Of a DNA stretch of 49,226 bases, positions 1 to 49,226 are shown piece by piece. Numbering within the stretch: the stretch's first letter is position 1; every line of letters begins with the position of its first letter. This DNA comes from Apilactobacillus micheneri (lineage in GTDB: Bacteria; Bacillota; Bacilli; Lactobacillales; Lactobacillaceae): positions 1 to 49,226 of the forward strand of contig NZ_POSO01000005.1 in assembly GCF_002993975.1 (NCBI RefSeq). Direction: 5' to 3'. The position numbers and the translations under genes are program-made. The notes beneath the pieces were generated by a model that saw only the letters and a list, made by a program, of their open reading frames with translations, was not told where the DNA came from and made no database searches.

Positions 1-258
1 CTAAAGGTTATGATTTTAGAAAAGTGAAAGCAGATGAAGCTAGAATGGCTCGCTGGGCTAACAATAGTGAGAATTTGTATGTACGTGGACAATTAATTTA
101 TCCGGAAGTTGTGATCACATCTTTTACACCACAGCACACGACTAATGGCTCTGTAAATGCTATGAACGTAAGCATTACCGTTACTAATGCAAAATATGCT
201 GAAAGTACAGTACAGGATAAACGAAAGCCAAAGAAAAAAGGTAAAAAGGGCAAATCTA
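1..258. repeat. Terminal direct repeat (left copy): circular overlap
   Basis: The first 258 bases are identical to the last 258 (48969-49226). The repeat cuts through the middle of the LysM gene, in the same frame at both ends, so it reflects reading past the closing point of a circular molecule, not a biological long terminal repeat. The unique length is about 48,968 bp. Confidence 0.95.
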
Positions 259-416
259 AGGGTATTGCTAAGAACAAAACTCATAAGTACAAAATCAAAC
301 GTGGAGATTCATACTGGTCGATTGCCAGAAGTTATGGCGTTTCAGTTTCATCCCTAGAAGCTAAAAACAATTATCCTGCTGGCAACTTACCGGTGGGTGA
401 AACCATGCATATATAG
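1..416 (+). CDS. LysM-domain baseplate/tail protein, C-terminal part
   Basis: This is the 3' part of the gene that starts at GTG 48461 and crosses the circle junction. The joined product is about 307 aa. The last ~45 residues form a LysM domain (YKIKRGDSYWSIARSYGVSV core), which binds peptidoglycan. In Bacillus PBSX-like contractile tails the gene after the tape measure (xkdP) is also a LysM protein placed before the hub, matching this position, so a baseplate role is inferred. An apparent start at GTG 24 is an artefact of the cut. An AGGAGG follows the stop and serves the next gene. Confidence 0.8.
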   Translation, partial: KGYDFRKVKADEARMARWANNSENLYVRGQLIYPEVVITSFTPQHTTNGSVNAMNVSITVTNAKYAESTVQDKRKPKKKGKKGKSKGIAKNKTHKYKIKRGDSYWSIARSYGVSVSSLEAKNNYPAGNLPVGETMHI

Positions 417-424
417 GAGGTTAG

Positions 425-808
425 ATGATGATATTACAACATGATTATATAGACTTAGATGTCGATGAGATTAATGATCATCCCATTCAATTTGATATTG
501 AGTTGTCTAATAAAACTTATAGCATGGTCTTTAAATATAATTCATACGCTGATTGTTATTATTGCAGCCTTTACGATGCTTATGATGTCCCTTTAGTAAT
601 GAGCGAAAAATTAGTTTATGGTATGGCGCTATTTGAAAACATTACGGATCCAAGATTACCACTAGAAAGATTAATTCCCCTAGACGAAAGTAATACGCAA
701 AGTGAAGTCAACAAAGAAACCTTTGGTAAAACGGTATTTCTAGTTTTTGACGATGATTTTGATGTGAACAATGATAATGCTGATGATATTGGGGATGATA
801 ATCTATGA
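425..808 (+). CDS. Hypothetical baseplate-region protein
   Basis: A 127-aa acidic protein with a strongly aspartate-rich tail and no motif I recognise. The start follows AGGAGG closely, and the ATG at 428 is an equally possible start. The stop overlaps the next gene's start as ATGA, so the two are translationally coupled. It sits between the LysM protein and the hub, where a small structural or assembly protein of the tail tip is expected. No function is assigned. Confidence 0.75.
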   Translation: MMILQHDYIDLDVDEINDHPIQFDIELSNKTYSMVFKYNSYADCYYCSLYDAYDVPLVMSEKLVYGMALFENITDPRLPLERLIPLDESNTQSEVNKETFGKTVFLVFDDDFDVNNDNADDIGDDNL

Positions 809-2067
809 AATTAGTTCATTTTTATCAACGCTTTTTGTTAGATTCGCCCAATAAAACATATCAATTTAAGTCGTCCGATAGAATCCCACATACACTTAGC
901 ATTGAACATACTAATAATTATGATGGTTCTAATCGTCCTAGCTCCACGGATGTAACTATCCATAAAATTACTAAAGAGCATATCAATTTAATTATTAAAG
1001 CCTTTCAAAATAATACTGTGGTTTCACTCTGGGCGGGTTGGTTCAATGAAGATTATACCGAGAGCGATATTAAATTAGTGGTTAGTGGAACTATTTCCAA
1101 CATCACTCCACTTAAGAAAACCGACTCAGACATTAGTTTTACAGTCAAAGATGGAGTTGATTACTCAGCTGAAAAGACTATTAAAGTAGAACAGCGTAAG
1201 AAGTCCAAAAACATACGTTTGAAAGCTAGTATGCCCAATGAGCAATCATTGGTAACTAATTATGAACGTAAGGCTAGACGGCAATTATCTAAGCATGTGG
1301 GTAGTAAGAAATATAACTCCATGGCGCAGAATACTAATAAAAGGATCGCTCATTACAGAAATTCAGTTGCTAAGCGAGTTATTAACTATAAAAAGCGAGT
1401 GGCCAAGCAAAAGCAACAACAACAGAAAATGGTTTATAAGGCAATGTCATTCAAGAAAAATACTGATGGAAAAACTATTATTATGACATTGGCTAAGAAA
1501 GCTAATATTAAAATTACACATTTAAAATTAGCTTATAACCATAAATACATTCGTGGTTATGTGGCAAATAAAAAGCCACTACAAGCGATTACTGATGTTG
1601 CGACTGATTGTAAGACACCGCCTTATTATCGCCATGGGCACATGTATATTGATGAGTTAGGTACTAAATACAAGTTGAACCTAGTAATTAATCCAACAAC
1701 GGGTTTAATTGGAACTCCCCAGCCACAAATTGATAAATTGCAAAAACGAGCAAAGCCTAATGAATATAGTTATCAAGTATCATTTGTTTATCGGGCTATT
1801 ACCGTGGGTGACATCTTTAAATTAGAATCGGAAGAACTAAGTGGTGAAGTGATCGTACTTAGTGGTAATAATTCCAGACAAATTGGTACAATTCCAACGA
1901 CCACTTGTGTTGTTAAATTGCTAACCGCTTATAAGAAACAACAAAAGGATAGTATGAATAAGGCTAAGGCTCGTGAACGTCAGATTGCTAAGTCTATGCG
2001 TGATAAACAATCACTAGCTGCACTTAACAAAAGGCAAAAACGGGCTAATGCAAAAAGAAGGAAGTGA
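805..2067 (+). CDS. Baseplate hub protein (XkdQ-like)
   Basis: A 420-aa protein. The N-terminal ~120 residues look like the beta-rich domain of gp27/XkdQ-type hub proteins. A very basic Lys/Gln/Arg-rich helix follows (about residues 130-215), then a second beta-rich region, then another basic tail. In contractile phages the hub trimer connects the tail tube to the spike and the baseplate wedges. The assignment rests mainly on gene order (tape measure, LysM, hub, XkdR, XkdS, XkdT, XkdU). The long basic insert is unusual and could contact DNA or act in assembly. Confidence 0.65.
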   Translation: MKLVHFYQRFLLDSPNKTYQFKSSDRIPHTLSIEHTNNYDGSNRPSSTDVTIHKITKEHINLIIKAFQNNTVVSLWAGWFNEDYTESDIKLVVSGTISNITPLKKTDSDISFTVKDGVDYSAEKTIKVEQRKKSKNIRLKASMPNEQSLVTNYERKARRQLSKHVGSKKYNSMAQNTNKRIAHYRNSVAKRVINYKKRVAKQKQQQQKMVYKAMSFKKNTDGKTIIMTLAKKANIKITHLKLAYNHKYIRGYVANKKPLQAITDVATDCKTPPYYRHGHMYIDELGTKYKLNLVINPTTGLIGTPQPQIDKLQKRAKPNEYSYQVSFVYRAITVGDIFKLESEELSGEVIVLSGNNSRQIGTIPTTTCVVKLLTAYKKQQKDSMNKAKARERQIAKSMRDKQSLAALNKRQKRANAKRRK

Positions 2068-2071
2068 TTAG

Positions 2072-2497
2072 ATGAGTGAAGATGGAATCAATTCTCAAGC
2101 AATGATAATCCAAAAAGAACGTGAATATTTGAATGAAACCATTAAGTGTTGCTATTTGGGAGTAGTAGAACAAATTGATGCTCCTTATGCTTCAATTCAA
2201 CCGATGGCACTTACAAAAGTTAATGGTAAAAGCCAAAAACGTCCAGCGGTTCAAAAAGCGTTAATCAGCATTCCACCCATCAAAGCCAAATACGTTGATA
2301 CTAAAGGTGCATCCCATACTTTAAAGCCTAAAATGGATTTAAAAAAAGGTGATCATGTAGTGGTAGCAGTATCTAATAATGATACAAGTCATTATTCTAA
2401 AGATAGAGATACCTTTAATGTTTTTAATACCAATCTACACTCAGTTGAGGACTCCATAATAATTTCTAAAATTGCCCAGGAAGATGATTTTAAATGA
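2072..2497 (+). CDS. Baseplate protein, XkdR/DUF2577-like
   Basis: A 141-aa protein placed between hub and XkdS-like genes, where PBSX-type phages have xkdR (DUF2577). The middle is predicted beta-rich with a phrase typical of spike/OB-fold proteins (GDHVVVAVSNND, about residues 91-102). It probably forms part of the central spike complex. Its TGA overlaps the ATG of the next gene (ATGA). The family call rests on order and size and is moderately sure. Confidence 0.6.
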   Translation: MSEDGINSQAMIIQKEREYLNETIKCCYLGVVEQIDAPYASIQPMALTKVNGKSQKRPAVQKALISIPPIKAKYVDTKGASHTLKPKMDLKKGDHVVVAVSNNDTSHYSKDRDTFNVFNTNLHSVEDSIIISKIAQEDDFK

Positions 2498-2859
2498 AGG
2501 ATATTAAATTAACAAAAGATGGGGACATATCATTCACTAATGGCCAGATAGATATGGTTGATGGTATTGATCAACTATCACAAAATATATCGGTTGCTTT
2601 GTCTACGCCGAAAGGCAGTTTTTTAGATTATAAAGATTATGGTTTAAACATGGACTTTGTAATAAACGGTTTTGACCGTGAAGCCGGTTTAGTAGCTATT
2701 CGAGAGTGCATTTTGTCCGTAGGTAGAGTAACCGCAGTTAATAATTTAAGATGTGAATTAGACCAAGAACATGGAATTGCCACGTTCTTTTTTAGTGTGA
2801 ACTCCACAATTGGTAATTTTGATGAAGAACAGGAGGTGGCAATTAATGCCTTTAACTGA
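2494..2859 (+). CDS. Baseplate wedge protein, XkdS/gp25-like (DUF2634)
   Basis: A 121-aa protein. The N-terminal pattern (DIKLTKDGDISFTNGQIDMV, then a run about Q-L-SQNI) is characteristic of XkdS/DUF2634 proteins, the functional counterpart of T4 gp25. That protein is the wedge component that seeds sheath polymerisation on the baseplate. Start overlaps the upstream stop (ATGA) and the next gene starts inside its 3' end at 2846, so this is a tightly coupled operon. Confidence 0.75.
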   Translation: MKDIKLTKDGDISFTNGQIDMVDGIDQLSQNISVALSTPKGSFLDYKDYGLNMDFVINGFDREAGLVAIRECILSVGRVTAVNNLRCELDQEHGIATFFFSVNSTIGNFDEEQEVAINAFN

Positions 2860-3988
2860 TGATGGCTATATTGATCTAGTCTATGAAGATGTGGTTGATA
2901 AGAAAAGTGCTGAATATAAAAAATCATTGGGGAATGTGGATACGTCAGTTGACTCAGTTCTGGGTAAAATCATCCGTATTCAAGCCAAAGGAATAGTAGA
3001 AGCAGATATGCATGCTCATGATGTATATGACTCTGGTTTTAAAGATACTTCAACTGGTATATCACTAGACCGTAAAGCTAGTAACTCTGGCATTCAAAGA
3101 CAACAAGCACAAGCAGCAGTTGCTAAATTGCAAATTACTGGCCAACCGGGTTATGTAATTCCAGAGAATACCGAATTTATGACTGAAGAAGCTACGGTAT
3201 TTGTGAACGCCTATGATACACAAATCGACAGCAATGGTAATGCTGAACTGACAGCATATTCTGATGATACAGCTGATTATACTAATGTGGATGCCAATAC
3301 GATTACTGTACAAGCTAACCCAGTTGATGAAATTAATACTGTTACTAATAATGCTCCGGCTAGCGGTGGTGCGGATTTAGAAACTGATTATGCATTAAGA
3401 AAAAGAATTGATGCTACTAATCAATCTAAAGAAGGTCCTACTCATGATGGTATCAAGACTGGGATGCTAAATGTGAATGGTGTTACTGATGCTTTTGTGG
3501 TTAGTAATGATACTAGTCAAACTGATGTACAAGGTAATCCACCCTGGACTACACATGTGTTTGTTAAAGGTGGTCGCCCAGAAGATATTGCACAAAAACT
3601 CTGGAATATCGGGGGCAGTAACACCAGTTTTGTAGGTGATCAAGCCATAACAACTTATGATAGGTCTAATCATCCCCAAGTCATTCATTTTGATTATGTT
3701 AATGATTTACCTATCTATGTATCTGTTAACTTGGTAGGACAAAATATTGATACTAATACTGTGACTGAGTCCATCACTGACTACATTGATGGTGTAGGTA
3801 TGGGTAATACTGTGGTTCTAACAAAATTACTAGTTGCCATTTGTCAAAACGACAATGTTCAAGATGCCAACAATTTATTAATCGGCACTGATCAAACAAA
3901 ATTAGCAGACAAAAACATTACTGCTAATCAATATCAGAATGCCACAACGGATGAATCCAAAATAACGGTGGTGGTCAACAATGGATAA
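2846..3988 (+). CDS. Baseplate J-like protein (XkdT)
   Basis: A 380-aa Baseplate_J family protein, equivalent to T4 gp6 or P2 gpJ, which forms the wedge ring of contractile tails. Visible hallmarks are the GVVEADMHAH-like N-terminal helix region (IVEADMHAHD), the ARR-like segment LRKRIDAT and the stretch of GG-separated beta-strands after residue 180. The ATG at 2846 follows AGGAGG and is preferred over an upstream in-frame start at 2810. It overlaps the preceding gene by 14 bases and the following gene by 8. Confidence 0.85.
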   Translation: MPLTDDGYIDLVYEDVVDKKSAEYKKSLGNVDTSVDSVLGKIIRIQAKGIVEADMHAHDVYDSGFKDTSTGISLDRKASNSGIQRQQAQAAVAKLQITGQPGYVIPENTEFMTEEATVFVNAYDTQIDSNGNAELTAYSDDTADYTNVDANTITVQANPVDEINTVTNNAPASGGADLETDYALRKRIDATNQSKEGPTHDGIKTGMLNVNGVTDAFVVSNDTSQTDVQGNPPWTTHVFVKGGRPEDIAQKLWNIGGSNTSFVGDQAITTYDRSNHPQVIHFDYVNDLPIYVSVNLVGQNIDTNTVTESITDYIDGVGMGNTVVLTKLLVAICQNDNVQDANNLLIGTDQTKLADKNITANQYQNATTDESKITVVVNNG

Positions 3989-4604
3989 TTTACTCAGTGG
4001 CCAAACTAATGTAGAAAATCACAACGACTCAATGAGCAAGTTCACTGGAATGCAAAGCAATTATGCTGGCAGTAATTTAGATAACTTTATGCGTGTTCTA
4101 GATAATTCCAATTTCACTTCTAGGCAGAACTTAGATGAGATTTCTAAAGCACGATCCATAAATTATGCTCACGGCTTACAAATTGATGATATTGGTGACG
4201 ATTATGACATGGACCGCAACAATTATTCTGATGATATGTACAAGTTCTTTATTACTGCTCGTGAGATGGCACGCAAGTCTAATGGGACCATGAACGACTT
4301 AATTCAATCCTGTGCTAGCCTGTTAGGTTGCAACTACTCTGATGTATACATGGTCAAGGATAGGGATGCTAATAAACAAACTGGTGACCCGAAAACAGTA
4401 AAAGTGGTTAACATCCCTTATAACAAAGTTACAAATTTCTTTGTATTAGATCATTTAGCTGATGAGTTAAAACGTTCAGCTGCTGAAGGTACGCAAATTA
4501 AATTTATTAGTTTTGCAATTCAAACTGATATGGGAATTAACGTAGATAATTATAGTTCGCTATGTACCCATATTCATACTGATATTAATGGAGGTGGAAT
4601 TTAA
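3981..4604 (+). CDS. Baseplate protein, XkdU/DUF2313-like
   Basis: A 207-aa protein directly after the baseplate J gene, in the place of PBSX xkdU (DUF2313), P2 gpI-like. It has an N-terminal helical part with YDMDRNNYSDDMYKFFITAR, which resembles the conserved segment of such proteins where the chain enters the wedge. It is expected to link baseplate wedges to tail fibres. It overlaps the upstream gene by 8 bases, and the following fibre gene starts 1 base after its stop. Confidence 0.7.
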   Translation: MDNLLSGQTNVENHNDSMSKFTGMQSNYAGSNLDNFMRVLDNSNFTSRQNLDEISKARSINYAHGLQIDDIGDDYDMDRNNYSDDMYKFFITAREMARKSNGTMNDLIQSCASLLGCNYSDVYMVKDRDANKQTGDPKTVKVVNIPYNKVTNFFVLDHLADELKRSAAEGTQIKFISFAIQTDMGINVDNYSSLCTHIHTDINGGGI

Positions 4605-4605
4605 A

Positions 4606-6066
4606 GTGGAATATAACAAAAATAAGCTGATTACTGATGATGGTGTTAACTTAGTATCACAGTCGCTACAAGAAGGACAAAAGGTTACTTTTGACGCTAT
4701 GATAATTACTGATACACCATTGCCTAGTGATAGGCAACTAAGTGCCATGACGGTCGATAATTTTAAGAATGTTAGAAAGTATCCAATTACCAATTTGAAG
4801 AAGGGTAACAACTCTGTTCAGCCGGAAGCCAAGTTAGATAATAATGGACTAACAACAGATTACCCTATCCATGCGATTGGTTTGCTTGCTCACGTAGGTG
4901 AAAGTAACTCAACACTATTTGGTATTACACAAAATAGTGAAGGAACACCTGCTATTATTACTAAGCAATCTCAAACGCCCTACTTCATCACTTATGATAT
5001 GGCGATAACTGTTACCAATCCGGATAACTATACAGCTACAATTACACCGGCTGGTTATGTTGATCAGACTACTTTTGATGAAGAAATTGGCAAAATCCAA
5101 ACTAGCATTAAAAATATTGATTTAAGTGATGCTGTTAAAAAAGCAAATAACTATACAAATAGTGTAAAGGACGACTTGCAGCATAACATCGACACCACTA
5201 ATCAGCGTGTGGACACAGTTCACGACCAGTTAGGCGGCGATATTGCGAGTGCCAAGAGTGAGCTGAGTGGACAGATTGGGGAATTGAGCGATAAAAGTTT
5301 AAAATTCTTTAGCGACAAGTTTGTAGTAAATGATTTCAATAATTATGACCAAACAGGAATATATCCAATAAGTGGTAGCACTCCTAATAATCACCCTAAT
5401 GAAGAAGTTCCTAGTTGGGGTTATTATGGTTTTCTTCAAGTTAAAAATTATAGTAGTGGTAATGCTTATCAGGAATTATATGATTTATCAGGTTATAACA
5501 GTGGCTTTAGACACCCTATGTTTTACAGATATAGAGATGTTGGTAATTGGCATGAATGGCAAACAATAGCTACTACTGATGATACTGATAAGCTAAGCGA
5601 TAAAATCAACGACTTATCTAACAATAACCCATCTATTTTTGCTGGCTGGTTGCAAGATGGAGACGATTTATTTGATTTAATGGAAAAAGAAGGCACCTTT
5701 TTTGACTTTAATAAACAATTAAAAAATTCTCCTGTTAACTATACAGTCTGGTCAAAAATTATTGTTGATAAAAACAATGGTTTTACTTCCATGACATGGT
5801 ATGACAGTAGTGGCAATATTTTCTATATAAATGCAACTGGTTGGCCTAAAAATTGGAATAGCTGGCAACGCATAGTTAATAATAACGATATCGCTGCCCT
5901 ATCCGACCGTATAGATAAAGCACAAGAACAAATAGGTAGTGATATCCGTGATGCCGAGCAACGAGCGAAAGATGATGCTAATAAAAAGATACAATTTTTT
6001 AATAACGAAACTGATGCTCATAATGCCAATTTGCCAGCAGGAACTCTAAAAATAGTTAGGGGGTAA
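4606..6066 (+). CDS. Receptor-binding tail fibre with two knob-like domains
   Basis: The product is 486 aa from GTG 4606, 8-10 bases after GGAGGTGG; an ATG at 4588 in the same frame is a weaker choice. Residues ~1-160 resemble the N-terminal anchor of XkdV-like fibres. A helical coiled-coil stretch follows (~160-235). Then come two domains that resemble each other and pyocin-knob modules: one with GFLQVKNYSSGNAYQELYDL and ending HEWQTIATTDD, one ending WNSWQRIVNNND. These aromatic-rich ends are typical of carbohydrate-binding fibre heads. It is the most likely determinant of host range. Confidence 0.75.
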   Translation: MEYNKNKLITDDGVNLVSQSLQEGQKVTFDAMIITDTPLPSDRQLSAMTVDNFKNVRKYPITNLKKGNNSVQPEAKLDNNGLTTDYPIHAIGLLAHVGESNSTLFGITQNSEGTPAIITKQSQTPYFITYDMAITVTNPDNYTATITPAGYVDQTTFDEEIGKIQTSIKNIDLSDAVKKANNYTNSVKDDLQHNIDTTNQRVDTVHDQLGGDIASAKSELSGQIGELSDKSLKFFSDKFVVNDFNNYDQTGIYPISGSTPNNHPNEEVPSWGYYGFLQVKNYSSGNAYQELYDLSGYNSGFRHPMFYRYRDVGNWHEWQTIATTDDTDKLSDKINDLSNNNPSIFAGWLQDGDDLFDLMEKEGTFFDFNKQLKNSPVNYTVWSKIIVDKNNGFTSMTWYDSSGNIFYINATGWPKNWNSWQRIVNNNDIAALSDRIDKAQEQIGSDIRDAEQRAKDDANKKIQFFNNETDAHNANLPAGTLKIVRG

Positions 6067-6070
6067 TTAA

Positions 6071-6253
6071 ATGCAAGGGAAAATTCAAGACTGTAAAAGT
6101 GCATTTGTTGTAGATGAAAATGGCCATGATTTAAAAATTAGTGATCGGGACGAAGTCAATGAACTAAAGGGACAAGTTAGCAATCTTAACAGTCAAATTA
6201 GTTCATTAAAAATAGTTTGCCTGTTGTTAGTACAGATGGTGGCGTTATTTTAA
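6071..6253 (+). CDS. Tail accessory protein, N-terminal part (frameshifted)
   Basis: A 60-aa reading frame with a short N-terminal domain and a coiled coil (NELKGQVSNLNSQISSLK). After that it runs into an unlikely hydrophobic tail and stops. At the A5 tract 6208-6212 the -1 frame continues as the next entry. With one more A the two parts become one protein of about 158 aa reading SSLKNSLPVVSTDGG across the join. The break may be a sequencing error, slippage, or a programmed -1 event on A-AAA. Confidence 0.6.
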   Translation: MQGKIQDCKSAFVVDENGHDLKISDRDEVNELKGQVSNLNSQISSLKIVCLLLVQMVALF

Positions 6254-6546
6254 ATAAACAAACTGGTGAAATATACGGTGCATATGTATCCAATCAGAAT
6301 TTAGATTTTGCAAGTGGTGATTATGATAGACAATTTGCTGGTAATATTAATTTTTCTGGAATATATATAAATAATTTTTCTGAGCAAGATACAGCACCTG
6401 GCAACTTTTATTATAGTGGAAAATATAAAGCACGATCTAACAGTGGAAGTATTAATTTATATTTTGATGCTAACCGTTTATCCGGAATGATAGCTGGAGA
6501 GAAAACTATACCTGTACACATGTATGTAAGCTTTACAACAATTTAA
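6202..6546 (+). CDS. Tail accessory / receptor-binding protein, C-terminal part
   Basis: This is the continuation of the preceding entry in the -1 frame. It has no convincing start or ribosome binding site of its own; the only nearby start-like codon is TTG 6217. Its ~110 residues are rich in Asn, Gly and Tyr (NINFSGIYINNF, NSGSINLYFDANRLSG), like a beta-sandwich head of a small fibre. Joined to the upstream coiled coil it makes a stalk-plus-head architecture suitable for host binding. The function is inferred from composition and position after the main fibre. Confidence 0.55.
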   Translation, partial: FIKNSLPVVSTDGGVILNKQTGEIYGAYVSNQNLDFASGDYDRQFAGNINFSGIYINNFSEQDTAPGNFYYSGKYKARSNSGSINLYFDANRLSGMIAGEKTIPVHMYVSFTTI

Positions 6547-6561
6547 AAAGGAGAAAACAAA

Positions 6562-7011
6562 ATGCAAAAATATATAACTTTAGATAACAACAACTACGTT
6601 CAAAGCGTATCGGATACAGCACAAGAAGGCTCAATGGCAGTCGAAGTAAACGGCTATCAAGCACAACTTTTAGGCTTTATCACAAATAAGATTTTCTGGG
6701 ATAAAAATGCCAACGCACTAAAGTTTCCAGCAGATTACCCAGCTACTGATGAGAAGAAAATTGAAATGAAATATAAAGGTAGTCTTGACGATATTAAGGA
6801 ACATAATGCTGAACTATCAAATCAATTAAACGATTTACAAAATAGATTTAAAGAATCTGAAAATAGCAACGCTACTTTAAAACAACAATTAGAAGCTGCT
6901 CAAACAGATGCACAAACTAAAGACCAACAAATTAATGATTTAAACACACGTATTGGTCAATTAATGGTTAGCATGGCTGGTAAATCAACTGCACAAGGAG
7001 GCAACAAATAA
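6562..7011 (+). CDS. Coiled-coil tail-associated protein
   Basis: A 149-aa protein behind AAGGAG. Residues 1-60 form a small beta-rich domain (MQKYITLDNNNYVQSV, as in short phage structural proteins next to fibre genes). Residues ~70-140 are a heptad-rich coiled coil (ELSNQLNDLQNRFKESE and onward). Its TAA overlaps the ATG of the next gene as TAATG. A role as a fibre chaperone or a thin fibre is plausible but not shown. Confidence 0.65.
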   Translation: MQKYITLDNNNYVQSVSDTAQEGSMAVEVNGYQAQLLGFITNKIFWDKNANALKFPADYPATDEKKIEMKYKGSLDDIKEHNAELSNQLNDLQNRFKESENSNATLKQQLEAAQTDAQTKDQQINDLNTRIGQLMVSMAGKSTAQGGNK

Positions 7012-7157
7012 TGATTAATATGTATAGCACTGTCAGAGAATATTACTTAGTCGACCATATCTTTACAGCTGATAATGTTAGAACCTGTGTAGGAACATGG
7101 ATAACACAAGAGCAAGCTGATGAGTTACTCAGTCAGCAACCAACGCCTCAACAATAG
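7011..7157 (+). CDS. XkdX-family small protein
   Basis: A 48-aa protein, start coupled to the upstream gene by TAATG. The sequence (TVREYYLVDHIFTADNVRTC, then VGTWITQEQADELL) matches the general pattern of XkdX-like proteins, short proteins encoded after tail-fibre genes in many Firmicute phages: an aromatic N-terminal part followed by a W-ITxEExxEI-type end. The exact role of the family is not known. The stop codon lies in the terminator that closes the tail module. Confidence 0.7.
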   Translation: MINMYSTVREYYLVDHIFTADNVRTCVGTWITQEQADELLSQQPTPQQ

Positions 7158-7168
7158 GCGTTTTTATT
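7142..7168 (+). terminator. Intrinsic terminator after tail module
   Basis: AACGCC and GGCGTT form a stem around the stop codon of the XkdX-like gene, followed by TTTTATTTT. It separates tail genes from the lysis cassette and would allow reduced read-through into holin and lysin. Confidence 0.7.
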
Positions 7169-7201
7169 TTGCAAAAATTTAGAAAGGAAGTGAGGCAATA
7201 T

Positions 7202-7522
7202 ATGTATTTATGGGGATTTGATGTGACTGAATGGGCAGCATTAATTTCAGTAATTGCTGGAGTTATTGGTGCTCTTTTTTATTGCTTTAAAAAATTAGTA
7301 ACTGATCCAGCCAACGAGAGTAATAAATTGATGTCTCAACAAATTAAATCACTAGGAAATTCAATTGATAAATTAACTGATTTGTTCAATGAAAAATATG
7401 ATGAACAACAAAAGCATTTAGAGAAGCATGATATTGAAATTGAACGAACTAAAACCAAAGTAGAAATTTTGAGTAACTTAAATCATTTAAATATTAAAGA
7501 TGAAGAATCGGGGAAAAATTAA
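7202..7522 (+). CDS. Holin-associated membrane protein (XhlA-like)
   Basis: A 106-aa protein from ATG 7202, behind AAAGGAAGTGAGG; the in-frame TTG 7169 lies before that site. One membrane segment (WAALISVIAGVIGALFYCF, ~residues 9-27) is followed by a long charged helical part (SLGNSIDKLTDLF and an E/K-rich tail). This is the build of XhlA-type lysis accessory proteins encoded before holins. It would act in the cytoplasmic membrane together with the next gene. Confidence 0.65.
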   Translation: MYLWGFDVTEWAALISVIAGVIGALFYCFKKLVTDPANESNKLMSQQIKSLGNSIDKLTDLFNEKYDEQQKHLEKHDIEIERTKTKVEILSNLNHLNIKDEESGKN

Positions 7523-7523
7523 T

Positions 7524-8012
7524 ATGGAACAACAAATAAATCAATTACTACAAACTTTTTTATGGCTAGTTATTACTAGTCTTGCAGGATTTCTAACTCA
7601 TAAAGTATGGCCAATGCTTACAAATAAGTTGAAATCTCAACATAATGCAAAGATCATTCAAGCAGAAGATATGGCATTAAATTTTGCAAAAAATATTGTA
7701 GCACCACTAGCAGTAGATGCTACTTTAGGAAACGCTACTAAGCGAAAAATGGCTGTGCAAAAACTAGTTGCTAAATTATACTCAGTAGGTATTGAATTAC
7801 CAGAAGCAAGTGTTTTGGCTATTGTAGAACGTGCATACCAATTATATAAAGCTAACGGCGGCGATATTCATAAGTTAGATACCACTGGCCAATCAAACAG
7901 TAACCAACAGGTTGTCCGTGTAACTACTGATGATTCAAATAATCAAGGTCAAAACAGCAATGTCCAAGGCGCCCCAGCTAATCCATATGAACATCAAGGA
8001 AGTGAAAAATAA
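7524..8012 (+). CDS. Holin, LL-H family
   Basis: A 162-aa protein with one N-terminal membrane helix (LLQTFLWLVITSLAGFLTH) followed by a conserved helical domain (AEDMALNFAKNIVAPLAVD, then KRKMAVQKLVAKL) typical of the phage holin family named after Lactobacillus phage LL-H, and a Gln/Asn-rich tail. Holins open the membrane to let the endolysin reach the wall. The start at ATG 7524 is preferred over an in-frame ATG at 7500. The stop overlaps the lysin start (TAATG). Confidence 0.85.
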   Translation: MEQQINQLLQTFLWLVITSLAGFLTHKVWPMLTNKLKSQHNAKIIQAEDMALNFAKNIVAPLAVDATLGNATKRKMAVQKLVAKLYSVGIELPEASVLAIVERAYQLYKANGGDIHKLDTTGQSNSNQQVVRVTTDDSNNQGQNSNVQGAPANPYEHQGSEK

Positions 8013-8776
8013 TGAGTAAAGTATTCGCAGACTTGGCTAAATATCAAGGCAGTTCACCTGCTTTTTTTAGTGCTTTAAAATCATCATATAATTGCCAAGG
8101 AGCAATCGTACAATTAACTTACGGTAATTACCCCACATATGATAATTATCAAGCGCCATATCAAGTTTTCAATGGATATAAAACTTTTGGTGTAATTAGT
8201 GCATATCATTTCTACATGGGCAACCCAGTAGCTGAAGCTAACTACTTTTTAAAACATGTTAAGCAATGCGGATTAGATAAATCTACACTACTAGCTATTG
8301 ATGTAGAAGACTGCTCACTAAGCGATAATCTTACTACACAAACTAATCAATTTTTAGATGTGTTATATAATGCTGGTTATCATAACTTAGCAGTCTACTC
8401 AATGGAGTCATGGTTTGGATCTAAAATTATGGTTAATAAATTGCATCATAGCCCTAAGATTTGGGTAGCCAATATCAGTTATGAACCAAAAATGAAATAT
8501 GATGCATGGCAATATACTTGGACTGGTCATGCTGGTGGTAGTGATGTTGATTTAAGCTTAGACAAAACTGGTCACTTTACCAGTGCAGAAAAGCCCAAGC
8601 AAGCTACCTACTGGCAGAAAGGCAAACTCTTTGAATCTAAATCCATGCTTAACACATACTCTGACATACACTTAAAGAGAAAGCGTGAGCCTAGATTTGG
8701 AGCTAAGTCATGCTTCTACGCCGATATGGTGAAAGATGGTAAGGTTACAAGATTAAAAACTCATCTGGCTACGTGA
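8012..8776 (+). CDS. Endolysin, GH25 muramidase (C-terminus frameshifted)
   Basis: Glycoside hydrolase family 25 lysozyme cutting the glycan backbone of peptidoglycan. Catalytic hallmarks: D7 in FADLAKYQG, and the D97-x-E99 pair in LLAIDVED. DAWQYTW and DVDLSL close the barrel. A C-terminal SH3-like wall-binding region follows (from ~residue 205). The frame stops at 8776, but at the A5 tract 8755-8759 one extra A restores a natural end (KNSSGYVSANTDFSRRIK) to 8811, giving 266 aa. The gene is essential for lysis, so an assembly error is more likely than a real mutation. Confidence 0.9.
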   Translation: MSKVFADLAKYQGSSPAFFSALKSSYNCQGAIVQLTYGNYPTYDNYQAPYQVFNGYKTFGVISAYHFYMGNPVAEANYFLKHVKQCGLDKSTLLAIDVEDCSLSDNLTTQTNQFLDVLYNAGYHNLAVYSMESWFGSKIMVNKLHHSPKIWVANISYEPKMKYDAWQYTWTGHAGGSDVDLSLDKTGHFTSAEKPKQATYWQKGKLFESKSMLNTYSDIHLKRKREPRFGAKSCFYADMVKDGKVTRLKTHLAT

Positions 8777-8819
8777 GTGCCAATACTGACTTCTCACGCC
8801 GAATTAAATAATATTTAGA

Positions 8820-8856
8820 CCTACTGACCTATGCGTTGGTAGGCCTTTTTATTTTT
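8820..8856 (+). terminator. Intrinsic terminator after lysis cassette
   Basis: CCTAC and GTAGG pair across a 14-base loop, followed by CCTTTTTATTTTT. It closes the late transcript just before the small-RNA-like array. Confidence 0.65.
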
Positions 8857-8859
8857 CTC

Positions 8860-9040
8860 TTGAAAATAAATAATTTCTGCATATAATAAAAAACGTATTG
8901 ATATGAATTCAATACACAAGGTGGATAATGCACGTTTTCTCGTTTGGTGTGAAAATATATTATTTTGAGTCACTCATTATAATGTCCTTCTTTGTAAATA
9001 CTTAATCACAAAACAGGATATAAATTATCCTGTTTTTATT
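8860..9040 (+). ncRNA. Small transcription unit 1 (promoter, 5' hairpin, terminator)
   Basis: A consensus promoter (TTGAAA 8860-8865, 16-base spacer, TATAAT 8882-8887) is followed at the expected start by a hairpin (GTATTGA/TCAATAC, 8895-8915) and ends in a clean intrinsic terminator (ACAGGATA/TATCCTGT with TTTTT, 9012-9037). The predicted RNA is about 145 nt. It contains a possible 25-codon frame at 8928-9005 (MHVFSFGVKIYY..., hydrophobic) with AAGGTGG only 3 bases upstream, so it may be an sRNA or a small-peptide mRNA. Confidence 0.55.
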
Positions 9041-9042
9041 TG

Positions 9043-9163
9043 TTGAAATTCTGTACCTTTTGCATATAATAATATTTGTAGCAAATTGCTACATCTGATG
9101 CCTTTGATGAAGTATTCACGATTTTATATTTACTGAGTAGTCACAAATGTGGCTACTTTTTTA
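9043..9163 (+). ncRNA. Small transcription unit 2
   Basis: Promoter TTGAAA 9043-9048, spacer 16, TATAAT 9065-9070. At the start site lies a hairpin TGTAGC/GCTACA. It ends with AGTAGTCACA/TGTGGCTACT plus TTTTTT (9136-9162). The predicted RNA is about 85 nt with no convincing ORF. Confidence 0.55.
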
Positions 9164-9285
9164 TTGCATCTAAAGATATTTTGCAATATAATTTTATTGT
9201 ACTTTAAAAAGTACAACGTGCTTAAAATACCTCTATAACTATAAAGTCAATACATTGGGCGGTCACAAAAGTGACCGCTTTTTTA
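9164..9285 (+). ncRNA. Small transcription unit 3
   Basis: Promoter TTGCAT 9164-9169, spacer 17, TATAAT 9187-9192. It has a perfect 8-bp 5' hairpin TTGTACTT/AAGTACAA (9197-9216) and a perfect 8-bp terminator GCGGTCAC/GTGACCGC with TTTTTT (9259-9284). The predicted RNA is about 85 nt. The terminator loop region resembles that of unit 2 (GTCACAAA). Confidence 0.55.
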
Positions 9286-9288
9286 TTA

Positions 9289-9390
9289 ATGAAATCATCA
9301 TTAGAATGTTATATAATAATAAGTGCCTTTCGCTGGGCATAATAAAATCAAAGACCTTAGAGTAGGCATTAAGTTGCTTGCTCTTTTTAT
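9289..9390 (+). ncRNA. Small transcription unit 4
   Basis: ATGAAA 9289-9294 (a 4/6 match to -35), spacer 17, TATAAT 9312-9317. There is a 5' hairpin TGCC/GGCA (9324-9339) and a 9-bp terminator stem with G-U pairs (9360-9383) followed by TTTTT. The predicted RNA is about 65 nt. Confidence 0.5.
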
Positions 9391-9394
9391 ATAC

Positions 9395-9428
9395 AAAAAA
9401 CGCCACTAAATTAATAGTGACGTTCTTA
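9395..9428 (-). terminator. Minus-strand intrinsic terminator
   Basis: Read on the minus strand, AACG-CACTA and TAGTG-CGTT pair, followed by TTTTTTG. It faces a possible short minus transcript starting near 9460 and insulates the sRNA-like units from the toxin-like locus. Confidence 0.5.
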
Positions 9429-9485
9429 TATGTCGAAACGCTTAAGCATCTTGCTTTTCCGTTTAATTAAATTGTATCATATTTG

Positions 9486-9645
9486 TTGATATAATTATTG
9501 AATAAATATATAATGATATTGAATTAAAAAAAGAAGCCCTGCTTCAACAGGACTTCCAAGTAGAGCCGTTAAAAGCGGTGGCATATTTTAAATACTAAAA
9601 AAGCTGTATTCAACCTGCCAAAGTTGAGGATACGGCTTTTTTATT
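9486..9645 (+). ncRNA. Small transcription unit 5: candidate antitoxin RNA
   Basis: Strong promoter TTGATA 9486-9491, spacer 17, TATAAT 9509-9514. A CCTG/CAGG hairpin near the 5' end has a CTTCAA loop. The end is a bidirectional terminator (AGCTGTAT-CAAC paired to GTTG-GATACGGCT, 9602-9638) with T-runs on both strands. It converges with the minus-strand peptide gene, whose stop codon and terminator it overlaps. The layout recalls RNA II of par/fst type I systems (inference). Confidence 0.5.
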
Positions 9646-9775
9646 TTGTCTTTTTGTTCTGTTTGATTACAGAAATCAATCTTGAAATAGCATTGATGCA
9701 ATAAGCTAACGCTTTTAATAGCGCAACAATTGCAAAAATAACCGTAACAATTGACAAAACTGCAAATCCTTTCAT
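9641..9775 (-). CDS. Small hydrophobic peptide, candidate type I toxin
   Basis: The peptide has 44 residues. One membrane helix (AVLSIVTVIFAIVALLKALA) is followed by an amphipathic part and a basic tail (KQNKKTK), the build of membrane-acting type I toxins such as Fst/Ldr/TxpA. Its own promoter on the minus strand is TTGTTT (9883-9888), spacer 16, TATAAT (9861-9866). The ~75-nt leader holds AAAGAGGTGG placed for an ATG that is followed at once by stop codons. The toxin ATG itself has no ribosome binding site, which suggests coupled or structure-controlled translation. It is not a close match to Fst that I can recognise. Confidence 0.5.
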   Translation of the reverse strand: MKGFAVLSIVTVIFAIVALLKALAYCINAISRLISVIKQNKKTK

Positions 9776-9860
9776 GAGAGTCTAAATGATGATTTATTAC
9801 ACCATAACAACCACCTCTTTCAAGAGATTTGCCACCGCATTCAACTTCTCCACAAAAATT

Positions 9861-9888
9861 ATTATACAGGAATATTTATATAAAACAA
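9861..9888 (-). promoter_or_regulatory. Promoter of the small peptide gene
   Basis: On the minus strand TTGTTT and TATAAT are separated by 16 bases. The predicted start is near 9853, about 78 bases before the peptide ATG. The leader contains GCGGTGGCA (complement at 9830-9838), which also occurs in unit 5 (9575-9583). Confidence 0.5.
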
Positions 9889-9890
9889 TT

Positions 9891-9988
9891 TGTTATACTA
9901 GACATGCATGTAAACATGCACTTCTGGTAATTCTGGCTTTTAAGCCTGAATAAAGGCCTACTGCTCATTTGAGTGGTAGGCCTTTTTT
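9891..9988 (+). ncRNA. Small transcription unit 6
   Basis: An extended -10 (TG-T-TATACT, 9891-9899) without a clear -35 is followed by hairpins GCATG/CATGC (9906-9919) and GGCTT/AAGCC. The end is a long terminator (GGCCTAC-CTC/GAG-GTAGGCC with TTTTTT, 9955-9988). The predicted RNA is about 80 nt. The same stem also ends the minus-strand rep-abiH transcript. Confidence 0.4.
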
Positions 9989-10724
9989 ATTTAGTTGAAT
10001 CATTAAAACATTTTTTTGCAGAGTCATATGAATCAAATGAATTAACATATTCATATGAATTATAGTTCTTTATTTTTTTAAACAAATATATTTGTGATTG
10101 CTTAATTGATAAATTGTTATCTGGAATAGCAATAAACAAATCAACATTTTTATCAAATTTATATTCCTTTTTGTCTATTATAAACCAAAATTTCTTAAAA
10201 GGGATATTATCAATTTTTTCATATCTGTTTGTTATTCCCATTCTATAAATAGATGAAAAAATATATATTATTAAGAATAAATATAGACACAAGCTAAAAA
10301 CATTATTAGAAAAAACATTTTTTATTGAATTAGTACTTATAGCAATGCAGAAGCTTATTCCCAATATATAATCTAAAATAACTTTAAAAAGTATTTTTGC
10401 TTTTTTATTAAATGTAAACAATGAAAAATTATATTTACTTATATTAACTGTTTTATTTTTCTTTTTTCTTTTTAACACTCCAAATAATATTGCAGCTACA
10501 GTTAAAATACCATAAACATTGCTTAATGCTAAAGTGATTAATAGTGAAGGAGCTTTAAAGGAATCAATTATTTTATTATTCATATCAATTTTAAAATATC
10601 CAAATAATTTTAAAATGAGTTCACAAATTGTAAAAAGGAAAAACCAAGTATAAATACCCAAATCCGTTCTTTTTATATAATTATAAAAATTATCCTTAAA
10701 TTTATCACTTATAAAAATATTCAT
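9987..10724 (-). CDS. Four-TM membrane protein, partner of AbiH-like gene
   Basis: A 245-aa protein with about four membrane helices (near residues 24-43, 60-83, 112-130, 140-160) and a soluble C-terminal ~80 residues. I do not recognise a family. Its ribosome binding site GAGGAG overlaps the restored stop codon of the AbiH-like gene, so the two are one operon with coupled translation. Pairing with an Abi protein suggests a membrane effector or superinfection-exclusion component (inference). The extreme AT content is like its neighbour and unlike the structural genes, which suggests recent acquisition. Confidence 0.7.
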   Translation of the reverse strand: MNIFISDKFKDNFYNYIKRTDLGIYTWFFLFTICELILKLFGYFKIDMNNKIIDSFKAPSLLITLALSNVYGILTVAAILFGVLKRKKKNKTVNISKYNFSLFTFNKKAKILFKVILDYILGISFCIAISTNSIKNVFSNNVFSLCLYLFLIIYIFSSIYRMGITNRYEKIDNIPFKKFWFIIDKKEYKFDKNVDLFIAIPDNNLSIKQSQIYLFKKIKNYNSYEYVNSFDSYDSAKKCFNDSTK

Positions 10725-10736
10725 ATGAATTTCTCC

Positions 10737-12201
10737 TCACATATCTTCAATATTTACAACAGAAATTCTATCTTCTAATAACATTTTGTGAAGTAAATTT
10801 TTACCATGTTCCTTATTATCTAATGTGTCACCATAAGAATTGATTAAATGACTAACCTTATTACTTTGTTTTTGTCTTGCAATTAAATCAGCATCTTCTT
10901 TAGTTATTTTTTTATCATCTGAATCATGTACAGCATAAACAAATGTTAATGATACATCAGATCCATAAATATTATAATGATCAAATATGGATTGAAAATA
11001 TGAATAGTCTGATTCACCAAGAGAATGACCAAAAAATACAATTGAATTAATATTATTATCAAGAATATTAATTTTTTACGCTTAAAGTTTAAAAGTCTGG
11101 AAGTTTTAGTAAATGAATATATCTCTTGCCTTTCTTTATAAGTTAATTCTTCGTAATCTCGTCCTAGATTAGAATCAATTCCCATTATTATATTGCTAGA
11201 ATTTAAACTCTTATATTTAGTACTTCCATGTATACTTTGAAGCCCTTTTACGTTATCAATTATAGGACTACTTTCTCCACCAATTGTATAATTAAAAGTA
11301 AGCAAATTGAAATAATAGATTCCTTTTCCACTATGATTACTAAAATTATCAGTTAAAGTATTTAAGAGATGATTCATATCATATGCATAATTTTCATGTT
11401 TTTGTATTTCTTTATTTATATAATCCGAAAATTGCTTTTCAAATACATGAAGTTGACTCATTAATATATCATAAAAACTAATTTTAGAGTCATTAAAGTT
11501 TAAATACTTAATTGCAAAATATAATATAAACTTTTCTGAAATTTGTTCTTTATAATAACTAAAACTATCATCATCTATTACGGGCTTAAAATCACTATTT
11601 TGAAAATCATATAATAGCTTATTAAATAGTCCGATAGATGTTTTATATTTTCTAACATTTCTGTATTTAGATAATAGAAAAAACTTAATATCATTTTCAA
11701 GATCAAACCAGCTAGAATTGTTTGAACTATTTAAATACATAATAATATCCCATATATTAATATTTTTCATATTATTATCGTCCATTTGAAACTCTTTGTA
11801 TTTAGATTCTAAAAAACCATCTAACTCATCCATAGTTTTATTATTAGTTTTTGAAAGATTCATATTATATATATAAGATTGCATCTGTTCGCTTGTTGTT
11901 CCACTATTATCATCCAAATAGAGGCCTACAAAATTTATCTTTTTATGCAAAAAAGACAATGCATTTTTATTTTTAAAAAATCTAATAAAAATATAGTTAA
12001 CAATGCAATCGTTGTTATTATCAATATTTTTATTTTTTCAATGAAATTGTTTATATCTTTAAATTGTTTTTCAAACTTTTTATATTCGTCTTCGATTATG
12101 CTTTTTTTACTTTTCATATAGTCGCTAAATCTAGTATCTAATCCACAATATAAATCAGCACCATTACCAGTTACAACTAATCTTTTTATATCTTCGATAA
12201 T
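10737..12201 (-). pseudogene. abiH: AbiH-like abortive infection protein (two frameshifts)
   Basis: Three overlapping frames join into one ~485-aa protein. It begins KRLVVTGNGADLYCGLDTRF, the GNGxDL start of AbiH-family proteins, and contains LTFNYT and, near the end, FFGHSLGESDYSYF, also typical. AbiH blocks phage propagation by an unknown mechanism. The frame breaks at T5 11940-11944 (or A6 11949-11954) and at T6 11072-11077; one added base at each restores it. No ATG/GTG/TTG lies at the start; ATT 12201 or ATC 12198 follow AAGGAGA. It starts 24 bases after the rep stop with no terminator between, so it is probably transcribed with rep. Confidence 0.75.
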
Positions 12202-12224
12202 TAAAATCTCCTTATAATTTTTTA

Positions 12225-13121
12225 TTATTTATCTAATTGAATTATTGGAATATTGAAGTCCTTAGTGTTTTTAGATAGATGTGCGTGGCGTTCTATGCTC
12301 ATATATCCACCCACAGCATCTGTAAAGAACTCATGCAATGCCTTAGTTATATATCCAGCAACATTTTTAATACTCTTAGTGCATCTAGTTTTGATAATTA
12401 AGGACTTCATAAACTCACTTAATTCAGGCATTAGGTTAATATTGTTTTCAAATCTCAATGCATCTTTAGCTTCTGGTCTACCATTCTTTACTAACTTAGA
12501 AATAACTGTTTTTTTAGCCTTAAAAATTAATTGTGCGTAGTTATATAGAACCCCGGTATTTTCAGAGTATTTAACCAAAATATTAATTAAGTCATGTCCA
12601 AAGCAAGCCTTTTGCTTTAGAGAGTCTACTAAGTTTTGCATACGATCAAAACCAGAAATGTGAATTTGCTTATTTTCTTCGTTGCCAATTTCAGTTTTAG
12701 GCATTGCAATTTGCTTATTTTTTGTTTGATTACGTGTTACATCTGTTTCATTTGTATATGTTTGTTTAGCTTTAGTCTGATTAGAATCTAAATTTGATAC
12801 TTTAGACGAATCATTTTTAGATTTTAGTGATATAGGTAAAAAAATACGGTTAGATGAATTGAAACGTTGCTTAATAATGATCCAACCTTTTTTAGCTAAT
12901 GTTTTAAATACACGAGTAATGGTTGCAATACCCACATTAACTTTTTTAGCTAAATCTTCACGAGTAAATGTTATGTAGTAAGCATGTTGCTTTCCATCGT
13001 AAAACCCTTCATTTTTATAACTTAAATCCATACGATCATACAAGTTAGCCAGTACAATCATTTCATTTGGTTTAAGACCTGCTGCTGAAAATTCTGAATA
13101 TAATTTAATAAATTGTCCCAT
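12225..13121 (-). CDS. repA: RepA_N-type plasmid replication initiator
   Basis: The initiator has 298 residues. The N-terminal ~100 form a winged-helix DNA-binding domain with the RepA_N signature (FIKLYSEFSAAGLKPNEMIV; ITFTREDLAKKVNVGIATIT). A Lys/Asn-rich linker (~105-160) and a DnaD-like helical C-terminal domain follow. RepA_N proteins start theta replication of low-copy Firmicute plasmids, usually from an origin inside their own gene. The linker DNA carries ATTTGCTTATTTT twice (about 12662 and 12709) as possible origin repeats. RBS AGGAG, spacing 9. It is the main evidence for plasmid replication of this phage. Confidence 0.85.
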   Translation of the reverse strand: MGQFIKLYSEFSAAGLKPNEMIVLANLYDRMDLSYKNEGFYDGKQHAYYITFTREDLAKKVNVGIATITRVFKTLAKKGWIIIKQRFNSSNRIFLPISLKSKNDSSKVSNLDSNQTKAKQTYTNETDVTRNQTKNKQIAMPKTEIGNEENKQIHISGFDRMQNLVDSLKQKACFGHDLINILVKYSENTGVLYNYAQLIFKAKKTVISKLVKNGRPEAKDALRFENNINLMPELSEFMKSLIIKTRCTKSIKNVAGYITKALHEFFTDAVGGYMSIERHAHLSKNTKDFNIPIIQLDK

Positions 13122-13136
13122 TGTAGTTCTCTCCTA

Positions 13137-13165
13137 TTGATATCTACAACGCAACTTAGTATAAT
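13137..13165 (+). promoter_or_regulatory. Promoter of RNA antisense to rep leader
   Basis: TTGATA (13137-13142), 17-base spacer, TATAAT (13160-13165): near-perfect sigma-70 promoter firing away from rep, across the rep 5' leader. Confidence 0.7.
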
Positions 13166-13171
13166 GTATGT

Positions 13172-13280
13172 ATAAGTTAAAAACATATCAATTGCTCTTT
13201 GTCCTCAAAGATATAAGTTGCATTGTAAATATTATTTTTTATTTAGAAGTTGTCCATGGCCGTGGATAACTTCTTTTTTA
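13172..13280 (+). ncRNA. Candidate antisense RNA controlling rep
   Basis: A predicted RNA of ~105 nt from the promoter above, ending in a strong intrinsic terminator (AGAAGTTGTCCA/TGGATAACTTCT with TTTTTT, 13245-13279). No ORF. It is complementary to the rep leader. In that leader TAAGTTGC (13214-13221) can pair with GCAACTTA (13151-13158) just before the rep ribosome binding site. This matches the antisense control known for the RepA_N plasmid pSK41 (established); its operation here is inference. Confidence 0.6.
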
Positions 13281-13297
13281 TTTATAAATTGAGAATA

Positions 13298-13324
13298 ACA
13301 TTGTGTTGTTAATTAATCAACACA
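13298..13324. repeat. Inverted repeat between rep and par
   Basis: ATTGTGTTG and CAACACAAT flank TTAATTAAT, a 27-bp near-perfect palindrome. It is a candidate operator for rep or par transcription, or part of the centromere. Confidence 0.5.
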
Positions 13325-13345
13325 ATTTAAAAAGTAATAAATTAT

Positions 13346-13417
13346 TTATAATTAATTATAAATAATAAGTAATTAATAATTTACAATTTGTAATATATAA
13401 TTTATAATTAATTATAA
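13346..13417. repeat. parC: Centromere-like palindromes upstream of parA
   Basis: Two exact copies of the 16-bp palindrome TTATAATTAATTATAA (13346-13361, 13402-13417) surround a third palindrome TTACAATTTGTAA (13381-13393). Another exact copy lies after the parB-like gene. Repeats before a small parA/RHH-parB pair are typical of type Ib partition sites, which the RHH protein binds for segregation and autoregulation. Confidence 0.6.
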
Positions 13418-13430
13418 GGAAGTGATAAAA

Positions 13431-14210
13431 ATGGCTAAAACCTTGCTACACTTTAATTTTAAGGGTGGTGTTGGTAAAACCACAGTTTCAGTTATGGACT
13501 CATATCTACTAGAAAAAATGGGAAAGAAAGTCTTATTAGTAGATTTAGATCCACAAGCTAACGCAACAGAAATTATTAATACAACATATAATAATGAAGA
13601 TGAACCAATAGTTCCGTTATCAAAAGGGCTTTTGAATGGAGATATTTCAAAAAGCATTTTAAGTGTTACCGACAATTTAGATTTGGCTCCTGCCGATTGG
13701 TCCTTGTCTTTGTTTCCTTCTAAAATGGAAAAAATTGATAGCTTTAATAGAAATTTGATATTAAAAGCACTATTGGATGATATAAAGGATAAATATGATT
13801 ATATTATTTTAGATGTTCCACCAACATTATCTGTATTTACTAATAATGCAATTTTAGCAAGTGATTATGTATTTTTAGTTTTACAAACTCAAAGACAAGC
13901 ATATACATCTATATTAAAAACTGCTAAATATATGTATCAATTGAGAGAAGATTATAAAGCCAAGTTTGAACTTGCAGGTGTATTACTTTATTTAGTTAAA
14001 AGAAATGCAAAAACAGATACAGAAATTAGTAAATCTGCAAAAGAAGAATTTGGGGATATTGTTATGGTAAATCCAGTTTGGCAACAAGAACGTGTAAAAG
14101 TTTTTGGTGATGAAGGAATTGGTGATAAAGGATATTGGGATAAACGTGCTTTAAGTATGTATAATCTAACATTACATGAAGAATTACACAGAATTGGAGA
14201 CGATAAATAA
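13431..14210 (+). CDS. parA: ParA family partition ATPase
   Basis: A 259-aa deviant Walker-A ATPase: FKGGVGKTT (residues 10-18), Walker A' VLLVDLDPQANAT, Walker B YDYIILDVPP. It drives segregation of the plasmid form by patterning on the nucleoid. There is no N-terminal DNA-binding domain, so it is of the short type Ib class that works with an RHH partner. ATG 13431 sits behind AAGGAAG; an in-frame GTG at 13422 overlaps that site. The stop overlaps the next start as TAATG. Confidence 0.9.
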   Translation: MAKTLLHFNFKGGVGKTTVSVMDSYLLEKMGKKVLLVDLDPQANATEIINTTYNNEDEPIVPLSKGLLNGDISKSILSVTDNLDLAPADWSLSLFPSKMEKIDSFNRNLILKALLDDIKDKYDYIILDVPPTLSVFTNNAILASDYVFLVLQTQRQAYTSILKTAKYMYQLREDYKAKFELAGVLLYLVKRNAKTDTEISKSAKEEFGDIVMVNPVWQQERVKVFGDEGIGDKGYWDKRALSMYNLTLHEELHRIGDDK

Positions 14211-14440
14211 TGAGTATGGATAATGATGCATTAAAAGCATTAGCACAAAAAGCTGGTAGTATTTCTGATGATGAATCACCTTATAAGGTAAAAAAAGAAG
14301 GAAGTAGACCTGTTCAAGTTAGAGATAGTTTGTATAAAGAAATAAAAATGTTAGCATTCCAAAATGATGTAAAGATGATAGATTTAATGGATAATATGTT
14401 ACGATATGCCCTTAAACACGGTGATTTTGATAAAAAATAA
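14210..14440 (+). CDS. parB: ParB-like ribbon-helix-helix centromere-binding protein
   Basis: A 76-aa protein. The C-terminal half (RPVQVRDSLYKEIKMLAFQN, then a second helix) has the RHH pattern. The N-terminal ~30 residues are flexible, as in Omega/ParG-type proteins whose tail stimulates the ParA ATPase. Coupled to parA by TAATG. The repeats on both sides of the gene pair are its likely binding sites. Confidence 0.75.
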   Translation: MSMDNDALKALAQKAGSISDDESPYKVKKEGSRPVQVRDSLYKEIKMLAFQNDVKMIDLMDNMLRYALKHGDFDKK

Positions 14441-14476
14441 TTTATTATTTATAATAAATTATTAGTAATTAGTAAT

Positions 14477-14492
14477 TTATAATTAATTATAA
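14477..14492. repeat. Third copy of the partition palindrome
   Basis: An exact TTATAATTAATTATAA, 37 bases after the parB-like stop, in an AT-only stretch with related half-sites. Confidence 0.6.
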
Positions 14493-14529
14493 AAATTTTA
14501 TAATAAAAATATGAATTTAGGAGATCGTT

Positions 14530-14790
14530 ATGGAACAAAAGTATAACGTTATCATTGGTATGTCTTTTGATGGTAGATATATAGCTTATAATAAAGATGA
14601 TTCTATTGAATACGATATTTCTTATGTAGATGAAGAAGATTTAGGAAGTAATGATAAGTTAATATTTAATGAAGATGAATTAAATAATTTATATGATTTC
14701 ATTGAAAATGATTATTCTAAAGATTACGCAAAAAGATATACCTTTAAAATAGGGCAGTCTAGTTTAATCAAAAATCCATTTAAAAAATAA
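14530..14790 (+). CDS. Hypothetical acidic protein
   Basis: An 86-aa acidic protein (SYVDEEDLGS, NEDELNNLYDFIENDYSKDY) with no recognised domain, behind AGGAG. It follows the par operon and its last palindrome, and could belong to the same transcript. Function unknown; the acidic surface would suit a DNA-mimic or adaptor, but this is only a thought. Confidence 0.6.
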   Translation: MEQKYNVIIGMSFDGRYIAYNKDDSIEYDISYVDEEDLGSNDKLIFNEDELNNLYDFIENDYSKDYAKRYTFKIGQSSLIKNPFKK

Positions 14791-14827
14791 TTTTTGTATA
14801 CAAAAACACAAATATACATTTATACAA

Positions 14828-14860
14828 AAAGGGTGTGCCCATATTTGGGCACACCCTTTA
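14828..14860. terminator. Bidirectional intrinsic terminator
   Basis: AGGGTGTGCCC and GGGCACACCCT form an 11-bp stem with a short loop. T-rich tracts lie on both sides (TTTTTG on the minus strand). It separates the par region from the small minus-strand gene. Confidence 0.8.
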
Positions 14861-14862
14861 GT

Positions 14863-14985
14863 TTATTCATTCATATATTTAGCGATAATCATAGCACCTT
14901 CATCAGCTAATTTATCCATTTTGTCGTAGATTCTTTTGATTCTAGCCAAATCGGCTGCACTTAATCCTAAATCTTCTAGTTCCAT
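14863..14985 (-). CDS. Small hypothetical protein (40 aa)
   Basis: Forty residues, helical (LGLSAADLARIKRIYDKMDK). RBS AAGGTGG lies 7-8 bases before the ATG. That site is inside one arm of a 14-bp inverted repeat (14989-15002 with 15028-15041), so it would be masked in a longer transcript but free if transcription starts in the loop. It is closed by the hairpin at 14828-14860. Unknown function. Confidence 0.55.
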   Translation of the reverse strand: MELEDLGLSAADLARIKRIYDKMDKLADEGAMIIAKYMNE

Positions 14986-14988
14986 ATA

Positions 14989-15046
14989 AATAACCACCTT
15001 TTGTGTTTGTAATATTAATTACGCATAAAAAGGTGGTTATTTTTTA
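14989..15046. terminator. Hairpin: + strand terminator and minus-strand RBS mask
   Basis: AATAACCACCTTTT pairs with AAAAGGTGGTTATT across 25 bases; on the + strand it is followed by TTTTTT. On the minus strand the same stem contains the Shine-Dalgarno of the 40-aa gene. Confidence 0.55.
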
Positions 15047-15086
15047 TGTTATTATTAAAACATATTTAATTTTGGAGGATGAAATT

Positions 15087-15752
15087 TTGAATACCATATT
15101 AACTACATTATTAACAAGTAGTGTTATAGCAACTTTTTTTACATCAATTTTTAATAGAATAAATAGCGAAAAAAGTGCAATACATAATGAATCTGAATGG
15201 CGTAATGATCTATATAAACTTTCAAAAAAAGTAATAATAATGAGAGAAGATTTGGAATTATTTAGAACTTGTCTTAGTGCTACAAGAGGGATTCATAAAC
15301 ATAATGGAAAAATAAATTTTGACAAAAGAACTGCTAAAAGATTTCCGGAAATCGATGATATTTGCATATTTTATTATCATTATTTATGTGATAATAATAA
15401 ATTTAATTATATTAATTTCGATGATATTAATAAAAGAATTAATTTTTATTCTAAAAATGTTTTTAATAATTATTCCTATTTAAATAATGAAAACGAAGCC
15501 ATTGTTTTTAGACAATTATGCAGATTGCTTTTAAAAGCTGATTGGGAGCATAGAGATGTTAGAAATAGTATATTAAGTAAAATTAGTTTTATTGTTAAAG
15601 TTACTGATATAGATATAAAAGCTGTTGATTTGATTTATTCTTTAGAAAATGATGGTCAAACAGATCATTTTAATTTAATATCAAATAATGCTGATGATAC
15701 AGAAAAATTATATTTAAAAAAATTAATAGTGGAAAAACTATTATGTCTATAA
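15087..15752 (+). CDS. Hypothetical membrane-anchored protein
   Basis: A 222-aa protein from TTG 15087 behind GGAGGATG. An N-terminal hydrophobic segment (ILTTLLTSSVIATFFTSIF) precedes a soluble helical domain (NESEWRNDLYKL...). The start resembles small Firmicute accessory proteins with a membrane tag and a NxxxWR motif of unknown function. It overlaps the next membrane gene by 10 bases (ATG 15743). Very AT-rich. It is probably cargo: superinfection exclusion or another host-interaction role, by context only. Confidence 0.6.
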   Translation: MNTILTTLLTSSVIATFFTSIFNRINSEKSAIHNESEWRNDLYKLSKKVIIMREDLELFRTCLSATRGIHKHNGKINFDKRTAKRFPEIDDICIFYYHYLCDNNKFNYINFDDINKRINFYSKNVFNNYSYLNNENEAIVFRQLCRLLLKADWEHRDVRNSILSKISFIVKVTDIDIKAVDLIYSLENDGQTDHFNLISNNADDTEKLYLKKLIVEKLLCL

Positions 15753-16150
15753 ATTTTTCTAAATTACTTGCTGTAATTTCATTTTTAATAATAATATTTA
15801 CTTGTCTTTTTCCTAGTAATTTAATATATATATAATGATTTAAAAAATTATCTTTTAATAACTGAACTTTTTCTTTTTTGTCCTATTTTTTTGCATTAAT
15901 TGTATATTCAATGAATTTTTTATTTCGCAAATGGGGAAATCTTTTCTATTTTTTCCATTATAGTGCCTTAATAATTATAAACTTAGCAATGAGTTATTTC
16001 ATTTTAAATGTTATTCATTATTCTGTTTTGTACACCTGTATGTTTTTTATATTTTTATACATTATTAATAAGTTAGGAAACAAAATATTTGGATTCAGTT
16101 CATTAGATTTATGTTATAATGCTGTTGATATCAATAAAAGAATACCTTAG
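15743..16150 (+). pseudogene. Multi-TM membrane protein (broken frame)
   Basis: Frame from ATG 15743 gives one membrane helix (LLAVISFLIIIFTCLF) and stops at 15831. The same frame reopens from ~15870 to 16150 with three more helices. Adding one TA unit in the TA repeat (15822-15832) and one T in the T6 run before 15881 makes a continuous ~136-aa four-TM protein. It overlaps and probably partners the preceding gene. Real decay or base-calling errors cannot be told apart here. Confidence 0.45.
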
Positions 16151-16209
16151 TTTTTTTAATTTATTTTTTTATATGTATAAATAATGTATCTTAAGTGTTG
16201 ACTAAAACA

Positions 16210-16256
16210 AAAATATGGATTACTCTTTTTACATAAAGAAGCAATCCATATTTTTA
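16210..16256. terminator. Bidirectional terminator
   Basis: AATATGGATT (16212-16221) and AATCCATATT (16243-16252) with a paired inner part and T-runs on both strands. It ends the + strand membrane genes and the minus-strand mazF. Confidence 0.7.
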
Positions 16257-16281
16257 TTTTATTTGTTCACTTGGTATTTTA

Positions 16282-16629
16282 CTAGTTATTGTAATATATC
16301 AAGTGATTTTTTTTAAGCATATCATCTATTGTAGATTGTGGAACACTTTCTACAATATCATATTCTCTTGCATTTAGATCAAATGACCTTACTTGATTCA
16401 TAAGTATTCTACCATTTGTTTTTAAATTGTTAGGCAAGATTATATCAGTTGGAATGCTTTTTGTATTACTCGTAATTGGTGCTACAGTAACCATTCCTGT
16501 GTAATAATTATGTTTTTGTGTACTTAACACTATACCAGGTCTTGTTCCTTGTTGTTCATGACCCATATTATTTGATGTTGTAATCCAAATAATATCTCCT
16601 TGTTTAACCATTTCTTGAAATTGTTTCAT
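16282..16629 (-). CDS. mazF: MazF/PemK family endoribonuclease toxin
   Basis: A 115-aa toxin with the MazF signature: N-terminal KQGDIIWI, GTRPGIVLS (PGxVLS segment), the TVAPIT strand and a C-terminal QVRSFDL. It cuts mRNA at short motifs when the antitoxin is lost, killing or arresting plasmid-free cells. RBS AAGGAG. Unlike most mazEF pairs the genes do not overlap; 107 bases separate them. Confidence 0.85.
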   Translation of the reverse strand: MKQFQEMVKQGDIIWITTSNNMGHEQQGTRPGIVLSTQKHNYYTGMVTVAPITSNTKSIPTDIILPNNLKTNGRILMNQVRSFDLNAREYDIVESVPQSTIDDMLKKNHLIYYNN

Positions 16630-16736
16630 TATAATTAACTCCTTGCTTTTTATTTGTCGTTTTTAATCTATCGATAAGGATGACGAGAGTAACCTATGAA
16701 AACAGTTTTATATAACAAGGAGATATATTTATTAGA

Positions 16737-17012
16737 TTACCATACTTCTTTACCTACAGGCTCACCAAAGTCACATTCATAATCTTTGGATCTATTTTTT
16801 TGCCAATCTATATAATCAAAATTCTTAAACATATCGTCAATAGTATCATTTGCCTTTGACAAACTTATACTTTTTTTATCATAGTTGATTTTTAATTTTA
16901 AATCTTCATTAATGGGGAAATCTATATTAATCTTTTTGAGAAGATCCTTAGATAACAATATGCCCTGTGAATTTCCCCATTTTTTTAATTTGATATTTTC
17001 TTCAAAAGCCAT
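16737..17012 (-). CDS. mazE: MazE-like antitoxin (AbrB fold)
   Basis: A 91-aa protein with a typical swapped-hairpin start (IKLKKWGNSQGILLSKDLL) that binds its own promoter, and an acidic/aromatic C-terminus that would wrap and block MazF. RBS AAAGGAG. Upstream lies a promoter and an 11-bp inverted repeat, fitting autoregulation. Placed first in the operon, as usual. Confidence 0.85.
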   Translation of the reverse strand: MAFEENIKLKKWGNSQGILLSKDLLKKINIDFPINEDLKLKINYDKKSISLSKANDTIDDMFKNFDYIDWQKNRSKDYECDFGEPVGKEVW

Positions 17013-17082
17013 ATTGATATCACTCCTTTATAATTCCTAAATTCAACATTTGCATTCATCAAGCCTACCATCCTTTCATATA

Positions 17083-17156
17083 GAGAAATAACTTTTTACA
17101 TGAGAGAGAGTTATTTCTCATGTATAAGTATATACTTAGTTTAAACGTATAGTCAA
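17083..17156 (-). promoter_or_regulatory. mazEF promoter and operator-like inverted repeat
   Basis: On the minus strand TTGACT (17151-17156), 18-base spacer, TATACT (17127-17132). Downstream GAGAAATAACT and AGTTATTTCTC form an 11-bp inverted repeat (17083-17120) near the start site, a likely MazE/MazEF operator or leader hairpin. Confidence 0.6.
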
Positions 17157-17198
17157 CCATTTATAATTTTAAATTTCATAAATTGCCTTATGTGCATA

Positions 17199-17235
17199 AA
17201 AACCACCTTAATCAATTGATAAGGTGGTTTATTTT
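17199..17235. terminator. Intrinsic terminator
   Basis: AACCACCTTA and TAAGGTGGTT around a 9-base loop, T-rich on both sides. It ends the minus-strand gene whose stop is at 17236. Confidence 0.75.
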
Positions 17236-17607
17236 TTAATTATTTAAATATCTTTTTAATTCTTTATATGCAGCTTCAGCACTAATTGCATCGCCTGATT
17301 TAAATTCTGTTTTTTCGCCAGTAGTTTCTACTAAGAATTTACTACTTAGTAGTCCGTCATTAAATTCGCTTAAATATGTGTGACCGTTTAAATATGCATT
17401 TTTCCCTTTAGAAAAAGGACTTAAAACTAAAAATTGCTTATTAGTCAAAATGTAAATATAACCAATGTCAAACTTATCTGAATATATTATTTCTTCTTTC
17501 GGATCTATAAATTTTGTTACATTTCTTAAATTACCTTGAATATCTGTTTTGTTTATTTTTAAGCCCACATTTTTTAATTTATTTAAAATTATTTCTTCGT
17601 TTTCCAT
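17236..17607 (-). CDS. Hypothetical protein, possible PH-like fold
   Basis: A 123-aa soluble protein. Alternating beta patterns (EIIYSDKFDIGYIYILTNKQ, then LVLSPFSKGK) recall small PH-like domains in Firmicute accessory genes, but I cannot name a family. RBS AAGGAG. Monocistronic with its own terminator. Function unknown; it sits among maintenance and cargo genes. Confidence 0.55.
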   Translation of the reverse strand: MENEEIILNKLKNVGLKINKTDIQGNLRNVTKFIDPKEEIIYSDKFDIGYIYILTNKQFLVLSPFSKGKNAYLNGHTYLSEFNDGLLSSKFLVETTGEKTEFKSGDAISAEAAYKELKRYLNN

Positions 17608-17686
17608 TTTAAATCTCCTTTAACAGTATTGATTTAATAATATCATATTGTATTTTTATAATAAGTTCTTTATATGTTGTTGAATA

Positions 17687-17812
17687 TTAATCAACATATT
17701 TAAAGTGTCCCCATGAAGTCTTAGCAACTAGATTACCTGAGCTGTCTTCAATTCTAATCATATCTGCCAATGATCCATCAGGGAAGGGTGTGTAATTGCT
17801 GATTATAATAAA
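17687..17812 (-). pseudogene. Remnant C-terminal gene fragment
   Basis: An open minus-strand stretch of ~40 codons (NYTPFPDGSLADMIRIEDSS ... SWGHFKYVD) with no start codon or ribosome binding site. Composition is protein-like, so it looks like the tail of a gene lost by deletion. A hairpin (ATCTG/CAGAT with TTTTTA) just upstream belongs to the DUF4352-like gene. Confidence 0.4.
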
Positions 17813-17843
17813 AAATCTGCCTTATGTTTAAAGACAGATTTTT
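17812..17843 (-). terminator. Terminator of the DUF4352-like operon
   Basis: AAATCTG and CAGATTT pair around a T-poor loop, with runs of A/T on both sides; on the minus strand the stem ends in TTTTTTA. Confidence 0.6.
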
Positions 17844-17846
17844 ATA

Positions 17847-18422
17847 TTAATTTAAATCAACATCAACTGTTTTATTATCAAAATAATTAGGTTGATATTG
17901 CAATTTAAGTTTAGCGCTTGGGTTGGCTTGACCAATTAGATAACCAGTCACAGAAGCACCCTTTGCTAAAGTACCACTGTTTAAATCATTATTATCATAA
18001 TTGTCATTACCAGTTGATTCATCTAAGTCGGTAGCATTACCATTTGCACTTAGTTTAAAGTCATATGGATTGTAATCTTGTTTATCATCAGTATCATTCT
18101 TAATTGTTACTTTAGATACAACATATTTGTTACCACTTTTTGGAGTTTCAAATTCGCTACCATTATCATATGTAACGTCATCAACTTTAATCTTGTAGCC
18201 TTTATAATCGATGGTTTGTCCAACTTTATATTGTTTATTTAATGCAGATGTAGAATCGCTTGTTTTTTTAGCAGTACCTTTAGTAGTTTTTACATCTTTA
18301 GATGAACTATCATTATCAGAACTACTAACGCCAATCATACTAAACAATACAAATAAAACTACAACTATTATTACCCAAATCCACCATACTTTATACCATG
18401 GCTTTACATTCTTATTTTGCAT
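17847..18422 (-). CDS. Membrane-anchored DUF4352-like protein
   Basis: The product is 191 aa from ATG 18422 (RBS GGGAG). One membrane helix (WWIWVIIVVVLFVLFSMIGV) is followed by a Ser/Lys/Thr-rich linker and an extracytoplasmic beta domain (VGQTIDYKGYKIKVDDVTYD ... KYVVSKVTIKNDTDDKQDY) typical of DUF4352/telomeric-repeat-like immunoglobulin folds. Such proteins in prophage lysogeny regions are often exported and linked to superinfection exclusion (family context; role here inferred). It overlaps the upstream gene by 11 bases. Confidence 0.75.
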   Translation of the reverse strand: MQNKNVKPWYKVWWIWVIIVVVLFVLFSMIGVSSSDNDSSSKDVKTTKGTAKKTSDSTSALNKQYKVGQTIDYKGYKIKVDDVTYDNGSEFETPKSGNKYVVSKVTIKNDTDDKQDYNPYDFKLSANGNATDLDESTGNDNYDNNDLNSGTLAKGASVTGYLIGQANPSAKLKLQYQPNYFDNKTVDVDLN

Positions 18423-18762
18423 TATTTGCTCCCTTAGATGGTTTTTGTAGAAATTCAAATACAACAGCAATGATTAATAAAACAATTGATGGGAAAGCAA
18501 AAATCATTGATAAACCAGATAATAGGCTTCCGATAATTCCTAATACAGCACCAACAACAGAAATATTTAATTGCTTTGCATAGTAAAATGACAAAATGTT
18601 TAATAGCACACCAATCCATGTAACTATATAAAAGAATGCAGCACTACTTGCGTTACCATCACTGGAAGCAGCTTGTATAATCACTACAAACCAAGAAATA
18701 AATAGCATTACAGCATTAAAAATATTGAAAATCGCAGTCCAAGTATTCATTTTAGACTTCAT
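18412..18762 (-). CDS. Four-TM small membrane protein
   Basis: A 116-aa protein with about four membrane helices (AVMLFISWFVVIIQA; FYIVTWIGVLLNILSFYYA; VVGAVLGIIGSLLSGLSMIF; SIVLLIIAVVFEFL), like the DUF4064 type. ATG 18762 lies 11 bases after GGAGG. It is co-transcribed with the DUF4352-like gene; the pair often occurs next to repressor genes in Lactobacillales prophages and may form a superinfection-exclusion unit. Confidence 0.65.
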   Translation of the reverse strand: MKSKMNTWTAIFNIFNAVMLFISWFVVIIQAASSDGNASSAAFFYIVTWIGVLLNILSFYYAKQLNISVVGAVLGIIGSLLSGLSMIFAFPSIVLLIIAVVFEFLQKPSKGANNAK

Positions 18763-18919
18763 AATAAAAAATTCCTCCAAATATATGTAATTTAACCATA
18801 ATATTTTACCATAGCATTATTTTATTGAAAAATAATCAAATAATTATATGCATTATAAGAACAATACATAAGTCAAGTAATTAACTCAAAATGTCTTCCG
18901 TATTTGTAAAATCAGACTG

Positions 18920-18943
18920 CTATTATTTAGCAGTCCTTTTGTA
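18920..18943 (-). terminator. Hairpin at the end of the immA gene
   Basis: GACTGCTA/TAGCAGTC, partly inside the coding end, followed on the minus strand by a T-rich stretch (TGATTTTAC). A weak terminator. Confidence 0.45.
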
Positions 18944-19343
18944 TATATTTGGATGTGATTTGTTTTGTTTCGTTAATTAATGAATTTGGAATTTTTAGTT
19001 GATCCATTAATGGTGAAATATTATCCATTGTATATTCGCACTTTTTTAAATATATAGGTATTAATATATTTAAAGCTCTAAAATTTGCATTGTATTCAAA
19101 TGATAATTTGTAGTTACAACTATTTGATCTATAAAGTTGAATGTCATCTTCGTTTATTATGTGTGCTATTTCATGCGATAGTGCAAATGGAATTTGTGAC
19201 TTATTCCAATTTAGATTTAGAACTATTAACTTTTTATTATTTAATACTAGACAAGGAGTATTCATATTTGCATGTACTGTTTCTATACCAATTCCATGAT
19301 CAAATGCATAGTTTAATAAATCTTTTAAAATATCGTTGTACAT
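18927..19343 (-). CDS. immA: ImmA/IrrE-type metallopeptidase
   Basis: A 138-aa protein with the zinc-binding HEIAH motif (residues 57-61) and a conserved Glu-rich helix after it. ImmA proteases cut the phage repressor on induction (established for ICEBs1 ImmA/ImmR). It follows the repressor by 3 bases. A hairpin overlapping the stop codon (GACTGCTA/TAGCAGTC) probably terminates the lysogenic transcript. Confidence 0.85.
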   Translation of the reverse strand: MYNDILKDLLNYAFDHGIGIETVHANMNTPCLVLNNKKLIVLNLNWNKSQIPFALSHEIAHIINEDDIQLYRSNSCNYKLSFEYNANFRALNILIPIYLKKCEYTMDNISPLMDQLKIPNSLINETKQITSKYIQKDC

Positions 19344-19346
19344 AAA

Positions 19347-19673
19347 TTACTTCCTTAACAATCTTTTTAATAGTTCCTTATCTTCTTCAGTTAATTCTTT
19401 TCCTTGAAATGTCATATAATCGCCATCATCAATCATTTGAGCTATATCTTTTTGCGATTCATGTTCTTCTTTGCCATCAGTAATATATCCGATACTTACA
19501 TTGAACAAATCAGATAGTTGTTGTAAAGCTCCCATTCTAGGCGTTTTTACTCCATTTTCCCAATTTGAAATTGTTTGTCTTGAAACATCTAATTTTTCTC
19601 CAAGTTGAGGTTGTGACCAGCCCATCTTTTTTCTTAATTTATTTATTTGATTACCTATAATGTTTTCATTCAT
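19347..19673 (-). CDS. CI-like phage repressor (HTH_3)
   Basis: A 108-aa protein with N-terminal XRE/HTH_3 domain (NKLRKKMGWSQPQLGEKLDV, then SRQTISNWENG) and a short acidic C-terminal region without a peptidase fold. Such short repressors are inactivated by a separate ImmA protease, which is the next gene. It binds the operators in the divergent promoter region to hold the prophage silent. Confidence 0.9.
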   Translation of the reverse strand: MNENIIGNQINKLRKKMGWSQPQLGEKLDVSRQTISNWENGVKTPRMGALQQLSDLFNVSIGYITDGKEEHESQKDIAQMIDDGDYMTFQGKELTEEDKELLKRLLRK

Positions 19674-19714
19674 TTTATTTTTTCTTCCTTAATATGTATT
19701 TGTTTTATGACTAA

Positions 19715-19742
19715 AGTATATCACTAAGTTTACTTTTTTCAA
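19715..19742 (-). promoter_or_regulatory. Repressor (lysogenic) promoter
   Basis: On the minus strand TTGAAA (19737-19742), 16-base spacer, TATACT (19715-19720). It overlaps the operator-like repeats. Confidence 0.7.
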
Positions 19743-19795
19743 TAAAAAGTTGAAAAAGTTTACATTAAGTTGTTGACGTAAACCTAAAGTTGTCA
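19728..19795. promoter_or_regulatory. Operator-like repeats of the genetic switch
   Basis: AAGTTTAC occurs twice and its inverse GTAAAC once (near 19726, 19757 and 19777), plus ACTTTTT/AAAAAGT. The repeats cover both divergent promoters, as expected for CI/Cro operators. Confidence 0.6.
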
Positions 19796-19801
19796 TATAC
19801 T
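19773..19801 (+). promoter_or_regulatory. Early lytic promoter
   Basis: TTGACG (19773-19778), 17-base spacer, TATACT (19796-19801), driving the Cro-like gene, the antirepressor and the early operon. Confidence 0.75.
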
Positions 19802-19829
19802 AATAATTGTTGAAAGGAGGAAACATATT

Positions 19830-20102
19830 ATGAAAAGTATTTCTGACAATAAATTAAGAATATCTTTAAAAGCTGCAAGGGTTAATGCAAATATGACTCA
19901 ATCGGAAGCAGCAAAGAAATTGACTGATATAACTGAAGTATATATAACGAAAGATAGGATAAGGTATTTCGAAAAATCTCCACAAAATGTTCCAGATGTG
20001 TTTGGAAAAGAATTGGCAAAAATGTATAAAATACCAAGAGATTGTATTTTTTTTGGAACCTTGTCAACTAAAAGTTGTCATAGATTTAGAAAGAGGGATT
20101 AA
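19830..20102 (+). CDS. Cro-like HTH regulator
   Basis: A 90-aa protein behind AAAGGAGG. HTH pattern KAARVNANMTQSEAAKKL with an inserted loop, then ITKDRIRYFEKSPQNVPDVF. It is first gene of the lytic transcript and divergent from the repressor, so it should act as Cro. The next gene starts 1 base after its stop. Confidence 0.75.
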   Translation: MKSISDNKLRISLKAARVNANMTQSEAAKKLTDITEVYITKDRIRYFEKSPQNVPDVFGKELAKMYKIPRDCIFFGTLSTKSCHRFRKRD

Positions 20103-20103
20103 T

Positions 20104-20880
20104 ATGTTAAGAAAAAATAACATTACAAATATCAATATTGAAAAGGAAGCAATTAACAGTCGTGAAGTTGCAAAACAAACAAACGAAACACATTCACATG
20201 TTATGAGAAAAATTGATAGTTTGGTTGGGTATATAAAGCCCGAACCAAAATTGGTTTCGGCTGATTACTTCATTAAATCAACATATAAAGATAAGAATAA
20301 TCAATCTAGATCATGTTATTTATTAACTCGCTTAGGTTGTGAAATGTATGTAAATAAATTGAGCGGCAGAAAGGGAACATTGTTTACTGCTTTCTATGTT
20401 CAAAAGTTCCACGAAATGGACGAACAACTTAAACTTCAAAATCAAGATAGTTACATGATTGATGACCCCGTTAAACGAGCTGAAAAATGGATTCAAGAAC
20501 AAAATGAACGCAAACAACTTGAAGCTGATAACAAAAAGTTAAAACCTAAAGCAACATATTATGACCATCAGTTAAGTATGGAAAATGGTATTAAAACATC
20601 AGTGATTGCACAGAATTATGTAATGTCTGCTGTTAAGTTTAACCGTTTACTTCATAACTTAGGAATCCAATACAAAGTGGGTAAGAACTGGTTGCTATAT
20701 AAGAAGTACCAAGATAAAGGCTACATTGTTCAACGTGAATTTAACTACGCTGAAGATAAGATTGCTACCACAATGTTATGGACTCCTAAAGGTAAGAAGT
20801 TCTTATATGACATGTTAAAAGAAAATGGAATCGTTCCTGAAAATGAAGTAAATGTTACTTTACCAGGTAAATTAGACTAG
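20104..20880 (+). CDS. Rha/ANT-type antirepressor
   Basis: The product is 258 aa. N-terminal Rha domain (INSREVAKQTNETHSHVMRK and YLLTRLGCEMYVNKL, residues ~15-110), a coiled-coil linker (~125-150) and a C-terminal ANT domain (KATYYDHQL ... VGKNWLLYKKYQ, ~150-250). Such proteins counter the repressor or tune early gene expression. ATG 20104 chosen because AGAGGG precedes it and the upstream part of the frame lies inside the Cro gene. Confidence 0.85.
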   Translation: MLRKNNITNINIEKEAINSREVAKQTNETHSHVMRKIDSLVGYIKPEPKLVSADYFIKSTYKDKNNQSRSCYLLTRLGCEMYVNKLSGRKGTLFTAFYVQKFHEMDEQLKLQNQDSYMIDDPVKRAEKWIQEQNERKQLEADNKKLKPKATYYDHQLSMENGIKTSVIAQNYVMSAVKFNRLLHNLGIQYKVGKNWLLYKKYQDKGYIVQREFNYAEDKIATTMLWTPKGKKFLYDMLKENGIVPENEVNVTLPGKLD

Positions 20881-20892
20881 GAGGTTTATGTA

Positions 20893-20946
20893 ATGAAAAA
20901 AGGAAAAATTATTATAAATGTGTCAGTTGATGATGAGAAAAAATAA
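20893..20946 (+). CDS. Very short ORF, possibly a frameshifted small protein
   Basis: ATG behind GGAGG gives only 17 residues (MKKGKIIINVSVDDEKK). One extra A in the A6 run 20938-20943 would extend it with KIKEISKNMKSLLASYEL and beyond, a plausible helical continuation, but this would run antiparallel through the next minus-strand gene. Low confidence either way. Confidence 0.3.
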   Translation: MKKGKIIINVSVDDEKK

Positions 20947-20980
20947 AAGAGATTTCTAAAAATATGAAATCTCTTCTGGC
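20945..20980 (-). terminator. Terminator of small minus-strand gene
   Basis: A perfect 10-bp stem AAGAGATTTC/GAAATCTCTT; on the minus strand it is followed by TTTATTTTTT. Confidence 0.7.
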
Positions 20981-21009
20981 CTCTTATGAATTAGTAATTA
21001 ATTGTACGG

Positions 21010-21174
21010 TTATTTATCCTCATGAACAGCAGAATAAAAGCTTTTATAGACATTTATAGTACCTTTTAAATCTAAATCAGTATGTGGATGCTTATTATTC
21101 ATTTGTGAGTTCATATGGTTTAGATATTGACCAGTTAATTCCACAGCCAATTCTTTATCGGATTTTTCTGGCAT
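21010..21174 (-). CDS. Small hypothetical protein (54 aa)
   Basis: Fifty-four residues (MPEKSDKELAVELTGQYLNH ...), helical, with RBS AAAGGTGG 9 bases upstream and its own terminator. It is a single minus-strand gene inside the + strand early operon, so it is probably expressed in lysogeny. It resembles small helical proteins seen at this place in Lactobacillales prophages. Function unknown. Confidence 0.65.
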   Translation of the reverse strand: MPEKSDKELAVELTGQYLNHMNSQMNNKHPHTDLDLKGTINVYKSFYSAVHEDK

Positions 21175-21263
21175 AAATTTACACCACCTTTCATCAGGGA
21201 CTAGGCAAATGAGCCAGTAAGTAAATTATAACAAAAATTATGTATTCATAAGGAAGTGACGAT

Positions 21264-21431
21264 ATGTGTAGAAATAAAAATAATAACCGCATTTCAAATG
21301 TCGATGGGGCAAAAGAAATTACGGTTATCAGAGTTGTATCAATATTTGGCGAAGGAACACCAGATGATCCAGTACATTATGTTTATCAATATTTTGATAA
21401 ACAAGGTAAATTGCTGGCTACTTCTTCTTAA
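21264..21431 (+). CDS. Small conserved-type phage protein (55 aa)
   Basis: A 55-aa protein behind AAGGAAG. The segment VVSIFGEGTPDDPVHYVYQY followed by FDKQGKLLA is a pattern I associate with short early-region proteins of many Firmicute phages (GxGTxDDPxRxVxQYW...DGxLLA). Role unknown. Its end overlaps the convergent DUF4145-like gene by 14 bases. Confidence 0.65.
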   Translation: MCRNKNNNRISNVDGAKEITVIRVVSIFGEGTPDDPVHYVYQYFDKQGKLLATSS

Positions 21432-22125
21432 ATTTATTAGCTAATTCTTGAATGCTTGTTTTTCTGGAATCTACATCATGCTTACGAATGTATGTTTCAT
21501 CAATTATATCTTCAACAACTTGTAATAACAATTTAGCCTCTTCAGTACTAACATCATTAGGGATTTTATTTGAATCCAAATTAAAATGTGCACCAATGTT
21601 TCCAACTTGTCTTATGGCATTTAATTCATTAGTTATATTAATTGCTTCATTTTTTGATTCTAATTTCTGAATTTTATTGAATAAAGTTCCCTTTGATAAT
21701 CCATAAAAATCTAGAAGAATTTCTTCGATAATTCTTCTAGATAATGTTGCTGAGGATTTAGGACTTAATTCTAATATACTATAGGCTTCTTCATAATCGT
21801 TTCTAATATATGGATTAACGAATTCTGGATAATTTTTACGACCATCATTTTTAGGATAGATGTTAAATTTGTTATTTTCGCCAAAATCCGTTCCAATCCC
21901 AATCATTTCAAAACTAGTTCTTTTACAAGACGGGCATTTATACATTATGAAATTTATTGAATTTGTTTCATTCTTAAAAGTACCTACTTTATACCCCAAT
22001 GGGAAGGGCCCTTGAAAACTTTTAGTCATTCCATTAGAAAAAGCAATATGTGTAACTGAAAAAGTATCATTTATTAATGGGAAACTTTTTTTACAAAAAG
22101 GGCAATCGAATGATTCGTTATTCAT
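21418..22125 (-). CDS. DUF4145-like zinc-ribbon protein
   Basis: The product is 235 aa. N-terminal CPFC and a later CPSC form a zinc ribbon (residues ~8-80). The C-terminal ~110 residues are DUF4145-like (EEAYSILELSPKSSATLSRR followed by IIEEILLDFYGLSKG, then QVGNIGAHF). DUF4145 occurs in restriction and defence contexts (established for some members). The gene is on the minus strand within the early operon, like an inserted moron. ATG 22125 is preferred; a GTG at 22140 overlaps the ribosome binding site. Confidence 0.7.
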   Translation of the reverse strand: MNNESFDCPFCKKSFPLINDTFSVTHIAFSNGMTKSFQGPFPLGYKVGTFKNETNSINFIMYKCPSCKRTSFEMIGIGTDFGENNKFNIYPKNDGRKNYPEFVNPYIRNDYEEAYSILELSPKSSATLSRRIIEEILLDFYGLSKGTLFNKIQKLESKNEAINITNELNAIRQVGNIGAHFNLDSNKIPNDVSTEEAKLLLQVVEDIIDETYIRKHDVDSRKTSIQELANKFKKK

Positions 22126-22175
22126 AAAATTATTCACCACCTTTCATAACAATTATAACAAAGGAGATTTTAACC

Positions 22176-22457
22176 ATGCCAACAACATACACAATCGGTA
22201 TTAGACGACCTCTCAAGGATTTATCTGATGATTTACTAGAAACAAAAAATAAATTAATTGAAACACAATCTAAACAACATGAAACACAAGCTAAGTTAGA
22301 TTTAGCTTTAGGACTACTAGAAAAGCAAGCTAAACAACACTTAGAGTTGCTTAATTATTCCAAAGATTTGTATCAAGACAATGAATTTCTGAAATACCAA
22401 CTAGAAGCGGCAGATTTAACAATCGCTAAATTATATAAAGAAGGGAAGAGAGTTTAA
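22176..22457 (+). CDS. Coiled-coil early protein
   Basis: A 93-aa protein behind AAAGGAG. Almost all of it is a heptad coiled coil (KDLSDDLLETKNKLIETQSK ...). Its TAA overlaps the next ATG. Function unknown. Confidence 0.7.
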   Translation: MPTTYTIGIRRPLKDLSDDLLETKNKLIETQSKQHETQAKLDLALGLLEKQAKQHLELLNYSKDLYQDNEFLKYQLEAADLTIAKLYKEGKRV

Positions 22458-22612
22458 TGTTCAATTTTATTCACAGATTATTTCATGCAAAAGAAAAAGC
22501 CGTTGATACTCGCAATATCAACGACCGAAATAAACTCATAGCAAGTTATTTGATTAGATTCAATTCTAATCGATTTGGCAAATTAATTCAAGCCAGAAAG
22601 TGGGGCAAATAA
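22457..22612 (+). CDS. Small basic protein (51 aa)
   Basis: Fifty-one residues, basic (MFNFIHRLFHAKEKAVDTRN ...), start coupled to the upstream gene (TAATG). The next gene starts 1 base after its stop. Unknown; the composition suits a nucleic-acid or membrane-surface binder. Confidence 0.6.
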   Translation: MFNFIHRLFHAKEKAVDTRNINDRNKLIASYLIRFNSNRFGKLIQARKWGK

Positions 22613-22613
22613 T

Positions 22614-22787
22614 ATGAATGACACAATCAGCGCAGCAGAAGAAGCATTAGATAGCTTTTTATATGCATGTACACATCACGAAGAAGAATTTGCACAAGAC
22701 ATGTTGCTAGATGTTATCAAGTATTGCTCCAAGAGTGATATTCAAGACGCAACAGACGATTACTACGCAGAATTTAGAGGAGAATAA
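22614..22787 (+). CDS. Small acidic protein (57 aa)
   Basis: Fifty-seven acidic residues (ISAAEEALDSFLYACTHHEE ...). It lies 4 bases before recT, whose ribosome binding site GAGGAG is its last codons. No family recognised; it may be an accessory of the recombination genes. Confidence 0.6.
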   Translation: MNDTISAAEEALDSFLYACTHHEEEFAQDMLLDVIKYCSKSDIQDATDDYYAEFRGE

Positions 22788-22791
22788 AATT

Positions 22792-23508
22792 ATGACTGAA
22801 ATTACACAATATGTATCAAACAAAGTAGAAGATTTACAAAAGAATCAAGGACTAGCTTTACCAAAAGGCTATTCAGTAGGTAATGCCCTACAAACTGCAT
22901 GGTTGGAAATTACTGACGATTCACACGGGCAACCACTATCACAAATTTGTAGCCCACAATCAATTAGTAAAGCTCTTACCAATATGGTTATTCAAGGATT
23001 GAGTTCAGCTAAAAATCAATGCTATTTCATTCCTTATGGTCAACAACTAACAATGCAACGTTCATATTTTGGAACTACTAGCGTTGTCAAAAGATTAAGC
23101 AATGTTAAGGACATTAAAGCACAAGTAGTGTTTAAAGGCGATGGTTTTGAAATTGGTTCAGACGAAGAATTTAACGAAGTAGTTACTAAATTTGAACCTA
23201 AATTTGAAAATCGTGATAACGAAATTGTGGGTGCATTCGCAGTTGTCATTAAGAATGATGGCACTAAAGACTACACCATCATGACTAAAAAAGAAATTGA
23301 AACTAGTTGGGGACAAGCTAGATCTAAACGTTCAGGAGCAAGAGCTAATTTCAAACAAGAAATGGCAAAAAGAACCGTGCTAAATTTTATATTAATTCAG
23401 CTAATGATAATGAAATGTTACTTCAATCAATTAATGATACTACTGCTGATGAATATGAAAATGATGACCCAAAAGATGTTACTCCAAAGGAAACACTTAG
23501 TGACTTAA
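22792..23508 (+). CDS. recT: RecT-family annealing protein (frameshifted at ~23370)
   Basis: Single-strand annealing protein. The RecT pattern is clear in residues 1-195: SVGNALQTAW, SPQSISKALTNMVIQGL, CYFIPYGQQLTMQRSYFGT and RSKRSGARANF, then EMAKRT. After that the frame changes into an unlikely Met/Leu-rich tail. The true continuation is in the -1 frame (next entry). Either one missing A in A5 23367-23371, or loss of one unit of a 10-bp tandem repeat (CCGTGCTAAA, giving TVLNRAKFYI across the join), explains it. The restored protein is ~340 aa. Confidence 0.85.
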   Translation: MTEITQYVSNKVEDLQKNQGLALPKGYSVGNALQTAWLEITDDSHGQPLSQICSPQSISKALTNMVIQGLSSAKNQCYFIPYGQQLTMQRSYFGTTSVVKRLSNVKDIKAQVVFKGDGFEIGSDEEFNEVVTKFEPKFENRDNEIVGAFAVVIKNDGTKDYTIMTKKEIETSWGQARSKRSGARANFKQEMAKRTVLNFILIQLMIMKCYFNQLMILLLMNMKMMTQKMLLQRKHLVT

Positions 23509-23810
23509 TCGATAGCAAAGATACTGATAACAACAAAGAAAAGGAAACTAAACAAGATGAATCAGCAGATAAAACTGACGAACAACCAGCAAAAGATGTT
23601 ACTCCAAAGTCAAAAGAAAATGATGAGAATAATTCTGACAAGAAAGCTGAAAATTCATCTAAAGAACCAAAGAAACAAACAGATGCAGAATTATTCGCTG
23701 AACTAAAAGCAAACAACGGTAATAAGAAAGAAGATGAATCTAATGGTGCTAAAGAACATGAACAACAAGGAGCACTCTTCGACCAAATCAATGACACTAA
23801 CCGCAAGTAA
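23373..23810 (+). CDS. RecT C-terminal part (continuation)
   Basis: Open from 23373 in the -1 frame: AKFYINSANDNEMLLQSIND is the usual C-terminal region of RecT core, followed by a long acidic Asp/Glu/Lys tail and ending EHEQQGALFDQIND. No own ribosome binding site is visible. ATG 23415 is internal. Read as one protein with the preceding entry. The last 20 bases overlap the exonuclease start. Confidence 0.7.
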   Translation, partial: NRAKFYINSANDNEMLLQSINDTTADEYENDDPKDVTPKETLSDLIDSKDTDNNKEKETKQDESADKTDEQPAKDVTPKSKENDENNSDKKAENSSKEPKKQTDAELFAELKANNGNKKEDESNGAKEHEQQGALFDQINDTNRK

Positions 23811-24600
23811 TTATTACTCGAATGATGCTAATTGGCAGTATCGGTCCAAATCACAATACTGGTCATTCTTACAATGTGAGGCTCGTGCCTTAGCTGAACT
23901 CAAAGGCGAGTATCAGCCCAATTGTAGCCTTAAACCATTGTTATTTGGAAATTATCTTCATTCATACTTTGAAAGCAAAAAAGCTCACCAGGAATTTTTA
24001 GATGAGCATGAAAAAGAGCTATACAAATATGGCAACAAGGAAAAGGGAATTAAAAAAGATTTCAAGTTGGCTGATAAATGCATTCAAGCATTGGCTAACG
24101 ATGCAGGTTTCAAAGCCTTATACAAAGGCGATAAAGAAAAAATTGTTACTGGAAATATCGATGGCATTGAATGGATGGGAAAGATTGATTGTTTAGACTT
24201 AAAACATAAACGATTCTACGATCTTAAAACAGTCGATAGCATTCATAAGAAGCATTGGAATAACGAGTTGCACGAATATACCGACTTTGTAATCGCGAGT
24301 GGATATGATACTCAAATGGCTATCTACCAGGAATTAATTTATCAAACATTTGGCATTAAGTGCGATCCATTAATTGTGGCTGTTTCAAAGCAAGATACGC
24401 CCGACAAAGCAATTATTAAATTTGGTGAACGTGATTTACAAGAAGCTTTAAATGATGTCCGCATGAAGCAAGAACATATTAACAAGGTAATCAACGGCGA
24501 AGTCGCACCAACAGGATGTGGAACGTGTGAATACTGCCGTATGAACAAATCACTGATGGACATGCAAATTGAAACTGCAGGACAAATTAGATTGGAGTGA
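23791..24600 (+). CDS. PDDEXK (exodeoxyribonuclease VIII/YqaJ-like) nuclease
   Basis: A 269-aa exonuclease partner of RecT. Starts MTLTASNYYSNDANWQYRS, as in RecE-like PDDEXK proteins. Active-site region: GNYLHSYFE, then GKIDCLDLKHKRFYDLKTVD, containing the D...DxK triad. Four cysteines near the C-terminus (CGTCEYCRM) may hold an iron-sulfur cluster or zinc, as in Cas4/AddB-like enzymes. ATG 23791 chosen by the family-like start; an ATG at 23734 is in frame. Confidence 0.8.
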   Translation: MTLTASNYYSNDANWQYRSKSQYWSFLQCEARALAELKGEYQPNCSLKPLLFGNYLHSYFESKKAHQEFLDEHEKELYKYGNKEKGIKKDFKLADKCIQALANDAGFKALYKGDKEKIVTGNIDGIEWMGKIDCLDLKHKRFYDLKTVDSIHKKHWNNELHEYTDFVIASGYDTQMAIYQELIYQTFGIKCDPLIVAVSKQDTPDKAIIKFGERDLQEALNDVRMKQEHINKVINGEVAPTGCGTCEYCRMNKSLMDMQIETAGQIRLE

Positions 24601-24606
24601 TTAACT

Positions 24607-25521
24607 ATGACTAAAGTATATAAAGACCGTCAAAGTAATTTTACTCATGTTAAAAATGACATATTCGATTCTGATAAATATGCCGATGTAAATACACTTA
24701 GCTGGAAAGCTATGGGAATATTTACTTATATGTGGCATAAACCAGATGATTGGGAGTTCTATGAAGATGAACTTGCTAGTCATGTAAGTGATGGCAAAGC
24801 TTCATTAAGAAGTGGCTTAAAAGAATTAGAAAAAGCTGGATTCATCAAAAGAATTTGGAATCGAACTGAGAATGGTAAATTTGCTTCTTATGATTGGATG
24901 TTAAACGAAGCACCGTTTTGCGATTTTCCGAAAACGGGTAACCCGAAATCGGATAAACCGAAAACGGATAATCGCAAACTACTAAGTACTGATGGTACTA
25001 AGTACTTAAATAACCAAATACTGAATGATGATGAGGAGGAGGCACTTCAAAATTATAAATATGCCTTTGAAACTCCTGATAAACCCATTAGTAATTTTAT
25101 GTTAAAAAAGATCATTAAATTAATTAAATCAGTTAATCCAGATGTATTTGAATATGCAATTGATTTAGCAGCTACTGGTAATGCTAAATCTCCATATAAT
25201 TTCATTAATAAATTGCTTGATGATTGGAATAAACATAAATTAAGTACTTTAGAACAAGTTAAAAATTATTCTGATTCATTTAAAAAGGCTAAAGCTAAAA
25301 AAGGAACTCGTGGTCGTAAGCCTAAAAAGGAACATTTACCTGAATGGGCAACTCAAACGCCTGAAGAACGTAAATCTGAAAATAAGCGAAAACAAGAAGA
25401 ACATGATTACAAGATGCAACATGATCCTGAATATCGCAAACATCAAGAAAAAACTGATAAAGATTTAGAAGATAATTTAAGAAGAATTAGAGAATTGAGA
25501 AAGGAGAAAAATTATGAATGA
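24607..25521 (+). CDS. DnaD-like replication protein
   Basis: A 304-aa phage replication initiator/helicase loader. N-terminal winged helix (LSWKAMGIFTYMWHKPDDWE; SGLKELEKAGFIKRI, residues ~25-90), linker, DnaD helical domain (~150-215), basic Lys/Arg-rich tail. The linker DNA (24930-25005) holds CCGAAAACGG twice and CCGAAATCGG once, plus TAAGTAC repeats, a candidate origin of lytic replication. The stop overlaps the RusA start by 4 bases (ATGA). Confidence 0.8.
   Translation: MTKVYKDRQSNFTHVKNDIFDSDKYADVNTLSWKAMGIFTYMWHKPDDWEFYEDELASHVSDGKASLRSGLKELEKAGFIKRIWNRTENGKFASYDWMLNEAPFCDFPKTGNPKSDKPKTDNRKLLSTDGTKYLNNQILNDDEEEALQNYKYAFETPDKPISNFMLKKIIKLIKSVNPDVFEYAIDLAATGNAKSPYNFINKLLDDWNKHKLSTLEQVKNYSDSFKKAKAKKGTRGRKPKKEHLPEWATQTPEERKSENKRKQEEHDYKMQHDPEYRKHQEKTDKDLEDNLRRIRELRKEKNYE
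24926..25010. repeat. Repeat cluster within DnaD-like gene (possible ori)
   Basis: CCG-AAA-CGG type repeats three times and AAGTACT-type repeats twice in the linker codons. Phage origins are often inside such linkers. Coding constraint (PKSDKPKTDN) could also explain them. Confidence 0.35.
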
Positions 25522-25928
25522 TAAATTTAACATTACCAATTGCTCCAGTTGCAGCAGGTAGACCTAGATTTAATCGTAATGGTCATGCATATGATCCAAA
25601 GAAATCTAAAGTATTTAAAAGACAAGTTGAATCGATGCTTAAATTTATGTATCGAGAAAAGCCAATATCCGGCAAGCCAATTGAAGTGTATGTTGCATTT
25701 TATCGTGAAATACAATCTAGTATTAGTAAGAAAGAACATGCTAGACGTGCAAATCATGAACACATGCCAATTCATAAGCCAGATACCGATAATTACATTA
25801 AAAGTATTTTAGATGCTATGAATGGCATTTTATGGACTGATGACAACTTAATAGTTCATATTGATGCATATAAATATTATGACGATAATCCACGAATTGA
25901 AATTAATGTTAAAGAATGGATTAAATAA
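25518..25928 (+). CDS. rusA: RusA-like Holliday junction resolvase
   Basis: A 136-aa protein with the RusA pattern PIAPVAAGRPRFNRNG at the N-terminus and the metal-binding KPDTDNYIKSILDAMNG followed by WTDD. It resolves branched DNA before packaging and after RecT recombination. Coupled to the DnaD-like gene by ATGA. Confidence 0.9.
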   Translation: MINLTLPIAPVAAGRPRFNRNGHAYDPKKSKVFKRQVESMLKFMYREKPISGKPIEVYVAFYREIQSSISKKEHARRANHEHMPIHKPDTDNYIKSILDAMNGILWTDDNLIVHIDAYKYYDDNPRIEINVKEWIK

Positions 25929-25947
25929 ATTATTTTAAGGAGTTGAT

Positions 25948-26331
25948 ATGTCAATGGATAATGAATTAATCAAAAGGGCAGAAAAAATATTTTTAAAATA
26001 TAAAGAAGAACACACCAAAGAAACTAGTGATCAAATAGCACTGAAAGCTATGTCATACAGTGGAATGCCTAGTGGTAGTCCTAAAGATAATCCAGAAGAA
26101 GCTAAAATAACTAGTCATATTGAAGCATATACATTTTGTGAACAGGTTAGAGAATCTATTAGCAAGATTAATAATAAGAAATATAGAGATGTACTAACTA
26201 ATAAGTACATCGAAGAAATGCCGAATACGCAAATGATTGCTGATGCTTCAGAAATTAGCAGAAGCACCTATTTTAATATTATTAATCCAGCTATGATTGC
26301 ATTTGCCAAGATATGTCCTGTTGAAATGTAA
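25948..26331 (+). CDS. ArpU-family late transcription regulator
   Basis: A 127-aa protein, start behind AAGGAG. C-terminal helix-turn-helix (PNTQMIADASEISRSTYFNI) and overall length match ArpU/RinA-like proteins, which turn on late genes of Gram-positive phages. It is the last gene of the early operon. The TTGGACT iteron array starts 2 bases after its stop, a likely target of this or a related regulator. Confidence 0.75.
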   Translation: MSMDNELIKRAEKIFLKYKEEHTKETSDQIALKAMSYSGMPSGSPKDNPEEAKITSHIEAYTFCEQVRESISKINNKKYRDVLTNKYIEEMPNTQMIADASEISRSTYFNIINPAMIAFAKICPVEM

Positions 26332-26332
26332 C

Positions 26333-26387
26333 TTGGACTATTTTTGGACTAAATTTGGACTATTTTTGGACTAAAATTGGACCATAA
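26333..26387. repeat. Five-copy 11-bp iteron array TTGGACTANNN
   Basis: TTGGACT at 26333, 26344, 26355, 26366 and TTGGACC at 26377, spaced exactly 11 bp, with spacers ATTT/AAAT alternating. One copy per helical turn places all sites on one face of the DNA. Candidate binding array for ArpU, for terminase, or a replication iteron. Confidence 0.85.
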
Positions 26388-26412
26388 ATGTACTGTCAAG
26401 CGTTATTATATG

Positions 26413-26600
26413 TATAGTGATAATTATGTACGGAGATACATATATCACATCGAAATCTTGAAATTAGACGTTATAATATTCCTTGCATAGTTCGGTTCGA
26501 CTCCGTTCTATGCATTTGTTGACATCCTGGATGTTAACTACCCGTTACGTTTAGCAGTACGATAACTGTTATGTGAAGACTAGAGATAGTCTTCTTTTTT
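26413..26600 (+). ncRNA. Candidate structured RNA with tRNA-like element
   Basis: Non-coding stretch with consecutive hairpins: a 12-bp stem (26417-26448, loop CGGAGA); a tRNA acceptor/T-arm-like minihelix TGCATAG (26484-26490) with CTATGCA (26508-26514) enclosing CGG-TTCGACT-CCG; a GACATCC/GGATGTT hairpin (26521-26535); and an intrinsic terminator (GAAGACT/AGTCTTC with T6, 26575-26600). The -10-like TATAGT at 26413 has only a weak -35. No ORF. Confidence 0.4.
26575..26600 (+). terminator. Intrinsic terminator
   Basis: GAAGACT/AGTCTTC, loop AGAGAT, followed by TTTTTT. Confidence 0.75.
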
Positions 26601-26602
26601 AT

Positions 26603-26643
26603 ACAGTAATTGGTATTATATGGGTTCAATTCCCATATACTGT
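26603..26643 (+). ncRNA. tRNA-like minihelix
   Basis: ACAGTA/TACTGT acceptor-like stem stacked directly on TATGGG-TTCAATT-CCCATA, a 6-bp T-arm with a 7-base T-loop. Only 10 bases (with GGTA) replace the D and anticodon arms, so it cannot be a normal tRNA: a tRNA remnant, attachment-site relic or decoy. Confidence 0.4.
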
Positions 26644-26685
26644 TTAACCTCCGCGGCTTCTGAATAATCTTTGGAGGTATTAATA

Positions 26686-27414
26686 TTGATAGATTTACAA
26701 AAAGGCGAATGCCTAGATTTAATGAGTAAAAATATTCCTGATAAATCAGTTGACTTAATACTATGTGATTTACCATATGGAACAACTAATCATAAATGGG
26801 ACTTTGTAATTCCATTTGATAAAATGTGGGAACAATATAATCGGATCATTAAGGATCATGGTGTAATTGTTCTCTTTGGTGCTGAACCATTTAGTACAAA
26901 GCTCCGTATGAGTAATTTAGATATGTATCGTTATGACTGGGTATGGTTAAAGTCCCGGGCAACCTTGTTTCAAATGTCACATAAACGACCTATGAACAAG
27001 CATGAGTTAGTATCGGTATTTTATAAGCATTTACCAACGTACAACCCACAAATATCTAAGGGTAAACCATATAAGGACAAAGGACATGGTAAACGCAAAT
27101 CTAGTGGCTTTTTAAGTTCTAGCATGAAAAATATTCCGACTGTTAATCATGGCACTAGATTACCAACGACCATTCTTAACTTTCCTAACAGTAATAACAA
27201 ACGCTATCATCCCACCGAAAAGCCACTCAATATTCTTGAATATTTGATTAAAACTTATACCAATGAAGGCGACTTAGTACTGGATAACTGCATGGGCAGT
27301 GGTAGTACAGGAGTTGCAGCTAAACGTTTAAAGCGTGACTTTATTGGCTATGAGTTGAATGGACATTACTTCGATGTCGCTAAAGAAAGAATTAACAATG
27401 AAAGTGCAGATTAA
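26686..27414 (+). CDS. DNA methyltransferase (N6-adenine/N4-cytosine class)
   Basis: The product is 242 aa from TTG 26686 (GGAGG 8 bases before); an in-frame TTG at 26671 overlaps that site. Motif IV is DLPYGTT (D28-L-P-Y), motif I near the C-terminus is VLDNCMGSGSTGVA, with YHPTEKP before it: the order of beta-class enzymes. A solitary phage methylase with no nuclease next to it, most likely protecting phage DNA from host restriction. Confidence 0.9.
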   Translation: MIDLQKGECLDLMSKNIPDKSVDLILCDLPYGTTNHKWDFVIPFDKMWEQYNRIIKDHGVIVLFGAEPFSTKLRMSNLDMYRYDWVWLKSRATLFQMSHKRPMNKHELVSVFYKHLPTYNPQISKGKPYKDKGHGKRKSSGFLSSSMKNIPTVNHGTRLPTTILNFPNSNNKRYHPTEKPLNILEYLIKTYTNEGDLVLDNCMGSGSTGVAAKRLKRDFIGYELNGHYFDVAKERINNESAD

Positions 27415-27474
27415 TTTCTGCGCTATTTTTGTGCCTGAAGTACTTTAATTAATCTTTTTAAGGAGGTGTTAATT

Positions 27475-27663
27475 ATGGATAACAATTATGTTGAAATTGC
27501 CTGGAATAATGGAACAGTTCGCTTGAGTGATTTAAAAGATGATCAATTAGATGACATTTTAAATTTTGTCAAAACAAAATACATCAAGGTTGATAATTCA
27601 ATCAACGTTGGTGGTGGAATGGCTCAAGGTAAAGGTGAAAAACAAAACCCTGATAGAGTATAA
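27475..27663 (+). CDS. Small hypothetical protein (62 aa)
   Basis: Sixty-two residues behind AAGGAGGTG (ATG 27475). Beta-helix start (YVEIAWNNGTVRLSDLKDDQ) and a Gly/Lys/Gln tail. Its start resembles that of the later 80-aa protein at 36168 (FVKIKWQDGVISKHG), so the two may be distantly related. Function unknown. Confidence 0.6.
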   Translation: MDNNYVEIAWNNGTVRLSDLKDDQLDDILNFVKTKYIKVDNSINVGGGMAQGKGEKQNPDRV

Positions 27664-27738
27664 TTTTTCTGCTCAAATGCATGGAATGTCCACGGATTAA
27701 TTTATAAAGAACAGTACACTGCACTGCGTCAACAAAAA

Positions 27739-27758
27739 AGAACGGGAAACCGTTCTCA
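27739..27758. other. GAAA-tetraloop hairpin
   Basis: GAACGG-GAAA-CCGTTC, preceded by AAAAAA, so it is an intrinsic terminator if read on the minus strand; no minus-strand gene lies near it. The rest of 27664-27794 shows no gene. Confidence 0.5.
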
Positions 27759-27794
27759 TACATATATAAATTAAACAGAAAGGAGGAATTAATC

Positions 27795-27986
27795 ATTGAT
27801 GCGTTAAGAATTAAGGATGACCAAGAAAAGCATTTATGCGCTGAAGCTGACAAACAGCTCCATATTAAAAAGTTTAATGAACATAATAATAAGAAGGCTG
27901 ACGACATATTATTTTTCTTACAAAGTTATTCAGGAAAACGTAAGCGAAAAATTTTAAGCTTAGCAATCACTAAGTCCAATAAGTAG
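27795..27986 (+). CDS. Small helical protein with ATT start position
   Basis: AGGAGG is followed 8 bases later by ATT, not ATG, and then 63 codons: IDALRIKDDQEKHLCAEADK ... SLAITKSNK, a highly charged helical protein. No standard start codon exists in this frame. Either ATT is used or a base is wrong (TTG-GAT would give a normal TTG start). Function unknown. Confidence 0.45.
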   Translation: MDALRIKDDQEKHLCAEADKQLHIKKFNEHNNKKADDILFFLQSYSGKRKRKILSLAITKSNK

Positions 27987-28041
27987 TTACTTTAACCAAA
28001 AGAAAAATGTTAAAATGAAAGAAAAATATATGAGGTGCTTT

Positions 28042-28722
28042 ATGAGGAAAAATAGTTGGATAGTTAGAAAAAAAGACAAAGCTTATAGAAGACATTTTGT
28101 TGAATACAGATACGATACTGTATCTTCCCAGAATATTACATGCAGTAAGGAAACTTATGGAATCCCTAGTAACAGTAAAATTTATAAGTTTTGGCATAAA
28201 CATACCTTATTAAATAAACAGTTATCATACGTTTATTATAATTTACAGGATAATGTGAACTTTTTGCTATATTATACCCCTACGGTTATTTTAATGCTCT
28301 TTTTATCTTTATTAATAAATCTTATCAACAATACAATCATTGTTGATGCTTTGTCATTAGCATTTACAGTTACATTACTTTTACTTCCTATTAGTTTGTA
28401 CATTTATTTTTTTATTAGATTTTCTAAAAGTTTTTATTACAACAAATCAAAAAATGGGTTTATATATAAAGTTTTGTTTGGCATGATATTTATATTACTT
28501 TTTTATAAACTTATATCAGTTTCTAAAGCAGGAAACTATGCAGAGATGATGTATTATTCATTAGTAAACTCTCTTTATGTAGCATGGTATTTGAATAAAC
28601 TTTTATATTTTATTAATAATGAGTCTACAAGAGCAAGATCGGAAAATTTTTCTGGATTTTATATAGCAATCATGACTTCTATAACTTCTATTATTGTTTC
28701 ACTAATAGCATTACTAAAATAA
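28042..28722 (+). CDS. Five-TM membrane protein
   Basis: The product is 226 aa from ATG 28042 behind GAGGTG; ATG 28015 in frame has no ribosome binding site. A soluble basic N-terminus (~60 aa) is followed by about five membrane helices (LLYYTPTVILMLFLSLLINL; LSLAFTVTLLLLPISLYIYF; VLFGMIFILLFYKLI; YSLVNSLYVAWYLNKLLYFI; AIMTSITSIIVSLIALL). No family recognised. It lies between early and late genes, a common cargo site, and is AT-rich. Possible superinfection exclusion role. Confidence 0.6.
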   Translation: MRKNSWIVRKKDKAYRRHFVEYRYDTVSSQNITCSKETYGIPSNSKIYKFWHKHTLLNKQLSYVYYNLQDNVNFLLYYTPTVILMLFLSLLINLINNTIIVDALSLAFTVTLLLLPISLYIYFFIRFSKSFYYNKSKNGFIYKVLFGMIFILLFYKLISVSKAGNYAEMMYYSLVNSLYVAWYLNKLLYFINNESTRARSENFSGFYIAIMTSITSIIVSLIALLK

Positions 28723-28731
28723 AAAAATTCA

Positions 28732-28841
28732 AGGCGTCATAATTATATTATGACGCCTAATGAATGTTATTAAACGGGCAATCAATATTTACTGTATATA
28801 TCTAATGCGTTATAATTAAGTATATGGAATAAATGACGCAT
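28732..28841. repeat. Paired inverted repeats sharing GCGTCAT, before recombinase gene
   Basis: Site A: AGGCGTCATAAT/ATTATGACGCCT (28731-28758), 12-bp arms around 3 bases. Site B: ATGCGTTAT (28805-28813) facing ATGACGCAT (28833-28841). Both use the same half-site. Candidate binding or crossover sites of the adjacent tyrosine recombinase; site A could also be a terminator without a T-run. Confidence 0.5.
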
Positions 28842-28857
28842 AAGGGGGGTGTTCGAT

Positions 28858-29442
28858 ATGAAGCAGATCGTTTATCCAATTAAAGACTCTGTGGTTCTCG
28901 AACAAGTACAAGATTGTCTGTTAAATTCATTTGAAATGGGCAGACGGAATTATACAATTTTCCAAGTGGGCAAAGCCACGCTTTTACGAGTTAGTGATGT
29001 TCTTAGATTAAAATATTCTGATGTTTTTGACGAGAATGGTAAAGTTAAAGATGATGCATATATTCATGATCGTAAAACTGGTAAACCTAATACTTTATAT
29101 TTAGAACCAGTTAAAGATGATTTATTGAAATATAAAAAATGGCTGTATGCGCATGAAATACATAGCGTTTATTTATTTCCTAATCGTTATACTGGCACTC
29201 GTGTAAACGAGAAACAGTTTTACAAAATTATGCATAAAGTGGGTGAACTACTAGGCATCAACTATTTAGGAACTCACACAATGCGTAAAACAGGTGCTTA
29301 TCGTGTTTATATTCAGTCTGGTTATAATATTGGTTTGGTTATGGATTTATTAAATCATTCATCACAGTCTATGACATTACATTATTTAGGACTAGACACT
29401 GAGAGTAAGCGCAATATGCTTAATAAAATTAACTTTGGTTAG
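28858..29442 (+). CDS. Small tyrosine recombinase
   Basis: The product is 194 aa from ATG 28858 (9 bases after GGGGGG). Complete catalytic set: R44 (LLRVSDVL), K73 (DRKTGK), H140-xx-R143 (THTMRKTGAY), H167 (LLNHSS) and nucleophile Y176 (LHYLGL). It lacks the arm-binding and most of the core-binding domain of phage integrases, so it resembles plasmid resolvases of this class. Likely task: resolving multimers of the circular prophage. Inversion or integration cannot be excluded. Confidence 0.8.
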   Translation: MKQIVYPIKDSVVLEQVQDCLLNSFEMGRRNYTIFQVGKATLLRVSDVLRLKYSDVFDENGKVKDDAYIHDRKTGKPNTLYLEPVKDDLLKYKKWLYAHEIHSVYLFPNRYTGTRVNEKQFYKIMHKVGELLGINYLGTHTMRKTGAYRVYIQSGYNIGLVMDLLNHSSQSMTLHYLGLDTESKRNMLNKINFG

Positions 29443-29454
29443 GGGTGAAATTTT

Positions 29455-30146
29455 ATTGATTGGACATTAATTGTGGGTCCAGCTGTTATAGCTGCTGGAG
29501 TTAACGGAATATTTGCTTTTTACTTTAATAAGCAAAGAATTTCTTCAGATATTAAAGCAAAGTCTAGAATAGAGTGGATACAGTCAGTTAGAAATATATC
29601 TTCAGATATTATGTATGATTCATCTGACTATGTTAGTTTAAATGATAGCAGTATTTATGATTTGCCTATTACAGATGATTTTACAAGAATAGGTTTTTCT
29701 AATGATGATGCTTCAAAAATTATGAGCAATACGGCAAAACTTTTGCTTTATTTTGCAGATACTAATAAAAAAACAAATCAAGTAGTTCTAAAAGATTTGG
29801 TTTTAGTTTCATAAAAAAAGTGAACAAATTTTTTATGAAATTATCTAAAAGCAAGAGACTAGAAAGAGAAATTGATTCGACTTGTTCTGAACTAGATAAA
29901 TTACTAGGCCCCAAAAATGATATTTACAATGAAGAATATCAGAAAAAGCTCATAATTTTTCTTAAAGGAACAGACACTAATTATAGAAAAAATTTTTACA
30001 TTCAGAAATATATAAACCAATTTACGAATTCATTATTTGGTTATAACCTTGTATATGATGAAAAAATAAAAATGATTAATGATTTTCAAAGCATAATGTC
30101 CATATACTTAAAAATAGAGTGGGATATAGCTAAGAAGGGAAAATAG
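29455..30146 (+). pseudogene. Membrane-anchored accessory protein (frameshifted)
   Basis: Two frames join into one ~230-aa protein: an N-terminal membrane segment (WTLIVGPAVIAAGVNGIFAF) followed by SRIEWIQSVRNISSD, and a C-terminal half ending SIYLKIEWDIAKKGK. This head and tail are typical of a widespread Firmicute accessory protein of unknown function. The break lies in 29767-29814; one more A in the A7 run 29767-29773 (or A4 29790-29793) fuses the halves. The N-terminus lacks a standard start: ATT 29455 lies 9 bases after AGGGG. Confidence 0.5.
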
Positions 30147-30153
30147 TTTATTT

Positions 30154-30897
30154 ATGAATTTTGTTAAAAAATACTGGCTATACATAATAGCATTTATTTC
30201 TGTTGAAGCTTTAACGATGTTTATAACATATCTTTTAGCAATAGAAACATCAAGACATCTTTTTGTTAAAGCTGACGAAGGCTCTTGGTTACAGTCAATA
30301 TGTACTATATTAGGAGTTATTTTAGGTCAAATATTAGTATTGATTATTTATTTTGTACAAAGACATTTTGACAGAAAAAGCAATCTCGAATACAAAAAAA
30401 TGTCAGATGAGTATGACAGGCTAACTAGTATAGATAAAAAAATGGTGTTGTTTAAACCAAAGATTGAAGATTTAGGCAAATGTATTAAATATTTAAATGA
30501 TAATTGCTTAAATATTATTACTGATGGAAAAATACCATTAGATGTCTATAGTTATTCTCAAAGGGAAATCATTCATACATCTCAAGCAATCATTGACAAA
30601 ACTAATGATATTTCACTAGCTTTATTGGATATTAAGCAAGAATTAGACTATTCAAGAGTAGATGGGAATGAAAATATAGTTGCTAATTTTGATAATATGA
30701 AAACATTGCTCAACACCATGGAAGCTCCTGCATTACAAATAAAGTCAAGCTTCGATTATATCAAAGATGTTGAAAAAAGAAATAAAAGTATTGATGATGG
30801 TTACGAAAAATTAATAAGTCATTTAAATAAAGCAAGTAATTATTATGAAGAGGTAAGAAAAAATATTCAACTATTAAAAGATGACATTATAAATTAA
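30154..30897 (+). CDS. Two-TM protein with cytosolic coiled coil
   Basis: The product is 247 aa. Membrane helices ~7-29 (YWLYIIAFISVEALTMFITY) and ~49-70 (ICTILGVILGQILVLIIYF) are followed by ~175 residues of helical, partly coiled-coil cytosolic domain (RLTSIDKKMV ... EEVRKNIQLLKDD). No family recognised. It follows the split accessory gene by 7 bases, probably as a pair, and is closed by a strong terminator. Architecture is that of a membrane sensor or exclusion protein (speculative). Confidence 0.6.
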   Translation: MNFVKKYWLYIIAFISVEALTMFITYLLAIETSRHLFVKADEGSWLQSICTILGVILGQILVLIIYFVQRHFDRKSNLEYKKMSDEYDRLTSIDKKMVLFKPKIEDLGKCIKYLNDNCLNIITDGKIPLDVYSYSQREIIHTSQAIIDKTNDISLALLDIKQELDYSRVDGNENIVANFDNMKTLLNTMEAPALQIKSSFDYIKDVEKRNKSIDDGYEKLISHLNKASNYYEEVRKNIQLLKDDIIN

Positions 30898-30907
30898 ATA
30901 TGACATA

Positions 30908-30938
30908 TAACACTATCTTCTAAGATAGTGTTTTTTAT
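30908..30938 (+). terminator. Intrinsic terminator before tRNA
   Basis: AACACTATCTT and AAGATAGTGTT, loop of 2, then TTTTATT. It ends the accessory genes just before the tRNA. Confidence 0.85.
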
Positions 30939-30939
30939 T

Positions 30940-31010
30940 GCACAATTCGCCAAGTGGAAAGGCATGGGACTGCAAATCCTTAATCATCGGTTCGATTTCG
31001 ATATTGTGCT
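30940..31010 (+). tRNA. tRNA-Cys (GCA)
   Basis: Full cloverleaf: acceptor GCACAAT/ATTGTGC (7 pairs), D-arm GCC/GGC, anticodon loop CTGCAAA (anticodon GCA), T-arm ATCGG-TTCGATT-TCGAT. The discriminator base is U73, the known identity base of tRNA-Cys. CCA is not encoded. The lower anticodon-stem pair is imperfect. Placed just before the terminase genes; it may support translation of Cys codons or be a former attachment site. Confidence 0.85.
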
Positions 31011-31037
31011 TATCACTCAAAATGAAAGGGGGTAGTC

Positions 31038-31154
31038 ATGAAGATATTTAATTATATTTATATATTCTTCGTTGCAATCTTATTATGGCTAGTTGATATA
31101 AGAACTACATTTAGGGATGCATATATAGATTGTAGAAATACATTTTTAAAATAA
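31038..31154 (+). CDS. Small one-TM protein (38 aa)
   Basis: Thirty-eight residues behind AAAGGGGG; one membrane helix (IYIFFVAILLWLV) and a short charged tail. Between tRNA and terminase. Unknown; resembles small membrane peptides common in phage intergenic regions. Confidence 0.5.
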   Translation: MKIFNYIYIFFVAILLWLVDIRTTFRDAYIDCRNTFLK

Positions 31155-31192
31155 ATAATTAATTAAGAATTGAAGGTGTGGCGAATGTAATT

Positions 31193-32107
31193 ATGGCTGA
31201 TAAATGGGAAAAAATACAATATGAGTATGAAAATACTAATAAGGCATTGAAAGATATTGCTGATGAAAACGACGTAAAGGTTAGTACATTACGTTCTAGA
31301 AAAAGTCGTAATAAATGGAAACGAAGTAGCAGCACAAAAAAGCTAAAATCGTTTGCGATGCAACACGAGGATAAAAATGCAACGCAACGCAAAAACGTTG
31401 CAACGTCCCATGCAATAGATGAGGTTAGCAAGGCTGATTTGACGGACAAACAGAAACGTTTTTGTTTGCTGTACTTGCAGTATTTCAATGCAACGAAAGC
31501 ATATTTGGAAGTCTATGATTGTAGCTATAATACAGCTATGGTCAATGGCTCTATGCTACTAAGAAACACTAAGATTAAAGATTTGTTGCATGAACTAACA
31601 GCTCAACAATCAACTGACTTATATATAACTAGTACTGAACTAATTAAACGTGAAATCAAAATGCTGTATGCAAGCATTAAAGACTATATAACTATTAAAA
31701 CTGTTTCTACTGCAAGAACAGATTATGACAATAAACCAGTTCTAGATACATCTGGCAACCAGATCATTGATCATTACAACGAGATATATGTTGAAAATCC
31801 AGAAGAAATGGACTGGTCATTGGTATCTGAATTTAGGGATGGCAAGGATGGAACTGTCATTAAATTGCCCGATAAAGTCAAATTGCTAAAGGATTTATTG
31901 GATAGGTTATCAGACAATGAGATTACTGATGCTAAGTTATCCAAAATTAAAGCTGAGGCTCGTATCAAGGTCGTTCAAGCAAACGAAGTTGAACCGGATA
32001 GCACATCTAAGGCTGATAAAGAATTCGGGGAATTAAATGATAATGATCTAAGGAGGTTAGCTAATAATGACGGGAAATACAACTCAACTAAAGACCTGGG
32101 CAAGTAA
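31193..32107 (+). CDS. terS: Terminase small subunit
   Basis: A 304-aa protein. N-terminal HTH (ALKDIADENDVKVSTLRSRK), basic linker, then the Terminase_2 core (LTDKQKRFCLLYLQYFNATK, then AYLEVY). It recognises the packaging site and loads TerL. The start is unsure: ATG 31193 or the in-frame GTG 31178, which lies in the AAGGTGTGG site. It overlaps terL by 41 bases, so the two are coupled. Confidence 0.85.
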   Translation: MADKWEKIQYEYENTNKALKDIADENDVKVSTLRSRKSRNKWKRSSSTKKLKSFAMQHEDKNATQRKNVATSHAIDEVSKADLTDKQKRFCLLYLQYFNATKAYLEVYDCSYNTAMVNGSMLLRNTKIKDLLHELTAQQSTDLYITSTELIKREIKMLYASIKDYITIKTVSTARTDYDNKPVLDTSGNQIIDHYNEIYVENPEEMDWSLVSEFRDGKDGTVIKLPDKVKLLKDLLDRLSDNEITDAKLSKIKAEARIKVVQANEVEPDSTSKADKEFGELNDNDLRRLANNDGKYNSTKDLGK

Positions 32108-33530
32108 AAAGGCTGAACGTGAGCTCGCACGCCGTCACTATGCTGATTACTTTCTATACAGTCATGACTTCGATAGCAAAATGTTTCCGCATACTCAACT
32201 TATCTGCGACAAGTTAGAAGATATCGTTGATGGTTATAAACGTGATTACATTGTAGAAATGCCACCACAACATGGTAAAAGTACAACTATTACTGAAACA
32301 TTCCCATCATATTATTTAATGAGGCATCCCGATAAAAAAGTTATGGTTGCTAGTTATTCCATTGGCCTTGCACAAAGGTTTGGTACATCTAATCTACAAA
32401 AATTTAAAAAGTATGGTAATGAATTATTTGATGTTCAACTAAGCAATACTAAGCAGACTTCTAACGAATGGAGAATTAAGGATCATGACGGTGTAATGTT
32501 TGCGACTACTATTCTAGGTGCTGCAACTGGTAATTCTGCTGATTTATTAATCATTGATGACCCTATTAAAGGTGACCAAGATGCTAATTCGCCTACTATC
32601 CTTAATAAGATATGGCATGAATGGCAGTCTAGCTTTTATACTCGTTTATCCGCTAACGCTTCTATTATCGTAATTATGACTCGCTGGAACGTTGATGATT
32701 TAGCTGGTAGATTACTTAAAGAAAAAGCTCTTCCTTGGGAAGAAATAAAACTACCCGCAATCGCTGAAGATAAGTATGATCAACTTAATCGCAAAGAAGG
32801 AGAACCATTATGTCCTTATCCACCTATGAATAAAGATAAAAAGTGGGCCGAACAAACTCAACGTGTAGTTGGTCCACACAGATGGGCATCCCTTTATCAA
32901 CAGAGACCTGTACAAGACGGCGGAAATGTTTTCAAATCATCCCAAATTCATTATTATGTGCCAGATGCTAAGACAGCTGCTAAATTAGGTGTTTCTAATG
33001 ACTCCAATGTTGCTATTCTGCCTAATATTGAAAAAGAGTGGAGTAGTTGGGATTTAACATTCTCAGCTAGTGAAACATCAGATTATGTTGCTGGTCAAAC
33101 ATGGGGTAAAAATGGTGCTGACTTTTACCTACTAGACCGAGTTCATGAACGTATGGACTTCGGTAGCCAATTAAGAGCAATTGTAGGGATGCATAATCGC
33201 CACAAACTAGCTCCAATATATATTGAAAATAAAGCCAATGGTTCAGCTATCATTGACACGATTAGACGAAAAGTAAGCGGTGTAATATCAATCATCCCTC
33301 ATGGAGATAAAGTTACTCGTGCGAATGCGGTTGTGCCTTTTTTTGAGGCTGACAATATATATGTGCCTTATCCATTATGGAAACCAGAAATTAGAAAAAT
33401 GATTGATGAATGGATAGAATTTCCAAATATATTACATGATGATGAAGTGGATAGTATGACTCAAGCACTAACCAGATATGTAAAAGGACAAGATACTTCA
33501 TTGATTGGTTCAATGGATACTTTATTTTAG
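32067..33530 (+). CDS. terL: Terminase large subunit
   Basis: The product is 487 aa. ATPase: Walker A in EMPPQHGKST (residues ~64-73), Walker B LLIIDDP (~160-166), coupling TRW motif. C-terminal RNase H-like nuclease with acidic residues in WDLTFS, YIENKANG and HDDEVDSM. It powers DNA packaging into the prohead and cuts concatemers. RBS AAGGAGG 10 bases before ATG 32067. Confidence 0.95.
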   Translation: MTGNTTQLKTWASKKAERELARRHYADYFLYSHDFDSKMFPHTQLICDKLEDIVDGYKRDYIVEMPPQHGKSTTITETFPSYYLMRHPDKKVMVASYSIGLAQRFGTSNLQKFKKYGNELFDVQLSNTKQTSNEWRIKDHDGVMFATTILGAATGNSADLLIIDDPIKGDQDANSPTILNKIWHEWQSSFYTRLSANASIIVIMTRWNVDDLAGRLLKEKALPWEEIKLPAIAEDKYDQLNRKEGEPLCPYPPMNKDKKWAEQTQRVVGPHRWASLYQQRPVQDGGNVFKSSQIHYYVPDAKTAAKLGVSNDSNVAILPNIEKEWSSWDLTFSASETSDYVAGQTWGKNGADFYLLDRVHERMDFGSQLRAIVGMHNRHKLAPIYIENKANGSAIIDTIRRKVSGVISIIPHGDKVTRANAVVPFFEADNIYVPYPLWKPEIRKMIDEWIEFPNILHDDEVDSMTQALTRYVKGQDTSLIGSMDTLF

Positions 33531-33545
33531 ATAGGAGATGAGATT

Positions 33546-35177
33546 ATGGTATTTGATTTAGCTAAGTTCACGTATGATTCTAAAAACAGCAATCGATTTA
33601 TTAGTGGGATGAATGATCAATCATCTATTCAAAGTAGATTCTTAACCCAAGATATTTACTTAGATGATAATGATGTTCTGTTAGCATCCCCAAAATTCGA
33701 TATTACACAACATTTTAACCAAGTTACTAACCTATTAAGTGGCTATGATGCACTTAGACAGGTATATCATGCCAAAATGCGTGTATATAAAGGTGACCAT
33801 GAAGCTATTAAGCGTATGCAATTAGGTAATTCACTAGTCAAACAAGACTCAAAAGTTATGGCCAACTTAGGTAAGAACATTGTTAATACTTTTGTGGGAA
33901 CTTTTGCTAGTATCCCAGTAAAAATAACCTATATGAACCCAGATGATAATAAAAGTAATAGTGATAATTTGAATAAAGAAATTCAGCAAATATTATCCAC
34001 TAGTAATTCATCTGATGTGTTCTTTGAATGGGCTAAGAAAGCCGATATTTATGGTCGTGGTTATTCAGTTGCTTACGTTAAGCAAGACAAGGATAAAACT
34101 ACACATACTAAGTTCAGTCAGATGAGCCCAGAGAACTGTTTGGTTGTCTATGACAATACTTTGGATCATAACAAGTTATTTGCCATTACATTTCAGTTAA
34201 TTGACGGGATGTATTATGGCCACTTATATACCGATGCCAATATATATAAGTTCAGCTCATCAGTTTCTGGGATGTCAACGGATAATTCTACAAGATTCTC
34301 TCAATCAAGTGGTCAAGATAATGATAACGGATTGGCTGATACTAATTGGCAGGGTGAGACTAATCCATTCGGAATTGTTCCCGTGAGTGAATTGCCGGAA
34401 AATGAAGAACGTAGTGGTTTGCTAGATGATATTGCTCCACTTATGGACCAACTAGACGAAACTTTTACTGCTCAACATTCTGATGTGATGTACTTTTCTA
34501 ATGCTTTATTAATCGTCAAAGGTAAACACCTATCTGACGAAGATAAAAGAACTATTAGGAAGTGGCATGTGGCTGAATTAAACGCTGATAACAAAGAAGA
34601 TTTACCAAATATCAGTATGGAATACCTAGACAAGCCACAAAATGACCAACAACAGGAACATCATATTCAACATTTAAAAACTGAAATCTATGAGACATCC
34701 CAAGTAATCAACTTATCTGATCCACAACTAGGTAATAGCGCTAGTGGGGATGCATTAGATAAGAAATTACAGCCAATGGTTATGCTTGCTGGTAGTAAGG
34801 GTAGAAAAATGGAAGCTGCTATTAAAGACTTACTGCGTATCCTATTTACTCAATCACAACTAATTAAAAATGAAAATATTGAGAATGTTATTTCTCATGT
34901 ACAGGTTAAATTTACTGTTAACATCCCACATAATCTACTAGACATTACTAATGCTATGAAGAACTTACATGATGATGTATCACAAAAGCTTTATTTATCT
35001 ATGTATCCATTTTTAGATAATATCCAAGATGAATTAGATGAAGAAGCAAAAGAAAAACAACAGAATGTAATTCAATTTGCCAATACTCATCCCGATAATA
35101 ACGATTCTAATAATGATGATAGTCAAACTAATGGGGATGAAGGTCAACCTTCACCTAAAACCGGAAGTGATGAATAA
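33546..35177 (+). CDS. Portal protein (SPP1 gp6-like)
   Basis: A 543-aa protein: the ring through which DNA enters and leaves the capsid. Portal pattern: KANLGKNIVNTFVG-like segment (MANLGKNIVNTFVGTFASIP, residues ~103-122), the IPVKITY strand, a GLLDDIAPLMDQLDETFTAQ helix and PQLGNSASGDAL; the C-terminus is acidic and disordered. Its TAA overlaps the next ATG (TAATG). Confidence 0.9.
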   Translation: MVFDLAKFTYDSKNSNRFISGMNDQSSIQSRFLTQDIYLDDNDVLLASPKFDITQHFNQVTNLLSGYDALRQVYHAKMRVYKGDHEAIKRMQLGNSLVKQDSKVMANLGKNIVNTFVGTFASIPVKITYMNPDDNKSNSDNLNKEIQQILSTSNSSDVFFEWAKKADIYGRGYSVAYVKQDKDKTTHTKFSQMSPENCLVVYDNTLDHNKLFAITFQLIDGMYYGHLYTDANIYKFSSSVSGMSTDNSTRFSQSSGQDNDNGLADTNWQGETNPFGIVPVSELPENEERSGLLDDIAPLMDQLDETFTAQHSDVMYFSNALLIVKGKHLSDEDKRTIRKWHVAELNADNKEDLPNISMEYLDKPQNDQQQEHHIQHLKTEIYETSQVINLSDPQLGNSASGDALDKKLQPMVMLAGSKGRKMEAAIKDLLRILFTQSQLIKNENIENVISHVQVKFTVNIPHNLLDITNAMKNLHDDVSQKLYLSMYPFLDNIQDELDEEAKEKQQNVIQFANTHPDNNDSNNDDSQTNGDEGQPSPKTGSDE

Positions 35178-36106
35178 TGATTGATGGTTATTCACGTTTA
35201 AATGATATTGAAGTGTCTGATAACCGAGATAAACAGTTCATCAACTATGCTTACAAACAAGGCTTTAACGAGTTTCAAAGCATTTTTATGTACTTTTTTA
35301 ACTCATATAGTAACGATAGTGTTTTATCAACCAGTGAGATGCGATCATTATGTAATAACAAAGATTTCAAACTATGGAAGCAATATATAAACAAGTATGA
35401 AAATCAATTATTAACTAGTGATTCAGCAAAGTATCGATTACAAAAAGCTAAGGCGATTGCTGGTAACGATAAACAACAATTACTCAACGCTTTAACGTTA
35501 ATTGTAATTACAGCTACATCCCTAGTTACATCTAACTATCTTCAAGGCTCAATGGCCAAGGAATATAAAGACACCTTTAATTATAAAAGTCTGTTATCCA
35601 TTAAAGCTGGTTACAAAACTAGTAGTGAAATTACTGACAGTGACTTAAAACAAGAAGCCGGTAATTTAATAAATGGTAAATACTATGGATTAACAGCAGA
35701 CCAACATATATGGTTAAGGTCAGATGAATTAAATGGTCAAGTACAGTCAGCAATCAATGCAGCACTGACTAAAGGTGCTGATCAGAAATATATGGATAAT
35801 AAGCTATTCAATTACATCCCTAGCAATCGTAATCAATCGGCTAACACTAGCTTTACTAAAACAGGTAATACAATTTCAAACGTTCTAGTGCCTGACCAAA
35901 AAGCGCGCATGGAAAGCGGTGCGACTGACAAAGTGTTTAGTAACTATGGTGTTGATACATTTGATTATGCTACTCAGGGGGATGGAAAAGTATGTGACCC
36001 ATGTATTGATCGTGCAAATAATAGTCCATGGACATATGCTACTGATGAGGGCAGTTTGCACACTGGTGATAGATGTTATCGCATCCCAGTTAAAAGTAAA
36101 TACTAA
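35177..36106 (+). CDS. Head morphogenesis / minor capsid protein
   Basis: The product is 309 aa. The C-terminal domain carries DGKVCDPCIDRANNSPW and later GDRCYRIPV, the Cys/His-rich end of SPP1 gp7/Mu gpF-like minor head proteins, which bind the portal and are packaged in the prohead. Coupled to portal by TAATG and followed by a terminator. Confidence 0.85.
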   Translation: MIDGYSRLNDIEVSDNRDKQFINYAYKQGFNEFQSIFMYFFNSYSNDSVLSTSEMRSLCNNKDFKLWKQYINKYENQLLTSDSAKYRLQKAKAIAGNDKQQLLNALTLIVITATSLVTSNYLQGSMAKEYKDTFNYKSLLSIKAGYKTSSEITDSDLKQEAGNLINGKYYGLTADQHIWLRSDELNGQVQSAINAALTKGADQKYMDNKLFNYIPSNRNQSANTSFTKTGNTISNVLVPDQKARMESGATDKVFSNYGVDTFDYATQGDGKVCDPCIDRANNSPWTYATDEGSLHTGDRCYRIPVKSKY

Positions 36107-36140
36107 GACGACTAAATATAAACTAGTCGTCTTTTTTTAT
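36105..36140 (+). terminator. Intrinsic terminator
   Basis: AAGACGACTA/TAGTCGTCTT with TTTTTT, between minor head gene and scaffold block; it may set different dosage for capsid genes. Confidence 0.85.
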
Positions 36141-36167
36141 ACATAAATTTGAAAGGAGGTGAGAAAA

Positions 36168-36410
36168 ATGAAAAATAAGTTTGTAAAAATCAAATGGCAA
36201 GATGGTGTTATTTCTAAACATGGCGTTAATGGTGCTCAAGTTGATGATGCTTTAAAGGTTATTAAAGACCACTTAGTAGAAATTAACGAAGATCATCCCT
36301 GTAAAGAAAACCGTTTAACTATCACAGCTATTGATAACGCAATTAATTATCAAGATATGCGTACTCAAGACCGTGTTAAACGTGGTGTTGAAGGCACAAA
36401 TAAGAAATAA
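36168..36410 (+). CDS. Small hypothetical head-region protein
   Basis: Eighty residues behind AAAGGAGGTG. Beta-strand start (FVKIKWQDGVISKHG) followed by a helix and EDHPCKENRLTITAIDNAIN. It lies between the minor head gene and the scaffold. A head-assembly accessory or DNA-binding role is possible; no family recognised. Confidence 0.65.
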   Translation: MKNKFVKIKWQDGVISKHGVNGAQVDDALKVIKDHLVEINEDHPCKENRLTITAIDNAINYQDMRTQDRVKRGVEGTNKK

Positions 36411-36429
36411 GTAAGGAGGAATGATATTC

Positions 36430-37059
36430 ATGTCAGAAACAAATCAAACTGGTCAAGGTGAACCAGCAAATAATCCAAACGGTGAAACTGGACAAGGTCA
36501 AACGCAAAATAACAACACTGGCCAAACACAAACCACAAATAACAATGGTGGAGGCGAACACAAAAACGTCTCCATGGATGACTTCAATAGTTTAAGTGGT
36601 CGAGTGGACAAGATTTTAGCTGCTCTAGGTAATGATGGTCAAAATCATAAGTCAAACAATAATCAACAAAATAATTCTGGCAATGGTGATGACGAAGGGG
36701 GAGATGATGGTTCTACTAAATTTGATATTACTAAAGACCCCAGCTACATTGCTATGAAAGCAAAAGTTGATGCGATTGATGCTGATAAGCAACATTCATC
36801 CCTTATGAGCGTAGCTAATGCTGAAGCTAAAAAGAATGGAGTAAGTATTAAAGGGTTTGAGAATAACTTAATTGGTAAAGATACAGATTCAACTAAAAAG
36901 TTGGTTCAAGACTTTAGTAAAACAGTTAAAGCTCAAACAAATAATAATACTGCTGGTGGATTTAATCCTAATGCCAGTGATAGTAGTCATGATGATCACA
37001 TTGTTGATTTAATGATGGAAAACAAATTTGGTCCTAATTTCAAGGAAAGCAAAAAATAA
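36430..37059 (+). CDS. Scaffolding protein (DUF4355-like)
   Basis: A 209-aa protein with a Gln/Asn/Gly-rich low-complexity N-terminus and an acidic helical part, ending in MENKFGPNFKESKK. Scaffolds stand directly before the capsid genes and guide prohead assembly. ATG 36430 is 10 bases after AAGGAGG; ATG 36421 is only 1 base after it. Confidence 0.75.
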   Translation: MSETNQTGQGEPANNPNGETGQGQTQNNNTGQTQTTNNNGGGEHKNVSMDDFNSLSGRVDKILAALGNDGQNHKSNNNQQNNSGNGDDEGGDDGSTKFDITKDPSYIAMKAKVDAIDADKQHSSLMSVANAEAKKNGVSIKGFENNLIGKDTDSTKKLVQDFSKTVKAQTNNNTAGGFNPNASDSSHDDHIVDLMMENKFGPNFKESKK

Positions 37060-37073
37060 AGGAGTGATTATAA

Positions 37074-37457
37074 ATGAATTATACAACTGGAAGAGAAGTT
37101 GTATTCAACTGGAACCAAGCGGTTACTGTATTGGATGCAATTAATATTAAAAGTATTGATGGAGCATATGTATTAACAGATGATAACGGCAATCAATATC
37201 TTAAAGCAGGAACAATGATTGCAAAAGATGCTCAAGGCAATGTAACCGTAGCTGATAGTGTAGACAAACTCACTAATAGTTTTATTGAAATGTCCGTACA
37301 TGATGCAAAGTTAACAAAGAACAATGATGGAAGTTTGAAAGTTGCTGACACTTTCTTACTTACTGGAACTATCGCTGTTAAAAACATGGATCCAGCAGTT
37401 AGAAAACTATATTCCAATACTGCAATTTTACAAACTAAAGGCTTTCAAGCTAGATAA
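37074..37457 (+). CDS. Capsid decoration-like protein
   Basis: A 127-aa, beta-rich protein between scaffold and major capsid. YTTGREVVFNWNQAVTVL followed by DGAYVLTDDNGNQYLKAGTM is the style of phage head decoration proteins, which stabilise the shell. Role inferred from place, size and composition. RBS AAAGGAG. Confidence 0.65.
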   Translation: MNYTTGREVVFNWNQAVTVLDAINIKSIDGAYVLTDDNGNQYLKAGTMIAKDAQGNVTVADSVDKLTNSFIEMSVHDAKLTKNNDGSLKVADTFLLTGTIAVKNMDPAVRKLYSNTAILQTKGFQAR

Positions 37458-37477
37458 TTAAAGGAGGAATAAAACCT

Positions 37478-38725
37478 ATGGGAATTAACATTGGTTTATC
37501 TAATCAACAAGTAGGTTTATCAAAATACTACAAAGCGAACAAATTAGTACAACAACCTTATTTAGGTAATACATTATTTGGTAATCGTAAGGTACAACGT
37601 GGCCAATTAAGATATTATGTACAAAATCAACCAGCTATGACATTGTCTAAGCAATCATCCCTAGATGCTAATACTGTTACACCAGACAATCATACTGGCT
37701 TTCAAGATGAGAACTTTAACACTCAATACTTCCGTACTGCTGGTGTTGTAAATGAACAAGACATTATGGATCTACATGATGCTACCGTTCAAAACAATGA
37801 CCAATTAGCGGCATCAATTTTGGAAAGCATTTATGACGATCAAATTCGCCAATTAAATAAACAAGCAGCTCGTCGTGAACAAATGACTACCAGTGCATTA
37901 TCTTATTCAAAGGTTGATTTACCACTAGGCGATCCAATTGTTTATGCATCTAATCCTAATTTTCAACACGATGGGGATGACTGGGATAATCCAAATTCTG
38001 ATATTTTCGGTGATATTCGTCATGCAAAAGACGAATTAATTAAAAAAGGTATTGTTCCTAATCAAATGATTATGAACATTAACACCTTTAGAAAAATGCA
38101 AAAGAATAACAAAATCAAGACTACTTATTCTGCTGTAGGAACTAATGTTGATAACTTTATGATGTTACAAGGAAACTTAGTTGATGCTATCAAGAGTGAA
38201 TTTAGATTAACACCAGTTGTCTATAATCAAGGATATAACTTAGATGCTGAAGATATGGACGATTCAACAAAGAACCCATTCCAAGAATTCATCCCTGATG
38301 ATCTAGTTATCTTCCTTAACGGTCCAATTGACCTTAACTATGCAATCAGTGGTAATGCTAGTGGAATGAACAACGCTACTGGTGGATCATACATTGGTTA
38401 CATGAACTTTGCACCTACTGTTGAAGAACTAAAGGCTAACCGTGGTGCATTAGCTGGTGACTTACAATTATTTGATTTAGGTGTTGCTTTCAGACAATTT
38501 GAAACAGAAAAGACTGCTCAAACTGAAACTTCAACTGTACAAAATTGCTTGCCATCATTTGAACAATCACGTTCTGTATTCCGTCTAACTGTTGGACCTA
38601 ACAAGCCAGATGGCGCTCCTAAGTATCCAACTGATGAACAAAAGAAGAATAACGGTCAAAGCCAAGGCCAACAAAATGATGATAGCAAAAACAAATCTGG
38701 TAATGGCCAACCAGCTACTGCATAG
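37478..38725 (+). CDS. Major capsid protein
   Basis: The product is 415 aa, behind AAAGGAGG. HK97-fold shell protein: N-terminal arm (LSKYYKANKLVQQPYLGNTL), an E-loop-like RGQLRYYVQNQPA, spine helix LAASILESIYDDQIRQLNKQ, and A-domain strands (IVPNQMIMNINTFRKMQKNN; FIPDDLVIFLNGPID). A 45-aa Asn/Gln/Gly-rich tail follows. Codon use is cleaner (less rare codons) than in neighbours, as for a highly expressed gene. Confidence 0.9.
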   Translation: MGINIGLSNQQVGLSKYYKANKLVQQPYLGNTLFGNRKVQRGQLRYYVQNQPAMTLSKQSSLDANTVTPDNHTGFQDENFNTQYFRTAGVVNEQDIMDLHDATVQNNDQLAASILESIYDDQIRQLNKQAARREQMTTSALSYSKVDLPLGDPIVYASNPNFQHDGDDWDNPNSDIFGDIRHAKDELIKKGIVPNQMIMNINTFRKMQKNNKIKTTYSAVGTNVDNFMMLQGNLVDAIKSEFRLTPVVYNQGYNLDAEDMDDSTKNPFQEFIPDDLVIFLNGPIDLNYAISGNASGMNNATGGSYIGYMNFAPTVEELKANRGALAGDLQLFDLGVAFRQFETEKTAQTETSTVQNCLPSFEQSRSVFRLTVGPNKPDGAPKYPTDEQKKNNGQSQGQQNDDSKNKSGNGQPATA

Positions 38726-38738
38726 GAGGTAATCTTGT

Positions 38739-38957
38739 ATGGCATATAAAGTAATTCGTGATTTTACTGATGGAAACGAAAACAGTGCTGATGATAACGG
38801 TAATCTACATGTTTATCGTGTTGGGGATGTTTATCCATACCAAATCTATGCTGGTTCACAAACTGGTCAAAGATTGGATCAATTGTCTTCAACAGATGGT
38901 CCTAATGAAAGCTTTGATGGACCCGTTATCGAAAAAGTGGAAGAAGGTGATGATTAA
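38739..38957 (+). CDS. Hypothetical head protein
   Basis: Seventy-two residues behind AGGAGG. It starts MAYKVIRDFTDGNENSADDN, then GNLHVYRVGDVYPY, resembling small post-capsid phage proteins with a KVxxxFxDxxxxxxxYxxGDxYP pattern (adaptor or head-tail accessory). The stop overlaps the next start (TAATG). Confidence 0.75.
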   Translation: MAYKVIRDFTDGNENSADDNGNLHVYRVGDVYPYQIYAGSQTGQRLDQLSSTDGPNESFDGPVIEKVEEGDD

Positions 38958-39109
38958 TGGCTAATCGTTATATTGTGCAACCAGATGATACAGAATTCAG
39001 CATTGCTCAAAAATTTAGTACTAGCGTTGGTTTAATGAGAAAGTTGAATGAACGTTTAACCGGCTCATATGCTAAACCCGGTCGTAAAATTATCATCCCA
39101 GAAAGATAG
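38957..39109 (+). CDS. Stand-alone LysM-domain protein (50 aa)
   Basis: A single LysM domain with nothing else: RYIVQPDDTEFSIAQKFSTS, then VGLMRKLNERL and PGRKIIIPER (compare YTVQPGDTLxxIAxKYGxxxxxLxxxN). Coupled to the gene before by TAATG. Easily missed in annotation because of its length. A peptidoglycan-binding domain in the head module is unexpected; here the fold may serve as a capsid or connector part. Confidence 0.8.
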   Translation: MANRYIVQPDDTEFSIAQKFSTSVGLMRKLNERLTGSYAKPGRKIIIPER

Positions 39110-39118
39110 GTGATATAT

Positions 39119-39481
39119 ATGCTCAATATTGATAAAAATGCCATTATTGAGAAGATTAAATTAATCCACCCAGAAATATATAATGCGGTTTCTGGGGATG
39201 ATGCTGATAGTGTCTTATCTACATTCATTGACAGTGCGAAACTAAGTGTGCAGGCGTATAACCCACCTAGTGAGCTAGCACATGAACTGGTGATGTTACA
39301 AACATGTTCAAAAATTAACAACTATAATGTCGATGATTCGACCGGTGTAAAAGTTGGTCCAATTGACTTAGATTATAAGAGTAATGCTACTGGTAGTGAT
39401 GATCCATATATGGACGACTTCAATACCTTAGTTGGTCGATATGGTCTGACAACTGATAACGAAAGAATAAAAGGCTTTTAG
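39119..39481 (+). CDS. Head-tail connector protein (DUF4054/gp6-like)
   Basis: A 120-aa, mostly helical protein (IEKIKLIHPEIYNAVSGDDA; AKLSVQAYNPPSELAHELVM), fitting the adaptor ring that docks on the portal. ATG 39119 chosen: AGGTGA is 7 bases upstream, whereas GTG 39110 lies in it. The next gene begins at the base after its stop. Confidence 0.75.
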   Translation: MLNIDKNAIIEKIKLIHPEIYNAVSGDDADSVLSTFIDSAKLSVQAYNPPSELAHELVMLQTCSKINNYNVDDSTGVKVGPIDLDYKSNATGSDDPYMDDFNTLVGRYGLTTDNERIKGF

Positions 39482-40105
39482 ATGGAAGATTTTAATAACA
39501 TACCATTCATCATCAGAGAACTAAATCGACTAAATCATTTCCAAGTAGTCTGTGGGGTTTTAAACATCCCTACTGGTAAAGATGAAGATTACTTGGAAAT
39601 GATTGCAATGGTCAATGAGAATGGTGCTGATATTGTACCTAAACGAACTAAATATTTAACTATTCCTACACCCAATGCAGGTAAGCACAAGGCATCAGAT
39701 TTTGATGGCTTGTTTTTTTATATCACAAAAAGCGGTAAGAAAAGCCTGGCAATGAAAGATGGCGGCTCAATAAAGGTAATGTTTTTACTATCTACACACG
39801 TGAAAATACCTAAACGACCATTCTTTAGGTCTAGTTTTGATAACAAAGTCAATACTGACTGGGCTGATGCAATTAATGGGGATGTTGATAAAATCATGGC
39901 TTGCCAAATGACAGCTAAGGAACTTTACCAACATTTAGGCAGATTAATGGTGAATGAAGTTCAAGCACAAATTAGCACTATGACTAACCCAGGTAATGCT
40001 CCAATTACCAAGGCAAATAAAGGTAAAGATGATCCATTGAAAGATACCGGTACTTTATATCGTTCGATAGGCTACGAGGTGATATCAAATGCCAAGACGT
40101 TATAA
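39482..40105 (+). CDS. Tail completion / virion morphogenesis protein
   Basis: A 207-aa protein. The C-terminal half (HLGRLMVNEVQAQISTMTNP, then LKDTGTLYRSIGYEV) is like HK97 gp10/virion morphogenesis proteins, in which LxDTGxLxxSI is the usual ending. It probably takes part in joining head to tail. Overlaps the next gene by 17 bases. Confidence 0.75.
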   Translation: MEDFNNIPFIIRELNRLNHFQVVCGVLNIPTGKDEDYLEMIAMVNENGADIVPKRTKYLTIPTPNAGKHKASDFDGLFFYITKSGKKSLAMKDGGSIKVMFLLSTHVKIPKRPFFRSSFDNKVNTDWADAINGDVDKIMACQMTAKELYQHLGRLMVNEVQAQISTMTNPGNAPITKANKGKDDPLKDTGTLYRSIGYEVISNAKTL

Positions 40106-40499
40106 AAACAAAGATGCTTATGTAATTGATAAGAACATTTTCAATAATGACCGTACATGTAATAACTTCACGGTTTCATACAACGAACATGCTACTAGTA
40201 GTGACCAATCATCAACTGGTGGCATGTTTGTTTCAAATAATGTATTCGATAATTCCAAAGACTTGTATGAACCGCTAGTGCCTGACACTTCGCCAATTGT
40301 TTTACAACAAGGCTTAGGTGGCACTAACGATAGTTATTCCTATGTATGGATTTCTCATGATAAGTATCCCATGAAGTCAATTGTTGATTTTGATGGGATG
40401 AGATTATCAGTTCATAAGATTGAAGATTATAAAAAGCACTTTGATATCTATCTTTACTATCTACAAGGGGAGAGTGATAACAATGCCGTACCAAGCTAA
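40089..40499 (+). CDS. Head-closure/neck protein
   Basis: A 136-aa protein, beta-rich in the C-terminal half (DSYSYVWISHDKYPMKSIVD and onward). It stands between the tail-completion and tail-terminator genes, where a stopper or neck protein is expected. No motif recognised, so the name rests on order. Confidence 0.5.
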   Translation: MPRRYKNKDAYVIDKNIFNNDRTCNNFTVSYNEHATSSDQSSTGGMFVSNNVFDNSKDLYEPLVPDTSPIVLQQGLGGTNDSYSYVWISHDKYPMKSIVDFDGMRLSVHKIEDYKKHFDIYLYYLQGESDNNAVPS

Positions 40500-40977
40500 A
40501 ACATTTGACTGGGTAGAATTATTTACTTCTATCAAAAAAGTAGTTGAAGGCTTAATGGGCATCCCCTGTGTTTATGAAAATAGTAAACAAAACAATATAT
40601 CTAAACCTTTTATCGCTTATGGAGTTTTAAATGATCATACTTCACTTGACTATCAAACTAATCGAGATAATGAAGCATTTATGACCACGCTAACCTTTAA
40701 AGGTCGTGCGGACTCCATGGGTGAAGCCATTGCAATTAAAGATGATTTAAGAACACTACTACAAAGCTATCAAGGTAGGGATGAGTTAAAGAAAAAGGGC
40801 ATTATTTTAGCTCCTAATCCCATTCAGAACGAACGTTCGTCTGATAGTAACAGCATCCCTTTTATGGAAGATGCAGTAGCAGGTTTCGATTTAGTTATTG
40901 AATTACAAAGACACTATAACAGTAACTATAAACGCATTAATAAAGTTGAAACAGGAAAGGAAGATTTAAATGGCTGA
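40483..40977 (+). CDS. Tail terminator / neck protein gp12-like
   Basis: A 164-aa protein from ATG 40483 (AGGGGAG upstream). YGVLNDHTSLDYQTNRDNEA followed by a Gly/helix segment (DSMGEAIAIKDDLRTLLQSY) fits tail-terminator/neck proteins that cap the tube before head joining. It overlaps both neighbours (17 bases and 8 bases). Confidence 0.65.
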   Translation: MPYQAKTFDWVELFTSIKKVVEGLMGIPCVYENSKQNNISKPFIAYGVLNDHTSLDYQTNRDNEAFMTTLTFKGRADSMGEAIAIKDDLRTLLQSYQGRDELKKKGIILAPNPIQNERSSDSNSIPFMEDAVAGFDLVIELQRHYNSNYKRINKVETGKEDLNG

Positions 40978-41320
40978 TAATACAGACCAAAAAGTAGAAC
41001 CATTGAGTCCCGTTGAAGTTACTAATAACTACAACCAAGCTAATACTCCATACGGTCTAAATGGTGTGGCAATTTTCCATGAGTCAGATCATGAACAAGT
41101 ACAATCATATCGAGATATGGAAGCAGTAGAACAAGATTATGGCATTGATAGTGATGTATGGAAACAAGCTAATTCTTACTTCACTGGTTTAAATGCTAGC
41201 AACGGACTAGTTCAAGTTATTAGTTTTAATAAGAACTACGGTAACTCAACTGGTGGTCCAATCGTTACTCCACCAGGTGGTACTAATAATACAGATGATA
41301 AGAAAGGGGATGTTAAGTAA
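40970..41320 (+). CDS. Tail sheath protein, N-terminal half (split, DUF3383-like)
   Basis: The product is 116 aa, behind AAAGGAAG. TPYGLNGVAIFHESDHEQVQ and DSDVWKQANSYFTGLNASNG match the N-terminal domain of DUF3383/contractile-sheath-type proteins. It ends in a Pro/Gly/Thr/Asp-rich linker, then TAATG, where the second half starts. In the other frame a stop lies only 4 bases before that ATG, so a simple one-base error does not fuse them. It seems to be a true two-gene sheath. Confidence 0.7.
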   Translation: MADNTDQKVEPLSPVEVTNNYNQANTPYGLNGVAIFHESDHEQVQSYRDMEAVEQDYGIDSDVWKQANSYFTGLNASNGLVQVISFNKNYGNSTGGPIVTPPGGTNNTDDKKGDVK

Positions 41321-42108
41321 TGAACACTAATGGAATGATCCACGCTTTATCCAAATTTTATACTGCCGGCTTTGAATTCTTAGCTTTCAATGTTGGCAAC
41401 AATACTGATACTGCTATCGCTTTATCAAACTTTTTTGAAGTCCAAGATAGCGGCACATTAGTTTTAAATATCACAACACAGGCTGGACAAACACCTGACT
41501 TTTCATTTTTAGACACGATTAAAGAAAACCGTTCAACTAAAGTGGTTTCTTTGCCATCTGACAAAGACCCAGACAATGTATTGGCCACATCAACATTAGG
41601 AAAATATGGCGGTCGTGCTGAAGGAGCTAATTTCAAGTTCATTCAAGATCTACCTGGAGTTACTCCACAAGATGAATTTAATTTCACTCCTAATGACTTA
41701 AAAGTATATGAAAAATACAATATTGCTACTTATGCTATCGAAAATGGCACAGCAATGACTACTAATGGACGTTCGTTAACTGGCTTTGATGTTGGTGCTT
41801 TAGTAGTAAGAGATAGCATTAGAAAAGCCATGATTAACGAAATCAGTTCATTCTTAATGAACAATGATGTTGTTTCATATAATGATGCTTCTATTAATAC
41901 TATCCGTGGAATGGAACAAGGCATTCTTACTAGATATAAGAATAATAATTTGATTGCTGATTATGAAATGAATCCAAACTCCACCAAAATTACTGATGAA
42001 GTTAAAGCAACTGGAATTTATAAAGATGCTGGATACAAATACAAGCCAATGCGTTCCATTGACCAAGTAAAAGTATCTCAAACATTAAATATTACTAAGG
42101 AGGAATAA
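41320..42108 (+). CDS. Tail sheath protein, C-terminal half (split)
   Basis: The product is 262 aa. IHALSKFYTAGFEFLAFNVG, LGKYGGRAEGANFKF and IRGMEQGILTRYKNN are typical of the sheath main domain and its C-terminal arm. Coupled to the N-terminal half by TAATG so both are made in equal amounts. Together ~378 aa, the normal size of one DUF3383-type protein. Contraction of the sheath drives the tube through the cell envelope. Confidence 0.7.
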   Translation: MNTNGMIHALSKFYTAGFEFLAFNVGNNTDTAIALSNFFEVQDSGTLVLNITTQAGQTPDFSFLDTIKENRSTKVVSLPSDKDPDNVLATSTLGKYGGRAEGANFKFIQDLPGVTPQDEFNFTPNDLKVYEKYNIATYAIENGTAMTTNGRSLTGFDVGALVVRDSIRKAMINEISSFLMNNDVVSYNDASINTIRGMEQGILTRYKNNNLIADYEMNPNSTKITDEVKATGIYKDAGYKYKPMRSIDQVKVSQTLNITKEE

Positions 42109-42112
42109 ACTT

Positions 42113-42544
42113 ATGCCCGTACAAAATGCCAGAGATAGTAACAACTTATTTGATGAAACATTGTCTTCTGTAGTGATTGACGGAAAACAAGTGCTTCACT
42201 TTGCCCCAGGAGAAGAACCATGGACAGCAACACCACAAGGAGATATGAACAGTTCTAGTGCTGACTCCTTTGGTTCTGGTGTCGATATGGTAAAGAACAA
42301 CCGGGCATGGCAATTCACATTGAACACAACTGCATTTGATGATGTTTATCAAGACTTGCTAAAGGATCCTGCAGCATATGGTAAAACACATCATACTATC
42401 GATGCAGTTAACCAACTTGAGTCATTCCATACCGATATTGGAATGTTACCTCGTCCTTCAACTGTTACATCAGGAAACACTAATGCCAACCGTGCAATGA
42501 GTTTTAACACTAATAATGGAACTTTGAAACCAGCTCCAAAATAA
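42113..42544 (+). CDS. Tail tube protein
   Basis: A 143-aa protein right after the sheath, behind AAGGAGG. Compact beta-rich protein with HFAPGEEPWTATPQGDMNSS and AWQFTLNTTAFDDVYQDLLK, agreeing with XkdM/DUF3277-type inner-tube proteins. Expected to be highly expressed, with clean codon use. Confidence 0.8.
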   Translation: MPVQNARDSNNLFDETLSSVVIDGKQVLHFAPGEEPWTATPQGDMNSSSADSFGSGVDMVKNNRAWQFTLNTTAFDDVYQDLLKDPAAYGKTHHTIDAVNQLESFHTDIGMLPRPSTVTSGNTNANRAMSFNTNNGTLKPAPK

Positions 42545-42606
42545 GTTCGTATTTCCAAAAAATAACAAATCAATCGATTAATTAATAAAATAAGGAGGCC
42601 ATTAAA

Positions 42607-43173
42607 ATGGCAGAAGAAAACAACAACGTATATGGCGTAAATAATGAAAACAAAGACAACAAAGGTGTAGTTAATGGAGTTAGCTCAGTAGCAAACAGCG
42701 GAGGCAACTCTGCTGCTGATGCTGCAAATTCTGGCGGTTCTTCCGCTAGTGATGTCACAGGAGACAAAGCTGATACACCAACTGGCGATAAAAACGCACA
42801 AATCCCTAATAAATCACAAGCATGGGATGGTAAAGCTACTGACGTTGACAAGCAACGTACCTTGGACATTACAGAAAGTGATGGCACTGCCATTAAATTA
42901 GTAATGCACTTTCCAGGTATTTTTGAAGCTGAAAATATCTTAGGTAAACAAGTAAGCAGCTTTACAAATGATGCAGGTGACACTGTTGAACAATCTACCA
43001 TGGGTGATTTCCATAAAGCACTATTAAGATTATTTGGAACAGCAACTGTAAATGGTGCAGTTAAAAATCTTGATGAAGGATTTTTCTATGAACATGAAAT
43101 TCAAACTTATAACTATGCTATGAGACAAGCTACATCCTTTCTTAGTAACCCTAATGGAGCATTTAAAGCCTAA
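42607..43173 (+). CDS. Tail assembly chaperone 1 (gpG/XkdN-like)
   Basis: A 188-aa protein with a long Asn/Gly/Ser-rich N-terminus (~residues 1-75), then a conserved-style region (KLVMHFPGIFEAENIL; MGDFHKALLRLFGTATVNGA; FFYEHEIQTYNYAMRQATSF). Its position between tube and tape measure is that of the tail chaperone. Overlaps the next frame by 20 bases, so a frameshift product is likely (see findings). Confidence 0.75.
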   Translation: MAEENNNVYGVNNENKDNKGVVNGVSSVANSGGNSAADAANSGGSSASDVTGDKADTPTGDKNAQIPNKSQAWDGKATDVDKQRTLDITESDGTAIKLVMHFPGIFEAENILGKQVSSFTNDAGDTVEQSTMGDFHKALLRLFGTATVNGAVKNLDEGFFYEHEIQTYNYAMRQATSFLSNPNGAFKA

Positions 43174-43375
43174 TCAAATAGCTAATTATTTAAATAGCGA
43201 TCTGATTGATGGCGCTAAGTGGTCCACTTATATGATGGGATATCTTAGTTTGACACCTGAAGATGTAGAAAATATGTCAGTGCCAGAATTAGATATTCTA
43301 ATGTATTGTAACCAAAAGCGTATCAAAATGGACTCAGATAAATTACAGATAATGGGAGGTGGAGCTTACGGTTAA
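43154..43375 (+). CDS. Tail assembly chaperone 2 (gpT-like extension)
   Basis: Seventy-three codons in the +1 frame of the previous gene (NYLNSDLIDGAKWSTYMMGY ... YCNQKRIKMDSDKLQIMGGG). ATG 43154 has no ribosome binding site. This is the classic layout of the G/GT pair, in which the second part is made by a ribosomal frameshift fused to the first. The tape measure follows at once. Confidence 0.65.
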   Translation: MEHLKPNQIANYLNSDLIDGAKWSTYMMGYLSLTPEDVENMSVPELDILMYCNQKRIKMDSDKLQIMGGGAYG

Positions 43376-46300
43376 TATCATTCGTCACTCCACCATTGGT
43401 TTATCTGTTGCATCTAACATAACTCCTTTAGAGCATGCCAATAGTCTTTTAGATGCAATGCCTAGAAAGGCACATGAGGTTAGTAGTGCTTTAAGCGGTG
43501 TTAAATTTAATACGACTGCTACAACTAATGTTAATAAGTTCAGCAAAGCCTATGATCAATTAGAAAAACAAGCAATTAGTGCTTCTAAGAATATCGTTAG
43601 CAATCAGAATGACATGATTAAGTCATCCCAACATCTATCTGCTGAAACTGGTAAGTCTATTAATGGATTGCGTGATAATTTAAAAAATTTATCACATGAA
43701 AGCTTTACGATCCGACCTAAAGTGGATATGCCAGATGCTCAACTACACACATTGCATACTAAAGTGCAAGAAGCCGACCATAAAATGCCTAAGTTACATC
43801 TCTTTAGGGATGTAGCCGGTGGCACTATGGCTGGTAACTTGCTCTCCAATGCAGTAAGTGGTTTAACTGGCAAGCTAAAAGAAGGTGCAGCAGCTGGTTT
43901 TGAGTATGATAAATCGCAACAAAAGATGAATGCTACCTGGACTACTTTAACTGGTAATGCTGGAAAAGCTCAAGATATGGTTAACACCATCAATGATTTA
44001 TCAGTTAAAACTGGGCAAGCTAATGACACAGTAGATGAACTGGAACAAGGCTTTTATCATTTGCATTCCAACAAAAAAGAAGCTGATGATTTAAGTAAGT
44101 CTATGTTGAACATGTCAGATGCTGTTGGTTTAAGTACTCCGAAAATTCAAGCCGTAACGCAAGATATGGTTAATGGACTATCTCGTGGGAAAGCTAATAA
44201 CGGGATGCTTAATCAAATTTCTCAGTACTTCCCAATGTTTAGAGAACAGTTAGCCAAGTATGAATCTCAAGTTCATCATGGTAAGGAAGTCACAGTTGCT
44301 GATTTAAATGCCATGGCAAAGTCCGGACAAATATCATCCCAGGATATTGAGAATGTGTTTAATCAGCTAGGTTCGGGCAAGTATAACCAAGCTGCCGACA
44401 ATATGTTGCAAACTATGTATGGTATGCAACGTACGATCCATGCTCGTGTGCCTGCTCTGATTGGTGAATTTGAAAACCCAATTATGACTGCTAAAAACCC
44501 ATTTTATGGAGCAATCTCCAAGTGGGTGTCTGACAAGCATACTGAACATGAATTTAAACTCATGGGGCAAGCTACTACTAAAGGCATTGATACCATTACT
44601 GGTGCCTTTGGTAAGGCTTACCATGTTAAAAATGGGACCAAAGCATTAGACGATGCTACTACTCACATTACACATGGGATTGACTCACTAAGTAATGGCA
44701 TTGCAAAAAACGCTCCACAAATTAAAGATTTCTTTAGTTCAACCAAAACTACTGGAGTTGAATCACTTAAACTCCTAGCTGGTGTAACTAAAGATGTATC
44801 AGCCGTGGCATTACCACTTCTACATTTTGCAGCTGATCATTCAAAACAAGTCGTGCCATTTATGGCAGGGCTTTTTATTACGAAAAAAGTTGTTGGGTTT
44901 GCCACTGCATTAACTCCTGTAATTGGGATGATGAAATGGATTAGAAGCCAATTTAAGAAACCTGTATCTAATAATATGGCTAACTCCATGATGTCCCAAG
45001 CAGGTAAAATGCAAGGTGCTGAAGAATTATCCGGTGGCACTTCTACTGGTGGCAGTGGCATAGGTACTATGTCACGCATGGAACGTAATGCATCCAAAGT
45101 AAGCAAGTTTGATAGATTTGCCAGTCGTTTTGGTGGAGTTGGCAGTACAGGATCACGCTTGGGCAAAGTAGGAGAAGCCTCAACACTTGCTAAAAACGCT
45201 GGTAGTCTTGGTAAATTCGGGAAGTTTGCTAAGTTTGGTGGTGCATCCCTAGCAGGAGTTAATGTTGCTACATCAGCTTTTGACCTAATAGGGATGAACA
45301 ATAAGAATCGAGGAAGTAAAATTGGTTCTGCTACTGGTTCCTTAGGTGGTGCCGTCGTTGGTGGATTGCTTGGCTCTTTAGCTGGACCTGCAGGAACTGC
45401 TATCGGTTCAGGGATAGGTTCTGCTACTGGTGAATGGTTAGGAAAACATGCTGGTCATACTTTACAAACAGAAATGTCAAAGCAATCTCCTGATAGCACT
45501 AGTAATAATGCTAGACAAAGATACTTCGCAAAACCAACTGATGGTATGCAGGACAAACTGGGTCAAGCTAACGCTAACTTTGGTGTATATAAAGGTCTGA
45601 ACAAAAGCAATAAAGACCAAAAAAATAGAATAATTAATGAAAATAAGCAATTATATGCCTCACTAAAAAAGCAAGTTGATGATTATTCAAATCATAATCA
45701 AAGTAAAGCTAAGCAGGATGCCAAAATATTGTCAAAATATAGTGGCATTAGCTATAAAAGTATTCTAAGCAAAGATAAAAGTTTCTATAAAGATAAAACC
45801 AAGAATGCTAACTCTGCTATACAATCACTAATCAAAGCTGAATCTAAAGGTGGAAAAGGCAGAGCAAGTGCATTGCAAAAAGCCAACAAAAACATTTCTA
45901 AGCTAATGGCAAAAGGCTCCAGTTCTCAAAAAATCATTTTAGGTAGACTTAGCATGTCAAGTAAGCGTATATCTGATAAGCAAGCATCTACAATGATTAA
46001 GCAATCTTACAGGGCTTTCAAGGGAACGTCTGGCTATGCTAACAAGATTTACCATTCATCTAAAACAGCTGCTAATAAGAAATACAAGGCAACTATGGAT
46101 GCTGCTAATCGTGAATACTTTGTTACTGGTTCAATTAGTAAAAAACAATATAGGGCAATTACTAAAAAAGCACGAGACCAAAAGAATGACACCATTAGCA
46201 ACGCTAGAAAACAGAGAGACAATTCTGTTGATGCAGCTCAGAAACAACATGATAAAGTTGTTAAACTTGCTAAAAAACAAACTAAGGATCACTTAGCTAG

Positions 46301-48446
46301 TGTTGATGATGAAACCGGTGGAATGCTTAATCAATGGCAACAAGCTGGAAAATCATTAGAAAGCACTTGGTCAGGTATTGCCAGTTGGTGGAGTAAGAAT
46401 GTTGGTCAAAAATTCAAGTGGATTGGCGAAACAGCTGATAAGTTAACTGGTATGAATGAAAATAAGCTTAATCATTCAGGCCATGTAAACAAAAACACTG
46501 GCAAACGTGAAATGTCCGCTGCAGAATTCAGAAAAGCCGAAGGTAAAAGCCTTGGTGGTTATGCAAAAGGTACTACTGGTGCTTTAAAGCGTAGTCAAAC
46601 TGCATTGGTTAATGAATTTGGGCAAGAATCAGCATGGAACCCAAGTAAAGGAACTTTCCGTTTCTTAGGTAATGGTCGTCCAATGCTTGCTAAGTTGCAT
46701 GCTGGTGAACACATTTTTACTGCTAAACAGACTCGTGCCTTAACTCATGGAGGAATGCATGGGAACTTCAAAGCCTATGCTGGTGGTACTGGTGCTGGTA
46801 ATGCAATTGATGCCAAAATCACTAACCCTAATGGTTTAACTAAGTTTAGTACCAAAGCCAAATCCGTATGGGATAATCTAAAAACTCATACTAAGTCAAG
46901 TACACAAAAGATTAGTGCCAATACACAAAGTGACTTCGATAATATGAAGAGCAAGACTCTAGACAAGTTAAGCTCAATGCATACTGGAGTCACTAAGAAT
47001 GTAAAAAGCCTCGTGTCTGACTTCAACAACATCATAGGTAAGTTAACTGGTTATACAGATGATGCCATGAAAGGTGTTACTGGTAAATTAAACAAAGGAT
47101 TTAATGGTATCAACTCATCTCTTGGCCAGTTTGGTGGTAATAAGTCCATTTTGAAGCCAATTCATTATGCTAATGGTTCAAACGGTGTGATTAACCGTAA
47201 TCATCTAGCTATCTTAAATGATGCCATGACTGGTCCACGTCAAGAAGCGGTTGTTAGAAATAACAAATTACTTTATCCAAGTGGAAAAAATGCAATGGTT
47301 GCTTTAAGACAAGGTGACCAAGTTCTTAATGGTCATCAAACTAAGTTAATCCACCAAATGAGTAATTTAGCTCACTATGCTAAAGGCTCTGGAGTATCTG
47401 ATGACAAACTAGAAAAGATTGCCAAAAGTAATTCAGACAATCCAAGTAAAGCCTGGACTCATGATTTTGCTAACCAGCTACACAATAGTAATGGTTCATC
47501 CCTGCAAAAAGGGATGACTAATAGTGATGCTGATGCCACTAAATCAGTTGGCTTGCCATGGTATAAGTCCATGTGGGGCTTTATTCAAGGCATCGCTGAT
47601 GGAGACAAAGGTGGCAAAGGTAAACTAAGTGACCTTGTTAAGAAACAACTAGGCGGATCAGCTATTAAATGGTTGAATAAGCATCTAAGTAGTGGTGCTG
47701 GTAATCCAACTGGGACGAGTGTTCTACGCTGGAAACCAATCGTTACTAAAGTGTTAGGTCAACTAGGCTTATCCACTGCTGGTAGTATGGTTTCCAAAGT
47801 TCTACGCCAAATTCAAACTGAGTCTGGTGGTAATCCACACGCCATTGGTGGAACTGATGGTTTGAGTGATGGACGAGCAATGGGGCTTATGCAAGTTAAA
47901 CCTGGTACCTTCTCCGCTTACTCCAAACCTGGACTAGGTAACTGGAGTAATGGGAATGCATCTATCTATGCTGGTTTAAATTACGCTCAACATCGTTATG
48001 GCAAAGACTTATCCTTCTTAGGACAAGGTCACGGATATGCTAACGGTGGCTGGAGTAATAAGCCTGCTGTCTTTGGTGAAGTTCAAGGTCAACCAGAAGT
48101 AGCAATCAATCCACAACGTAAGTCTGCTGATAATCTAATCATGAGTGCTATGCACGCTCGTGATAAATTTACCGGCGGTAGTTTTAGTAAGCGAATGGTT
48201 CGTATGCTAAAGTTTAAGAATGGTAAAAATGAACGTCATAATCTAATGCAAAAGGCATTATCTGCAATTAAGTCTGCACCCAATCATCAAGCTGCTCATT
48301 CCAATAAGGTTGAAGTCCATATTGGAAAAATAGTAGTTCAAGGTGGTAATGGAAACATTCCACAGAATATTGGGGCAGTGATTGCTCAAGAAGTGCAAAA
48401 AGCATTGGAGAATCAAAATAGAAAAACTATATCAGAAATGTATTAA
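43359..48446 (+). CDS. Tape measure protein with lytic transglycosylase domain
   Basis: About 1695 aa, setting tail length. Helical throughout; a Gly-zipper hydrophobic part (GSLGGAVVGGLLGSLAGPAG, ~residue 660) and YAxGGxxxxAxVNEFGQE-type repeats (near 1070, 1270) that resemble tape-measure tails. A C-terminal SLT/goose-lysozyme-like domain (QIQTESGGNP with catalytic Glu ~1488; GLMQVKPGTFSAY) can cut the cell wall during DNA entry. The start is unsure: GTG 43359 overlaps the GGGAGG site, and there is no good start for 20 codons after. Confidence 0.9.
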   Translation: MELTVNIIRHSTIGLSVASNITPLEHANSLLDAMPRKAHEVSSALSGVKFNTTATTNVNKFSKAYDQLEKQAISASKNIVSNQNDMIKSSQHLSAETGKSINGLRDNLKNLSHESFTIRPKVDMPDAQLHTLHTKVQEADHKMPKLHLFRDVAGGTMAGNLLSNAVSGLTGKLKEGAAAGFEYDKSQQKMNATWTTLTGNAGKAQDMVNTINDLSVKTGQANDTVDELEQGFYHLHSNKKEADDLSKSMLNMSDAVGLSTPKIQAVTQDMVNGLSRGKANNGMLNQISQYFPMFREQLAKYESQVHHGKEVTVADLNAMAKSGQISSQDIENVFNQLGSGKYNQAADNMLQTMYGMQRTIHARVPALIGEFENPIMTAKNPFYGAISKWVSDKHTEHEFKLMGQATTKGIDTITGAFGKAYHVKNGTKALDDATTHITHGIDSLSNGIAKNAPQIKDFFSSTKTTGVESLKLLAGVTKDVSAVALPLLHFAADHSKQVVPFMAGLFITKKVVGFATALTPVIGMMKWIRSQFKKPVSNNMANSMMSQAGKMQGAEELSGGTSTGGSGIGTMSRMERNASKVSKFDRFASRFGGVGSTGSRLGKVGEASTLAKNAGSLGKFGKFAKFGGASLAGVNVATSAFDLIGMNNKNRGSKIGSATGSLGGAVVGGLLGSLAGPAGTAIGSGIGSATGEWLGKHAGHTLQTEMSKQSPDSTSNNARQRYFAKPTDGMQDKLGQANANFGVYKGLNKSNKDQKNRIINENKQLYASLKKQVDDYSNHNQSKAKQDAKILSKYSGISYKSILSKDKSFYKDKTKNANSAIQSLIKAESKGGKGRASALQKANKNISKLMAKGSSSQKIILGRLSMSSKRISDKQASTMIKQSYRAFKGTSGYANKIYHSSKTAANKKYKATMDAANREYFVTGSISKKQYRAITKKARDQKNDTISNARKQRDNSVDAAQKQHDKVVKLAKKQTKDHLASVDDETGGMLNQWQQAGKSLESTWSGIASWWSKNVGQKFKWIGETADKLTGMNENKLNHSGHVNKNTGKREMSAAEFRKAEGKSLGGYAKGTTGALKRSQTALVNEFGQESAWNPSKGTFRFLGNGRPMLAKLHAGEHIFTAKQTRALTHGGMHGNFKAYAGGTGAGNAIDAKITNPNGLTKFSTKAKSVWDNLKTHTKSSTQKISANTQSDFDNMKSKTLDKLSSMHTGVTKNVKSLVSDFNNIIGKLTGYTDDAMKGVTGKLNKGFNGINSSLGQFGGNKSILKPIHYANGSNGVINRNHLAILNDAMTGPRQEAVVRNNKLLYPSGKNAMVALRQGDQVLNGHQTKLIHQMSNLAHYAKGSGVSDDKLEKIAKSNSDNPSKAWTHDFANQLHNSNGSSLQKGMTNSDADATKSVGLPWYKSMWGFIQGIADGDKGGKGKLSDLVKKQLGGSAIKWLNKHLSSGAGNPTGTSVLRWKPIVTKVLGQLGLSTAGSMVSKVLRQIQTESGGNPHAIGGTDGLSDGRAMGLMQVKPGTFSAYSKPGLGNWSNGNASIYAGLNYAQHRYGKDLSFLGQGHGYANGGWSNKPAVFGEVQGQPEVAINPQRKSADNLIMSAMHARDKFTGGSFSKRMVRMLKFKNGKNERHNLMQKALSAIKSAPNHQAAHSNKVEVHIGKIVVQGGNGNIPQNIGAVIAQEVQKALENQNRKTISEMY

Positions 48447-48460
48447 GGAGGTAATGGAAT

Positions 48461-49226
48461 GTGGCTATCAGAAAGTCCACCGGTGCCAAGGCACCGCAAT
48501 ATAAATTTTATGTAAGAAAGTATGAACAAGCGGTGAAAACTTATAACACCACTAGTAAACGTTATCGGGGAGTACACGCCAGATACTTAAAAAATAAAGA
48601 TAGCAAAAAATTACAGGCATCTAATCGTGTGATGTATAAGCGTTTTAAGAATGCTAGAAATACATTGAACCGTTATAAACGCACAAGTGGTTATAAGAAA
48701 TACCGCAATAAAAGAATTCATCATGGGATGTTCAACAATTTAAGAAAAGACAGGCGCCATCAATCAACAATTAATGGCGCTTTTATGTACATTGCAGCTA
48801 GTAATCCCGTTAGTGAATATGATTATGTTTATTTGAAATTAAACACCGAAGAACCCACTTATACTAATAATCTAGATACTTCATCGACACCTGAAAAAGG
48901 TAAATCCTTAACTGCCAGTTCGGAACGTGAATTGGTAAGTGTTTCCATAGCTGGAATTATTGGAGGTACTAAAGGTTATGATTTTAGAAAAGTGAAAGCA
49001 GATGAAGCTAGAATGGCTCGCTGGGCTAACAATAGTGAGAATTTGTATGTACGTGGACAATTAATTTATCCGGAAGTTGTGATCACATCTTTTACACCAC
49101 AGCACACGACTAATGGCTCTGTAAATGCTATGAACGTAAGCATTACCGTTACTAATGCAAAATATGCTGAAAGTACAGTACAGGATAAACGAAAGCCAAA
49201 GAAAAAAGGTAAAAAGGGCAAATCTA
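48461..49226 (+). CDS. LysM-domain baseplate protein, N-terminal part
   Basis: Starts at GTG 48461, 10 bases after AAGGAGG; ATGs at 48454 and 48459 lead to early stops. The first ~110 residues are very basic (Lys/Arg/Tyr/Asn) and helical, then a beta-rich region (GAFMYIAASNPVSEYDYVYL) begins. The gene runs off the right edge and continues at position 259 of the window to 416; full length ~307 aa with a C-terminal LysM. Confidence 0.8.
   Translation, partial: MAIRKSTGAKAPQYKFYVRKYEQAVKTYNTTSKRYRGVHARYLKNKDSKKLQASNRVMYKRFKNARNTLNRYKRTSGYKKYRNKRIHHGMFNNLRKDRRHQSTINGAFMYIAASNPVSEYDYVYLKLNTEEPTYTNNLDTSSTPEKGKSLTASSERELVSVSIAGIIGGTKGYDFRKVKADEARMARWANNSENLYVRGQLIYPEVVITSFTPQHTTNGSVNAMNVSITVTNAKYAESTVQDKRKPKKKGKKGKS
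48969..49226. repeat. Terminal direct repeat (right copy): circular overlap
   Basis: Identical to 1-258; see the left copy. Confidence 0.95.

What the first reader, a model, noticed from the sequence alone, without database searches (positions are those of the whole stretch)
8857..9988. Tandem array of short promoter-hairpin-terminator units: possible phage sRNA cluster
Between endolysin and the rep-abiH operon there are ~1.1 kb with no normal gene but up to six + strand units of the same design: a sigma-70 promoter, a hairpin at the start site, 40-110 nt of other sequence, then an intrinsic terminator. Units 1, 2, 3 and 5 have near-consensus promoters with 16-17 base spacers; units 4 and 6 are weaker. 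Units 2 and 3 share GTCACAAA in the terminator loop. Such regularity is unlikely to arise by chance and suggests a bank of small regulatory RNAs, sponges or short-peptide messages made from the resident plasmid-prophage.
Basis: partly seen in the sequence, partly recalled or inferred. Interest (0 to 1): 0.85.

Follow-up and report, generated by a model that had tools for sequence, protein, structure and literature searches.

The report
Phage-plasmid small-RNA cluster around toxin-antitoxin
Just after its lysis gene, a virus-plasmid hybrid from a Lactobacillus-type bacterium appears to carry a row of tiny RNA genes; one is the RNA antidote of a small toxin that probably helps keep the element in its host, and some neighbours recur beside the same antidote on related elements, with unknown targets.

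Summary
The array is real, but it is not six equal units. Joint promoter-hairpin-terminator units number 5 on the + strand of the region, against a mean of 0.05 in 300 shuffles. Unit 5 is a known thing: Rfam RatA (73 bits), the RNA antitoxin of a type I toxin-antitoxin pair. A second missed gene is a short - strand RNA (about 9464-9398). This RNA, RatA, the toxin gene and unit 6 keep order and strands on a sister phage-plasmid (G010:C16) and on a plasmid-like contig (G009:C7); unit 4 is shared with G010:C16 only. Units 2 and 3 have no relatives found. Unit 1's start resembles the leader of a protein gene in another genus, so it may be a message or a relic. Best reading: a moron-like slot of small-RNA genes around a RatA-type module. 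Companion targets are unknown; an 18-nt antisense match of unit 4's linker to a host pre-tRNA spacer is a lead within chance. I had no transcript data.

The parts
8860..9040 (+). Unit 1: promoter 8860-8887, predicted RNA about 8894-9040; hairpin 8895-8915; ORF 8928-9005 (25 codons) behind AAGGTGG
   Evidence: start resembles the leader of a protein gene in G018 (82% over about 48 nt, E 3.1e-5); no match at E 1e-5 in 397 family genomes beyond itself
9043..9163 (+). Unit 2: promoter 9043-9070, predicted RNA about 9077-9163, hairpin 9077-9093, terminator 9135-9158
   Evidence: no relatives found
9187..9285 (+). Unit 3: -10 at 9187-9192 (poor -35), predicted RNA about 9199-9285, hairpin from 9197, terminator 9257-9280
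   Evidence: no relatives found
9289..9389 (+). Unit 4: promoter 9289-9317, predicted RNA about 9323-9389, unpaired linker about 9341-9358, terminator 9359-9384
   Evidence: conserved in G010:C16 with identical start and linker
9398..9476 (-). - strand RNA, predicted start about 9464, extended -10 TACAAT (9476-9471), terminator ending about 9398; divergent from RatA
   Evidence: copies in G010:C16 and G009:C7, weak candidate in G010:C14
9486..9645 (+). Unit 5: RatA antitoxin RNA, promoter 9486-9514, predicted RNA about 9521-9645
   Evidence: Rfam RF01776 at 9511-9601, 73.4 bits, gathering score 49
9596..9643 (.). Two-way terminator shared by RatA and the toxin mRNA
   Evidence: inverted repeat I9, folded
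9644..9866 (-). Toxin gene: -10 at 9866-9861, predicted start about 9854, ORF 9775-9644 (44 codons, or 38 from a TTG at 9757)
   Evidence: 79% DNA copy on contig C3, dS 0.60 and dN 0.15
9894..9987 (+). Unit 6: extended -10 at 9894-9899, predicted RNA about 9906-9987, hairpin GCATG...CATGC, linker ACTTCTGGTAATTC, terminator 9952-9985
   Evidence: copies in G010:C16 and G009:C7

Best explanation
The 1.1 kb between the GH25 lysozyme and the replication side of a phage-plasmid of the Apilactobacillus group is an accessory (moron-like) slot holding separately transcribed small-RNA genes. Its core is a RatA-type type I toxin-antitoxin module: unit 5 plus a - strand toxin gene. [quoted passage not shown] if the element is lost, the short-lived antitoxin disappears first and the toxin message is translated, which favours cells that keep the element. 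Around it sit companion RNAs (unit 4, the - strand RNA, unit 6), each with its own promoter and terminator, a 5' hairpin at or near the start that probably protects it from 5' nucleases, and a short unpaired linker that is the likely pairing part; they are best taken as trans-acting small RNAs expressed from the resident element. Units 2 and 3 have the same build but no relatives. Unit 1 may instead be a short message. Shown: anatomy, the RatA match, the toxin ORF under purifying selection, conserved order of the block. Inferred: transcription, toxicity, pairing, and every role of the companion RNAs.
For: RatA match over the gathering score. RF01776 also at 18 places in 7 of 16 genus genomes, 14 of 18 over the cut-off. 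Convergent toxin ORF with dN/dS about 0.25. 46-nt overlap of the two RNAs with the ends I set. Unit excess over shuffles, fold z-scores -3.0 to -7.2. Unit 6, toxin, RatA and the - strand RNA in the same order and strands in G010:C16 and G009:C7; unit 4 also in G010:C16. Unit 4's start hairpin and linker are identical in both copies while two terminator positions change and keep pairing.
Against: No transcript data. The window's own toxin peptide matches no Pfam or NCBIfam family over cut-off and no plasmid record, and rli28 (toxin mRNA) is not called in the window. Units 2 and 3 have no relatives, so nothing shows that they are kept. Unit 1's start looks like a protein gene's leader. No target in the element beat shuffles. 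The - strand RNA model beyond its three founders mostly meets what look like ordinary terminators. Most lysozyme loci of the genus lack such a row.
Confidence: 0.62

Rival explanations
1. Some units, unit 1 first, are leftovers of protein morons: promoter, leader and terminator remain, the reading frame is lost or shrunk, and the RNA itself does nothing.
For: In G018 (another genus) a stretch 82% alike over about 48 nt (-10, GTATTGATATGAAT, GTGGATAATG) leads into a long reading frame. In G010:C16 small protein genes stand where units 1-3 stand here. No relatives of units 2 and 3.
Against: The G018 match is E 3.1e-5 in one of 60 genomes, in AT-rich DNA. Units 4, 5, 6 and the - strand RNA are conserved as short RNAs. 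Strict start hairpins at 3 of 7 TATAAT sites on the + strand inside against 7 of 101 outside.
Confidence: 0.17
2. Unit 1 is a short-peptide message (25 aa, MHVFS...), possibly an orphan toxin-like gene.
For: SD-like AAGGTGG five or so bases before the ATG; predicted pairing of that site with a downstream stretch; leader-like similarity in G018.
Against: No family match; no relative of the peptide known; one such ORF in 150 nt is not surprising.
Confidence: 0.12
3. The hairpins are DNA elements: an attachment site, replication origin or operators.
For: An 18-nt identity to a tRNA-cluster spacer lies here, and attP often lies after the lysis genes (recalled).
Against: No integrase among 29 window ORFs scanned (10 with Pfam, 20 with PHROGs, one in both). 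The start hairpins share no common sequence. RatA is an RNA family.
Confidence: 0.05

Closest known systems
txpA/RatA type I toxin-antitoxin systems (Rfam RF01776; toxin mRNA family rli28 RF01492; Pfam Hol_Tox PF16935)
   Same: RatA RNA over the gathering score, convergent small hydrophobic peptide gene, overlap at the 3' ends; txpA/RatA pair at the 3' ends and depend on RNase III (PMC6562991, passages)
   Different: The window's peptide matches no family over cut-off although sister copies are Hol_Tox; flanked by companion RNAs
Fst/Lpt (par) type I toxin-antitoxin of lactobacillus plasmids
   Same: Plasmid-borne, convergent RNAs, small hydrophobic peptide (PMC5608710, passages)
   Different: There the two RNAs share complementary repeats; here the repeat is in the same sense in both RNAs
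Prophage-borne small RNAs and type I systems of Staphylococcus aureus (SprG1/SprF1)
   Same: RNA genes and a type I system on a prophage (PMC10579593, abstract start in the listing)
   Different: Different RNA families (by Rfam, names none of them here); here a row in one slot of a phage-plasmid
Phage morons and RepA/ParA phage-plasmids
   Same: Separately transcribed inserts in a variable slot; phage-plasmids with repA next to parA are reported in A. kunkeei (PMC9648514, passages); moron concept recalled
   Different: Most inserts here look like RNA genes rather than protein genes

Membership tests
RatA / txpA-type I toxin-antitoxin | Antitoxin RNA matches the RatA covariance model | tested here: met
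   9511-9601, 73.4 bits against a gathering score of 49
RatA / txpA-type I toxin-antitoxin | Convergent gene for a small hydrophobic peptide, kept as a protein | tested here: met
   ORF 9775-9644 on the - strand; dS 0.60, dN 0.15 over 44 codons against the C3 copy
RatA / txpA-type I toxin-antitoxin | Toxin belongs to a known type I toxin family | tested here: not met
   Window peptide: no Pfam family, NCBIfam only TIGR04561 below cut-off. Peptides of G010:C16 and C3:41 kb match Hol_Tox
RatA / txpA-type I toxin-antitoxin | RNAs overlap and can pair at their 3' ends | tested here: met
   46 nt of overlap with the ends I set, -78.5 kcal/mol; the ends are predicted, not mapped
RatA / txpA-type I toxin-antitoxin | Toxicity relieved by the RNA | not testable with these tools
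   needs expression tests
Fst/par type I toxin-antitoxin | Repeats that make the two RNAs complementary outside the terminator | tested here: not met
   The 27-nt repeat is inverted in the DNA, so same-sense in the RNAs
Phage-plasmid | Phage structural and lysis genes with plasmid replication and partition genes | tested here: met
   RepA C-terminal domain, ParA, terminase, portal, head, tape measure, baseplate, holin, GH25
Phage-plasmid | Stable extrachromosomal circle | tested here: inconclusive
   The window is a whole contig, circularity not shown; the A. apisilvae relative is a circular record
Trans-acting small RNA (units 1-4, 6, - strand RNA) | Expressed short RNA that pairs with a target | not testable with these tools
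   No transcript data; 61 gene starts of the element gave nothing beyond shuffles

The most novel reading that the evidence does not exclude
The RatA module of these elements is part of a multi-RNA island: the divergent - strand RNA and unit 6 (three elements) and unit 4 (two elements) travel with it between phage-plasmids and plasmid-like contigs and widen a toxin-antitoxin pair into a small regulatory network. In the boldest form, unit 4 pairs through its unpaired linker (18 nt, perfect) with the spacer between tRNA-Met and tRNA-Ser in the host's tRNA transcript, so that an RNA of the element acts on a pre-tRNA or is soaked up by it.
Probability: 0.12. Interest if true: 0.82.

Novelty: new variant of a known kind. 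Interest (0 to 1): 0.46.

Why it matters
If true, it gives a compact, defined set of phage-plasmid RNAs, with a recognisable toxin-antitoxin core and conserved companions, that can be tested for roles in lysogeny, maintenance of the element and control of host genes in Lactobacillaceae of bees and flowers. It also suggests that moron slots can be filled by RNA genes as well as protein genes.

Tried and rejected
Copies of one unit: rejected; only promoters 1/2 (74% over 38 nt) and terminators 2/3 (85% over 26 nt) look alike, and the lysozyme's terminator resembles unit 6's (72% over 39 nt).

Fst/par membership of unit 5: rejected, no complementary repeats.

Targets inside the element: six linkers against 61 gene starts; 6 to 92 of 100 shuffles were as good. 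Pairwise duplex energies were not calibrated; only the RatA-toxin one is used.

tRNA spacer match: exact 18-mer, but BLAST E 0.065 in the own genome. My estimate is 0.31 expected exact 18-mers for the 621-nt query, 0.02 for the linkers of units 2, 3 and 4. Kept as a lead.

Model R1 of the - strand RNA over 16 genomes: matches at E 1 in all 16, but below the three founders (99-128 bits) the best are 40 bits. Of three such looked at I keep only G010:C14, for its shared TTCGACAT and its place after the lysozyme; its score is no better than the two I drop.

DNA relatives: the 8700-10100 stretch matches 221 plasmid records (the 20 rows shown match the lysozyme or the RatA/toxin/downstream part; 201 rows not seen) and no phage record. 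Units 1-4 with the - strand RNA: best E 0.05 in 11 plasmid records and 0.2 in 35 phage records, taken as chance. IMG/VR exact patterns of unit 4 and the - strand RNA found only the window's own record.

On re-checking I found a match that I had passed over (G018, unit 1's start, E 3.1e-5), read it, and lowered unit 1's standing as a small RNA.

Full report
Where it is. The window is a whole 49,226-base contig (C2) of a 1.46 Mb genome and equals in length an IMG/VR record whose lysozyme is 100% identical. The top plasmid match of 8700-10100 is p1unnamed of Apilactobacillus apisilvae, at the lysozyme, a circular 42.7 kb record with a broadly similar gene order. Of 29 window ORFs scanned (10 with Pfam, 20 with PHROGs, one in both; most small ORFs not scanned), matches include RepA C-terminal domain, ParA, anti-repressor, RecT, terminase, portal, major head, tape measure, baseplate, holin and GH25; none is an integrase. 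Phage-plasmids with repA next to parA are reported in A. kunkeei (PMC9648514, 12 of 15 passages seen; its main text has no 'small RNA' or 'toxin-antitoxin').

Noticed in passing
window 9560-9587 (+) and 9854-9827 (-): RatA and the leader of the toxin mRNA share a 27-nt same-sense repeat (GTAGAGCCGTTAAAAGCGGTGGC against GTGGAGAAGTTGAATGCGGTGGC), 78% alike; similar by eye in other copies. A third partner might bind both.
   Followed up: partly
window about 9805-9797 (-): Behind a good SD (AGAGGTGG) the toxin leader has a tiny frame ATG GTG TAA about 20 nt before the toxin's ATG; the C3 copy has it too.
   Followed up: no
   Followed up: partly
L006 2729-2803 and 2841-3890: The A. apisilvae phage-plasmid has an Rfam RT-18 RNA just before a gene annotated RNA-directed DNA polymerase, between tail and lysis genes.
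   Followed up: no
L056 1041-1058; window 9339-9356: 18-nt identity between unit 4's linker and a spacer in the host tRNA cluster, antisense to the tRNA transcript.
   Followed up: partly
window 30940-31010 (+): A tRNA-Cys gene (GCA) in the element.
   Followed up: no
L010 1736-1876 and 1900-2025: Two very small hydrophobic protein frames stand where units 1-3 stand in the window; the 46-aa one has no family match over cut-off.
   Followed up: partly
L059 14896-15756: A 286-codon frame beside the sister's module looks MazF-like by eye; NCBIfam MazF only at E 0.016, far below cut-off.
   Followed up: partly
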